From Rhizophagus irregularis (taxonomy: Eukaryota; Glomeromycota; Glomeromycetes; Glomerales; Glomeraceae), in assembly GCF_026210795.1 (NCBI RefSeq), contig NC_089431.1, positions 5,146,001-5,210,000 of the forward strand: a stretch of 64,000 nucleotides of DNA, read 5' to 3'. Under the pieces are notes generated by a model. The model did no database searches, was not told where the DNA came from, and was given only the letters and a program-made list of their open reading frames with translations. The position numbers and the translations under genes are program-made. Of this stretch, positions 1-64,000 are shown one piece after another. The first letter of the stretch is position 1. Every line of letters starts with the position of its first letter.

Positions 1-383
1 ATTTGAATTCGTATGAAGAAGTCAACTTGTCAGTAAAATTTAATCTATTAATCCGTCTTGAGATTAATTCAGCATATTTGAGATGTAATAATTTTTTAAT
101 CAACATTTCTTAATTTAATTTCATTGGTTATATGAGATTTTTGGTTTATTGATTGGTTTACCAATTTATTTAATTGCAGCAAGTTATACAGAGTAAGCAC
201 ACATAATACAAACTATTATTACAAACTTTGTGTTACATATTATACTATTTCTCCTTACTAAGCCACATCAGAAAAGCGCGGGTGGGTATTAACAAAAAAT
301 AATACAATAATTGTGAATACAATAATTATAAAGCATAAAAAAAAAAATTATTTTGTTTTCACATTATCTAAGCATTGCCATTC
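1..383. other. AT-rich flank, 3' side of the first BTB gene
   Basis: No open frame, RNA gene or repeat that I can support. It is the 3' flank of the minus-strand gene ending at 384 and probably holds its 3' UTR. Confidence 0.5.
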
Positions 384-1707
384 TTAAAACCAGTAGTCAT
401 CTACATTTCTCTTCTTTTGCTTTCTTCTTCGTTCTTCTACTCTTCGAAACGCTTCATCTGTATCTATTGGTTTAGCTTCGCCAAATGGATTTGGTTTGGA
501 TGGTCGGGAAGCAACATTTTCATTTGGAGCAGCTGAACTTCTTGGTTTAAGCTCAAGTTTTTTTCGCATTGGTAGAGAAGTATAAGTATTAGTTGTTAAT
601 GTACGAATATTATTAGAGTTTTCAGCTTTCGATTCTGATGATGGACGGATATCATATTTTCGCATTGAATTGTGATGATTATCATATCTTTCCTCAGACC
701 TACGATCACGAAAATTTCTCCACTTTGTATCATCTTTATCTTCAACCTTATCATTTCTTCCACGATCATTTCGTTCAACGCCACGACTTTCAGGATTCGA
801 AAGAGTTAAAAAAGTTTCCAATAAATATGCACATAATCCTTCGGGAAGAATTTCTCTATAAGGAAATACTTTGTCAACAAATTCTTTAGAAGTTAAGTCG
901 TAAAGTCTTATAAAAGGAATACATTGTTTTAATGTATTCTTTAAAGTATTAAGATCATCATTTGAAAAGTTTGCGATTTCAGAAGGAAGTTCAGGATTTT
1001 GAGCAAAACCCCATTTAAGTACATTTTCCCAAATATGAACTTCGCTAGTTTTAAGATTATCATTTTGTACAATTGAAATCAAAAGATTTTCCGGAATTGA
1101 AGTGAAATCAGGAGATTTAAAAATCTTATCCGGTTCTTCAGTTATTAACCCAGTACAATAATTTTGAAGTTCAGAGAATGAATTATTTTCAAAACTTGTT
1201 TTATAAACGAAATTAAAATTTTCCTCCATCCAAGTTTTTTTATTTTTAATCAAAAAGGATTGTAAATAAATGACTAATTCTTGAAGATTAAGTTCATTAG
1301 CAGCAACCAAGACCTTAATTATATCTGAATTATCATAATCATTTAAAGAAATCTTTCCGCCATAAATATATCTAAAGTAAAAAAAAAATTGTGAAAATTA
1401 GAATTATTACAATTTAGTTTTTTTTTTGTTAATATTTGATCCTTTATTACCTTAAAATGATTTCAAAAATTTCAGGAGAAATATTTGATAATTTGATATG
1501 TGACAAAGTCTCATCATCTTTCTTTTTATTAGTTGATAAAATTCTTCGTAAATAAGGAGAACGATAATATAAAATGACCATATGCGCACGAAAGACCCTT
1601 ACATAAGGGTCAGTACCAACTTCAATGGTTATATCATAATATTCATCATCATTTAAAATTTCAAGTAAATTTTGTGATAAATTTGGTAAAAGTTTATTTT
1701 CATTCAT
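384..1707 (-). CDS. BTB-BACK protein with an eIF4B-like C-terminal tail
   Basis: Two exons, 1707-1451 and 1371-384, joined over a 79-bp GT-AG intron (1450-1372), give 414 residues. Residues about 20-95 are a BTB/POZ domain (YYDITIEVG at 23-31, FRAHMVIL at 39-46), followed by YIYGG and a BACK domain to about residue 225. BTB-BACK proteins are usually dimeric adaptors for Cullin-3 ubiquitin ligases. Where the other family members carry a TLDc domain or repeats, this one has a charged D/R/E-rich stretch and then RKKLELKPRS (residues 355-364) and NPFGEAKPIDTDEAF (380-394), followed by RRVEERRRKQ. These two blocks match the order and wording of the conserved C-terminal blocks of eIF4B (R-KL-L-PRS, then FG-AKPVDT with a charged helix). 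The tail lies in the same exon as BACK, with no intron at the junction. The start is fixed by the MNENKLLP homologues. Gene structure is secure; the eIF4B relation is by motif memory. Confidence 0.8.
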
Positions 1708-1773
1708 TTTTATAAAATAGTTAACGGAAAGGAAAGAAATGAGAAAAAAGAGTCAACTTAAATTTGTAAATGA

Positions 1774-1790
1774 TTAGCCTTATATATATT
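1774..1790 (-). promoter_or_regulatory. TATA-like box of the first BTB gene
   Basis: On the minus strand this reads AATATATATAAGGCTAA, matching the TATATAAGG box found upstream of the other minus-strand BTB genes, about 70-80 bp before the ATG at 1707. Confidence 0.45.
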
Positions 1791-3723
1791 CATTTTATAC
1801 GTCATTATTTTATTTTAATTTTGCACCGCATATGTTGTAATAAGCTAATGTGTCCGTATTTGGCAGTATTGCCATCGATCGCTTATTTTGTATCACTAAA
1901 AAGAAAATAATAAGATTTAACAATTGAGCAGAATTTAACATTATATTATAATGTCTTCCTATAAAATTATTAAGACTTTGCTTTATATAATTTGCAACAT
2001 TTAAATTGAGGGTAAAATTTGGCATTCGAACAGTATAACGAAACTTCATTTTATTTACGCAAGAATTGGATGAATGATTCGCTGATCAAGTGACATAAAA
2101 TGAATTAATGTGGCAAATTTTGCCGATCACTAAGAAAAATTAGCCATCAGGTAACTTTTTAACATTATTTGTACTGTAATTATATATTTAATATATCATC
2201 AATTTATTATATTTTAATCGATAAGTGTCAGACATTTCATAATTATATAATCATTCTTTTTTTTTCATCGAATATTACATATTCATATTTTTTTTATGAT
2301 GATTCTATTTTAATGAAAATATAATAAAATGAGATAATATTTATTCATACGATAAGCAATTAAGCAATGGCATTATTTTAAATGTATCAATTTATTCTGT
2401 TGTTTTAAAAAAAAAATATGTAATTATATTTTATTATACTTTTATTATATTGTTCAAGTAATTTCAAGTAACAGCTAAAAAATGATACACTAAATTATGA
2501 CGTAGACTATTATACTATGATTTTACTTAAATTTATTAAAACATAAAAATTTATTTTCTGAATATTATATTAAATAAACTTTGATTAGCTAAGCTTTTGC
2601 AATAATAAACTATGATATCATAATTAACGAACGTCTTGATATGAAATAATTATTAATAGGAATAATAAAATGGTTTTTTTAAACCAATATATGTGCTACC
2701 AACAACAATTACACTTAATATTAACATTAAACGATAATACAGAATCTAATAATAAAAATTATATAAATTATATTATATACTTAAAAAAGTATATTTTTTA
2801 TATAATATTTAATTTTTCTTACGTCATGATTATGAGTTTATGACGACTCCCCGTTTTTGGTGATCAATGTCTTTATGTTTACTTTCCTGCGTGAAAATTC
2901 TATAATTGTGATCATAGTATTAAGTATTAACACTTTAAACATACTTACGGGTCATTCGGAAGTGACTCTAAAATATTGGTTAAAGATTTATAACAAAAAT
3001 AATGAATAATAGAAATATTGTACAATTTTCTCGGAATGAATTTTTTTTTTTCAATGCAATCTTTTATTTTATTATTATAGTCTTATTTTACTGCGGAAAA
3101 AAATAGGATATCTTCATTACTATACAGTTGTTGTTGAATTATTGAGTTGTTTAAGATTTAAGGGAAATAAAGCAACAGTAGAATATTATACTTATAATAC
3201 TTACTATAACGCATATTTACATATTTCAAATTTTCTTAAATTGCATAATTAAAAATTTCTTTTGAAAATCAAGAAATTTATATTAATACAAGTTCAAAGT
3301 TTACAACTTAATGATTTCAACTTTGTTTTGGGATTATAATACAATGCCATTATATAAAGCACTGTATATTAATACGATAAATTCTTTCCTTTAAAATAAA
3401 GTAAATCTTTCATTATTAATTAAAGTCAACGCTAAATTTCAGAAGGAATATATTAAATATTAGATCATTAATAAGAATATATGAAGTTATTTATTATTCA
3501 AAACATTATACATTAGATAATATACAAAATGTCAATATGTTAGATTATCTAAATAGTTATTTCAAAATTGAGTTTGATGCTAAAATAAAATTTGAAGTAA
3601 TACTTGTATTTATAAAGTAAAAACGTATACGCAAAATGAAATCTTTAGATAATTATATAAAATAACTTTATAGATAACGTCCACTATTTATAATGAATAA
3701 AATTAATAATTTAAAAAATAAGC
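1791..3723. other. AT-rich intergenic stretch
   Basis: Very AT-rich with homopolymer runs. A 79-codon open frame at 1810-2049 (-) has no recognisable domain and no homologue elsewhere in the window. I see no RNA gene, mobile-element end or conserved promoter box. Confidence 0.4.
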
Positions 3724-3991
3724 TTAAAAGCTAATATCAAAATCATTTTCTACGGTAATATATTCTATACATGAATTAAAAAATTAAGTCAGAATTTAAC
3801 AATATATCTACTGCAAATATAACAATGGTATAAATTTACTTACCATTACTAATATTTATATCGATATCTAATTCTAATTCATTTGTAATATAATCTAAGA
3901 AATCAAAATAAATTTCAATCACCATAAATTATGCAATTAATAAATTGTTAAAATAAGAAATTCTGTTACCATTATTTTCATTTTCGACCAA
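3724..3991 (-). pseudogene. Stranded 3' exons of the zinc-ribbon kinase
   Basis: Downstream of the premature stop at 3994-3992 the coding pattern goes on: the rest of exon 5 to 3970, exon 6 at 3894-3844 and exon 7 at 3764-3724, each with intact GT-AG borders and phase-1 introns. They encode DYITNELELDIDINISNG and EYITVENDFDISF, matching the last exons of the paralogue at 19990-22013. As written they are 3' UTR unless exon 5 is skipped, which would keep frame because exon 5 is symmetric (phase 1-1). Confidence 0.65.
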
Positions 3992-5721
3992 TTAATTTCT
4001 TTTAGTACTACAGTCTAAATATATTTTAAGTTAATACAATATTATTATTTTTAAATCTTATCGGTTATTAGATTACTACTTTAATTTATATCATACCATT
4101 ATCTTTTTTGTCTTCAGTTAAATCATTTTCATATTTTCTTTTACCTTCAAAAGAAATAATATACAGTTATTAATATTTACATAAACTAAAAAAAATAAAT
4201 TATAATTAATTTTACCAGTAGGTCCCATGTTATTTTTCTGATAATAGTTAAATAGTTCTAAATAAAATCAAGGTAAATACTGTGTATTTCATATTTGAAC
4301 AAAACCTTATATTTATTTTACCTAAATTAATAGATTGACTTCTTGAACTTCTTAAAGATATTGCAGATTGAATCATGCCGCTTAAATTTCTGCTCTTGTA
4401 AATTGCATTTGGATTATTTGTTACAGGTCCAATATCTGATGATTTTACAATTTCGGTTGGGTTTTTATTATCGCAATTTTTCGATTCCTCCTTATATATT
4501 TTATCAATTTTGTCATATATATCAGTAGCATGTGGCCTTTTTTCTGGATCGGAATGCCAGCATTCTTCCATTAGTTCAATATAGCCGTTAGGTGCATTTG
4601 TTACAATTGGTGGTCGTAAACCATCACAAATATTAATAATAAGTTCTGTATCATGACTTCGGTTCCAAAAAGGTCTTCTACCTGTCATTAGTTCCCACAT
4701 AATCATTCCAAAACTATATATATCTGAAGCTTTAGTATATTTTCGTCCTCGAAAAATCTCTGGAGCCATATAAGGAATAATTCCATAATTTTCATAACAT
4801 GAAGAATCAGTTGCAGATTTACTTATACCCAAATCACCTATTGTTATTTCTTCAATAAAAAATATATCTTCTTTACCAAAAAATATATTTCCACTGTGGA
4901 AATCCCTATGGATAATATCTACGTCATGTATACTGGCAAGTCCTTGTATTATTTTTTTCAAGTTCTCTAACTTTTCATACCAACCAACATTATGAAAACA
5001 ATTAGCTATGTGGCTAATCAAATCACCTGAGTCATAATATGGCATGATAATAATAATTTCTTGAGAATTAGGATCTTGAGTAATTCCAAAATATTTACAT
5101 ACATAACTATTAAAATTAGAATACTTTTCATAATTATTTTTCCGTTTTGAAGAATAACCATAAAATATCTTGAGCTAGAATTTAAAAACGATTAGTAATT
5201 AATTATTTATTTTAAATTAGGATTAGTTTATTTAATGAAATATTTACCTCATTCAACTCCTTAGATGTGATGTTATTAGAATTATTAAGTTTTTTGAGGA
5301 CAACTGTATAATTACTCTTACGAATGCTATTTTTATAATTCCAACCAATAACTGGACCATTAATCCAAGTGGCTTTATAAACTTTACTAAATCCTCCTTC
5401 AGCAATAAAAACTATGTCTTTGAATTGATCATAAGGAACAAATTCCATTTTTCCTGCATTTTTAACTAGACTAATTTGAGTATTTCTGATAAAATTATCA
5501 ATAACTTCGTTTCCACTTTTTTTCACCTCATATGACATTACTTTGTAACAAACGTGACAAATCTTAGGACTTTTTTCTGCAGGTTTTCTTCTTTTATTGC
5601 ATTCGTCACATTTTCTCTTTTTGTATTTTGATTTAACAATGGTTTGTGTAGGTTGAATTAAAGACGTATCGTTTGACAATATAAAATCAATTTTACAGTC
5701 ATAGTCTGTTATTTGTTTCAT
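3992..5721 (-). CDS. Zinc-ribbon protein kinase, tail truncated by a stop codon
   Basis: Five coding exons on the minus strand: 5721-5248, 5174-4322, 4257-4216, 4144-4097 and 4014-3992, giving 479 residues. C38, C41, C55 and C58 form a CxxC...CxxC zinc-ribbon-like pair. The kinase domain follows: glycine loop AEGGFSKV (107-114), VAIK-type Lys143, catalytic HRDFHSGN (His247-Asp249, Asn254), DLG in place of DFG (272-274) and APE (295-297). All residues needed for catalysis are present, so a Ser/Thr or Tyr-like kinase is expected. The paralogue at 19990-22013 keeps reading where this copy has TAA at 3994-3992 (AAA in the paralogue), removing 38 C-terminal residues outside the catalytic domain. 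Exon borders were set by splice sites plus agreement with the paralogue; exons 3-5 are short and individually less certain. Confidence 0.75.
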
Positions 5722-5765
5722 GTTTTTTTAAAGGAAAAATTAGTCTTTTAGTTTGTTAAGAAAAC

Positions 5766-5778
5766 TATCATATATATG
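5766..5778 (-). promoter_or_regulatory. Possible TATA box of the kinase gene
   Basis: CATATATATGATA on the minus strand, about 45-55 bp upstream of the ATG at 5721; the paralogue has TATATATAAGATAG at the matching place (about 22050-22065). Confidence 0.35.
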
Positions 5779-5784
5779 CTTTTT

Positions 5785-6062
5785 TTAAAAAATGATCTTG
5801 CTAAACAAGGAATTCTTCTTTCGAATTCTATAATTCTATACGTGATTTCTAAGAAGTTTCTAATGGTAATGTGATTTTCTAAGAAATCTTCCATAGAATG
5901 CAAAGAATTATTTAGTCTTACTGACATTAACATTCTTAGAAGCTTCCAATGACTTAATTTGGAATTAGAAGTAGTGTTGGTATTTGGAAGAATCAGAGCT
6001 TCCAACCTTCCAATGAATATCATTGTCTTATGTGATGCCGCATGTAACACACAGTTAATCAT
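5785..6062 (-). repeat. Kinase upstream repeat, copy 1
   Basis: This upstream block is shared almost base for base with 22080-22345, upstream of the paralogous kinase, and more weakly with 12236-12420, where there is no kinase. It holds internal near-repeats around TTCTAAGAAG and CTTCCAATGA. A 104-codon open frame across it (5748-6062, -) is frame-broken in the other copies and is not believed. Confidence 0.6.
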
Positions 6063-7642
6063 AGATCCGGTTTACATCTCAATTAGTAAGTATTTAAATT
6101 TTGTACATCCTTTCTTAAAATTAAAAAATTAATAAAAAAAACAACGAAAAAAGATCATTTATACTTGACCATTTTTGGAAATTGATAAATTAACAGTTGG
6201 ATTATTTATATCTTTTTTCATTGGCAGTATGATAAATTCATCATGGATTTTGTCATCGCAATTTTTAGAATTTTACCGGAAATAATGAATTTGAGATATA
6301 TTTTATTTGTTAATTTTATACTTAAATATTGCATTTTCGTATTGTATTTTTCACAAATAAAGAAATTAGGTTTCTTATCTTTATTTAAAATTAAAACATG
6401 TGACCATAGTTTCAAGTTTTAGTTTGTAAGAATAGTTGGTAATAATTTTAACCAGTTACCGGATTAATAAACAAGGTTAACCTTTTGAAAAAATAATGTT
6501 TGAAACAAAGTCTTAACTTTTATTTAAAAATTATAAAAGTTGAAAGTAAACTTATTATCAATTAATATATGACTTTATAGGACCATCATGTACATGTAAT
6601 ACTAATATTTAGGACATCATGCTCATTATACAATGATTGAATTTATTATAATTGCGATAATTGCGTACAGTATAAAAATCATATATTTAATTTTATTATT
6701 GAGACACAAGATTTTATGTAAATTAATATTATATTAATCTGATATTAACTTATGAAAAGTATGAAAAGTATAATCTGGAAGAGTTATGGCAACCATATCT
6801 ACCTGAAAATCTTTGTTTTTAAAAAGGGGAAAATCAGAGAAATCAGGTGATTTCTGACGCAATGATCTGCATCTGACACACTGTAATGCCATAACTTAGT
6901 AAGTTTATTAATTGTGAGGCGCAGTATTATAGTATATAAATTTTTAGTGATTTAAAATTGTATGACGTTATAAATGTAACGTCCGACATGACGTAAAACT
7001 ATAGGTCAGATGATTATGACAATAAGTTCAATAAGTTATATTTGGAAAATTTAAAATTAGAACATTTATATTTTTGAAAAAGAAAGGTTTCGTAAAGATA
7101 ATGTTTTTGTAAACTAAAAAACATTTTATTTAAATTAGGAAATTTAAAATAGTGTTCGTTGTGAGTAAAAAGCTGAAAAGTCAAAATCCAATGAGTTTGG
7201 AATTTAATTTTGAAAATTTGCTTCTTTGAGAAAGGATCTGAAAAGCAATAAAAAGGGGTAAATTTTAAAAAGGAGGAGGTTACGAATTTTTGGAGAATAT
7301 TTTTTTTTTTTTTTTGATATATTTAGTCATATTAAACCAAGCATATTATTGTATTTATTCATTTTTTAAATGAAGTATTATTTTTGTTAAGACTAAGGTG
7401 GCAACGTGATTTACCACGGGATTAGTTCTCCTTTTAAAATTGAAAATGATCGACACGAATGTTAATAAAATTTATCAAGTTATACAATGATTACAATCAC
7501 CAATGATTGATCAGCAATAAATTAGTATTATTTTTGTTCCCATTTATAAAGTATCAGACCAAAATTTTTCCCACCATTGCAATTTTTTTTTTAAAATTCT
7601 GCTTTCATATATGCATTAATTTTTGGTTGAAAAAAATTCTCA
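6063..7642. other. Divergent intergenic region between two kinase genes
   Basis: AT-rich. Open frames such as 6218-6415 (-) show no domain. I find no TIR, tandem repeat or RNA gene. Confidence 0.4.
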
Positions 7643-10600
7643 ATGGATTCTTTTAATTCTTTTATCAAAAGTGTTAAAGAGCTGATTAAGTCATGTGATT
7701 GTGATTATGAATGTAATGCAAAGCGGTTTAAACAAAATTTCAAAAATTGGACTAGTGAAAATTATTATCTTGATAAGTTTATTCAAGATACTCAGCTATC
7801 AGATCATAATTATAATTTTAGGCCTCAAGCATTAGAATGGATAACTTATGATAGACTTTATAATATTAAATATACCGGTCATCGTAAATACGGAGAAAAT
7901 TGGGTTGATGCGTACAGAGCAAATTGGATTGATGGATGTATATATAGATGGGATAATAATAGTCAAAATTGGGAAAGAAATGATCAAAATTTGTTTGTAA
8001 CTCTGGTAATTCCGAAAATTTTAATCCCGTCAAGAATTATGGAATCTATAAGTGAGGTACAATAAATTTATCAAAAGTTTCATTTTTTTGTGAATTAAAA
8101 TATAAATTAATCGCATTGTACTGTGTCATTTTGTAAAAAAAAATTGTTATTTGTTTTTAAAAAAAAATATGGTTAAGAATTTTATTTTACTAATATTTCT
8201 AACTTTAACATATTATAGATTGCAGTATCTCATAAAGTTTATGGAATAACTCAAAATCCAGAAACCAAGGATTATGTGATAATTTTGGATAATGATATAT
8301 GTTTAGAATGTGAATATACCTGTAATGCAATACATTTTCGGCGAAATTTTGAAAATTGGACTAGTGGTAATAATGATATTGATGAATTTGTTAAAAATAC
8401 TCAACTATCAGTTCATAAAGTTAATGAAACATCATATGCGATAGAATGGATACCTTATGATAGACTTTATGACATATATAATGAAGAGTTTGGCAAAATG
8501 CGCAGAGGAAATTGGATTGATGGACATATAAGTATTAGTGAGAATAGTTCATCTAAATTGAGTGATAATTGGGATAACAACAATCAAAATTGGAAAAGAG
8601 AAAATCAAAATATGTTTGTAATTCTAAAAATTTTAAATAATCCAGCAAGTATTACATTAGAACTTATAAATAAGGTATGATAAATTTGTCAAAACTTTTA
8701 TTTTTTTTGTGAATTATAATATAAATTAATTACATTATACTGTGCCATTTTATGAAAAAAATTGCCAATCGTTTAAAAACAAATAGTTGTCATATTAATA
8801 TTTCTAATTTTAATATATTATAGATCGCGGTACCTTTTAAAGCTTATGGAATAACTCAAAATCCAAAATCCAAAAACTATATGGTAGTTTTGGGTTGTAT
8901 ATGTAATTATACATGTAATGCAACACATTTTCACCGAAATTTCAAAAATTGGACTAGTGGTAATAGTGATATTGATGAATTTATTCAAAATAATCAGCGA
9001 TCAGTTCATAAGAATAATGATATCTTACAATATGCAGTAGAATGGATACCGTATGATAGACTTAATAATATTAAATATATTGTAGAAGATGTTGAGTTTG
9101 GCAAATTGTACAAAGCAAATTGGATTGATGGATATATACAGCACTGGAGTGATGTAAATAAAAATTGGAGAAGAGAGGGTCAAAATATGCGTGTATTTCT
9201 GAAAATTTTAAACAATTCAGCAAGTATTACATTAGAATTTATAAATAAGGTAAAAGTTACGTGATCACTAACCGTTTAGTTAAAAATTTACTAATATTCT
9301 TCATTTTTATTATATTGTAGATTGTAGTGCCCAATGAAGTTTATGGAATAACTCAAGATCCAAAAACCAAGAATTATATTGTGGTTTTGAAAGATATACA
9401 TAAAAAATATAATAGTGTGTATAATTCAAAACGTTTTCGACAAAATTTCAAAAATTGGACTAGTGGTAATAGTGATATTGATAAATTTATTCAAGATGTT
9501 CAAAAATCATATATAAATAATGTATTAGAATGGATACCTTATGATAGATTTTATGATATCCAATATATTGCAAAAGGTGGATTTGGAAAAGTATATAGAG
9601 CAAATTGGATTGATGGTTATATAAATGATTGGGATGACTATAATCAAAATTGGGAAAGGAAGGATCAAAACATGGTTGTAGCTCTGAAAAGTTTAAATAA
9701 TTCAAAAAATGTTACATTGGAATTTATGAATGAAGTAAGTTTATTTAACTATCCTTAGTAATATTTTTAAATTTTTAATATTAATACTTATTTATTAATA
9801 TACAGATTACATTACATTACAAAGTAAATTTGCACAAATCTGTTATTAAACTTTATGGAATAACTCAAGATCCAAAAGAAAAAAATTACATTATGGTTTT
9901 GGATTATGCAGAGCATGGAAATTTACGAAATTATTTAGATACTAATTATAATGAATTAAAATGGAATGATAAGATCAATTACTTACATAGCATCGCACAT
10001 GGACTTAAAGTTATTCATGAAAAAAAATTAATTCATCGAGATTTGCATATTGGTAATTTACTAAGGCGCAAAAATCTTACTTGTATAACCGATTTAGGAT
10101 TATGTAAACCTGCAGATTATAATGCATCAAAAAATATAAAAAATAGTGTTTATGGCGTTTTACCTTATATTGCCCCTGAAATTATACGAGGTCAAAATTA
10201 TACCAAAGCTGCAGATATTTATAGTTTTGGTATAATTATGTATGAAGTAATTTCTGGATTACCTCCATATTATGATGTAAGCCATGACATAAGTTTAGCA
10301 AAAAAAATTTGTGAGGGACTTAGACCAAGGTTTAATATTAAAGTACCAAAATTGATTGTACATCTAATTAAAAAATGCTTGGATGCAAATCCATTAAATC
10401 GACCAAATGCAGAAGAAATTAAAAAAACTTTAAGCCAATGGCTTAAAGAATCAAGTGATTTATTGTATGTTAGTGATCTTAGTAATTATACAAAAATGCA
10501 AAAACAAATTAAAGGAGCAGATAAAATAAACAACAGTTCATCAAGTAACAGTAAATCTTCAACAAATTTAGGAGTATCATATAAAGCTCATTCAGAAGCT

Positions 10601-11251
10601 ATTTATACCAGTAGATTACTTAATTATAATAATCTTCCTGAGCCAAAAAATTCTGATGATTATTATGAAGAAAATGATAATATAATTAGCGTGAAATTTT
10701 CAGGTATTTTTTTATTAAAAATAAAAATTTCATGTTTAATTGTAAATAAAACTAATAAGATTTTAATTATTAAATAGAATCCTTACAAATTGATATTTCT
10801 CAATTGAAAAATAATAATTTTCTTGAATTAAAAAATTATAAAAAAAATGACAATATTAACATGGAACCCTCAAGTATGTTTTTTTAAAAATAATAAAATT
10901 AATTATAAATTACAAATTAATACTTTTTTCATTTAAAATTAATAAAAAAATTTTTTTCTGGATCCAGATAATTCTAACTATTCTTACGAAAAAAGTGATA
11001 ATATGATTAATATGAATTCTTCGGGTATTGATTAATAAAAAAAAAATATTCAGATTATTTATTTAAAAAACACTAATTTTTTATCCATTAAATAGAATCA
11101 CTTCAAGTTGATATTTCTCAGTTGAACATTCATCAAGATGGTAACTATTTCTTAAACACAAATAAAAAACAGAGTTATTTATAATATACTTATTTTACCT
11201 GTTCATTTTTTAGAACAAAATAACAAATCTAAAGGCAAAGAAAAAATTTAG
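7643..11251 (+). CDS. Protein kinase with four tandem N-lobe modules
   Basis: Nine exons: 7643-8056, 8219-8674, 8824-9249, 9321-9734, 9806-10703, 10778-10873, 10968-11024, 11096-11140 and 11214-11251, giving 947 residues. Exons 1-4 each encode a module CNAxxFxxNFxNWTSGN...DIDEFIQ...EWIPYDR...ANWIDG...QNM.V.LK.LNN, i.e. the linker and N-lobe of this kinase family; exons 2-4 begin with the hinge piece YGITQxPxxKxY. Only module 4 has a full glycine loop AKGGFGKV (516-523) with Lys555 and Glu566. Module 1 lacks both glycine loop and Lys; modules 2 and 3 keep LK but have degenerate loops (EEFGKMRRG, VEFGKLYKA). Exon 5 carries the C-lobe: HRDLHIGN (647-654), DLG (666-668), APE (693-695). Exons 6 and 8 (ESLQIDISQL, ESLQVDISQL) are also repeats of each other. 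N-lobe exons are phase 0-0 and tail exons phase 1-1. The final three exons are the least certain. Confidence 0.8.
8219..9734 (+). repeat. Tandem exon-intron duplication inside the kinase gene
   Basis: Three direct units, each an acceptor, the hinge piece and an N-lobe, start at 8219, 8824 and 9321, a period of about 605 then 497 bp, with the intron carried along. The next acceptor at 9806 opens the C-lobe exon whose first 30 codons match the start of each unit. The junction in every unit falls just after the hinge residues V-L, so the copied segment ran from the hinge back through the N-lobe. Confidence 0.75.
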
Positions 11252-12235
11252 ACCAATTTATAATTATTTGCTATTTAAGTTACTGTAAAATTTATATTTT
11301 TAAGTATTTTTTTTTTTTTCGCCATTATAGTTTAAATTTTTAACTATCATTAATCTTTAGTGGAAAGGAGGCTTTCTTATGATTTAAAAGCAATTGTTTT
11401 TTTCTGTTTTTTTTTCTTTTCAATAATTAGTGAATTGCAGTTTTTGAATAATTTATTAAATATATTGATAAATATAAATTAAAAATAGGAATAATGTTAG
11501 ATAAAATTTCAAATTATATTGGTCTTATTGTTGTTTAATTTGTAATATGTATTTATTCATTTATTATCTTATATTTTTGATTCATATAATAAAACTTTTT
11601 TATTACTAAAAATATATGGACTAAATCGTCCATGATTATAATATTGATAACATTTTTTTAATTCATCACATTAAGATTCATATAAGAGAACTAAATTTAA
11701 TATTTAGATTATCTATTATTCTTTTATATAGTACTGAATTATTTCTATTTAATTCTAACAACTTTTTTAACCTAACCTTTATAATATACCTTAAAATTTT
11801 TATACTTTTGAAAAGTTTACAGATTTTGTTGAAATTGTTAATTAATTAATTTTTTTTTTTGGCGTAGGAAAAAAAATAAATAATGGCAACATCATTTAAA
11901 TTTCTTTCTTTTTTTTGCGAAGATAATTTTTTTCAATAAACTTACTGCAGAAGAAAGTTATAAAATGCCATAATACAAAAAGAGTTTTTTTCGGTTTCAA
12001 TAAAAAGCTAACAAGTAAAGGATCTTAATATTAGATTAAAATACAAATTGCAAAAACATTATATTACTAGTATAATAGAAACGCATTGTCCAAAGTCGAC
12101 AAAAGTGTCTAAAGAGACTTGTAGGCTATTTTATAGGGAAAGTTAGTAAATTTTACATAATTGTTTTTGTAATATCACATGGTAAAGAAACTTGATTTAT
12201 TAAACATCATCAGTCATCACTAGTTAATTATATAA
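11252..12235. other. AT-rich 3' flank of the tandem kinase
   Basis: Homopolymer-rich sequence with no open frame of interest, no TIR and no RNA gene that I can support. Confidence 0.4.
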
Positions 12236-12420
12236 GGAATTCTTTTTTCGAATTTTATTAATTTCTGATAAATTTTAATGGTAATGTAATTTTCTAAGAA
12301 ATCTTTCGTAACATGCAAAGTTTTTTTAGTCCTACCTACTGAAAAATTCTTAGAACCTTCCGACTACTTAATTGGAAGTAGAACTTATAATCTTTCCCAT
12401 AGCGATAATTAAAGCATGAT
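12236..12420 (-). repeat. Solitary copy of the kinase upstream repeat
   Basis: AAGGAATTC, AATGGTAATGTAATTTTCTAA, ATCTTTCGTA-ATGCAAAG and CTTCCGACTACTTAATTGGAA follow in the same order as in the blocks upstream of the two zinc-ribbon kinases. No kinase coding sequence lies on either side, so this is a detached copy of a promoter region or a mobile repeat used in all three places. Confidence 0.5.
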
Positions 12421-12539
12421 TGCTGCAATATCACATGATATTATTCACATGATAAAAAATCACGAGTAAAAAAGAATTTGACAAAAGAATTTGACAAATA
12501 AAACAAAATTAAAATACAAGATATTTAATTACAACTTAA

Positions 12540-13620
12540 TTATTGCATTATAAGAACAATGCCCACAATCAAATTACTCGAAGAAGAATGTATTAAATGT
12601 GTATTACAAGGACAGTAAGAATGTAAGATCGAAATGTTCAAATCAACGAAGATTTGAATGTGGATGTGGTCTGGAAAGAACGAAAAGATGGAAAGAGAAA
12701 ACAGGCAAAAGAGCTGGGATGACAACTATGGCCAGCAACACGTTGTTGTGGATGTGGTAAACAGATCCACTATAATTATTTCTATTTATGTTCAGATAAA
12801 ATTCATTTTGTATGTTACGAATGTCGAAAAAAGTGACATGATAAAGCAAAATTACCATAGAATTATTTCATGGTAAAGCATTAGAGTATTTTACAAGAAA
12901 AAATTTATAGGAGAAAAAGGATTTTAGAAAAACAAAAAGAAAAACAAACAAAAAGAACGAAGGTACAGTACAATCAAGACAACAAATACAACCTTCATAA
13001 GCTCAAATAGCCAAAAAGGTAAAAATAAGGAAAATAAAAACATAAAAGAACCAGAACCACGATTCGGACATTGTAAGGAATAAATTCATCAATAAAGACA
13101 GGAGAATATGACCGATGTACAATATGTAATATTACATTATATGAGCTGAATATTGGTTCAGTAATAAGAGGACAAAGAAGAGAAGCATTAATATGAATGT
13201 AACTTTCAATACATTATACGATTCAAATATCAAAGAAAAGAATGATACAGAGAACATATTCCAATTTGGGAAGATCTGAAAAGAATGAGAGCAGTAAGAT
13301 CAAAAATAATATAAGAAATTAAAAATCGAGAAGTATTATGGTTAATGCAAAAAATGCACGAGTTAGATTATGTAAGAGAAAATCGGAGATTTAGAGAACA
13401 AAATTATTTGGATATAAAACCATAAAAGAAGCAGATAAAGAAAATATAACGGAAAAATATATTAGAGATAAATTATTGTCAGTTTTGTAATTCAAATTAA
13501 TATCATCAGAATTATTGTTATGAATAATTCTCATATTAAACGAAAACAAGCGAAAGATTTTTAGCTGCAAAACGCTAAAAAATAGAATTGCTTGCAATCG
13601 TATTATCTAATAAATAATCT
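12540..13620 (+). pseudogene. Decayed coding relic with paired cysteines
   Basis: Purine-rich plus strand with short frame-broken pieces that look coding: RCCGCGKQIHYNYFYLC followed by CYECRKK (about 12736-12835), and GEYDRCTICNI (about 13101-13131). CxxC pairs suggest a zinc-binding protein, possibly from a repeated element. Its 3' end (13480-13620) resembles 24520-24730, which sits in the same position relative to the second repeat-tailed BTB gene. I do not recognise the family. Confidence 0.4.
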
Positions 13621-13912
13621 TTAAATAGTATGTTAAAATGAATATTGTTCATCTACTGGTAGATGACACTAGATGTTATAATAATAAGATCAAATTAATT
13701 GTATATTTATAATTTTATTGACAAAACACGTAAACACTCAAAAAAACTCGGCCAGTAATAAAAACTCAATCATGTAGTTACTAGCGGCAAATTTAGTTTG
13801 CATAGTTATAATTGTTAAAAAATGTAGATTACAAAACATCATTTTTTCTATAATTACGATATTTTCTTGGCTTCCTAAATTCTATTTTTAACTTATTAAC
13901 TGCTATTTTCAC

Positions 13913-15513
13913 TTAAAAAAGCATATTTCCATTATATTCACTATAAAATCCCCCTGGAATTCTTACCTTTGGTTTTGGATTGTTGTTACTTTGATCATTA
14001 AATGCCCCTGGAATTACCTCTGGTTTTGGATTTTGATCACTAAATGCCCCTGGAATTATTACCCCTGGTTTTGGATTGTTATCACTTTGATCACTAAATG
14101 CCCCTGGAATTATTATTGGATTGTTGTTACTTCGATTACTACTACTTCTAAATGACCCTGGAATTACCCTTGGTTCTGGATTCTTGTCGCTTTGATCAAT
14201 ACTTCTTCTAAATAACCCTGGAATTGCCCCTGGTTCTGGATTGTTGTTACTTTGATTACTAGCTCTTTTTGATTTCCGCTGTCGTGCCTTTCGTCGTCTT
14301 GGAAGTATCTCTGGTTCTGGATTGTCGTTACTTTGATTACTAGTTCTTCTGGATATTGTTAGCTCTGAAAATACCTCTGGGTCTGGAATGTCATTATTCT
14401 GATTGCTGGTACTTTCGAATAACCCTCGTACTGGAAATATCTCTGGGTCTGGATTGTCATTATTTTGATTGCTAGTGCTTTTAATTACCCGTGATAATGA
14501 GGGCTCTTGATTGTCGTTACCTTGATTACTGGTTCCGATTATCCGTGGATTTGAATTGATATCGCTTTGATTACTAATTCCTCTAATTATCCGCGGTTCT
14601 GGTTGATTACAATCATGATCCAAAAAATATTCAATCAAACTTTCATACATTTCTTCAGGAATAATCTTTTTGTATGGGTGAACCTTATGCAAGAACTCTT
14701 TATGAGTAAAATCAGTAAATCCAATAAAAGAAATACATTTCTGCAAAGTATTTCTTAAAGCGTTAAAATCATCATTTGAAAAACTTGTATAATCCGAAGA
14801 AAGTTCAGGATTTTGAGCAACACCCCATTTAAGTACATAATCCCAAACTTGAACCGTACTCATATCAATATTATTATTTTGAATAATAGAGATTAAACAT
14901 TTTTCTGGAATTGAAGTAAAGTCAGGTGAATTAAAAATTTTTTCTGGTTGTTCAGATATTAAATTTGTACAAAACATTCGAAGGTCCAAGAAAGAATCAT
15001 TTTCAAAACTTAATTGATATATTGAACTTAAATTTTGTTCTAACCAATTTGTCTTGTTTCTAATTAAAAAAGATTGTAAATGGGGAACTAGTTCTTGAAG
15101 ACTTAATTCATTTGCGCTGATCAAAATTTTAATAATGTCTGAAGTATCACATTCTTCTAACAAAATCTTTCCACCATAAATATACCTAAATATTATTTTA
15201 ACGTAAATTAAGAATAAATTTATTAAAAAATAATAACGTATTTATAAATTACTTACCTAAGAATTATTTGAAAAGTTTCGGGTAAAATATTTGGTAATTT
15301 AATATTAACCAAAGTTTCATCATTTTTCTTTTTATTAGTTGATAAAATTCTTCTCAAATAAGGTGAACGATAATTTAAAATAATTATATGAGCACGGAAT
15401 ATTCTTACGTAAGGGTCATTACCAACTTCAATTGTAATGTCATAATATTCATCGTCATCCAAAATTTCAAGCAAATTTTGTGATAATTTTGGTAAAAATT
15501 TATTTTCATTCAT
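13913..15513 (-). CDS. BTB-BACK protein with a long Asn/Pro-rich repeat tail
   Basis: Exons 15513-15257 and 15185-13913 give 509 residues. BTB (MNENKFLPKLSQ..., YYDITIEVG, FRAHIIIL) and BACK (to about residue 280) are intact, and YIYGG follows the intron. No TLDc domain is present. Residues about 290-500 instead hold ten or so imperfect repeats built on SNQSNNNPEPxVIPGxF with a basic patch (RRRKARQRKSKR) in the middle, likely disordered. The gene is head-to-head with the TLDc gene at 16338, and its closest relative is 25145-26551, which has the same BTB-BACK part but an unrelated repeat tail. Function: probably a Cullin-3-type adaptor by family; the tail's role is unknown. Confidence 0.85.
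13930..14560. repeat. Coding minisatellite in the BTB tail
   Basis: Imperfect direct repeats built on CCTGGAATTA-CC-CTGGTTTTGGATT-TT-TTACTTTGATCA with spacing of roughly 60-80 bp, always a multiple of three in effect, since the frame stays open across the whole array. Confidence 0.6.
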
Positions 15514-15570
15514 TATAATCGTAACGAAAAGGAATAAGTTTCAAAAAAAAAATTAGTCTTAAATTGTGAA

Positions 15571-15590
15571 AGATTAAACCTTATATAGTA
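15571..15590 (-). promoter_or_regulatory. TATA-like box of the BTB gene at 15513
   Basis: Reads TACTATATAAGGTTTAATCT on the minus strand, about 60-75 bp upstream of the ATG, and is nearly identical at 26611-26630 upstream of the paralogue. Confidence 0.5.
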
Positions 15591-15925
15591 ACACAAGTTC
15601 CAGAATTGGAATGAATCGAATTGCTAAAATAATTCTTGTTCACAACGCACAAAAATTTAATTACATAACAAGGTGGAGTTCACATTTCATGTACTAAATT
15701 TCTATCGTAGTAAGGAAAATGATTATTGTGCACATGATATTTACATTTTATTAATAAAATTAGAAACAACCGTAAAAAAAAAAATAAATTAATTGAATGG
15801 ATCGTCATTGTGCATCACGCTAAAGTTTGAATAACGTAAAATTTAACATTATTACCTTATTTATATAGTTTATTTTTATCGGTTATTATATCATCTAATA
15901 ATAAATATCTAGACTGGAATACTTT

Positions 15926-16130
15926 GGCTATACTAATATTCGTTCTTCCGCCGTTGATTCTGGCTGGTGAACCGAGTCCTATTGATCAACATCTGGAATT
16001 TTTTGATTTGTAATCAATTTGTAATCAATTTGTAAGCATCCGGACCCATGACTTCTGCCGTCATTATATGGAATCCGAGCTAATTCCACGTCGGATCCAA
16101 TGGAAACCTGGGGCGAAAATTAGTATAGCC
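15926..16130. mobile_element. Candidate MITE in a bidirectional BTB promoter
   Basis: Ends are inverted: GGCTATACTAATATTCG at the left and CGAAAATTAGTATAGCC at the right, 16 of 17 positions matching. It is about 205 bp with a less AT-rich core. The equivalent intergenic region of the duplicated pair (26552-27327) lacks it. I see no clean target duplication, which lowers confidence. Confidence 0.5.
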
Positions 16131-16247
16131 TCAATAGTATATCAAAAAAAAAAAAATAATTATTATTATCGAGAGAATTATTTCGATTTTACTTTATATA
16201 ATGTGATCGACAAGTTGATGCGCAGCAGATGCTTACGCAAATGAAAT

Positions 16248-16270
16248 CACGTGCAAATCTAGCTTATAAA
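16248..16270 (+). promoter_or_regulatory. CACGTG plus TATAAA upstream of the TLDc gene
   Basis: CACGTG at 16248-16253 and TATAAA at 16265-16270, 68-90 bp before the ATG at 16338. The AAGTTGATGCGCAGCAGATG motif just upstream (16213-16230) recurs near 31480 and 35145. Confidence 0.5.
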
Positions 16271-16337
16271 TTACGCCAATCATTTGGCTGGGGTGCAGTT
16301 ACTCAATTTTTTTTTCTTTTTTTTTTGGAAGATTACA

Positions 16338-17831
16338 ATGATTGATGATAAACTTTTACCAAAATTATCCCAAAATTTACTTGAAATATTAAACGATGAG
16401 CAATATTATGATATCACAATTGAAGTTGGTAGTGAAGTATTCCGAGCTCATATGGTTATTTTGAATTATCGTTCTTCTTATTTTAGAGGAATTTTATCAA
16501 CCAATGAAAAGAAAAATGACGGAACTTTGACAAACATTAAATTACCAAATATTTCACCCGAAACTTTTCAAATAGTCTTAAGGTAAAAAAAAAAAAGAAT
16601 TAATTATAATATTTAATCTTAATATTTTATTTTTTTTTATTTTATTATTAACTTATATTGTCGTTTAATTAGGTATATCTATGGGGGAAAAATTTCTTTG
16701 GAAGAATATGATAATTCAGTTATCGTTAAAATTATGGTTGCTGCGAATGAACTTAATCTTCATGAATTAATACCATATTTAGAATCTTTTTTAATTGAAA
16801 ATGAAACGAATTGGATGGAACAAAATTTTGATTTGATATGTCAGATAAGTTTTGAAAATGACTCTTTCTTAAAACTTAAAAAATATTGCGAAGATTTAAT
16901 TTCTAAAGAACCAAACAAAATATTCAGTTCGCAAAAATTTCTTTCAATTCCAAAGAAACTTTTGATTACACTTATTCAAAATGATAATCTTCAAATGAGT
17001 GAAGTTCAAATTTGGGAACATGTAATTAAATGGGGACTCGCTCAAAATCCGGAACTTCCTTCTAATCCTACTAGCTTTTCAGAAGATGATTTCAATATTT
17101 TAAAGAACACTTTGCAACAATGTGTTCCTTTTATTAGATTTCAAAATTTAGCTTCAAATGAATTTTTGAAAAAAGTTAAACCTTATAAAAAAATCTTACC
17201 AAGGGAATTATATAATGATTTATTAGAATATTTTGTAGATAATGATGGTAAAGAATCAGTACCCCGTATAATTGAAGAAAATAAAGAAATTGATGATTCA
17301 AATAATATTGATTCTAAAATAATTACATTTCATCATGCTGAATTAATTTCAAAATGGATTGATCGATTAGAAGATACCGACGAGTTACCAACTTCATACG
17401 AATTCAAATTATTATATCGCGAATCCCGTGATAATGAGCACTCCGATAAATTTCAAGAGATTTGCAAAAATAAATCTCGCACCATAACAGTTATTAAAGT
17501 GAAAAACAGCAATGAAATCCTTGGAGGATATAATCCGACTGAATGGAAATTTGATGGTAGTTTTGGCGTTACTAAAGATAGTTTTATATTCTCCTTTAGT
17601 AATAATAGTATCGATAATTATATTTTAAGTCGTGTGAAGGAAGAAAAGAAAGCTATACATAATGGAAAACGCAGTACTTGTCCCCCAACATTTAATGTTG
17701 ACTTGGAACTGTATAGAGATTTTCTTACTAATGAATTAAGAATTAGTTGTACAAAACGTTCTTATGAGAAGGATATTGGAGCATTCAATGATTTATATTT
17801 AGCAGAATTTGAAGTATTTCAAATTGTGTAA
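16338..17831 (+). CDS. BTB-BACK-TLDc protein
   Basis: Exons 16338-16582 and 16673-17831 give 467 residues. The start is placed at MIDDKLLPK by comparison with six homologues, although an in-frame ATG lies 18 codons upstream. BTB covers about 18-95, BACK about 105-220, and TLDc about 297-467 (ITFHHAELISKWID ... EILGGYNPTEW ... KDSFIFSF ... EFEVFQIV). BTB-BACK implies Cullin-3 adaptor function; TLDc domains act in oxidative-stress protection and V-ATPase interaction in other eukaryotes. Compared with its paralogues the BTB domain lacks four residues between EVGS and VFRAH (DPYVK reduced to E), so exon 1 is 245 nt instead of 257, in frame. Divergent from 13913-15513, sharing a promoter region. 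Confidence 0.88.
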
Positions 17832-19989
17832 GATTTATATTAAATTCAAAATTTTGGTATTTGGTATTATTTCATATTATTTGTAACGATAATTAGCCTT
17901 TATATAATAATGGTATTTTTTTCATTCATATTTTATTTTACTTGTATTCATATTTTATTTTGTTAGTATTGATTCCTATAGGATATTAAATAAAAATTCT
18001 GTCTTTCTGGGTCGCTAAGCAGTTTTTTTTAAAAAAAAAAAAATAATAGCAAATAGATAATCGTTATTTGCATTCATTTGCGTTCATTTGCAAAGTATTA
18101 CAAGAGTTAACTTTAATTTCTTTAATTGGTTTAATTGAATGAGTTTTAAATCAATTAGTAAAAAAATTAATGTGAATTTTTTTAATAACTAGACGCTATT
18201 TATTATAGAAAGGTATAATTTGTCGTATGTTGATTATATTGTATCATATGCAAATATCAATAAATTAATTTGAATCACATTTTTTATTTTATTATAAATA
18301 GTTGATATTGTGCACTACAAAAAAAAAAATCCCGTATAGTGATTTACCAGGATTTTTTTTTATTATCATAAAAGGAATATAATGAAATCTCTTAATTTCG
18401 CAAAATTTTACTGTACATAAAGAGATCGATGTTGAACCTATAAATCATTTCTTTTATGAAACTCTAAAATTTGCTTTCAACTAAGTTGATGGCGCGGCAG
18501 ATGGTCATATAGTTCGCCTAGTGAGGCAACAAGTATGAAGATTTTTTCTTTGGGCGTCCCTTACGCAATTCTTTTAAAAAATATCCTTATATAAAAATTA
18601 CAAGATAGTGCATCTATACAAAGCATTTAAAAAATTGAAGAAAATCTTGTATAAACATATTACTTCTGTTTAACCAATTGTCAAAAAAGATGTAAACCCT
18701 AAAAAATTTCTACTAACATACGAATATCCTTAGCCAGTATTAGTTATAAATTATATCACGTACGGAATAGGTTGATATTAACGATTAAAGCCTTTAAATA
18801 AATTATAATGATACGCTTTAGAATCGCGTATAGAACGACTTTCTCAAATAATTTGATTATTTGAGCACTTAATGAACCAATAATGCTTCCTTGAATAGTC
18901 CAATCAACCATTAAGTGAAAAATCTAAATCTACTATTCATGAGCAATTTGGAGCTTAATACAATTGAAGATTTTTTTAAAAACTAGAAATTTAATTACAT
19001 TTTTAATTATTTATTATTAAGACAAGCATAATCACAAAATAATGTCCAAAAATGACTAACATTACGACATTCGGCTGGAATTAAGTGTGGCGTACATGTG
19101 ACAAATATTATATGACGAATAGTATTTTCTACTATAAATTTCAGATACTCATGAAAGTTTTATTTGTTTATTTATTTAAAAGCTGGAACTCTGAAAAAAC
19201 AAAGAAAGATTACAACTTAGTAAAAAGTAAAATATTAAGCTATGCGCCTATACCACATAAGATCTATGAACTCACAGTTTATGTAACCCTCTGCCACTTT
19301 TGGAGCTACTATTCTTGTTATCATTTCCGGACGTACAAAAAAAAGATCAAAAATCTAATTTATATTTAATTTATATTAATGAAAGGCGATCATAAAGCCA
19401 AGAATAGAAACGGATATTTTAAGAAAAGGAATCACTTCTTTTTGATTGGTCTTTTTCATTTATTGCTTCTTTCCTTGATCATTCAGGGATTTATTGTACT
19501 TGTTTCAGACCTTTATTTTTTGTCTCCTCTGGCAGATTTTTTTTTTGAACGTCGAAAATTTTTAATAAATATCATTAATTATAAGATCATATATTGAAGT
19601 TTGAAATCATTGTTACAGCTAATACAATAATTCTTTCCAAAATAGTTTGTTCTTTCATTAGAGTTAAACAAATCATGTGTGCTAAAATTTAATACTAAAT
19701 TTTAAATATTTAATTCTGTTAGACCGTTATAATAGTATAGATATTTATTATTAAAATTTTAATAAGAGCTAAGTTATTAAATAGTCTATTTCAAATAAGT
19801 ATCATTTCTTTGCCCAATAAAATCAAATAATCAAGTGCCTATATTTATAATACCTAATATTTTTAAAATATACATATCCATATTGTTTTAAATTGATTGC
19901 TTTTAAAAATGAAAATTATATATTCGTAGAATCACCAAATGTGTTTACCTGAAAATTTCATAATATCCTAATGTTCATTAAAATTATAC
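17832..19989. other. Intergenic region with TLDc-gene 3' flank and upstream-element relic
   Basis: A polyadenylation signal AATAAA at 17989-17994 is followed by TCTGGGTCGC and a T-run, as in other TLDc genes here. 18340-18480 resembles the 3' flanks at 29390-29480 and 37310-37440, so duplication units extended beyond the genes. 18484-18510 holds AAGTTGATGGCGCGGCAGATG, otherwise found upstream of BTB genes. Two small open frames (19085-19369, 19379-19597) have no domain and are not called. Confidence 0.5.
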
Positions 19990-22013
19990 TCAAAGATTAA
20001 TATCGAAATCATTTTCTATGGTAATATATTCTATATATTAATCAAAATTATGTTAATATTTTCATGTAAGCAACAAGAAAATAGTATATTTGCTTACCAT
20101 TATTATTAAAATTTATATCGATATCAAATTTGATTTCTTCTGAAAGATAATCTAAAGATAATATTAAATTTGATTAAATCATAATTATGAAATTAATATA
20201 TTATTAATAAAAAATAGTCACCATTATTTTTATTTTCAAATAATTTTTTTCTTTTAATGGAACCTACATAGTATAAAATATTAATTTGTATCATGAGTTT
20301 AATAGATTGTCAACATAATTCAATTTTATATCATACCACTATCATTTTTGTCTTCAATTAAATCATTTTCATATTTTCTTTTACCTTTAAAAGGAATAAT
20401 ATACAGTCATTAATATTTACATAAATTGACAAAAAAAAAATAAATAAATAAATTATTAATAGTTACCAGTAGATGTCTTGTTGTTTTTCCGATAATAATT
20501 AAATTGTTCTAAATAATTAATTTAAAATAAATAAAATCAAAAGCTAAATATTATGTATATTATGGATACAATTTTTTTACATAATATACCAAACCTGCTA
20601 TATTTCCTAAGTTAATAGATTGATGACTTCTTAAACTCCTTAAAGACATTGCAGTACTGATCATGCCGCTTAAATTTCTACTCTTGTAAATTGCATTTGG
20701 GTTATTAGTCGTTACAGGTCCAATATCTGATGATTTTACAATTTCGGTTGGGTTTTTATTACAGGAATTTTTCCATTCCTCGTCTTTCATTTTATCAATT
20801 TTGTCATATATATCAGTGGCATGTGGCCTTTTTTCTGGATCGGAATGCCAGCATTCTTTCATTAATTCAATATAGCCGTTAGGTGCATTTGTTACAATAG
20901 GTGGTCGTAAACCATCAAAAATTTCAATAATAAGTTCTGTATCATGATTTCGATCCCAAAAAGGTCTTCTACCTGTCATTAATTCCCACATAATTATTCC
21001 AAAACTATATATATCTGAAGCTTTAGTATATTTTTTTCCTTGAAAAATCTCCGGAGCCATATAAGGGATAATTCCATAATTTTCATTACATGAAGATTCA
21101 GTTGTAGATTTACTTATACCCAAATCACCTATTGTTATTTTATCAACAAATACAATATTTTTATTACCAATAAAGATATTTCCGCTGTGGAAATCCCTAT
21201 GGATAATATTTGCGTCATGTATATTGGCAAGTCCTTGCATTATTTTTTTCAATTTTGCTAACTTTTTACGCCAACCAACATCATAAAAACAATTAGTTAT
21301 ATAATTGATCAGATCACCTGAATCATAATATGGCATGATAATCATTATATTTTGAGAATTAGGATCCTGAGTAATTCCAAAATATTTGCATACATAATTA
21401 TTATTAGTATGATACTTGTAATAATCATTTTTCTGTTTTGAAGAATAGTTATAATATACCTTGAGCTATAATTTAAAAAGTTTAGTAATTAATTTGTTTA
21501 TTTTAAATTGGAACTTTTTGGTTTAAATAGAATATTTACCTCGTTCAACTCCTTAGATGTGATGTTATTAGAATTATTAAGTTTTTTGAGGACTACTGGA
21601 TAATTACCCAAACGATTGCTACTTCTATAATTCCAACCCCTAACTGGACCTTTAATCCAAATGGCTTTATAAACTTTACTAAATCCTCCTTCAGCAATAA
21701 ATTCTATGTTTTTGAATTGATCATAAGGAACAAATTCCATTTTTCCTGCATTTTTAACTAGACTAATTTGAGTATTTCTGATAAAATCATCAATAACTTT
21801 GTTTCCACTTTGTTTTACATTATATCTCTTTACTTCATAACAAACATGACAAATCAGATGACTTTTTTTTGCAGGTTTCCTTCTTTTATTACATTCGTTA
21901 CATTTTCTCTTTTTGTATTTTGATTTAACAATGGTTTGTGTAAGTTGAATTAAAGACGTATTGTTTGGCAATATAAAATCAGTTTTACATTCATAATTTG
22001 TTATTTGTTCCAT
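19990..22013 (-). CDS. Zinc-ribbon protein kinase, intact copy
   Basis: Seven exons on the minus strand: 22013-21540, 21465-20595, 20508-20467, 20384-20337, 20263-20222, 20151-20098 and 20030-19990, giving 523 residues. The layout matches the copy at 3724-5721: CxxC pairs (C38, C41, C55, C58), glycine loop AEGGFSKV, VVLKK lysine, HRDFHSGN, DLG, APE, then a polar tail of five small exons ending in NDFDINL. All introns after exon 2 are phase 1, so each tail exon can be skipped without losing frame. At the end of exon 2 the donor used in the other copy (TTAG/GTAAAA) is mutated to TTAGGAAATA; the next usable GT is 12 nt downstream (GCAG/GTTTGG), adding four residues. Kinase activity is expected; substrates unknown. 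Confidence 0.78.
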
Positions 22014-22045
22014 GTTTTTTTATAAAGGAAAATTAGCCTTTCAGT

Positions 22046-22062
22046 TTTTCAAAAACTATCTT
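22046..22062 (-). promoter_or_regulatory. TATA-like box of the intact zinc-ribbon kinase
   Basis: TATATATAAGATAG on the minus strand about 40-50 bp upstream of the ATG at 22013; the matching position upstream of the other copy is ATATATATGATAG. Confidence 0.4.
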
Positions 22063-22079
22063 ATATATACGTCTTTAAA

Positions 22080-22345
22080 AATGTCCTTGTTAAACAAGGA
22101 ATTCGGTTTTCAAATTCTATAATTCTATATGTGATTTCTAAGAAGTTTCTAATGGAAATATAATTTTCTAAGAAATCTTCCATAGGATGCAAGAAACTAT
22201 TTAGTCTTACTAACAGTAACATTCTTAGAAACTTCCAATGACTTAATTTGGAATAGAAGTAGTGTTGGAATTTGGAAGAATCAGAGCTTCCAACCTTCCA
22301 ATGAATATCATTGTATTACGTGATACATACAACTAACGTACTATT
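22080..22345 (-). repeat. Kinase upstream repeat, copy 2
   Basis: High identity with 5785-6062, showing that the kinase duplication carried about 330 bp of promoter. A third, solitary copy lies at 12236-12420. Confidence 0.6.
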
Positions 22346-23270
22346 AATTGTGGATCCGTTTTACAAACATTCGCATTTCTCATTATTATGAATCCTTGTT
22401 TAAAAACAAGAAATAAAAAATCAATGATTGCTAAAAAAAAAAAGATAATTCATGAATATGTTTTTATTTATGTTACATACTGTATATGAAAATTATAATA
22501 ATTATAAACCTTTATAAATATGAATTTTTACTCAAAAATGCAAAATTGTTACGCATATTTAAATAACAAGCAATGAATGGAACATCAATAATATATTGAA
22601 TATATATATTGGTGAATTTATACTTTTTATTTTTTAACTGTTACGTTGCGACATTTCATCATAGTCAATTGAATTAGTTAATATTAAAATGATAAAATTT
22701 TCTTGGCCTTATACTAAAAATGGGTTACTTAAAATTGTAATTTAAACATGTGATTGCAGTTGAACAATAAAATATGGAAAATAATGATCTAATATTTGTT
22801 CACCATTCTGACCATCTTAAAACTAATTTTTGCTCACCAAATTTGATCTAAATGTCGTCTGGAAATGGATCGGCGTGTCTATAATTAGAAATGTTCCGGC
22901 TTGTAATATTTTCTTAAAAATTTTGTTTTATAGCGGTATTTTATTTGAGTGGATTTAGTTTTACACAATTTTTTCAAGTTTTTCATATCTGGAATTATTA
23001 TAAGCCAGAACTTAATTTTAATGATAACGTTTAACGCTAATATTATTTAAAACAAAAACAATAATGTCCAATGATGATATCCGTTCGTCTAAAGGATCTT
23101 CGTGCGATAGAACATTTTGTTCTAAATAACTTTATTTGTAATAATAAAAGTGATAATTTTGCTAAAGCAGAAATACATCATACATTTTAAAAATTAGAAT
23201 ATAGTGAAATTTAAAAAGATTTAACATTTTTATGATATATAATTCAAATATATAGTAAACTAATTGTTTA
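22346..23270. other. AT-rich intergenic stretch
   Basis: No domain-bearing open frame, TIR pair or tandem array seen between the kinase promoter and the 3' end of the H2A gene. Confidence 0.4.
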
Positions 23271-23913
23271 CTATTCTTCAAATTCCTCAATCACTTCAGA
23301 ATGTTGAGGAACATTTTTTTCACCTATTACAATAATAAAATTAAATAAATCATTAATTAATTTTTAAAATAAAATAAAATAAAATAAAACGAATATAATC
23401 ATAAGCTTACTTTTTCTGGTTTGCTTTGGTAATAAGCATTTGTGAATATTAGGCAAGACACCACCTTGAGCAATTGTAATGTGACCAAATAATTTACTTA
23501 ATTCATCATCATTACGAATGGCCAATTGTAAATGACGAGGAATAATTCTAGATTTCTTGTTATCATGAGCAGCATTACCAGCAAGTTCAACTATTTCAGC
23601 TATCAAATATTCAATAGTCGCAGCAAGGTAGACGGGTGCACTGGTACCAATACGTGATGAATAATTTCCTTTTCGAAGAAAACGATGAATACGTCCAACT
23701 GGAAATTGGAGACCAGCCTGTAAAATTATAGTTTTTAATAATGAGGTAATCGATATATTAATTAGAGAATTTTTTTCTTTTGAAAGTGAGAATTTTAATT
23801 TAATTGAAATACTTTATTTATTTTTTTTTTTTGATAACAAAACATACTTTTGTAGTTCTTGAAAATTTCTTTTTTGATTTTGATTCATTTTTTCCAATAC
23901 TTGATCCATTCAT
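23271..23913 (-). CDS. Histone H2A, divergent variant
   Basis: Exons 23913-23848, 23717-23411 and 23323-23271 give 141 residues: a basic N-tail, then [59 protein letters not shown] and [15 protein letters not shown], the complete H2A histone fold. H2A pairs with H2B in nucleosomes, and the acidic-patch residues of AEIVEL and NDDEL are kept. Differences from ordinary fungal H2A: AHDNKK for [17 protein letters not shown] for the usual QRVGAGAPVY loop, NDDELSKLF, and an acidic end EVIEEFEE instead of an SQ-E/D-hydrophobic tail (the DNA-damage phosphorylation site). Divergence plus three exons suggests a variant or paralogue rather than a bulk replication-dependent histone. It is the only housekeeping-type gene in the window. 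Confidence 0.9.
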
Positions 23914-25144
23914 TTTTTTTTTAATTTTTATTATTTAAACGAATTTATCTTTTTTTTTTGTTAAAAAAAAAAAATATATAAAGTGAATATAAGTTTATCA
24001 AAATTAATATGATTCTTTTTATTTCCTTTATCATTAAAATTTTTTTTTTATAGTATGAGAATTTGTAAGATTAATATAATTAATCATATTATTAATACCT
24101 CATATTTCATGCAAATTTAATTTCTAACTTACCAATTATATCATTGGGAAAATTACAAATGTATGATGATAATTTTAATAAATTAAACTAGTAGTTTAAT
24201 AAATAAGATTCTCACGTTCTATCATTATATTGAAGATACTGCGTAAAAGTTGAATTCCGACCTTCAACCTTACGCAATAATGATGTATTGAATCTAATAA
24301 TATGTTACACATAACGTTGATAAAACAACACCAACTTCCATTACCAGAAAATTATACGATCATTATGATGAATTATACAACATGAACAAAATTTATGAAT
24401 GTATTGATATATTGGTAGATATTAAATGGCATAATTAAAATAATTACATTACAACAATTTTAACAATTACAGAATTACAAACCTTACACCTATTAAAAAT
24501 TAAGGGAAAATACAAATCGACGCTGTCAGTTTTGCAATATCATTATCAATATTTGAATTAAATAATAAAGGTTACTATTAACTTTGTTATGAATAATTCT
24601 CAGTTTAAAAAGTTGCTATAAATAATTTTAAACAAAGAGAACAAACGAAAGATTTTCAGAAGGACTGGGAACGTTCAGCAATATCATTGCTTGTTATAGC
24701 ATTTTCAAATAAATGGCTCCATTGCCTTTATAAATGTCATTTCTTTATTTTAAACGTTTTTTCAGTTACAAAATTTCGATATACTGTATGTATACATCAT
24801 GGAATTAAATAATGTAGTAAATGAATATCTTTCATCATCTGATACGTTATAATATAACAGTTAAATTATATATTCAATTTTATTGGCAAAACACGCAAAC
24901 ACTCGTTATTTACAATTATTACATTAGAATTACTGTATATTATATTCATGATTATGACAATAATTTATAAAATACACATTTTTTTAAAAAAACGTTAATT
25001 ACCAAACTAGAACTTATAATATTTTATTCATTTACAAAAAGTTATAAACTGAACCATTTTAGTAGCACACCAATTATTATAAATTTCCAACTATATATTG
25101 TTATTGCATATAGTATACTCTTTACTTTATCCTTGATCTATCAC
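23914..25144. other. Intergenic region with a coding relic
   Basis: A TATA-like AT run lies just upstream of H2A (23970-23985). 24640-24725 reads EQTKDFQKDWERSAISLLVI on the plus strand, an open fragment related to the decayed one at 13540-13600; both sit 3' of the repeat-tailed BTB genes, so the relic was duplicated with them. Confidence 0.4.
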
Positions 25145-26551
25145 TCATAAAAATTTACGTATAGTGTCTTCTAGTGTAAAGCTTCTTTGCCTATTATTTC
25201 TGTTTACCTGCGGGTCTGGTTCCAGATTGTTATTACTTTGATCCCTAATATTTCTATTTACCCGTGTATTTAGTACCAGATTGTTGTTACTTTGATCCCT
25301 AGTATTTCTATTTACCCGTAAGTATGGTTCCATATTGTTACTACTAGTACTTTGATCCCTAGTATTTCTATTTACCCGTAAGTATGGTTCCATATCGTTA
25401 CTACTAGTACTTTGATCCCTAGTATTTCTATTTACCCGTAAGTATGGTTCCATATCGTTACTACTTTGATCCCTAGTATTTCTATTTACCCGTGTATCTG
25501 GTTCCAGATTGTTACTTTCTCTGTATCCCTCTAGTTCTGGGTTGTCTTTGTTTTGATTACTAGTTTCGATCACCCGTGGATTTGAATTGATATCGCTTTG
25601 ATTACTAATTCCTCTAACTATCCGCGGTTCTTGTTTATTACAATCATGATCCAAAAAATATTTAATTAAACTTTCATACATTTCTTCAGGAATAATCTTT
25701 TTGTATGGGTATACCTTATGCAAGAACTCTTTAGGAGTAAAATCAGTAAATTTAATAAAAGAAATACATTTCTGCAAAGTATTGCTTAAAGCATTAAAAT
25801 CATCATTTGAATAATTTGTAGAATCTGAAGAAAGTTCAGGATTTTGAGCAACACCCCATTTAAGTACATAATCCCAAACTTGAACCATACTCATATCAAT
25901 ATTATTATTTTGAATAATAGAAATTAAACATTTTTCTGGAATTGAAGTAAAGTCAGGTGAATTAAAAATTTTTTTTGGTTGTTCAGATATTAATTTTGTA
26001 CAAAACTTTTGAAGGTCCAAGAAAGAATCATTTTCAAAGCTTAATTGATATATTGAACTTAAATTTTGTTCTAACCAATTTGTCTTGTTTCTAATTAAAA
26101 AAGATTGTAAATAGGGAACTAGTTCTTGAAGGCTTAATTCATTTGCGCCGATCAAAATTTTAATAATATCTGAAGTATCACATTCTTCTAACAAAATCTT
26201 TCCTCCATAAATATACCTAAATATTATTTTAACGTAATTTAAGAATAATTTTATTAAAAAAATAATAACATATTTATAAATTTAAATTACTTACTTAAGA
26301 ATTATTTGAAAAATTTCGGGTGAAATATTTGGTAATTTAATACTAGTTAAAGTTTTATCATTTCTTCTTTCATTAGTTGACAAAATTCTTCTCAAATAAG
26401 GTGAACGATAATTTAAAATAACCATATGAGCCCGGAATATTCTTACGTAAGGGTCATTACCAACTTCAATTGTAATGTCATAATATTCGTCGTCATCTAA
26501 AATTTCAAGCAAATTTTGTGATAATTTTGGTAAAAATTTATTTTCATTCAT
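25145..26551 (-). CDS. BTB-BACK protein with a 20-residue tandem-repeat tail
   Basis: Exons 26551-26295 and 26216-25145 give 442 residues. BTB and BACK are very close to the gene at 13913-15513 and again there is no TLDc. From about residue 320 the tail is a tandem array of RVNRNTRDQS(TSS)NDMEPYL units, five or six copies, two of them nearly identical, then a short unique end. The tail shares no repeat with its paralogue, although both begin with EPRI(I/V)RGISNQSDINSNPR. The exon-1 donor has AA/GTAAGT where all other family members have AG/GT, turning the junction codon from Arg to Lys. Divergent with 27328-28829. Confidence 0.86.
25200..25510. repeat. 60-bp coding minisatellite
   Basis: Repeats of TTTGATCCCTAGTATTTCTA plus TTACCCGTAAGTATGGTTCC, with units of 51-60 bp, all multiples of three. 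The two central 60-bp units are nearly identical, indicating recent expansion. Confidence 0.7.
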
Positions 26552-26610
26552 TTTTTTCGTAACGAAAGGGAATAAGTTTCAAAAAAAAAATTTATTCCAA
26601 AATTGTGAAA

Positions 26611-26630
26611 GATTGAACCTTATATAGTAA
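26611..26630 (-). promoter_or_regulatory. TATA-like box of the BTB gene at 26551
   Basis: Reads TTACTATATAAGGTTCAATC on the minus strand, 60-80 bp upstream of the ATG. Confidence 0.5.
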
Positions 26631-27218
26631 CACAAGTTCCAGAATTGGAAATGAATCGAATTGTTAAAGTAATTATTATTGTTCACAACGCACAAAAATT
26701 TCATTACATGACAAAGATGACAAGGTGGAGTTTACATTTCATGTGTTAAATTTCTTATCATGATTAAAGAAAATTATTTATTTGTGTTCTTCATAAAACT
26801 TACTTTTTATTAATAAAATTAGAATACAAACTTCGTAAAAAAAAAAATATATATATCCACCGCATTGATCGTCATCGAGCTTCACGTTCAGAATTATGTA
26901 AATTAAATATTATTCTAGAATTTTTTTTTTTTTGTATTTTATCTTGAATTTATTTTTTAACTATGCGTACACGAAAAGTCGAGACAGAAAATTAAATAAG
27001 TAAAACTATATAATTTTATTTCATAACTATTTATTTATCCATTACACCGAATTATCATTAAAGTGAATGGTTGCTTATTAGCATTTTAATGACCGATATT
27101 GCAAATAATAACGAAATAATTCTTTGGATTTTTGTTTTTGACAATCCATTAAAGAAAAGCTTTGACGTCACCGATCACGAGGTTGGTGACGATATTCGTA
27201 CGTAAGGTCGTAAGGTTA
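26631..27218. other. Bidirectional intergenic region of the second BTB pair
   Basis: The first 280 bp match 15590-15860 of the first pair well. It has no MITE. A GTGACGATATTCGTACGTAAGGTCG stretch is the least AT-rich part and may hold regulatory sites. Confidence 0.4.
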
Positions 27219-27270
27219 CATGTGAGTGGCATCAAATGATTTTCATTCTTTTAAATAAGGCTTAAACTTT
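27219..27270 (+). promoter_or_regulatory. CATGTG plus TAAATAAGG box
   Basis: CATGTG at 27219-27224, then TTAAATAAGGCTTAAAC at 27251-27267, 60-75 bp before the ATG at 27328. Confidence 0.5.
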
Positions 27271-27327
27271 TAAAAACAAGCTTTTTTGAGTTTCTTTTTT
27301 CTTATTCTTTTTTATTTAAAAATTACA

Positions 27328-28829
27328 ATGGTTGATAATAAACTTCTGCCAAAATTATCACAAAATTTACTTGAAATTTTAAACGATGAAGAATATTATG
27401 ATATCACAATTGAAGTTGGTAGTGACCCTTACGTAAAAGTATTTCGGGCTCATATGGCTATTTTAAATTATCGTTCCCCTTATTTACGAAGAGTTTTATC
27501 AACAAATAAAAAGAAAAATGATGGAACGTTGGCACACATTAAATTACCAAATATTTTACCTGAGGTTTTTCAAATAGTTTTAAGGTATTAATTATAATAT
27601 TAACATTTATATTATATTATATTTTATTTTATTATTAAACTTATTATCGCTTAATCAGGTATATCTATGGGGGAAAATTTTCTTTGAAAGAATTTGATAA
27701 TTCAATTATCATTAAAATTATGATTGCTGCCAATGAACTGAGTCTTCATGAATTAATACCTTATTTAGAATCTTTTTTGATTGAAAATAAAGCAAATTGG
27801 ATGGAACAAAATTTTAATTTGATATACCAAATAAGTTTTGAAGATAATTCTTTCTTAAAACTTCAAAAATTTTGCAATGATATAATTTCTAAAGAACCAA
27901 AAAAGATATTTAATTCACCAAATTTCTCTTCGATTCCAGAGAAACTTTTAATCACTCTTACTCAAAATGATAATCTTCAAATGAACGAAATTCAAGTTTG
28001 GGAGCATGTAATTAAATGGGGACTTGCACAAAATCCTGAACTTCCCTCTGATCCTACAAGCTTTTTAAAGGATGATTTCAATGCCTTAAGGAATACTTTA
28101 CAACAATGTATTCCTTGTATTAGATTTCATAATTTAGGTTCAAAAGAATTTTTGAAAAAAGTAAAACCTTATAAAAAAATCTTACCGAAGGAATTATATA
28201 ATGATTTGTTAGATTATTTTCTGGATAATGACAGTAAAAAACCAGTGCCTCGTATAATCGAAAAAAATAACAAAAATAAAGGATATTCAAAAAATATTGT
28301 TTCTAAAATAATTACGTTTCAACATCTTAAATTAATCTCAAAATGGATCGATAGATTGGAAATTACAGAAAAGTTTGCAACTTCATGTGAGTTCAAATTA
28401 TTATATCGTGATTCTCGTGATGGGTCTAGTAAATTGAATAATGGATATGACAAACTCCGAAAGATTTGTAAAAATCAATCTCGCACCATAGTAGTTATTA
28501 AAGCGAAGGATAGTAACAAAATTCTTGGAGGATATAATCCAATTGAATGGAAGTTTGATAACCACTACGGAAATACTAAAGATAGTTTTGTATTCTCCTT
28601 TAGTAATAATAGTATTGAGAACTACATTTTAAGTCATGTAAAGAACGAAGAGAAAGCTATATATAGTGGGACATACAGTGTTAGTCTAGCATTTGATTTT
28701 GACTTACAATTATACAGTGATTCTTCTGACCAATTTAGAGTTAATTGTGAAAAAAGTTCTTATGAAAAACATATCGGAGGAATCAATGATTTATATGTAG
28801 AAGAATTTGAAGTATTTCAAATTGTGTAA
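27328..28829 (+). CDS. BTB-BACK-TLDc protein
   Basis: Exons 27328-27584 (257 nt) and 27659-28829 give 475 residues. BTB: MVDNKLLPKLSQNLLEILND, YYDITIEVGSDPYVKVFRAH. BACK follows YIYGGKFSLKEFD. TLDc runs from about residue 302 (KIITFQHLKLISKWID) through KILGGYNPIEWKF, KDSFVFSF and EEFEVFQIV at the terminus. Its TLDc half is the closest match to the last gene of the window (62302), although their BTB halves belong to different subfamilies. Polyadenylation signal AATAAA at 28959-28964. Confidence 0.9.
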
Positions 28830-28958
28830 GGTTTATATTGAACCCAAAAATTTATATTAATTTTTTTATTATTTGTAGCTGTAATTTGCTTTTATATAAT
28901 AGTGGTTTTAATTTCATTCATATTTTATTTTATTTGTATTGATACCTATGCATTATTA

Positions 28959-28990
28959 AATAAAACAATCTGGGTCGCGAAACAGTTTTT
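28959..28990 (+). terminator. Polyadenylation region shared by TLDc genes
   Basis: ATTAAATAAAA, then TCTGGGTCGCGAAACAG and a T-run. The same order is seen after the genes ending at 17831, 34206, 36959 and, more weakly, 40974. Confidence 0.5.
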
Positions 28991-30504
28991 TTTTTAATCG
29001 TTATTCATTTTTTTTTGCAAAGAATTATTTACTGGTCAAAGTGGTACGGAAACCTTGGTGTAAATGATGGAACCTTGTCTAATTTGCATAACATTTCCAC
29101 AACATTTCCACAATAACATAACTACTGGAAGCATCATTGAATCTGGCATACACTATGAAAATTGGACATGTTTTCACCAAATTTTAATAGTATAAACTTC
29201 ATGTAAACCATATCTCTTCGACCTATGATTCAAATATTACAAAAGTTTGATTTTTTAATTGGTTTAATTGAATGAACTTTAGATAAATTAATAAGAAATA
29301 TAATGAGAATTTTTAATGGTTCGTTATTTAGGAGGATACAATGTTAAATAGTAATAGATTAATTTAAATGCTTTATTATTTTTGTTGTGAATAGTGATTT
29401 TCCCAATATATTTCTTCTGTTGTTATAATAAATTTAGATCGAAGTTTGCCCTAATTATAAACTAAAATCTTGAACTTGATTAGATAATCAGCAAAATTGA
29501 GATAAGAGAGTTTTGTTTGGCGTGAAATAAATGAACATTCAAGAAACATTTCTATAAAGTTAATATTGAAATGGAATGCATACGACTTATGTTGCATCCG
29601 TGAATGTCCAATGAAACCTGCAGAAGGACAAAAAATAAGAAACGTTAATACATTTATTAGAGTAATTTTCAAAGGTTTTATTATCTTTGATGTTCGGTAT
29701 TTATTTAATAGTAACACTTTTATTACGATTATCTAATTAAATATTGCACGATTTCAAACTTTCAATATAATGTTAAATAGATGAGATGTATAATTACGGA
29801 TAATTATATAATATCATAATACGGGAATATTTGAGAAATCAGAAATCTAAAATAAAATTAAAAAATTGTGATCTTTTCAATATTTCTATAAAATTTTTTA
29901 CCATAATACTAATTCGGGATAAGACTAGCAACAAATTTATGTTGATGAAAAATTTTTGTATTTTGTATCTAAAATCAATAAAATCAATACCGGTCTGTCT
30001 CCATTCAACACTCAAAGGCAAAGTTCAGTTTTCTCCATTGTTTTAAGCCTTACTAGCTCCAACAGAACTACAGAAGAAACCTTCTGACAAAATCCAGATA
30101 AAAAAAAAAAATCAATCATCAAATTGATCAGATCGAATAATCTGAATATCTAATAGGAATCTGAGGATATAAATGTTCAATCCAGTCAAAAAAATATTTT
30201 TAAGAAAAAGGATAAATACGTTAGTAACGTTTGTTGTTTATTAACACTCCTATAATAGTGTTCAGAAGGTTTCTACAAAAAAAACCAAAGAAATTTAAAG
30301 TTAGTTATGTTTATTAACGGTGAAAGAAGTAGAGTTCTAATCCACGGATAACGTACACGGACTTGAGCAAGGGTTTTTTTTTGAGATGTCCTCAGACTAT
30401 ATCCCAATGCATTATATGGTAAATTTCAAATATAAAAAAGAAAATTATTTTTTCAAAAAAATTTAATTATTAAATATTTATAGGGAATCCAGTAAACAAT
30501 TAGG
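28991..30504. other. Intergenic AT-rich region
   Basis: 3' flank duplicated with 37280-37440. Small open frames at 29451-29717 (-) and 29831-30046 (+) have no domain. Confidence 0.4.
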
Positions 30505-30720
30505 TTGTTCTTAATAAATTAGAAAAATAAACACATTATGTCGTTTCAAAATCCAACAATACTATCAAAAGTAATTAAACGCAAACAGTTCTCGTTCGCA
30601 TCAAAACTGTTGCACGATATTTTACTAGCGACTTCATGTTTTACATGAATATATCTGTTCATTTAACAAATCACATCATTTATTAAGTTGAATTTATATG
30701 AATATTTGTTTTTATTTTTT
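30505..30720 (+). repeat. Dispersed repeat, forward copy
   Basis: Matches 37905-38155 in inverted orientation (for example TATTTTACTAGCGACTTCAT and AAATCACATCATTTATTAAG). The pair flanks the genes at 32715 and 35467. The second copy carries about 50-70 extra bases in the middle. Confidence 0.6.
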
Positions 30721-30829
30721 AATGATAAGAAAACTATTTTAATAATATCATTATTAGAAAGCCGAGTAATTTATTTATTAAGAACTTAAGAAATCTTTAA
30801 CTCCCATCAAGAAGATTAAAAGTTTAGCT

Positions 30830-31640
30830 ACTGGTCAAATTTTAAATTTGCTTATTATACGAAGGTTCATATTAGGAAATATTTTTAATTCTGGCCAGAA
30901 TTATAAATTTGACCAGAATTACTGCCGACCACGAAAAAATTCATCAAAAATGAATTGGGTGGTCCAATATTTTTGCAATTAGCACTAAGAACGTTCACTA
31001 ATTTGTTTACTTTAACGAAAAAAATTGTTTCTTGTTTATTTTACAACAAACAAAAAAATTTTTTTGTTCTTATTAAAGGCAAACAATTTATTTATATAAC
31101 CATTTACCCATTTTGTTACATTGTTTAATAATTCACCATTCATATTTTAACAAATTGGTTGTTAATTTACCAAAAAAAAGGTAGTTATTTTGATCGGTCC
31201 TTTTTTAGATAGATGATTGATAAATGAGTCCTATCTCACATGATCTTTCCGAAAAGGGAGTGTACTTTTTCAGTTAATACATAGCTATGGGTAACTAGTC
31301 CTAATGTGGTATGTTGTTATGCTGGAATATTTGGGTAGAATTAGTATTGACCAGATAATTCTGGTAAAATTTTCCGAACATAGTTTCTTGTCATCGGCCT
31401 TCCTAATCAGTCCAGTTCTAGGACTGCGATCCAGTCAGTCCAGACTAGAAATATCTTAATTATGCAAATTTGATTGCGCAGCTGATGCAGACGGATGCAA
31501 TTTCCCCAGTATCACCACAGCAAAATGTCACGTTCACATGATTTTGATGCCAAATACTGCGTTATTTTTTCTTTCATGTAAAAATTGTAATATCATTTAT
31601 CAAAATTTCAATATTCAGTATATTTGTAATGTTACCGTAA
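30830..31640. repeat. Duplicated upstream block of TLDc genes, copy 1
   Basis: AGCTACTGGTCAAATTTTAA, CCACGAAAAAATTC-TCAAAAATGAATTGGG, CAGTCC-AG-TCCTAGGACTGCG and GATGCAATTTCCCCAGTATC recur in the same order at 34690-35300. It shows that the two TLDc genes were copied together with more than 800 bp of upstream sequence. Confidence 0.7.
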
Positions 31641-31867
31641 GTCCATAATATGTTTAAATAATTCTTAGGAATAAATAACAATAATATTAGACCAATAAAA
31701 AGAACAGCCACTTTAATATATTAAAAAAAACATTAAAGTTCTTATTATATTGTATTTTAAAAATAATAACCCATAAAATATGACCGATAATTATTATGAA
31801 TTTTTAAATAAACGACAGTATTTAGATGGTGGAAATCTTACGTTTTTAGAAATGATAATCATCAAAT

Positions 31868-31873
31868 CACGTG
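31868..31873 (+). promoter_or_regulatory. Distal CACGTG box, displaced by a MITE
   Basis: AATCACGTGAATGTG corresponds to AATCACGTGAGTGT at 35351 upstream of the paralogue, where it lies 30 bp from the second box. Here the partner box is at 32621. Confidence 0.55.
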
Positions 31874-31901
31874 AATGTGGCAGTGAAGCTGGTGATACTG
31901 C

Positions 31902-32598
31902 CTAGGGGATAGGTAAATATACGGGGGGCCAACTCAAGGTTACACAGGCCATGGTCATAAGACCAGAACTGAAGCCTATAGTAATTTTATAAGTAACTAT
32001 ATTAAAATTCAAAAATACCCCATGTTTAAAGCGAGAAATGGGCCGATAATCAATATGATCTATGAAAAAAAAATTAGCCCCCGAAAATGACAAAATCCGA
32101 AACTACACAAATATATAATTTTTGTCAAGGTTTCGCTTCTATATATTTCAAAAAACTTGATCGGCTATTTTAAATACCTCAAAAATATATAAAAGTTTAT
32201 TAAATACTTGAAAATAATGCACAACGAAAGAAGAAAACACTATTTTTAAATGTTTTAAGCAAAAAAAAAATTATTTTTTTATTGAAATCTCAAAAAAAAA
32301 AGTTTGTAATTTCTAACTTCCTATTGTCATGTAATAAAACATATAAAAATACGAAAGAAATTAACCAGTGGTCCAATTTGGATGAAAAAACTTCGTCTAT
32401 ATAAAGCTAATATGAACAAACTTAACTTCTGAGATCGGCTACTTTCTTATGTGTGCGTGCCGAAAAAAATAAAAAAAAGCGAAATTTTAATATGAAATTT
32501 CGTTTGTGTAACCAATTTATGAAGGCTTCAGTTCAATCGGTAATTGATCAGCCTGTGTAACCTTGAGTTGACCCCCCGTATATTTACCTATCCCCTAG
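31902..32598. mobile_element. TIR element (MITE) with target duplication
   Basis: Starts CTAGGGGATAGGTAAATATA and ends with its inverse; the inverted ends run at least 48 bp with one mismatch and continue more weakly to about 75 bp (CTGAAGCC ... GGCTTCAG). It is flanked by ATACTGC on both sides (31895-31901 and 32599-32605); if one terminal G is counted as flank the duplication is 8 bp, GATACTGC, which would fit the hAT superfamily. It carries no transposase. Open frame 31902-32093 (-) is only its left end. The near-perfect ends and duplication indicate recent insertion. Confidence 0.85.
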
Positions 32599-32620
32599 AT
32601 ACTGCAGATGCACACAAAGT

Positions 32621-32657
32621 CACGTGTAATTTCGTCATCAATTAAATAAGGTTTAAA
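32621..32657 (+). promoter_or_regulatory. CACGTG plus TAAATAAGGTTTAAA
   Basis: CACGTG at 32621-32626 and ATTAAATAAGGTTTAAA at 32641-32657, 58-95 bp before the ATG at 32715. Confidence 0.55.
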
Positions 32658-32714
32658 TTAAGACTTTTTTGTATTTTCTTCTCTCAAATTCTTTTTTTAT
32701 TTTGCAAAATTGCA

Positions 32715-34206
32715 ATGGTTGATAACAAACTTTTGCCAAAATTATCACAAAATTTACTTGAAATTTTAAACGATGAAGAATATTATGATATCACAATTGA
32801 AGTTGGTAGTGACCCTTACGTAAAAGTATTTCGGGCTCATATGATTATTTTAAATTATCGTTCACCTTACTTGAGAAGAATTTTGTCAACTAATAAAAAG
32901 AAAAATGACGGAGGTTTAACACATATTAAATTATCAAATATTATACCAGAGATTTTTCAAATAGTTTTAAGGTAAAAAAGAGTTAATTATAATATTAGAA
33001 TCTTAATATTTTATTTTATTTTATTATTAACTTATTGTCGTTTATTTAGGTATATATATGGGGGAAAAATTTCTTTGGAAGAATTTGATAATTCAGATAT
33101 TGTTAAAGTTGATTGCTGCTAATGAATTGAGTCTTCATGAATTAATACCTTATTTAGAATCTTTTTTAATTGAAAACAAAGCAAATTGGATGGAACAAAA
33201 TTTCGAATTGATATATCAAACAAGTTTTGAAAATAATTCTTTCTTAAAACTTCAAAAATTTTGCAATGATTTAATTTCTAAAGAACCAAGCAAAATATTC
33301 AATTCCCCAAATTTCTCTTCAATTCCAGAAAAACTTTTAATCACGCTTATTCAAATTGATAATCTTCAAATGGACGAAATTCAAGTTTGGGAACATGTAA
33401 TTAAATGGGGGTTTACACAAAATCCTGGACTTCCCTCTGATCCTACAAGCTTTTCAAAGAATGATTTCAATATTTTGAGGAATAGCTTACAACAATGTGT
33501 TCCCTATATTAGATTCCACAATTTAACTTCAAAAGAATTTTTGAAAAAAGTAAAACCTTATAAAAAAATCTTACCAAAGGAATTGTACAATGATTTGTTA
33601 GAATATTTTTTGGATAACGACAGCAAAAAATCAGTACCTCGTATAATCGAAGAAAATAAAGAAATTCGTTCAAATATTGATTCTAAAATAATTACATTTC
33701 AGCATGTTGAATTAATTTCAAAATGGATTGATAGATTAGAAATTACAGACAAGTTGACAAATTCATATGAATTCAAATTATTATATCGTGATTCTCGTGA
33801 TGGATCCGGTCTTATTAATAGTAGACTTGAAACATTCCGAGAGATTTGCGTAAATCAATCTCGCACCATAACAGTTATTAAAATTATAGATAGTAACGAA
33901 ATCTTTGGAGGATATAATCCGATTGAATGGAAATTTGACGATAGTTATGGCGCCACTAAAGATAGTTTTATATTCTCCTTTAGTAATAATAGTATCGATA
34001 ATTACATTTTAAGTCGTGTAAAGGATGAAAAGAAAGCTATATATAATGGAAAATACCTTAATGGCCCAACATTTAATAGTGATTTGGTATTATATAATGA
34101 TCGTGATGGGTTAAGAATTAATTGCAATCAATGCTATTATGAAAAACATATCGGAAAAATCAATAAATTATATGTAGAAGAATTTGAAGTATTTCAAATT
34201 ATATAA
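32715..34206 (+). pseudogene. BTB-BACK-TLDc gene with a 2-nt frameshift
   Basis: Exon 1 (32715-32971, 257 nt) is intact, and the acceptor at 33048-33049 is in its usual place before YIYGG. Near 33104-33112 the paralogues have AAAATTATGATTGC whereas this copy has AAAGTTGATTGC, two bases fewer, so the frame from exon 1 hits TAA at 33120-33122 after DIVKVDCC. The rest of BACK and the whole TLDc stay open to 34206 in the other frame. Without the gap the length would be 471 codons, exactly that of the gene at 35467. I see no alternative splice site that would restore frame. It is either a recent pseudogene, a BTB-only product of about 115 residues, or a sequencing error. Polyadenylation signal at 34317-34322. 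Confidence 0.75.
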
Positions 34207-35352
34207 GATTGATATTAAACCCCAAGATTTGTATTATTTCATTTTATTCGTAACGATAATAGGGTTTTATTTTATCTATATTTCATTTTATTTGTATTGA
34301 TTCCTATAGATTATTAAATAAAAAAATCTGGTTGCCAAACAGTTTTTTAAAAAAGAATAAATAATAAATCGTTATATTTGCAAAGAATTGGTCAAATATT
34401 ACAAAGGCTAACTAAATAATATTAATTGAATGAACCCTTAAATAAATTAATAAAAAAAAAACAACATGAACTTTTAGGGGATATAATGTTAAATACTAAT
34501 AAATTAACTTAAATGTTTATTTATCGTGAATCACGATATTGTGCACTAACCGTTTAATGCAAAATTTTACCTTATTATTACTATTATTTATATTATAACT
34601 TTCTGAAAATTTATAATTATGGTCAGAGTTCCTAATATGGAAATTGGCGTAATATATCATTATTCATAATTTCACTTGATGCCGGATAAAAGTTCAGCTA
34701 CTGGTCAAATTTTAAATTTGCTTAATATATATTATACGAAGTTTTATATTAGGAAATATTTTAATTCGGGCCAGAATTGTAAATTTGGCCAACTTTTGGC
34801 CAGTATTACTGACGATTGATTATGACCACGAAAAAATTCGTCAAAAATGAATTGGGTGGTCGTTTACTTTAACGAAAAAAATTGTTTTTGTTCTTATTAA
34901 AGGCAAACAAAAAAAATTATTTATTTACTATATAGCCATTTTTTGTTACAATTGTTGACAAATCAGTTAATAATTTACCGATCATAAATTTAGCAAATTA
35001 GTCAATAAATTGTTGACCAATCAGTCCAGTCCTAGGACTGCGGCCAGTCGGACCTTTAACATTCCTACTAATCATAACTAGAAATATCTTAATTTTGCAA
35101 ATTTTATTATATACAAAAAAAGATCCATTTCCTTACCGAAAAGTTGATGGCGCGGCAGATGCAATTTCCCCAGTATCACCGCAGAAAAATGTCGCGCTCA
35201 CACAATCATTTCTAAGTTAATATAAACACTGCGTCATTTTTTCTTTCATGTAAATTGCAACATCGTTTATCAAAAATTCAAGATTCAGGATATTACAAAT
35301 GTGATAATTATAAATTTATATTAAACGATATGACAAACCATCGGCATCGAAT
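34207..35352. repeat. Duplicated upstream block of TLDc genes, copy 2
   Basis: 3' flank of the previous gene to about 34600, then a block (34690-35300) collinear with 30830-31640. The homopolymer-rich middle is shorter here. Confidence 0.6.
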
Positions 35353-35421
35353 CACGTGAGTGTAACAAGACGCACATGAAGTCACGTGCAATTCTACATC
35401 ATCTATTAAATAAGGTTTAAA
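35353..35421 (+). promoter_or_regulatory. Paired CACGTG boxes plus TAAATAAGGTTTAAA
   Basis: CACGTG at 35353-35358 and 35383-35388, then ATTAAATAAGGTTTAAA at 35405-35421, 46 bp before the ATG at 35467. This is the uninterrupted version of the promoter split by the MITE at 31902-32598. Confidence 0.6.
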
Positions 35422-35466
35422 ACTAAGATTTTTTTGGATTCTTTTATTCTTTTCTCTCACATTGCA

Positions 35467-36959
35467 ATGATTGACAATAAACTTTTGCCAAAATTATCAC
35501 AAAATTTACTTGAAATATTAAACGATGAAGAATATTATGATATTACAATTGAAGTTGGTAGTGACCCTTACGTAAAAGTATTTCGTGCTCATATGATTAT
35601 TTTAAATTATCGTTCACCTTATTTGAGAAGAATTTTGTCAACTAATAAAAAGAAAAATGACGGAGTTTTAACACATATTAAATTGCCAAATATTTTACCA
35701 GAGATTTTTCAAATAGTTTTAAGGTAAAAAAGAATTATTATAATATTAATCTTAATATTTTTATTTTATTTTATTATTTAACTTATTGTCATTTAATTAG
35801 GTATATCTATGGGGGGAAAATTTCTTTTGAAGAATTTGATAATTCAGATATTGTTAAAATTATGATTGCTGCTAATGAATTGAGTCTTCATGAATTAATA
35901 CCTTATTTAGAATCTTTTTTAATTGAAAATAAAGCAAATTGGGTGGAAGAAAATTTTGATTTGATATATGAAACAAGTTTTGAAAATAATTCTTTCTCGA
36001 AACTTCAAAAATACTGCAAAGATTTAGTTTCTAAAGAACCAAGCAAAATATTCAATTCCCCAAATTTCTCTTCAATTCCAGAAAATCTTTTAATCACGCT
36101 TGTCCAAAATAATAATCTTCAAATGAACGAAATTCAAGTTTGGGAACATGTAATTAAATGGGGGCTTGCACAAAATCCTGAACTTCCCTCTGATCCTATA
36201 AGCTTTTCAAAGAATGATTTCAATATTTTAAGGAATACTTTACAACAATGTATTTCATATATTAGATTCCATAATTTAGGTTCAAGAGAATTTTTGAAAG
36301 AAGTAAAACCTTATAAAAAAATCTTACCAAAGAAATTATATAATGATTTGTTAGATTATTTTTTGGATAATGACAGTAAAAAACCAGTACCTCGTATAAT
36401 CGAAGAAAATAAAGGAATACATTCAAAATATATTGGTTCTAAAATAATTACATTTCAGCATGCTGAATTAATTTCAAAATGGATTGATAAATTAGAAACT
36501 AAAGACAAATTAACAACCTTATACGAGTTTAAGTTGCTATATCACGATTATCATGGTGAGCTGAACCATAGCTTTAATAAATTCCGAGAGATTTGCTTAA
36601 ATAAAGCTCGCACCATAACAGTTATCAAAGCGAAGGATAGTAACAAAATTCTTGGAGGATATAATCCGATTGAATGGAAGTTTGATAATAACTTTGGAAT
36701 TACTAAAGATAGTTTTATATTCTCCTTTAGTAATAATAGTATCGAGAACTACATTTTAAGTCATGTAAAGAATGAAAAGAAAGCTATATATAGTGGGACA
36801 TTGTACAATCTTATTCTAGCATTTGATATTGACTTGAGATTATACAGCGATGCTTTTAGCCAATTAAGATTTAGTTGTGAAAAAAGTTCTTATGAAAAAC
36901 ATATCGGAGAAATCAACCAATTATGTATAGAAAAATTTGAAGTATTTCAAATTGTGTAA
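35467..36959 (+). CDS. BTB-BACK-TLDc protein
   Basis: Exons 35467-35723 (257 nt) and 35801-36959 give 471 residues. The start MIDNKLLPK is chosen by homology, since the open frame upstream of it has no ATG. BTB, BACK (YIYGGKISFEEFD onward) and TLDc (KIITFQHAELISKWIDKLE ... KILGGYNPIEWKF ... KDSFIFSF ... KFEVFQIV) are complete. It is the closest intact relative of the frameshifted gene at 32715; their upstream blocks are also shared. Polyadenylation signal at 37044-37049. Confidence 0.9.
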
Positions 36960-37904
36960 GATTTATATTGAACCCAAAGATTTGTATTAATTTTCATATT
37001 ATCCATATTTTATTTTATTTGTATTGATTCCTATAGATTATTAAATAAAAAAATCTGGGCCGCCAAACAGTCTTTTTTAGAAAAAAAATTATAAACAAAT
37101 AAAATAATCGTTATTTGCATTTATTTGCAAAGAATTATTCAATTATTGCAATAGCCGACGTTAATTTTTTTAAATTGGTTTAATTGAATGATCTTTAATT
37201 TACTAATATTAGTTATCATTATATCTGACGTCTAATACGCTCAATTATTAAAAAAATTCTAATCAGTTTAAATGCTTCTCATTTTTATTTTATTATGAAT
37301 GATTTTACCAAGATATTCTTCTATTATTATCATAACAAGTAATATAATGAAAAATTTAACTTTGAAAATTTACTTAAATATAAAGGGACCGAGGTTGAAC
37401 CTAATTATAAACTAAATTCTTGATTTTGACAAATTTAAAACCTTTTTCAAATATAAAAAAGAGAGAAATTATTTTTCCAAAAAATTTAAATTATTAATAT
37501 CATTAAAATACTAATACAATTTTTTATTACGCAGCATTTTTGAGATAACCTGTTTTAACTTGAAATCACGGACAAACATGGTATCATGATCTAACTTGTT
37601 TGATAACCCGATCTGAACGGATAATTTAACAATTAATTAAATATTTTTTTATTTTTTTTTTTAAAAAAAATATTAATTGATTCAATGGCCATTATTGAAT
37701 TTTTTTAAAAAAATAATTTATTCATTGAGATTTATTAGAATATTCACTTCCAGTTGTACTTTGTAAAGCTGTTACGTTCTTCTATGTTAAATAAAAATAA
37801 ATTAAAAAATCAAAAATTAAATCTTCTTGGTGAACGTTAATAATTAAATTATTATTATGCTTTTTAATAATGAAAATAATTTTATTATAATTAAAAATAA
37901 AAAA
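36960..37904. other. 3' flank and AT-rich spacer
   Basis: Conserved TLDc 3' flank to about 37440, then homopolymer-rich sequence without recognisable features. Confidence 0.4.
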
Positions 37905-38155
37905 CAAATATTCATATAAATTCAACTTAATAAATGATGTGATTTGTTAAATGAACAGACATATTCATATGAAATATGAAGTCGCTAGTAAAATATCATA
38001 CGATAGTTTTGATGTGAATGAAAAAATTAATTATAATTTAATCCATCTCATGGTTATAGTAATCAGATAATTCTCAAAACTGATTGCGTTTTATTACTTT
38101 TGATAGTACTGTTTGATTTGAAACGTATTTATTTTTCTAATTTATTAAGAGCAAC
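37905..38155 (-). repeat. Dispersed repeat, inverted copy
   Basis: Inverse of 30505-30720: CTTAATAAATGATGTGATTT, ATGAAGTCGCTAGTAAAATA and TTATTTTTCTAATTTATTAA are shared. Confidence 0.6.
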
Positions 38156-39009
38156 TTAATTTTTTGCTGTCATCCTATTCCAATTTACAATAGTAAGCTT
38201 CAGTTTGTGAATGGAATTTTTTTTTTGATCTGAAGTTTAACTAATATCTGGTGTCTTCTAGAACTTATTAACGAAAAAAAATTATAAATTGATGACAATA
38301 AAGATCATACTGTAATAAAACTTTAGAATTTATTAAGTAAAAATTATCAATAAACAAGATTCGAGTAGCTAATAAATTTAGCATACTTTTTGTGATTCTT
38401 GTTGAATCACCAAGAGCTCGTCATTCTTTAATTGCTTATTCAATAAAACTTATTAGAAATGAATAATGTACAATTTTTTACAAATGTTCATTGAAAGTAC
38501 GTGCACCGAAATTACATAACTATAAATTACTTTTGATTTATTTTACTACTAATATATATTCAAGTGAATATCATTTTTTTGATAAAATATAAATAACTAC
38601 ACTGTTTATAATTCTTTTTTAATGTTATATATACTTTCAGAACCCGTTTTTAAGTCCGGAGCACACGTGTGACTAATGAGTGAACCTTGCATTGACTTTT
38701 TACGAGCCACTTTTATGAAACCTTTGCGTAGAATTAATAGTCCTTCGTTGAGTTCGTTACACTCAAAACTGAACATTTTAATAGCCAAAGCCCAAAGGTA
38801 TAAACAAATCAGTATTTTCATATAGTCACAATCATAGCCATTTTTATATGATAATTCCGATATTGTGACAAAGAGGAAATTGAGTTTTCGCTTTTTGGCA
38901 ATCCATTAAAAAAGACTATCATCACAATTCTAACTTAAGTTGTTAAATAAAGTTTGATGTACAGGAAGAAGTGAAGGATTTTCGAGAACTTCAGTCACGA
39001 GGTTGACAC
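38156..39009. other. Spacer upstream of the third TLDc gene
   Basis: No gene supported. Open frame 38606-38821 (-) has no domain or homologue in the window. Confidence 0.35.
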
Positions 39010-39368
39010 TAGAGCTGCAACCCGTCAGAATTTCTAGATCCGGATCATACCAAATCAAAACATAATGGGTATTACCCGTTATACAAATTTACCTTTTATG
39101 ATATGATTCAAGTAATATCCAGGTATTGACCGGGTAAATATCAATTCTTTTTCTCAATAAATATACAAATCAAGATATTTATTATATTATCTAAACTTTG
39201 GAAAATAAAAAAAATTATCAAATAAGAGTTGTTGTTAATTCTGGCCGGCATTAAAATTCTGGCCAGAGTTAACATCTTAACTCAGTGATTACCCAGGTTA
39301 TATGTGCAACACAACGGATACAAAACGGGTATTACCCATTTTTACCCGGGTAACGGGTCGCAGCTATA
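39010..39368. mobile_element. hAT-like MITE with degraded target site
   Basis: TAGAGCTGCAACCCGT at the left and the inverse of TATAGCTGCGACCCGTTACC at the right, with CCCG/ACGGG-rich subterminal motifs typical of one hAT MITE class. The 8-bp flanks GTTGACAC and ATTAACGG match at only four positions, so the duplication is decayed or absent. It lies 132 bp before the BTB gene at 39500. Confidence 0.6.
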
Positions 39369-39397
39369 ATTAACGGATCAGCAGATGAACGTGAAGC

Positions 39398-39443
39398 CAC
39401 ATGTAATTGTATATTTTCACGTGCCTATTAAACAAAGTTTAAA
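39398..39443 (+). promoter_or_regulatory. CACATG, CACGTG and TAAACAAAGTTTAAA boxes
   Basis: CACATG at 39398, CACGTG at 39418-39423, ATTAAACAAAGTTTAAA at 39427-39443, 57 bp before the ATG. TAAACAAAG here and TAAATAAAG at 59606 and 62223 mark the second BTB subfamily, against TAAATAAGG in the first. Confidence 0.5.
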
Positions 39444-39499
39444 AATAGATATTTTCGAATTGTTTTCTTTCATTTTCTCAATTTTATTTAAAAATTATA

Positions 39500-40974
39500 A
39501 TGGTTGATAATAAACTTTTGCCAAAATTATCTCAAAATTTACTCGAAACTTTAGATGATGAAGAATATTATGATATTATAATTGAGGTTGGCAAAGACCC
39601 TGACGTAAAAATATTTCGTGCTCATAAAATCATTTTAAATTATCGTTCACTATATTTGCGAAGAGTTTTATCAACCAATAAGAAGAAGAATGACGAAATT
39701 TTGACACATATAAGTTTACCAAATATTTCACCAGAAATTTTTCAAATAATATTAAGGTAATAAAAATATTAATTTAAAAAATTCAATGTGTTTTTTAATA
39801 AATAATTTCTAATATATCATCATTTTTACTTACTAGATATATCTATGGAGGAATAATTCCATTGGAAGAATATGATATCTTAAATATTGTTAAAATTTTG
39901 ATTACTGTTAATGAGCTTAATCTTCAAGAATTAATACCTTATTTAGAAACCTTCTTGCTTGAAAATAAAGAAAATTGGGTGGAACAACATTTTGATTTAA
40001 TATATCAAATGAGTTGTGAAAATGATTCTTTCTTAGAAATTCGGAAATATTGTATTGATTTGATTTCCAAAGAGCCAAATAAAATATTTAATTCACCAAA
40101 TTTTTCTTCAATTCAAGAAGAATTATTAATTGCGACTATTCAAAATAATAATCTTCGAATTAGCGAAATTCAAATTTGGGAACATGTGATAAAATGGGGA
40201 CTTGCACAAAATTCGGAACTTCCTCCTGATTATACAAGCTTTGCAAAAGATGATTTTAATACCTTAAAAAATACCTTACAAAAATGTATCCCTTATATTA
40301 AATTTCAAAATTTAACTTCAAAAGAATTTTTACATAATGTATTTCCTTATAGAGAAATTCTTCCCAAGGAATTATACATAGATTTATTAAAAACCTTTTT
40401 GAATAGTGATTATAGGCCGCCTAAAAATTTTAAAGTCGATTCAGTGATTATTTCAAATCAACATGTTGAATTAATCTCAAAATGGATTAATAAATTAAAA
40501 ATTACAGACAAGTTAACAACTTCATATGAATTCAAATTATTATATCGCGAATCTCGTGATGAGTCTGCTGGTGAACAGAATGATGGCTTTGATAAATTCC
40601 GAGAGATTTGCAGTAATCTATCTCGAACCATAACAGTTATTAAAGTGAAAAACAGTAATGAAATTCTTGGAGGTTATAATCCGATAGAATGGAAATTTGA
40701 TGGTAAATATGGCATTACTAAAGATAGTTTTATATTCTCCTTTAAAGATAATAATATCGAAAATTATGTTTTAAGTCATGTAAAGAATGAAAAGAAAGCT
40801 ATATATAATGGAACATATAATCTTTTCGGCCCATCATTTGATATTGACTTGTATTTATATAGAGATATGTCTGATAAATTAAGAATTGGTTGTGAAAAAA
40901 ATTCCTATGAAAAAGATTTCAAAGAGTTCGATCTTTCCTATATAGAAGAATTTGAAGTATTTCAAATTGTGTAA
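39500..40974 (+). CDS. BTB-BACK-TLDc protein, second subfamily
   Basis: Exons 39500-39756 (257 nt) and 39837-40974 give 464 residues. The BTB has LLETLDDEEYYD and GKDPDVKIFRAH, and the exon junction gives RYIYGGIIPLEEYDILNIVKIL, features shared with 59685 and 62302 but not with the genes at 16-37 kb. TLDc from about residue 295 (SVIISNQHVELISKWINKL) to EFEVFQIV. The acceptor is ACTAG/A rather than the TTAG/G of the first subfamily. Polyadenylation signal at 41072-41077. Confidence 0.9.
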
Positions 40975-41264
40975 TATTGACGTTGATTTGTAATATTTTT
41001 AATATTTTTTCTATAAAATAGTGATTTATTTTTATTCATATTTTATATATATTATTTCCTTTATATTGTTAAATAAAATTCTGTGTCATCAAACAATCTT
41101 TTTAAGAAAAAACATAATTGATTTGTGATGGAAATATGATTAATAAATTCTTCAATACAGAAAAAAATAAAATAAACTTCAAAGAATTCGTACTTATGAA
41201 TCTTTGGAGTTTCTGTACTTTGAAAGCCCACCCGAAAGCTGAACCTATAAAAAAAAAAGTAAAA
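40975..41264. other. 3' flank of the TLDc gene
   Basis: 3' UTR with AATAAA at 41072-41077; a small open frame begins at 41118 and runs into the purine tract. Confidence 0.4.
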
Positions 41265-41396
41265 AAAGTGAAAGGGGGAAGGGGAAGGAAGGAAAAGGGA
41301 AGGAAGGAAAAGGAGAATGAAGGAAGAGAAAGGGAAGAAGGGGAAACAGGGAAGGGGAACGAAGGAAAGGAAAGGGGAGGGGAAGAAAAAAATTAA
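41265..41396. repeat. Purine-rich GGAAGG/GGGAAA tract
   Basis: About 130 bp of nearly pure A/G on the plus strand. The open frame across it (41118-41396) encodes only K/G/E/R low complexity and is not called as a gene. The complementary bias appears at 47936-48312. Confidence 0.7.
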
Positions 41397-41398
41397 AA

Positions 41399-41442
41399 AA
41401 AGTTTAAAAAAGGATGTATAAGATGATCCTTTTTTAAACTTT
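41399..41442. repeat. Perfect 17-bp hairpin
   Basis: AAAGTTTAAAAAAGGAT, a 10-base loop, then ATCCTTTTTTAAACTTT. It directly abuts the purine tract and may be a small inverted-repeat element or an RNA structure. Confidence 0.6.
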
Positions 41443-41684
41443 TAATATGTGTAATGCATAATGCATAACATTTGATTAAATAATTCAATAAATCGACCAT
41501 AAATCATATATGTTGAAATTTGGCCTATTTTAATAATTTCCAAAATTTGGCCGAAATGTGTGACAGATCAGCCGATTTGTCATATGACTGAAAGTTTTTA
41601 TTTTGACCAGTAATAATAGTAACAACTACTATATTTTTGAAAAATGCAACAATTTACAAGGATGGTAATAAAATTTTTTATATA

Positions 41685-41850
41685 TTAAATAAAATCTTTA
41701 TAAATTGATATTTCTCAATTGAAAACTAATTAAGGTATAAATAAAATAATTAATGAATAATATTGGTTTTTTTATGATTTAATGTAGGTTCAAATAGTGA
41801 GTTAAATAATAGTACAGAAAACAGTTTAAACAAAAATCATAATTTAAAGG
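41685..41850 (+). pseudogene. Possible orphan kinase-tail exons
   Basis: 41691-41734 (AAATTGATATTTCTCAATTGA in its core) is close to exon 6 of the tandem kinase (10778-10810), preceded by the same TTAAATA context, but it is frame-broken. 41788-41849 has AG/GT borders and reads GSNSELNNSTENSLNKNHNLK, in the style of kinase tails. No catalytic domain is near. Confidence 0.35.
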
Positions 41851-42025
41851 TAATTAACAACTAAATTTTGGTTGGCATTACCAATATTATCAGGTGGCAT
41901 GATATAATTTTTTTCATATAAACATTATTTTCCAAAACTTTTTTTTATAAAATTACCTGTTTAATGTTTACTTTTAAGTGTATTATTATTTTATTTTTAT
42001 ATTTATTTATTTATTTATTTTAAAA

Positions 42026-42401
42026 TTGCTATGAATCGCCGGAGGCGATCATCACCGGTGTCACGTGATTTTTAATAATGTATAATTTGTCACCCCGCGT
42101 CACACCCTCCTTGTTTCCGTTTTTACTATGTATTCTAGGGACAGAATTTTTTTAGTATGAAAAATCCTATTTGTCACCCTTATTCGTCACATCCCATAAT
42201 TTCAGCTAAATTTTATAATTCCAGCCAAAATTGCCTTTTTGGAAACTTGAGTAACGTTATACAATCCAAAAAAGGCAATTTTGTTTCTCATAAAAATCGA
42301 TAAAGTTGGTTACACAAGATTCCAAAAAGGCATTTTCTATGTCGATCATTTAATTCCGGCCAAAATTAAAGAAATCACGTGACGCCGGCGATAAATAGCA
42401 A
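42026..42401. mobile_element. Candidate inverted-repeat element with internal hairpin
   Basis: TTGCTATGAATCGCCGG with GTCACGTGATTT at the left; AAATCACGTGACGCCGGCGAT and AATAGCAA in inverse at the right, about 376 bp. An internal stem AAAATTGCCTTTTTGGA pairs with 42265-42282. A copy of the left motif CCGGTGTCACGTGATTTTTAA recurs at 47972. No target duplication identified. Confidence 0.45.
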
Positions 42402-43240
42402 ACTCCTTTTTTTTTCTTTTCAAAATGAATTTTTTTTATAAATTAGTAAGAATTATGCTAAACAGGATTTTGAATATTAATGTATTTTTAAATATTTTTG
42501 ATATGGTATATTTTGATATGATAGATTTTATTTTGACTTTGTCGTATAATTTTAATCCTAATATGAAAAATTTTTGTGATTGAAAATATCTTAATTAATT
42601 TTAAAAATAAGATTTTGTATAAACTTTATTAAGCGATATGCATAAAAATATAAAAACACATATTTCTCATTCTAGAAATAACAACCAACCAGAAGTATAA
42701 ATTCTTTTTTTTTACAAAGGATCGAAGACAATGAATATTACTGTGAATTTATACTTGTATCATATTATTTGATGTTAATTATTTCAATTTTGATAAAAAT
42801 AAACATGTTTTTTTAACATCATTTTTGCAATTTACCATAAAACACATTATAAACGTTATCCTCTTATTTAAATTGACTCTTAATACAAAAAATTTCTCTC
42901 ATTATTAATAAATGTCTAGTAATCATATCTTTAAAACATTGTATACAGGATATTAATTATACTAGCAATAATACTGGATGAAATTTGTGATATTATATTA
43001 TTACTCATCTAAACAACTCATTTATTAATCGGATTTCAATTAACTTATATAATTGATCTCACATAGGGACCAAGATATTACAAGCAGTGAAGGTGGTAGT
43101 AGGTTGTGAGTCCCTTAGGCTTAAACCCTGATGCATAATTAATTAATTAAAAGTAAATTCTGTACTATATAGACATTTATTGATAATAAAGTGTGAAATG
43201 ATAAATCTTTTTTCCTTATGAATGTTAAATTATGATTATA
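42402..43240. other. AT-rich spacer
   Basis: Apart from one less AT-rich patch at 43060-43135, which has no open frame, nothing is recognisable. Confidence 0.35.
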
Positions 43241-43515
43241 TTTCTGCAATGTGAGCCATATTTATTCATTCTTACATGGATTGCATCATGTTAAATACAT
43301 CATGATACTTATTTTTTCACTAGTTTGTTCTAAATTAATATGAAAAATGCAATCCTATTTATGCAATATGAGCAATATTTATTCATTCTTACATGGATTG
43401 CATCATGTTAAATACATCATGATACTGTTTTTTTACTAGTTTGTTCTAGATTAATATGAAAAAATGTTATATATGCAATGTGAGCAATTTTTATTCATTC
43501 TTACATGAATTGCAT
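43241..43515. repeat. Tandem repeat of about 105-113 bp, 2.4 copies
   Basis: TGCAATGTGAGC followed by TTTATTCATTCTTACATGGA and CATCATGTTAAATACATCATGATAC, starting near 43247, 43361 and 43467; the third copy is truncated. Confidence 0.7.
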
Positions 43516-43712
43516 ATAAAGTTTATAATCTTTTGTAATAATGAGTTGGACTGACAAAAGCTGAATATTTGATAATGCTTTTTTTGTGTCAATGAGTCAT
43601 ATGATTTTTTTATATTTAAATCCCCAATTTCTCAACTTTTAACTTGCTTTTTTTTTTTCTAATACACATTTTTTACAGATACTTTATTATATTATTTTAT
43701 TATTATTATTTC

Positions 43713-43738
43713 ATATATATATATAATATATATATAAG
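43713..43738 (+). promoter_or_regulatory. TA-rich run before the bromodomain gene
   Basis: (TA)n ending in TATATATAAG 15-25 bp before the proposed ATG at 43753. It is close for a TATA box, so the first exon or the start is uncertain. Confidence 0.3.
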
Positions 43739-43752
43739 TTAATGAATGAATC

Positions 43753-45865
43753 ATGAATATAACTGAAATTTATATTGGATATGATGGTAAGAATAAATCT
43801 AAATTCTAAATTCTAAATCTTTACTTTAACAAGAGTTCATTCACTAACTCATTAACTACTATTAGCTCTTGTTTCTTACTTAATTGAATCAAAAAATCAG
43901 ACTTACTACTATAGATTTTTGAGTCTTAACCGAGATATTATTATTTCTTCACTAAATTCACTAACTAACTCTTCATTAGTATTGGACTTGGACAAATGGC
44001 AAAATTTTGATGTTACCTGGTACAACCGCTTTTTAAATGTAGCCAAAAACTTATTTGAACCAGATATTTTTGTTGCAGTAAAGGATAAGGTGCATTTATT
44101 TTTTATTTTGCAAAGTGTGGGTAACTCTTAAAACTGGTCGTGGTCACTTAATGAGAATTACTGGATTCGTTGGTTTGGTAATCAACCCTTGCTCTCAATT
44201 CAGGCACCCTAACTTTGTTGTTTAGTAAAGTCTGCTTGTTCTGGAGGAGGAACTGGCTATGTACCTTCTTTACTACTAAATAAAAAATTGTGCACTATTA
44301 ACAATTTCTTCTTATTACAGATAAAAACAGAACATTTACAACGTATAAAAGAATTACAAATATTCTGGCAAGAAATCATTAAAGAATTTGATATTTCTGA
44401 AACTTTACAATTAGATTTAACTAAAAAGAAGCAAGAAGTTATTAAAAAGAATCTAATACTTACTGAAATTTCTCAACCAGATACATCACTTCCAAAAAAG
44501 CAGACAAGTAAAGATATACTTACTGAAATTTCTCAACCATATACATCACTTCCAAAAAAGCAGACAAGTAAAGATTCAAGTCTTTCTAAAACTTTACAAC
44601 CAGATTTACAAATTATTAAGGAATATGAAAAGGAAAATCTAGTACTTGCTGAAACAGTTGTATTACTTTCAAAAAAAACAGTTAAAATTCCTGTTGAAAA
44701 TCATTCTGAAACTTTACAATCAGTTTTACCTAATAAGAAATTTCAATATACTGCCTTTTGTTATGATATACTTCATGCACTTGAAAACAAATCTTATGCT
44801 AATTTATTCTATAAATATATTGAAAGAGATATTAAAAATAAGATTATAAAACATCCAATGGATTTATTTACTATAAAATTAAAATTAAAAAATAATCAAT
44901 ATACAAGTTTAGAAGAATTTGAAAATGATATTCGTTTAATATTTTGCAATTGTTATACATATAATGATGTTGAAAGTGAAATATATAGTTTAGGTAAAGC
45001 ATTAGAATGTATTTTTAATAAAAAATGGAATAAAAATCTGATTCTTCAAGATAGACAAACAAGAGAATTAAAAAGAGTAAGAGATGATAATACTGAAGAT
45101 ACTGATAGATCTTGGAAGAAACAAATTCAAACTTTAGAACAAAATAAGAACAATTTAACATATAGACAGGTTGTTAATGATGCACTTCTTATTGCTTCAG
45201 CATATGAAAATCTTGTTATAGGTAATATTATACCTTTTATTGAAATTTTAAAAACTTTTCTGTTAACAAGATCAAAAATGTCTTTATCTTTGGCAAATGA
45301 ATCTATGCTTCAAGCAATTGTTGAAAGTCTTTTGCCATTAAAATATCGTGTTCCAGAACTTTCATTAGTAATGGATGGCAAAAAATCAAAAGGATCAGGT
45401 CGCTTTGGTTATTCAGATATTTTTGTTTTAAAAGGAATAGGAGATAATTATATTAGCTTAGAATTAAAATATATTTCATTGATTGGTTTGATAAAAAATC
45501 AAAAAGTTGGATTTGGTGCAAATGAATTAGAAAATTTAGATAAAATTCTTGAAAAAGAAAATGAAGAAATTTTATTAAAAAGATCATATACATATTGGTC
45601 AAAAGAATTAAAAAAGACTAATCAGACAACTATAGGTGAAATACTAAATAATGGTATAAGTCAATTGAAATCATATATGAATACAATTTCAAAAGGAAAA
45701 GTTGCTAATTATTCTAGTTCAGGAGTATTTGATGAACGTATTGAAATAATTAATTCAAATCCTAATAAATTAAAAGGATTTGTTATTTTAGTAATTGGTT
45801 TTCGTCGTATTTTATGTAAACCTATTGAAGAAGTAATATCTAATTATAATTATAACAAAATTTAA
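43753..45865 (+). CDS. Bromodomain protein with C-terminal PD-(D/E)XK nuclease-like domain
   Basis: Proposed exons 43753-43786, 43866-44089 and 44321-45865 give 600 residues in one frame. Residues about 229-323 are a bromodomain: HPMDLFTIKLKL (264 onward), EEFENDIRLIF, NCYTYND with the acetyl-lysine-contacting Asn301, and IYSLGKALE...W322. Bromodomains read acetylated histone tails. Residues about 400-600 hold a PD-(D/E)XK fold: helix ANESMLQAIVESLL, GYSDIFV with Asp452, and LELKYI with Glu467 and Lys469, i.e. D-x14-E-x-K, an intact active-site pattern. A 60-bp exact-length direct repeat (44456-44515, 44516-44575) duplicates EISQPxTSLPKKQTSKD. Intron 2 is 231 bp, long for this window. Exon 3 is secure; exons 1-2 are inferred from splice sites and phase. 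Confidence 0.75.
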
Positions 45866-47428
45866 AGTATATTTAATAATATATTTAATATACTACTAAT
45901 TATTCATTAATAAGTTTAAAATATTTAATTTTTAGTATTTACTGAATTTTTCTATCTTTTTAGATTCTATAACAAATTATAAAATTACAAAATAAAAATA
46001 TAAATTATTTTAATGTTTTTTTAAAGTAATTTTATTAATTTATATATAATATTTGTTATACTAATATTAAATTTAATAATATTTTCATATATTATAAAAC
46101 AAGTTATAATTTAACTTTACTAATAATTTTTCATTACTACATTTCATATATTTAGATTCTCTTTCACATTTTCTCAATTTATCAAACCTTTTACAATTAA
46201 ATTCTTTTATGTCCAGCATTAAAATTTCACAAATAAGAATTCTTCCCTCTTTAGACTTTGGCTATATCAGACTCACACATCATTACTTATACATCATAAC
46301 TTCGTAGTCATTCTAATATAACTCTTATTTACAATTCTATTATTCAATTTTATTAAATTTCATAATCAAAAATCCTTCCAAATACTCATTATAATAAATC
46401 TTACTCAACCCCTATACCTTTCTATAATTGATATAAAAATATTTCACTGCATTATTTCTATTCAATCTTTGATTATTTTTCATTAAATTTCATATTACAT
46501 GAAGTTAATACTTTTATATAATTTTATCAAACTTTTATCTGAGCGAGTTTATCATACTTATTATTAATACTCATAATTTCTATTTTATAAAATTTTCTAG
46601 GCGAGCATCATTTCACTAAGCACTTCTCCCACATCTCAGATTTCTTTAAGCTAGATAGCCACACAATGAATTACTTTACTATAGGTAGATTTCCTATAAC
46701 AACTCTTAGTGCAATACTAAAATTTTTATTCACTTGCCTGGTAACTAGCTTAATTACTATTGATTTCTTTTTAATCACATATCTACTATATATATGGAGA
46801 ATTGGGGATAGCAGATCTTTTTCTCAGACCACTTTATCACGACTGAACCTGCATCCTCACCATAATCAGTAACCAACTACTATTATGTTTTTAACAAAGA
46901 AAAGTGTTTATTTATTATTTTTATTATTATCATTTATTATTTTTAAAGGCGATGATATCAAATGTAAGTCTGAAACCAACTTGTATTTATACATTTTAAA
47001 GTTACATTGATTATTTTTATACTGTATTCACGTAAAAATGGGCTAAGAATTTTATAATAAATAAGGGATAACGTTTATAACATGTTTTATGACAAATTGA
47101 TTAAATTGTACTAAATTATGATATTATTCTGAATAGCTTGAAATTGAAATAATTAGCAAAGATTTTATTAAATCATATGTCACAAGCAAAAATTCACGGT
47201 AATATTTTCTATTTGTTAAAAAAAATTCGTACTTCTGGTTGATTGTTATTGTTAGAATGAGAAATATGCGTTTTTTTACATTTTTATACATATTTCTTAA
47301 TAATAAAATTATACAAAATCTGAGATATAGAAAAAGATTTTGGATGAACACATTCAAATTACAACATTTACTTGTTATAAATTGCAATATTATGAATATA
47401 AATTTAAAAATCATTTACATCTATTTAG
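45866..47428. other. AT-rich spacer
   Basis: Thymine/cytosine-rich from 46140 to 46560. A 68-codon frame at 46666-46872 has one hydrophobic stretch but no family signature; the overlapping frames at 47124-47466 are not convincing either. Confidence 0.35.
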
Positions 47429-47700
47429 GTATATCTATGAAGGAAAACTTCTTTGGAAGAATATAATGGGACTATTTAGAATTTATTTTGATTGAAAAAT
47501 AAAGCAATTTGAATAGAACAAAATTTTGATTTGATATATCAAGCAAGTTTTTGAGAATGATTCTTTCTTAAAGCTTCAAATATTGCAAAGATTTAATTTC
47601 TAAACAAGAACCAACTAAAATTTTTAATTCACCAAATTTTTCAATTCCAAAAAAATTTTAACTATACTTATCCAAAATGATAATCTTCAAAATGAATGAA
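47429..47700 (+). pseudogene. BTB pseudogene, 5' part of exon 2
   Basis: Begins at the usual acceptor with GTATATCTATGAAGGAAAAC (YIYEGK) and follows the family through SFLIENK, QNFDLIYQASF, NDSFLKLQ, KIFNSPNFS and QNDNLQMNE, with several frameshifts and stops. No BTB exon 1 is found upstream. The sequence stops inside BACK and resumes at 50141. Confidence 0.7.
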
Positions 47701-50140
47701 ATATATTCTTCGCGTGTTTTGCAACGTAACAGTCACGTGCTTGTCACTAATCTTGTGACTACATTTTTTGCCAAGTTTTCAATAATAGTTCTTTTTTGAA
47801 GTGTTAAAAATTCGTGAAATTAAATGCAAATATAAAAAATTCTATTATCAGTAAAATTATATATGCAATATAATGAAAATTAAGCAAGAAACTAAGATCA
47901 TCAGTCGCTTTTTAAACTTTTTTAAACTTTTTTTTACCCTTCTTTCAATCTTTCCCTTCCTCTTTCATTCTCCGGTGTCACGTGATTTTTAAAATTTTAG
48001 CCGTCCTTTTCCTCTCTCTTGCAATTTCTCTTTTCCTCTTTTTCGTCTTTCCTTTCCCTTTTTAACCTTTTTTAACCTTTTTTAACCTTTTTTCACTCTT
48101 CTTTCATTCTTTTCTTCCCTTTTTATTCTTTCTTTTTCCTCTCTCTCGCAATTCTTTTCCCTCTTTTTCGTCTTCCCTTTCCCTTTTTAACCTTTTTTAA
48201 CCTTTTTTCACCCTTTTCATTCTTTTCCTCCCTCTTTTATTCTTACTTTTTCCTCTCTCTCGCAATTTCTTTTTCCCTTTTTTTTTGTTTTCCTTTTCCC
48301 CTTTTCTCTTTCCTCTCATATAAATAATCGTTACTTATTTTTTAGTCAGCTGGTGAGTATTCATTTTCTTTCTTTTTTCTGTATATTTCACTATTTTAGA
48401 TTTTTTTTGTTTTTTTTTGTTTCTTTTTCTCTTTGTTAGTAACTTTTGACTTTCATTCTTTTTGTAGGTTTTAGCTTCTTTTTTTAGATCTCAGAAACTC
48501 TCTCGAGGTTTTATTTTTAAAAAATTAACTATTATCAAAGCTCCCAGAAAATGATATCAAATCAATGAAAATTGTGCTTTTGCTGGTTGGAATGGCATTA
48601 GTGTAGGATTTAGTTTGACCACTAATACGTAAAAAGAGTCCAAATGGATTATTTTTTTTCCTTTTGTCAGTTCACTTTGAGATGGAGTTACTAACAATCA
48701 TCTACTTTTCATTTTTCTAGGATTTGGTACTTCTTTTTTTTTAGGTTCTGGCATTTTCTTGTGGGAATGAAGGTGAGTTTGGGCATTTTTTAATTATTTA
48801 CTGTTTTTTCTTATTGTCTTTGGTACTAATCTTCTTCTTTTAGGATTTGTCATCATATACATGTAGAACTCTGGTGAGTAATCAGGAATTTTTTAATATA
48901 TTTCTTTCAATGAAATATTTTCTAATATTTCGATTCTTCTCTTTTTTTTAACCAACCAGATCTTTGGACGTGTGGATTTGATGGGTGCCAGAATATTTCT
49001 TTGATTTATTTCTTTTAATGAAACATCTTACTTTTAAACTCTTTTCTTTTTAGGTGTCATGATAAATGATATTATACTAGTAGTATTATATTTATTAAGG
49101 AACAAACTCAAGTTAAGAGCATATTAAAAGAAATCACACCCAACTCTACAAGCTGATTGTACCGAAGATCAACAATTTCTACCCATGAGTTTATGACAAG
49201 ATATTTGGACGTAGATTTTGGTGGATAATGGAATTTTCTTTGAATTTATTTCTTTAATGAAATGTCATATTAATGTTTCAATATTTTCTTTTTTCCTAGG
49301 CAACTGAATTTTTGGATATGTGGAGACTTTTTATTATGTCTATTTATATTTTGTAGGAATCCAACTTGACTTGGGAATACCAGAACGGATCTTTGAGCCT
49401 TGACTCTTTGATTTTTTGTTTAGAGGACTAGCAAACCCACCTGACTTCGTAATCTATTCACTTGATAAAATGTTAAGCAAATCTCCATGCAAATTGGTAA
49501 ATAGAGGACCGAAGTTGATCCATTTTCTTACATAATATCTTCCATGATTTATCCTTGAACACTAAATGAAGTACATCGGATACTTCATGGAGAAATGGAC
49601 AAGTTCAAGCAATTCCACAATTGACCCGCTGTTGATTTTCCAGTCCTTGATTTATTTAATAATGGCATAAGATTTACTTTATTTTCAATTGGGTGAAGTT
49701 TTATATTAATGGGATAATACTAGATTACCGGTAAGTATTGTAGGTTACAATTTACAAATGACAAATATTTATCTATTAGAAGTTAGTTACAGTGTATTTA
49801 TTCTTAGTTATATGCATTTTTTTCAAAGCTGTCTAATATAATTTACTAAAACTTTACATTTTCAAAAGAACAATAACTTAAACATATAAGAATACTTTTC
49901 TATTTATTTACGATTTGTTTATAAATTTGATACAATTTCGATAGTACATTTTACGATTTTGTTGCAATTTTGGTAACTAATTTTGCACTATTCGATCAAG
50001 TCAGGTGGTGATCGCCTTAATATTCAGTAACTTCTTACAGGTGACTTTTGAAATTAAATTGTGATTATATAAAACTAATCGTGACCTTAAAAAATTTTTG
50101 ACATGGTCACTGTTTGGTTTCGATTTTAAAAGTTTCTACA
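47701..50140. mobile_element. 2.4-kb insertion in the BTB pseudogene
   Basis: This block interrupts BACK between NEI and WGLAQNP. It contains the pyrimidine array, a TATA-like CATATAAATAATC at 48317-48329 and then a series of GTGAGT donors (48353, 48771, 48874) with T-rich acceptors, as if a multi-exon transcription unit had been carried in. One piece reads ENCAFAGWNGISVGFSLTTN (48567-48626). No clear terminal repeats or target duplication were found, so the insertion mechanism is unknown. Confidence 0.4.
47936..48312. repeat. Pyrimidine-rich tandem array
   Basis: Three imperfect units of about 115-130 bp with CCTCTCTC-CGCAATTTCTTTT, CTCTTTTTCGTCTT and repeated TTTTTTAACC. Almost pure C/T on the plus strand. 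Confidence 0.65.
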
Positions 50141-50433
50141 AAGTTATTAGATTGGGACTTGCTCAAAATCCGAAGACCCTCTTTCTGATCATGCAAGCTT
50201 TTCAAAAGATGATATCAATAAAACTTTAAATACTTTGTATTCTTTTAATTAGATTCCATAATTTGACTTTCAGAGAATTTTTGAAAAAAGTAAAACCTTA
50301 TAAAAAAAATCTTACGAGAATAATTTTTGGACAATGATAACAATAACAGAACCTCATATTGTTAATCACACAATATTGATTCTAAAATAATCACATTTCA
50401 ACATACTGATAGATTAGAAATTATAGAATCTTT
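50141..50433 (+). pseudogene. BTB pseudogene, 3' part
   Basis: Continues the locus of 47429-47700: GGGACTTGCTCAAAATCCGA (GLAQNP), SFSKDDIN, RFHNLTF, EFLKKVKPYKK, then SKIITFQHTDRLEII. Frame-broken, and TLDc is lost after its first 20 residues. Confidence 0.7.
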
Positions 50434-50627
50434 TAAATGATTTTTCATTAATAAAAATACTATTTCATTCATTTTATTATAGGTATAGAAGCATCATTAC
50501 TTTATTTATCTTCATGATAAATTAGATATTTTTTTGTAATAAAAAATTCAGAAAAGTCTCTGCTACAAACAATAAAACAAATTTATTAGTATTGTATATT
50601 TCATATAGAAATCATATGTAAAAAAAT
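50434..50627. other. Spacer
   Basis: AT-rich, nothing recognisable. Confidence 0.3.
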
Positions 50628-50951
50628 AATAAAAAATATTGGTATAACTATGAGTAATAATGAAATACATAGAAAGATTATCATTTAACTATGAGTTATT
50701 AATAAAAATATTGGTGTAACTAAATAATAATGAAAAACAATAGAAAGATTATCATTTAACTATGAGTCATTAATAAAAATATTTGTGTAACTATGAGTAA
50801 TAATAGCTGATAGAAAGATTATCATTTAACTGTGAAAAAATATTGGTGTAACTATAAAGATTATCATTTAACTATGAGTCATTAATAAAAAATATTGGTG
50901 TAACTATGAGTTGAGTAATAATGAAAAATAATAGAAAGATTATCATCTAAC
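50628..50951. repeat. Tandem repeat of about 65-75 bp, five copies
   Basis: TATTGGTGTAACTATGAGTA and AGAAAGATTATCATTTAACT recur five times with small internal deletions. Confidence 0.75.
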
Positions 50952-51037
50952 AGTAATTTTTAAATATAAATGCAGCATTGACTCATAATTATTAAAAATG
51001 AGCAAGGACAAATTTTTTTTTATTTAAAGTCCTGTAA

Positions 51038-51235
51038 AATTTTTTTGTAATTTTATTTTTTTTTTCCAAAATATTTTTTTTTCAAAATGCAAAAATTTAA
51101 TTTTTGCAATAACATTTTTAATTCTTTTCATTCCAAAATATTTTTTTCCAAAATGCAAAAAGTAAATTTTTTCCAAAATATTTTTTTTTCAAAATGCAAA
51201 AAATTTTTGCAATAATATTTTTTAATTCTTTTCAT
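51038..51235. repeat. AT-rich direct repeats
   Basis: CCAAAATATTTTTTTCAAAATGCAAAA three times and TTTTTAATTCTTTTCAT twice. Confidence 0.55.
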
Positions 51236-51708
51236 ACACATTATATCATACAAGGATCTTTATACCTGTTCTTGATATCATTAATACTTCATTATCCATT
51301 TAAATATTTAAAAGAAGCTGAGAAACTGAATTGAATTTAAAGGAAAAGGTGTGTATTTTTTTATTTTGCAAGCTTAGGGTAGCTTAGGATATTAGTGGTA
51401 TCCTGAAGGACCATGACAGTAAGGGCCACTTAGCTTAGGTATCATGGTATCATCTTTTTTCCTAAGTTAGTCTTAAGTTTGTTGTTGTTAAAGGTCTGTT
51501 AGTTCTCAATAAAGAATTAGCTATGTACCTTCCTTTATCCTAAATAAAAAATTCACACTGTTAACTAATATCTTGTTTTCTTTTAATAGATATCATTACT
51601 GCTATTTTTAAAAGATGATGTTTTACTGTGCTGAATTTAGAAAAGGTGTGTATTTTTTTATTTTGCAAGCTTAGGGTAGCTTAGGATATTAGTGGTATCC
51701 TGAAGGAC

Positions 51709-53175
51709 TAGAGCTCCGCAACCTGACCTGACAGATCGGGTGACCCGACGGGTTGGCCCGAAATATTCAGGTCAGGTCATCAATTTTATGACCTGACACG
51801 GGTCGGGTCAGTGCTAGTCGGTACCCGACCTGACCCGTTGACCCGACATATATTTTGGTCAAATAAATTAAAAACACCGAAACTAATAGTTCCGGCGTTT
51901 TTACATGTAAAATCAAAAGGAAAAACGCCGGAACTAATGATTCCAGCATTTTTACATGTAAAATTGAAAAAAAATGCTGAAACTAATAGTTTCAGCATTT
52001 TTACATGTAAAATCAAAATGAAAAATGCCGGAACTAATGATTCCGGCGTTTTTACATGTAAAATTGAAAAAAAAATGCCGAAACTATCAGTTTCGGTGTT
52101 TTTACATGTAAAATCAATATGAAAAACGCCGGAACTAATGATTCCGGCGTTTTTACATGTAAAATTGAAAAAAAACGCCGAAACTAATAGTTTCGGCGTT
52201 TTTATGTAAAATCAAAATGAAAAATGCTGGAACTAATGATTCTGGCGTTTTTACATGTAAAATTGAAAAAAAACGCCGAAACTAATAGTTTCAGCGTTTT
52301 TACATGTAAAATCAAAATGAAAAATGCCAGAACTAATGATTCCGGCGTTTTTACATGTAAAATTGAAAAAATAATGCCGGAACTATCAGTTTCGGCGTTT
52401 TTACATGTAAAATCAATATGAAAACCACCGGAACTAATGATTCCGGCGTTTTTACATGTAAAATCAAAATGAAAAATGCCGGAACTAATGATTCCGGCGT
52501 TTTTACATGTAAAATCAAAAAAAACACCAAAACTATCAGTTTCGGCGTTTTTACATGTAAAATCAAAAAAAACACCAAAACTATCAGTTTCGGCGTTTTT
52601 ACATGTAAAATCAATATGAAAAACGCTGGAACTAATGATTCTGGCATTTTTACATGTAAAATTGAAAAAAAAATGCCGGAACTATCAGTTTCGGCATTTT
52701 TACATGTAAAATCAATATGAAAAATGCCGGAACTAATGATTCCGGCATTTTTACATGTAAAATCAAAATGAAAAACGCCAGAACTAATGATTCCGGCATT
52801 TTTACATCTAAGATCGAAACAAAAATGCCGAAACAAATAGTTTCGGCGTTTTTATATATAAAAACAAAAGTAAAATGCCGGGACCCGACGTTTTTTCAAT
52901 AAAAATTAAAAAAAATCTTTTTTTTTAATTAAAAATGTCGAACCTGACGTTTTTTGTATAATTAATAAAAAAAAACGTTACATAACGTTTTTTTAATTGA
53001 AATATTTAATAATAAAACTTCGGGTAACCTGAGTTACCCGAAGTGACCCGAATACTTTCAGGTCAAATGGGTCAGGTCGGGTCAGAACGGTTTACCCGAC
53101 CCAACCTGACCTGAATAAAATTTCGGTTCGGGTTAACCAGGTAACCCGACCTGACCCGACCCGTGCGGAGCTCTA
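51709..53175. mobile_element. hAT-like element carrying a palindromic satellite
   Basis: Terminal inverted repeats TAGAGCTCCGCA / TGCGGAGCTCTA, CCCGACC/GGTCGGG-rich subterminal regions, and a perfect 8-bp target duplication TGAAGGAC (51701-51708 and 53176-53183). The length of 1467 bp, TIR start and 8-bp duplication fit the hAT superfamily; no transposase is encoded. It sits inside the second unit of the intron-like array. Confidence 0.85.
51865..52890. repeat. Satellite of about 51 bp built from two palindromes
   Basis: About 19 units, each with GCCGGAACTAATGATTCCGGC (or the variant GCCGAAACTAATAGTTTCGGC) and the perfect palindrome TTTTACATGTAAAA. Because the unit is near a multiple of three, long frames stay open on both strands (for example HVKTPESLVPAFFILIL), but these are artefacts. 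Confidence 0.85.
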
Positions 53176-53758
53176 TGAAGGACCATGACAGTAAGGACCA
53201 CTTAGCTTGGGTATCATGGTATCATCTTTTTTCTGAAGTTAGTCCTAAGTTTGTTGTTGTTAAAGGTCTGTTAGCTCTCAATAAAGAACTAGCTATGTAC
53301 CTTCCTTTATCCTAAATAAAAAATTCACACTGTTAACTAATATCTTGTTTTCTTTTAATAGATATCATTACTGCTATTTTTAAAAGATGATGTTTTACTG
53401 TGCTGAATTTAGAAAAGGTGTGTATTTTTTATTTTGCAAGCTTAGGGTAACTTAAGATATTAGTGGTATCCTGAAGGACCATGACAGTAAGGACCACTTA
53501 GCTTGGGTATCATGGTATCATTTTTTTCCTAAGTTTGTCCTAAGTTTGTTGTTGTTAAAGGTCTGTTAGTTCTCAATAAAGAATTAGCTATGTACCTTCC
53601 TTTATCCTAAATAAAAAATTCACACTGTTAACTAATATCTTATTTTCTTTAATAGAGATATTCTACTGGCTAAATTTAAAGAAAAAGGTGTGCATTTTTT
53701 ATTTTGCAAGCTTAGGGTAACTTAAGATAATAGTGGTATCCTGAAGGACTATGACAGT

Positions 53759-54144
53759 AAGGACCTAGCATTGATCCAATCAACAGATCAAAACCCAAAG
53801 AGCAAAAGAAAATAATTAGGAAAAAAATTATAAAAATCAGCATAATCTTGAAAAACAATAAATTGAGTAAATAAATAAAAAAAAAGACAATATAGAATTT
53901 ATATAACATATTTTAATTTTATTGCCCTTATTATTTGAGCATAAAATACTAGTACAGTTTCGAAAAAATGAACGTTGTAATAATGAAGATTGTATTCAAT
54001 TCATCATGTCAACTGAAATAATAATATTATTTAGAATATTGATTTTACTATAAGTTAAAATACAATATATAACAGCTAATATTTTCTAATTAAATCCAAA
54101 AAAAAGTAAACTTTATTTCAATTTCTTCTATCATAAGATTATTT
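53759..54144. other. Spacer after the intron-like array
   Basis: A-rich, no feature seen. The frame at 53712-53909 (-) is low complexity. Confidence 0.3.
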
Positions 54145-54925
54145 GTGATAGCTCAAAAATCTCCATTACCAAATAATGGACCTTCAGTAAATCAATATAA
54201 ATGGCATTCTTACATGACGAAAATATAAAGCTATCATTGGTAATACCATAACATCCATCAAATTTTCATTTAATTGGATTATATCCTCCAAGAATTTCGT
54301 TACTATCTCTCATTTTATAAATTGTTACGTTACATTGCAGAATTTGATTCTTATGGCACCTACCATGTCTAAATAATGAACTAAAAAATCCAAATTCAAT
54401 CCATTTTGAGATTAATTCAGAATTTGTAATGATCTTTGATCAATATTTTTTGATTGAATCTCTTTAACAGTATGAGATACTAATTTTTTTATTGGTTCGT
54501 TATCATTATCCAAAAATACTCTAAAAGAAGCTAAATTATAAAATCTAATAAAAGGAACGCATTGTTTAAGGTATATTGAAATCATATTTTGAAAAGCTTT
54601 TAGGATCAGAAGGAAGCTATGCAAATCCCATTTAATCAAACTTGAATTTCGATCATTTGATGATTATCATTCTGAATTACCATAACTAATAGTTTTCTGA
54701 AATTGAAGTGAAACGTGATGAATTAAATAACTAATTTAGTTCTTTGAAAATAATTAGCATTAGTTGATAAATTTCTTCGCAAATAATGGGAATGATAATT
54801 TAAGATAAATATATGAGCACAAAATATTTTTTTCAAGGTCATTACCAACTTCAACTGTAATATCATAATATTCGCCATCATTTAAAATTTTATGATAATT
54901 TTGACAAAAGTTTATTATCAATTAT
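54145..54925 (-). pseudogene. BTB-TLDc pseudogene
   Basis: On the minus strand: the start codon is ATA instead of ATG (54925-54923), then DNKLLSKLS, YYDITVEVGND, a broken BTB and a gap; the intron and first half of BACK are missing. QCVPFIRFYNLAS and FLDNDNEP follow, then TLDc pieces (RDSNEILGGYNPIK, stop, KFDGCYGIT.DSFIFS). Several frameshifts. It is head-to-head with 55257-55632, mirroring the two functional divergent pairs. Confidence 0.7.
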
Positions 54926-55256
54926 TATAATTTTTTAAGTAAGATAAATGAGAATGTGAATTCTTGAAAAAAAAAACCTAAATTATAAATCACTTTTAAT
55001 GAATGTATAGGTTTTGTACATCATGTTCAGATTAACTAATTTTGGTACATTCAGCATTCAATAAGTATACGAAGTATTTGTCCTCATCAATAGTCCAAAT
55101 GACCGAATCATCGAACTAATAAAAGGATTAGAGGAAGACTGTATTGCTATGGTAATATATCACAAGATATACCATTGATTACCTGTTAAGCCGCATCTTA
55201 TGTTTGAATTTTTAAAATTAAGTTCTTTTCGTTCTTATCTCTATTAAAAAATTACA
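54926..55256. other. Shared upstream region of two BTB pseudogenes
   Basis: No TATAAGG-type box or CACGTG recognised; diverged from the intact pairs. Confidence 0.35.
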
Positions 55257-55632
55257 ATGATTTATAATAAAATTTTACCAAAATTATCAAAAAATTTATT
55301 TGAAATTTTAAATGATGAAGAATATTATGATATTACCATTGAAGTTGATAATGACTCTGATGTAATAATATTTTGCTCCCACATGATTATTTTAAATTCG
55401 TTCTCCTTATTCGAAAAGAATTTTTATTAACTATTAAAAATAATAATAATAATGAAATTTTAACACAAATATTTTATAAGTAAATCATATATATGAACTG
55501 ACAATATTATTGTTACCATTTCTAATAAATGCGTTTCTAATTTTATTGTTACTACTTTATTTTAGGTATATCTATGGAGGAAGATTTTCGTTGGAAGAAT
55601 ATGATTCTTCAGATATTTTTTTAAAATTTGAG
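55257..55632 (+). pseudogene. BTB pseudogene, 5' fragment
   Basis: ATGATTTATAATAAAATTTT (MIYNKILPKLSKNLFEILND), YYDITIEVDNDSDV, then frameshifts in the RSPYLRRIL region. A canonical acceptor at 55564-55565 and YIYGGRFSLEEYDSSDIF follow; homology ends abruptly at about 55632. Confidence 0.7.
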
Positions 55633-56379
55633 ACAAATTTGCCCGCATTACCATTCAAGTAATTTTCCTGATATCATACTCGCATTTCAGGTGACCATTT
55701 ATTATATGTTTTCGCTTTTCTCCTGGGTCATCAGGTAAAATAGAGATCGGTTGTTAGATGATATTACCTGAATGGAAGAATGTACTTACTTTAGCTTTTA
55801 GCTTTGGATGTATTTTCTGGACTTCCCACTTGAAGAATTAGAGTCAGAAGATTCAGCCACGTGCGTGTTACTTTTCTCTTGTAGAAGACTTAGAGAAGAA
55901 ATTTACAGTCCTGAACTTGAGCATTATTCAGACTTGAGATTGCACTTGCACTACAGCTAACTGCTTGAATCTTATCTATTTCTTATTGATCAATTAGCAT
56001 CATGCTTTACAATAAAAAATGCCAAAGTATGAAATCATGACCCAAGGTCACGATTGATCTATATTGTTACATGTTCAAGGAAAATTTATCAAACTAACTT
56101 TGAAATAAATGATTGGGTAGTAAATGTTATCCACTGATTTTTACCATATTATTAGATATATGTCATGCTTATTATTGCTTAATAGTTTTATTTTTTCAAT
56201 TTACACCTACTTGCATATGTTAATTTCAGATTTCATTACCAGAGATTAGCTTAAATATATTAATAAATGATTTATCATATAGAATGAATAAAGCATTAAA
56301 ACCTATCTCTAAAAAAATAACTAATTAAAAGATTGAGCATTAGTTAATTTGCAAGCAGAACCCTCTAAGCAATATTATT
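55633..56379. other. Unassigned sequence after the BTB fragment
   Basis: The segment from 55633 is less AT-rich than its surroundings and truncates the pseudogene, so it may be part of an inserted element. No TIR or coding domain identified. Confidence 0.3.
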
Positions 56380-56740
56380 TTAGTAGATATAATGTTGAAA
56401 CTCTATATCTGTTTCCCAAAAATATATTTCCATCAACTCTAATTGGACTGTGGTCTGTAATATTGACTTGAAGCCAGCATCACCAGCCACAAGTACTATT
56501 GTAGCAGGCACCTTATTGTAGAGAACTTCGTCCATATAGTGTCCAATCGGCATGTTGACCATTTTTTTGAAACCTTTAGCATTACTAGGAAATGTTGTAA
56601 CCTTCCTTTCGAACAAGATTTCATATGGAATCGGTTGGTGAGATCGATCCAACTACAATTGGATCTTCTCCAGGTTACGATCATTCTTTAAATAATCGAT
56701 TCAGAGTTGGTTAAAACACAACTGTCTTCTTTTAGAATCA
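56380..56740 (-). pseudogene. NYN-domain nuclease relic
   Basis: The open piece at 56380-56652 reads YMDEVLYNKVPATIVLVAGDAGFKSILQ..., matching the NYN/PIN-like core (VD..L...L....ATIVLVSGDGDF). Upstream, in another frame, IVVGSISPTDSI, stop, NLVRKEGYNI resembles the preceding GS-PP-sxxW...GY region. The missing second acidic residue (DAGF for DGDF) and the frameshifts make it a relic. NYN proteins are RNA-processing nucleases. Confidence 0.45.
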
Positions 56741-57230
56741 AAACTACCAATTTTTAATATTCTCCAACTACAAATTTTCCTTTGATATACAGGTTTGAGT
56801 CATTAACAAAAATATACAGATTGTCTTGGAATCCAATTAAAGTCCTTACTATAGGAAAAGACCAGTTCCCTATATTAAAATTGTAGCGCAATGCAAATGA
56901 GGATAAAGGTCTATGTCAAAACGTGTTGACCAAAATTATTACTACTCACTTACCAGCATTGGGTTGCTCTACAATAATGTGAATGTGTTTTTTGGCGGCT
57001 TGACGATGAGAAAAAGCACAAGATTAAGTAAGTATTCGGTATTATCGACAAATATAAAAGTGCATGTAAGAAAGTTTGCTTAAGCTCTGGGAGGTATCTC
57101 ATATGCTTTAAGGCCATCGGGCATTAAGTCAAGAAAAACTTCACCTTTGACTTCTTGAGCTGTTAAGGTATCTATGTGATTATCAATGTTGTTTAGTCTC
57201 CCTTTCAATTATATCCTTTCGCTTTCTCAA
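56741..57230 (-). pseudogene. Possible further exons of the NYN relic
   Basis: Minus-strand pieces with a good donor: RQAAKKHIHIIVEQPNA/GTAAGTGAG (about 56960-57010) and LKGRLNNIDNHIDTLTAQEVKGEVFLDLMPDG (57080-57215, written here only in part). They may be the N-terminal exons of the same gene; I cannot place the family. Confidence 0.25.
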
Positions 57231-57780
57231 TTGTAGATGAAGGAATAACAGGTCAACCACTTGCAATGTTAGTCGACATAGCTTTTGCGTATGAAAAGTG
57301 TGAGAAAAAATTTTTTGGGGTTATTGGATATATATGAGAAATCAATTGTCACCAACCCATCAGTTTGATCAGATATCTCTTAGAATAATATCATTTAGAT
57401 ATCTCAATACGCAATATAAAAAACAAAATTTATTTGAGAGGTTTAAATTTACTCGATTGTACATTGCTTGAGATATCCAAAAAAAAAGTTCTATGTAAAA
57501 TAATTGCCGAAATGTGCTATACTCTAAAGTAAGAAAAAAGGATATAACGTTAAATAACGTTCAGTAATAGTCAATAAATTAATTAAATTAATTCCAAATC
57601 TTAATCCCCTCTCATTTCTAAAAAAACGATCAAGCTTTTTAATATTTACTGATTTACTTTAATTAAACTTCTTCCAATATGAATATATAGAAAGTAAGTA
57701 ACAGAAATTGGCAAAGTAAGTAACGTAAAGTCACATGATCTATTATGTTACTTCTCTTATATAAGGTACGGAACGTAAAT
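57231..57780. other. Spacer
   Basis: AT-rich, nothing supported. Confidence 0.3.
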
Positions 57781-58720
57781 TTTTTTGGTAAATACTTTAC
57801 GTTACTCCTTATATTTGCCACATGATCGCGTCATGTTTATTTGTTTATCGAATCTTGTTTTCAGTATAGGTTCATTTCCTCAGTTCCTTCCGGTTCTGCA
57901 ATTAAGGTTCAGTTGTTTAGTTGTTTTTCACTTTACGTTTCGTTTCTTACTCATTTTTATTATTTTTTATTTTGTTTCTGTTTCATATTTCGTTTTCACT
58001 AATTTTATTTCATTTTTTTTTAGATATTTTAGTTCTTTCAGTTCTAAAATTAATAAAGGTATGTTTTTTTTATTTTTTATTTATTTTTTTTTATTTCGTT
58101 TTATCTTATCTGTTATATTTCGTTTCTTACTAACTTCTTTTTTTATTTTTTGTCTCTGATCATTTTTCACCTCATATTACTTCTCATTATTCGTCTCCCA
58201 TTATTTCTATTACATCTTTTCATTTTCCATTATTTCTCTTTCTCTCCTGTTAACTTCCCATCATTTCTTTTTGTCTCTCATCAGTTCTTTTCATCTCTCA
58301 TCACTCCTTTTTATCTTCCATCACTCCTCTTTGTCTCATATTACTCCTTTTTGTCTCCTATCACTTCTCTTCATTTTCCATCACTTCTTTTCGTCTCCCA
58401 TCACTCCTCTTCGTCTTCCATCATTCCTTTTCGTCTCCTATCACTTCTCTTCATCTTCCCATCACTTCTTTTCGTCTCCCATCACTCTCTTTCATCATCC
58501 ATCATATCCTATTTCTCCTTTTTGTTTCTATCACTTCTCATTACTCTATTTTACTCCCTTTCTTCTTCTATTACTTTCCATTACTCCATCGTTATTTCAT
58601 TTTTTTTATTAACATCTTTCTCCTTGATCATTGTAATTTATTTATCTTTTTTATTTATTGTTATTGTTTTTTTTTATTTTCAATTCATTAAAAATAAATA
58701 CAGTAATTTTTTTCTTTAAA
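57781..58720. repeat. Pyrimidine-rich low-complexity block
   Basis: Runs of T/C with CATCACTCCTCTTCGTCTTC-type direct repeats of 20-30 bp between 58170 and 58620. Open frames in three phases encode only F/L/S/I strings and are not genes. Confidence 0.7.
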
Positions 58721-59167
58721 ATCGAAAATGTGGGACTTAAATTTTAATATTTGCAAATAAAATTTCATTAAATAAGATTATTTTGAAATTTGAATAAATA
58801 TGTTTGCAAAAAATATTTTTAAAAATATCTTCGCAATAAAATTTTAAGTTTAGCCGATCAAAAATTAGCTAAGTTAAAAAAATCAGCCATCAGCCGATTA
58901 ATGAATTTACTTTATATATTGCACATCATGTGACATATTTCAGATTAGGTATCCGGATCATGATGCCGATCTTTTTGCTCATATCTGGCACGTTACGTCA
59001 TTTATTGCCGGATATTATTTTATTTTTAATTCATGAAAATGAGAAAAGGACAAACTAACTATTAAACTATTTAACCAACAAATAAACTATAAATAAGTTC
59101 TCATATGTGTAAGTGTAACATACGGATATGAAAAAATCATGATCATTAAGGCAAGGATATAACCATT
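58721..59167. other. Spacer
   Basis: AT-rich, no feature beyond short inverted AT motifs. Confidence 0.3.
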
Positions 59168-59274
59168 ATTCAATATTGCGGTCAATATTTTTAATGATTG
59201 TTGTCATGTGCCACTGCGTGGCACAATGACAGCCAATCATTCAACATTGACCTCCATATTGAATACTACGTGCC
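59168..59274. mobile_element. Fold-back element of 107 bp
   Basis: ATTCAATATTGCGGTCAAT and AATGATTGTTGTCATGTGCCA pair with TGGCACAATGACAGCCAATC and ATTGACCTCCATATTGAAT around a 5-base centre, with a few bulges. The flanks continue weakly inverted (TTAAGGCA / TGCCTAAT). It is a fold-back MITE or a structured RNA; 411 bp before the BTB gene at 59685. Confidence 0.6.
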
Positions 59275-59544
59275 TAATAATATATTAATATGAGGGGAGC
59301 AACGTAAATTGACCCAAAATAGTAATTTTACGTTACTTACCTAGCCAATTTCCGTTTCTTACTTGCCTACCTACCGTTCCAGTATAGAGTTTCTAAAATC
59401 TTAACAGGTTAATATATACAGTAAGTTTTGCGTTTATAGCAAATATTCATAAGTTGCGGAACACTTGGCCAAATTGACGTTGAGAATTTGCGAGTATGCA
59501 ATGCAGAACCCTTGCACCCTTGCATATGAACATAAATTTATTAT

Positions 59545-59625
59545 CACGTGGCTATAACTTTGGTGATGATAACGTTTTAGCCACATTTATGATTTTCATG
59601 TGCCTATTAAATAAAGTATTAAACT
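59545..59625 (+). promoter_or_regulatory. CACGTG, CATGTG and TAAATAAAG boxes
   Basis: CACGTG at 59545-59550, CATGTG at 59597-59602, ATTAAATAAAGTATTAAAC from 59606, about 60-80 bp before the ATG at 59685. Confidence 0.5.
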
Positions 59626-59684
59626 AGTGTATTTTTGGATTTTTTCTTTTTCTCATTTTCTCATTTTTCATTTTAAAAATTGTA

Positions 59685-61171
59685 ATGGTTGATAATAAAC
59701 TTTTGCCAAAATTATCACAAAATTTACTCGAAACTTTAGACGATGAAGAATATTATGATGTTACAATTGAAGTTGGAAAAGACCCTGACGTAAAAACATT
59801 TCGTGCTCATAGGGTTATTTTAAATTATCGTTCACCATATTTGCGAAGAATTTTATCAACCAATAAAAAGAAAAATGACGGGTTTGTGACACATATTAGT
59901 TTACCAAATATTTCACCAGAAATTTTTCAAATAGTATTAAGGTAGTAAAAAAAATGGTAATTTGAAATTTATGTATTTTTAGTAAATAATTTCTAATATT
60001 GCCATCATTCTTACTCAGATATATCTACGGAGGAATAATTCCATTGGAAGAATATAATATATTAGATATTGTTAAAATTTTTGTTGCTGTTAATGAGCTT
60101 AGTCTTCAAGAATTAATCCCTTATTTAGAAACCTTCTTGCTTGAAAATGCAGCAAATTGGGTGGAAAAACATTTTGATTTAATATATCAAATAAGCTATG
60201 AAAATGATTCTTTCTCAAAAATTCAAAAATATTGTATCGATTTAATTTCCAAAGAGCCAAATAAAATATTTAATTCACCAAAGTTCTCTTCAATTTCAGA
60301 AAAGCTATTAATCGCTACCATCCAAAATAAGAATCTTAGAATAAACGAAATTCAAATTTGGGAGCATGTGATAAAATGGGGACTTGCACAAAATCCAGAA
60401 CTTCCTCCCGATTATACAAGCTTTTCAAAAGTTGATTTTGATACCTTAAAAAATACCTTACAAAAATGTATTCCTTGTATTGGATTCCAAAATTTAACTT
60501 CGAGAGAATTTTTGCACAATATATTTCCTTATAGGGAAATTCTGCCCAAAGGATTATACATAGATTTATTAAAAATCTTTTTGAATAGTGATTATAGACC
60601 GTCTAAAAAATTAAACTCAAAAAGAGTTGATTCAGAGATTATTTCAAATCAACATGTTGAATTAATTTCGAAATGGATTCATAAGTTAGAAATTACAGAC
60701 AAGCTAACAAATTCATATGAATTTAAGTTGTTATACCGCAATTCTCGTGATGGATCAACTGAAGCGAATAATAGATTTAAAAATTTCCGTAAAATTTGTC
60801 ATAATCAAACTCGCACTATAACTATTGTTAAAGTGGAAAATAGTAACGAAATTCTTGGAGGATATAACCCAATTGAATGGAATTCTAATAGTAGTCATTT
60901 GACAACTAAAGACAGTTTTATATTCTCTTTTATTAATAATGATATCGAAAATTTTATTTTAAGTCGTGTAATTGATGAAGAGCACGCTATATATAATAGA
61001 TCACTTATAAGCAGTGTGGGACCATCATTTGGTGGTGGCGACCTGCATATATATCAACATACTTTATACGGCGATTTGAGAGTTCAATGTGAAAAAAGGC
61101 ATTATAATAACCAAATTAGGAAGATCAATATTTCACTTCTCTCAGAGTTTGAAGTATTTCAAATTGTCTAA
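59685..61171 (+). CDS. BTB-BACK-TLDc protein, second subfamily
   Basis: Exons 59685-59941 (257 nt) and 60019-61171 give 469 residues. BTB has LLETLDDEEYYDVTIEVGKDPDVKTFRAH; BACK starts YIYGGIIPLEEYNILDIVKIF. TLDc from about residue 300 (SEIISNQHVELISKWIHKLE) keeps EILGGYNPIEW, KDSFIFSF and EFEVFQIV but is the most divergent of the set between them (SSHLTTKDSF, VGPSFGGGDLHIYQH, RHYNNQIRKIN). Polyadenylation signal near 61346. Confidence 0.9.
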
Positions 61172-62222
61172 GGTTTATGATTAGATTGTAACTTTGTTCC
61201 ATTTAGAAATAATTTGTTAGTCTAAACCTTTTATTTTTATTTTTATTTTTTTTTTGTTAATGTTATATATTACAAATCAACATAAATGATGATAGTGCTG
61301 TATTAGCTTTCACGAGCTTTGATATAAAAATATGTTTGAGAATTGAATAAAACTTAATCAAAATAATAAAAAATTATAATTTGTAAATATTACAAACAAT
61401 TCATCATAATATTTTAAATTGTACGGACGACCTACGTCTCCAAAACTATGAGAGGAAGTTTGTTCTAAAATTATAGCAATTACACAATTATTTCTTATGT
61501 AGTGTAATTATCAATTATTAAATATTTTCATCAAATGAAAATGAAAAATATAGGTCATTGTAGTATCGTCTACCTAATATCAAAAAATCGTGAAGTCATA
61601 AATTTTGTCAATTTAAAATGATTAAAGATTCTTACATATCGTTACCGGCTTTTTTCAAAACATTAGTGTCGTAAAACTAAAATGTGTTTTATGGAGATTC
61701 ACGTGAGTACAGAGTTATAACAGCTCTAAAAATCTGAATAGGTTATTATACAGTATGCGTCCCTTTGATAGATAATTACTAGATTAATAAATAATTAATA
61801 TTGCGACTTTATGAACTGACATAATCACCCCATCGCTAATAAAAAAAAATTACCATTTCAAATTTGGAGAAATTTCAAGCAAAAATATCCTAAATATCCT
61901 TTAACCATCACAAATTTAACATCATACCTAAACGCTATTTATTATAAACCATTAAATTCATCGAATAAATCATACGTGATTTATTATTATTTTTTTTATT
62001 AAAAAAAAAAGGAAAAACAATAGCGATAAAAGTATAAAAGTAAACCCGGCCAGTGCTATTCAAGAATTTGAGTGTGACATTAATAGAGTGACAAATAGGA
62101 TTTGTCTCTCAGATAAATAAACATGGTGGTAGTGAAGCATGTGGTAAATAAAAAAATAGATCACATGATCGAAGAAATATTGTGGCTACGTTAATTTGTG
62201 TCCAAATGATTTTCATGTACCT
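61172..62222. other. Spacer between the last two TLDc genes
   Basis: AATAAA at 61346-61351 ends the previous gene. The rest is AT-rich without a supported feature. Confidence 0.4.
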
Positions 62223-62239
62223 ATTAAATAAAGTTTAAA
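62223..62239 (+). promoter_or_regulatory. TAAATAAAGTTTAAA box
   Basis: ATTAAATAAAGTTTAAA, 63 bp before the ATG at 62302. The expected E-box position has CATGTA, so one base differs from CATGTG. Confidence 0.5.
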
Positions 62240-62301
62240 ACTAGTATATTTTAGATTTTTTCTTTTTTTCTCATTTTCTCAATTTTTATTTAAAAATTGT
62301 A

Positions 62302-63797
62302 ATGGTTGATAATAAACTTCTGCCAAAATTATCTCAAAATTTACTCGAAACTTTAGGCGATGAAGAATATTATGATATTACAATTGAAGTTGGAAAAGAC
62401 CCTGACGTAAAAATATTTCGTGCTCATAGGGTTATTTTAAATTATCGTTCGTCATATTTACGAAGAGTCTTATCAACCAATAAAAAGAAAAATGACGGCA
62501 TTTTGACACATATCAGTTTACCAAATATTTTACCAGAAATTTTTCAAATAATATTAAGGTAATAAAAATATTTATTCAAAACTTCAATGTGTTTTTAATA
62601 AATAATACTTCGATGTGTTTTAATAAATAATTTCTAACATTATTTTTACTTACTAGATATATCTATGGGGGAATAATTCCATTGGAAGAATATGATATTT
62701 TGAATATTGTTAAAATTTTGATTGCTGCTAATGAGCTTAGCCTTCAAGAATTAATACCTTATTTAGAAACCTTCTTGCTTGAAAATAAAGAAAATTGGGT
62801 GGAACAAAATTTTGATTTAATATATCAAATAAGCTATGAAAATGATTCTTTCTTAGAACTTCGAAGATATTGTATTGATATAATTTCCAAAAAGCCAAAT
62901 AAATTATTTAATTCGCCAAATTTTTCTTCAATTCAAGAAGAACTATTAATTGCGACCATTCAAAATAATAATCTTCAAATGAGCGAAATTCAAATTTGGG
63001 AACATATGATTAAATGGGGACTTGCTCAACATCCGGAACTTTCATCTGATCTTACAAGCTTTTCAAAAGATAATTTTGATATCCTAAAGAATACTTTACA
63101 ACAATGTATTCCTTATATCAAATTCCATAATTTAAGTTCAAAGGAATTTTTGCATAATATATTTCCCTATAGAGAAATTCTACCCAAGAAATTATTCATG
63201 GAACTATTAGAATTTTTTTTGAATAGTGATTACAGACCTTCTGAAAAATTTAGTTCAGAAAGCGTTGATTCAGTTTTTATTTCAAATCAACATGCCGAAA
63301 TAATCTCAAAATGGATTAATAAATTAGAAATTACAGACGAGTTACCAAGTTCGTGCGAATTCAAATTATTATATCGTGATTCTCGTGATAGGTCTAGTGA
63401 ATTGAATTGTAAATTTAACAAATTCCGAGAAATTTGTAAAAATCAATCTCACACCATAACAGTTATTAAAGCGAAGGATAGTAACAAAATTCTCGGAGGA
63501 TATAATCCGATTGAATGGAAGTTTGATGATCACTATGGAAATACTAAGGATAGTTTTATATTCTCCTTTAGTAATAATAGTATCGAGAACTACATTTTAA
63601 GTCATGTAAAGGATAAAGAGAAAGCTATATATAGTGGGACATACAGTGTTAGTATAGCATTTGATTTTGACTTACAATTATACAGTGATGCTTCTGACCA
63701 ATTAAGAGTTAGTTGTGAGAAAAGTTCTTATGAAAAACACATCGGAGAAATCAATGATTTATATATAGAAGAATTTGAAGTATTTCAAATTGTGTAA
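62302..63797 (+). CDS. BTB-BACK-TLDc protein, mosaic of two subfamilies
   Basis: Exons 62302-62558 (257 nt) and 62657-63797 give 465 residues. BTB and BACK are second-subfamily (LLETLGDEEYYD, GKDPDVKIFRAH, YIYGGIIPLEEYDILNIVKIL), as in 39500 and 59685. From about nt 63340 the sequence switches: SRDRSSELN, IKAKDSNKILGGYNPIEWKF, HYGNTKDSF, SGTYSVSIAFDFDLQLYSD and SYEKHIGEINDLYIEEFEVFQIV are almost the text of the first-subfamily gene at 27328-28829, and the similarity runs on into the 3' UTR to about 63895. This points to gene conversion or unequal crossing-over. All domains are complete. Confidence 0.9.
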
Positions 63798-64000
63798 GAT
63801 TTATATTAAATCCAAAAATTATATTATTTCATATTATTTGTAGCGATAATTTGCCTTTATATCATAATGGTTTATTTCATCCATATTTTATTTACTCTTT
63901 TCTGGATCTTTTATTTTCATAAAATATGTTAAACATTTCACTGATAGATGGCGTTTATATATTTAATATATTAAATTTATGTAATATTTTTGTAATATCA
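63798..64000. other. 3' flank of the last gene
   Basis: First 100 bp resemble the 3' UTRs of the genes ending at 17831 and 28829; no AATAAA in the usual context is seen before the window ends. Confidence 0.4.

Follow-up and report, generated by a model that had tools for sequence, protein, structure and literature searches.

A gene of Rhizophagus irregularis holds four tandem modules, each made of a family linker and the N-lobe of a protein kinase, ahead of one C-lobe. The initial annotation described this arrangement in one gene; it belongs to a large gene family of the same genome. The observation is real, and the family is confirmed to follow a strict last-module rule, in which the module adjoining the C-lobe alone retains the complete set of N-lobe catalytic positions. 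We propose that each array is one gene encoding one long polypeptide, in which an expandable series of N-lobes and linkers that would not bind ATP precedes one working kinase. This reading, made from the DNA sequence, has in our estimate a probability of about 0.55.

A kinase gene with four N-lobe modules and one C-lobe

The window, i.e., the whole stretch of 64,000 nucleotides that was analysed, lies on contig C3. Between positions 7643 and 9734 of its plus strand, four phase-0 exons of 138, 152, 142 and 138 residues are free of stop codons, have lengths that are multiples of 3 and each carry the family linker and an N-lobe; the C-lobe exon begins at 9806. In exons 1 to 4, the inner acceptors (three) all read AG and the four donors read GT. 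The features of the gene are the following:

7643–8056, +: exon 1; start Met, Cys-containing linker, pseudo-N-lobe 1 (without glycine loop, beta3 Lys lost)
8057–8218, +: intron 1; phase 0, 162 nt
8219–8674, +: exon 2; beta4-beta5 of module 1, linker, pseudo-N-lobe 2
8675–8823, +: intron 2; phase 0, 149 nt, 84% identity to intron 1 over 70 nt
8824–9249, +: exon 3; beta4-beta5 of module 2, linker, pseudo-N-lobe 3
9250–9320, +: intron 3; phase 0, 71 nt
9321–9734, +: exon 4; beta4-beta5 of module 3, linker, competent N-lobe
9735–9805, +: intron 4; phase 0, 71 nt, at the position of the intron of single-module kinases
9806–10703, +: exon 5; full-length alphaC-beta4 segment, beta5, single C-lobe, start of the tail
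10778–10873, 10968–11024, 11096–11140 and 11214 to the stop (11251), +: small C-terminal tail exons, proposed from the splice model only

The module DNA is mutually repeated (a 170-nt family in four copies, 60–74% identical to the reference copy), and this repetition, together with the reading of the exons, bears out the initial annotation in placing a linker and an N-lobe in each of exons 1 to 4. The phase-0 introns that it had proposed between the modules agree with the exon lengths and the splice sites, and its product of 947 residues is exactly what the splice model gives when exons 1–4, the C-lobe exon and the four small tail exons are joined (948 residues with one alternative last acceptor). 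The competent N-lobe of exon 4 contains KGGFGKVY and VALK, and Glu is its final codon. EEFGK replaces KGGFGK in exon 2, which has VILK, and exon 3 has VEFGK and VFLK; in both, the alphaC Glu is changed to Lys. KGGFGKVY, VALK and the alphaC Glu are found in module 4 alone, in agreement with the earlier claim that the usable glycine loop is restricted to this module, and the beta3 Lys, on which the annotation was silent, is also gone from module 1. Exon 5 carries the C-lobe motifs HRDLHIGN, DLG and APE. In Pfam searches of the window gene, PF07714 matched module 4 weakly (E = 0.032) and the C-lobe exon strongly (E = 2.2e-41, profile positions 60–258), and no kinase match was obtained for modules 1–3. 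The tail exons are themselves tandem-duplicated in part (window 10628–11133, +: 102 nt at 73% and 68 nt at 76%).

The repeat unit compared with single-module kinases

Single-module members of the family are found in the same genome, and eleven of them (nine fetched and two from the window) were compared with the arrays. Their first exon encodes a Cys-bearing linker and the N-lobe up to the alphaC Glu, and is followed by an intron and by beta4-beta5 with the C-lobe; the linker motif NWTSGN..IDKFIQ, the intron position and the catalytic residues are common to both gene types. Inner array exons are ordered differently, with beta4-beta5, a shorter Cys motif (C-x2-C-x3-C), helices with NWTSGN..IDKFIQ, beta1-beta3 and alphaC. 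This order, compared with that of the single-module genes, indicates that the duplicated DNA spanned the linker and the intron up to the end of beta5, so that one complete N-lobe is divided over two adjoining exons. The copied unit proposed initially (linker, beta1-beta3, alphaC, intron, beta4-beta5) is supported by this comparison.

Visual inspection shows four linker Cys in 10 of the 11 single-module kinases. The remaining one, L036 (1982–2392, +), has an array-like linker with three Cys, and either is what remains of an array that lost all modules but one or is related to the arrays' ancestor. The two in the window, at 4251–5727 (−) and 20563–22019 (−), are similar to each other, lie ∼16 kb apart and have another type of linker (CDECNKRRKP..CHVC and CNECNKRRKP..CHVC); their aligned DNA is largely identical, with a mean column identity of 93%. 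Between them, at 13913–15241 (−), the window holds an ORF that matches BACK (BTB/Kelch) below threshold (E = 0.0084) and ends in low-complexity NPEP..VIPG repeats.

The 138 inter-module introns measured have a median length of 78 nt (for those of 30–400 nt), and their acceptors are TAG in 130 cases, CAG in 5 and AAG in 3, the three AAG being doubtful. Of 20 last modules, 19 end in the codon GAG and one in GAA; of the 140 upstream modules with a readable donor, 94 end in AAG. An imposition of the Glu to Lys change by the splice site was rejected as both GAG|GT and AAG|GT occur and GAG is kept in 19/20 last modules. The segment between alphaC and beta4 also differs between the two kinds of module: 15–19 residues precede GITQ in the exon that follows a competent N-lobe (30 arrays with a match; none in L013), compared to mostly 8 (2–12) in the module exons that follow pseudo-N-lobes, indicating that this part is shorter in the latter.

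A family of arrays across the genome

The genome searched comprises 146.7 Mb on 32 contigs. Module 4 as the query gave at least 150 scored matches (the best 150 of 4945 candidates), a junction query gave at least 150 (the best 150 of 3576), and the two lists joined contain at least 237 distinct modules, a figure identical by coincidence to the number of upstream ORFs considered below. Among the matches listed, modules occur at about 57 loci (56 and an array on contig C9) on 16 contigs, where a locus is defined by a junction match or by at least two adjacent modules, with a merging distance of 4 kb; merging may fuse neighbours, and some loci are supported by one junction match. Contig C2 bears 35 of the 57 merged array loci among the matches listed, mostly at about 4.8–5.9 Mb, as if this stretch were a nursery of the array family. 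Genome-wide, the linker motif was counted 670 times (none in the reversed control) and the intact loop motif 303 times (none in the control). The upstream-type beta3 motif was counted 227 times (27 in the control); as it has 78 matches in a local set holding 149 upstream ORFs, the genome likely contains a few hundred upstream modules. No relative was found in the viral contigs searched with module 3.

Two sets of sequences were read, the 30 fetched array regions being chosen for clustered matches and not at random. The first set, with the window and 19 loci that have a C-lobe and L011 that has none, provided 20 last, 149 upstream and 2 single modules; the second, fetched later, comprised 10 arrays and L039 (11 last and 88 upstream modules) plus 9 single-module genes. 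L039 had been fetched as a presumed single kinase, and three module ORFs were found in it, the middle one incomplete. L011, with about 14 modules and no C-lobe within the stretch, is outside the 31 arrays, and its upstream ORFs are inside the 237. Counts refer to ORFs of at least 30 residues and take in fragments of broken modules, and a "first" module is the first in its stretch, as L006, L010, L018, L019 and L024 probably extend further upstream. The 31 arrays read with their C-lobe have 3 to about 15 modules and a single C-lobe each; L005 is the largest, with 15 modules when fragments of broken modules are counted once.

Only the last module keeps the catalytic residues

Four catalytic positions were scored in each N-lobe. 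All four are present together in 30 of the 31 last modules and in the 11 single-module kinases, and in none of the 237 upstream ORFs, of which 17 keep three. The exception among last modules, L028, lacks a scored Glu owing to an alignment gap, and its sequence reads INEV there. The single-module kinases have every position in 11 of 11 cases; the counts for the other two classes are:

Second loop Gly: last 31/31, upstream 15/237
Ala or Val of VAxK: last 31/31, upstream 16/237
beta3 Lys: last 31/31, upstream 209/237
alphaC Glu: last 30/31, upstream 87/237

With the Lys set aside, since most upstream ORFs keep it, the alphaC Glu (kept in 87) distinguishes the two classes least well. Replacements in upstream modules are recurrent: the loop Gly is changed to Asp in 87/149 ORFs of the first set and 31/88 of the second, and the VAxK Ala to Ile, Asn or Thr in 124/149 and 57/88, respectively. 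The second set is less uniform, with shortened loops in several arrays (such as L024, L026, L027 and L030). The beta3 Lys, the WIDG motif and the linker with its Cys and helices are retained in most upstream modules. The third loop Gly is Ser in the last module of L014 in the first set and of one array in the second. At E ≤ 0.1, PF07714 was matched by 15 of 20 last modules and by none of 20 middle modules; as the Pfam kinase models miss upstream modules, annotation would probably list these as unknown sequence.

The C-lobe has its catalytic Asp in 31/31 arrays, within HRD or, in L021 and L030, HQD. The metal-binding D.G motif is DMG or DLG and not DFG in 30 arrays, the pattern being unmatched in one, and APE is present in all 31. 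A second C-lobe, which would make a whole pseudokinase domain, was not found in any of the 31 arrays read. The earlier statement that the gene has one C-lobe and that the last N-lobe alone keeps the catalytic residues holds in every array read. With this shared rule and a module that recurs across the genome, the arrangement of the window gene is no product of chance.

Upstream modules have open frames and are partly constrained

In the first set, 140 of 149 upstream ORFs reach 75% of the module length or more. The median distance between an upstream module and its nearest neighbour is 0.095, and a simulation of 10% neutral change gave about 3 stops expected per module and left 4% of modules stop-free. 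The dN/dS of upstream modules is 0.75 (95% interval 0.62–0.86; pairs within arrays, bootstrap over 19 arrays), and that of last modules is 0.43 (0.38–0.47; pairs across 20 arrays), with 0.15 for beta3, 0.29 for alphaC and 0.46 for the hairpin; the comparison is uneven, since pairs within arrays are set against pairs across arrays. Within arrays, the upstream values are 0.58 for beta4-beta5, 0.64 for the linker, 0.67 for loop-beta2, 0.45 for WIDG and 0.55 for beta3, all with upper limits below 1, and 0.69 for the Cys motif, whose interval spans 1 (0.37–1.19). The beta2-beta3 hairpin (1.52; 0.92–2.62), alphaC (1.16; 0.78–1.66) and beta1 (1.00; 0.66–1.42) are higher. When upstream modules are compared across arrays, WIDG and hairpin together have 1.25, alphaC 1.15 and the remainder 0.42–0.62, including 0.55 for beta1. 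The linker and most of the sheet are held in upstream modules, and beta1, alphaC and the hairpin are free. The high overall ratio and the value of 1.00 for beta1 indicate that the constraint is weak. The hairpin values suggest diversifying selection. Values above 1 for recent pairs in a table binned by pS were set aside as biased by the binning.

Modules broken by a frameshift or a stop were found in L005, L006 (two), L022, L028 and L030, with the last modules intact. The C-lobe of L009 is divided between two frames. These defects, including that of the L009 C-lobe, reflect recent damage, assembly error or skippable exons.

Arrays have conserved ends and a locally expanding middle

In a tree of the modules, the closest neighbour of 27 of 31 last modules is the last module of another array, and that of the remaining 4 is an inner module from the same array; 62 of 80 upstream modules drawn at random are nearest to one from their own array. 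When only the N-lobe half is used, each of the 31 last modules has another last module as its closest neighbour. For the linker half, the closest neighbour is a last module in 8/31 cases, an upstream module in 22/31 (10 of them in the same array) and a single-module kinase in 1/31. These different neighbours indicate that the last exon is a mosaic, whose linker evolves with the upstream modules and whose N-lobe is held. Near-identical modules inside arrays point to recent duplication. Exon duplication, as first proposed, is correct but incomplete: entire arrays also appear to have been duplicated, their ends being conserved and their middle expanding locally.

Fold predictions

AlphaFold2 models were made from six window proteins only, and as exons were modelled, beta4-beta5 precedes beta1 in them. 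Exons 3 (pLDDT 64.2, pTM 0.62) and 4 (pLDDT 62.4, pTM 0.60) have the same strand order, with N-lobe-like strands in exon 3 at this pLDDT of 62–64. With VIA-align, the best 50 rows were all kinase chains for both exons, which align best to kinase N-lobes; the best Z score was 4.1 for exon 3 (EGFR, 59 residues, 3.0 Å) and 3.8 for exon 4, used as control. Foldseek gave no significant match against the PDB (best E = 0.52). Since the N-lobe that is intact in sequence does not outscore its degenerate counterpart, a low Z is little evidence against an N-lobe fold, and the structural result is a weak one.

Discussion

We suggest that the ancestor was a two-exon kinase, with the linker and the N-lobe up to the alphaC Glu, an intron, and beta4-beta5 with the C-lobe. 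A duplication that started with the linker, crossed the intron and stopped at the end of beta5 would have added an exon running from beta4-beta5 through a linker to beta1-beta3 and alphaC, i.e., one unit of linker and complete N-lobe; with the intron in phase 0, each added copy leaves the frame intact. Catalysis would have been retained by the unit adjoining the C-lobe only. In the upstream units, ATP-site residues would have been lost (the second loop Gly, the VAxK Ala and, in many cases, the alphaC Glu), and the stretch from alphaC to beta4 would have become shorter by about 9 residues. All units would be spliced together into one chain and the upstream ones would fold as N-lobes, forming a set of non-catalytic binding modules, variable in copy number, that could recruit partners to the single kinase or restrain it. 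The fast-changing beta2-beta3 hairpin would probably be the contact surface. The damaged arrays, among them L039 with its incomplete middle module, count against this proposal, since one chain with all modules implies a broken kinase in at least some of them; so do the weak constraint, the low pLDDT of the models and the lack of a significant Foldseek match. The broader idea that an N-lobe without a C-lobe has turned into a repeat module, multiplied through duplication of phase-0 exons into arrays of up to ∼15 that are non-catalytic except for the last unit, have fast-evolving hairpins and serve a single kinase as a diversifying recognition array, that dozens of genes in this plant symbiont are built in this way, and that the architecture is undescribed, we put forward tentatively, as possible but rather doubtful.

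Three other explanations start from genes that are real. Upstream units might be products of near-neutral expansion, in which unequal crossing-over adds frame-neutral exons that merely must not disturb the kinase. The upstream dN/dS of 0.75, with 1.00 for beta1, 1.52 for the hairpin, 1.16 for alphaC and an interval including 1 for the Cys motif, would be expected from it, as would internal modules with nearest neighbours mostly in their own array, near-identical modules left by recent duplication, and loops that decay differently, being shortened in second-set arrays such as L024, L026, L027 and L030. It accounts less well for the constraint on linker, beta4-beta5, loop-beta2, WIDG and beta3 (0.45–0.67, upper limits below 1), for a beta3 Lys kept in 209/237 ORFs and for the recurrent changes of the loop Gly to Asp (87/149 and 31/88) and of the Ala to Ile, Asn or Thr (124/149 and 57/88), and we judge it unlikely, if still a serious contender. 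If the modules were instead cassette exons, chosen one or a few per transcript to give isoforms that share the C-lobe, the 0-0 phase of the module exons, with which any skip keeps the frame, and the persistence of broken modules beside an intact last module would be easily understood. However, an upstream module in place of the last would make a kinase without at least one, and usually two or more, of the four catalytic positions (0/237 complete), and exon 1 carries its own pseudo-N-lobe, so that isoforms starting there always hold one dead N-lobe. The alphaC-beta4 segment is also shortened after pseudo-N-lobes, as if matched to the preceding module. We judge such exon choice unlikely but, like near-neutral expansion, still a serious contender.

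Donor cassettes, a reservoir of upstream modules from which gene conversion would renew the linker of the active module, would explain the mosaic last exon, with its linker half nearest to an upstream module in 22/31 arrays and its N-lobe half nearest to a last module in 31/31; but ordinary concerted evolution predicts the same pattern equally, and the open frames and kept splice sites of the upstream modules are left unexplained. We consider this very improbable. An assembly artefact or pseudogene debris is close to refuted: single-base frameshifts affect a few modules, in one case next to a homopolymer, but the median divergence of upstream modules from their closest neighbour is 9.5%, the module recurs on 16 contigs at dozens of loci, and one order is common to the 31 arrays that were read.

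Should the arrays be translated in the way we read them, half a domain of a well-studied enzyme family would be a free repeat unit, in which the abilities of a kinase N-lobe could be tested directly in the absence of ATP and of a C-lobe. Part of the large kinase expansion in arbuscular mycorrhizal fungi would also gain a concrete structure and, if an array is made as one chain, the arrangement would represent an unusual way of building a signalling protein. The expansion of tyrosine/serine-threonine-kinase-like (PF07714) genes in R. irregularis has been published, and the available portions of these papers concern expanded kinase families, tandem gene copies and methylation, with half-domain arrays inside genes unmentioned there (PMC6123716, PMC8647823); the C-lobe of the arrays is of the same PF07714 type. 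No description of kinase N-lobe arrays was found in the literature searched, which was mostly without subscription papers, was without preprints and was available in part as excerpts, and the terms looked for do not occur in PMC3937382.

Three known systems bear comparison. The JH2-JH1 pair of JAK is a pseudokinase-kinase fusion, and such fusions repeat whole kinase domains, usually as two units. Tandem kinase proteins of plants, such as Yr15, are treated in the part of PMC6170490 available to us. As in JAK and Yr15, dead kinase units would here precede or accompany a live one in one predicted chain; in contrast to them, only N-lobes are repeated, up to about 15 per C-lobe. Mutually exclusive tandem exons, of which Dscam is an example, are likewise homologous, arranged head to tail and matched in phase. 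The use of tandem duplicated exons in mutually exclusive splicing is described in the excerpt seen of PMC9741552; unlike such exons, those of the arrays have the residues of an active enzyme in the last copy only. Finally, the arrays resemble exon-encoded repeat proteins, a general type with fixed ends and an expandable middle, in their phase-symmetric exons, conserved end modules and locally duplicated middle, but differ from them in repeating one half of a globular enzyme domain.
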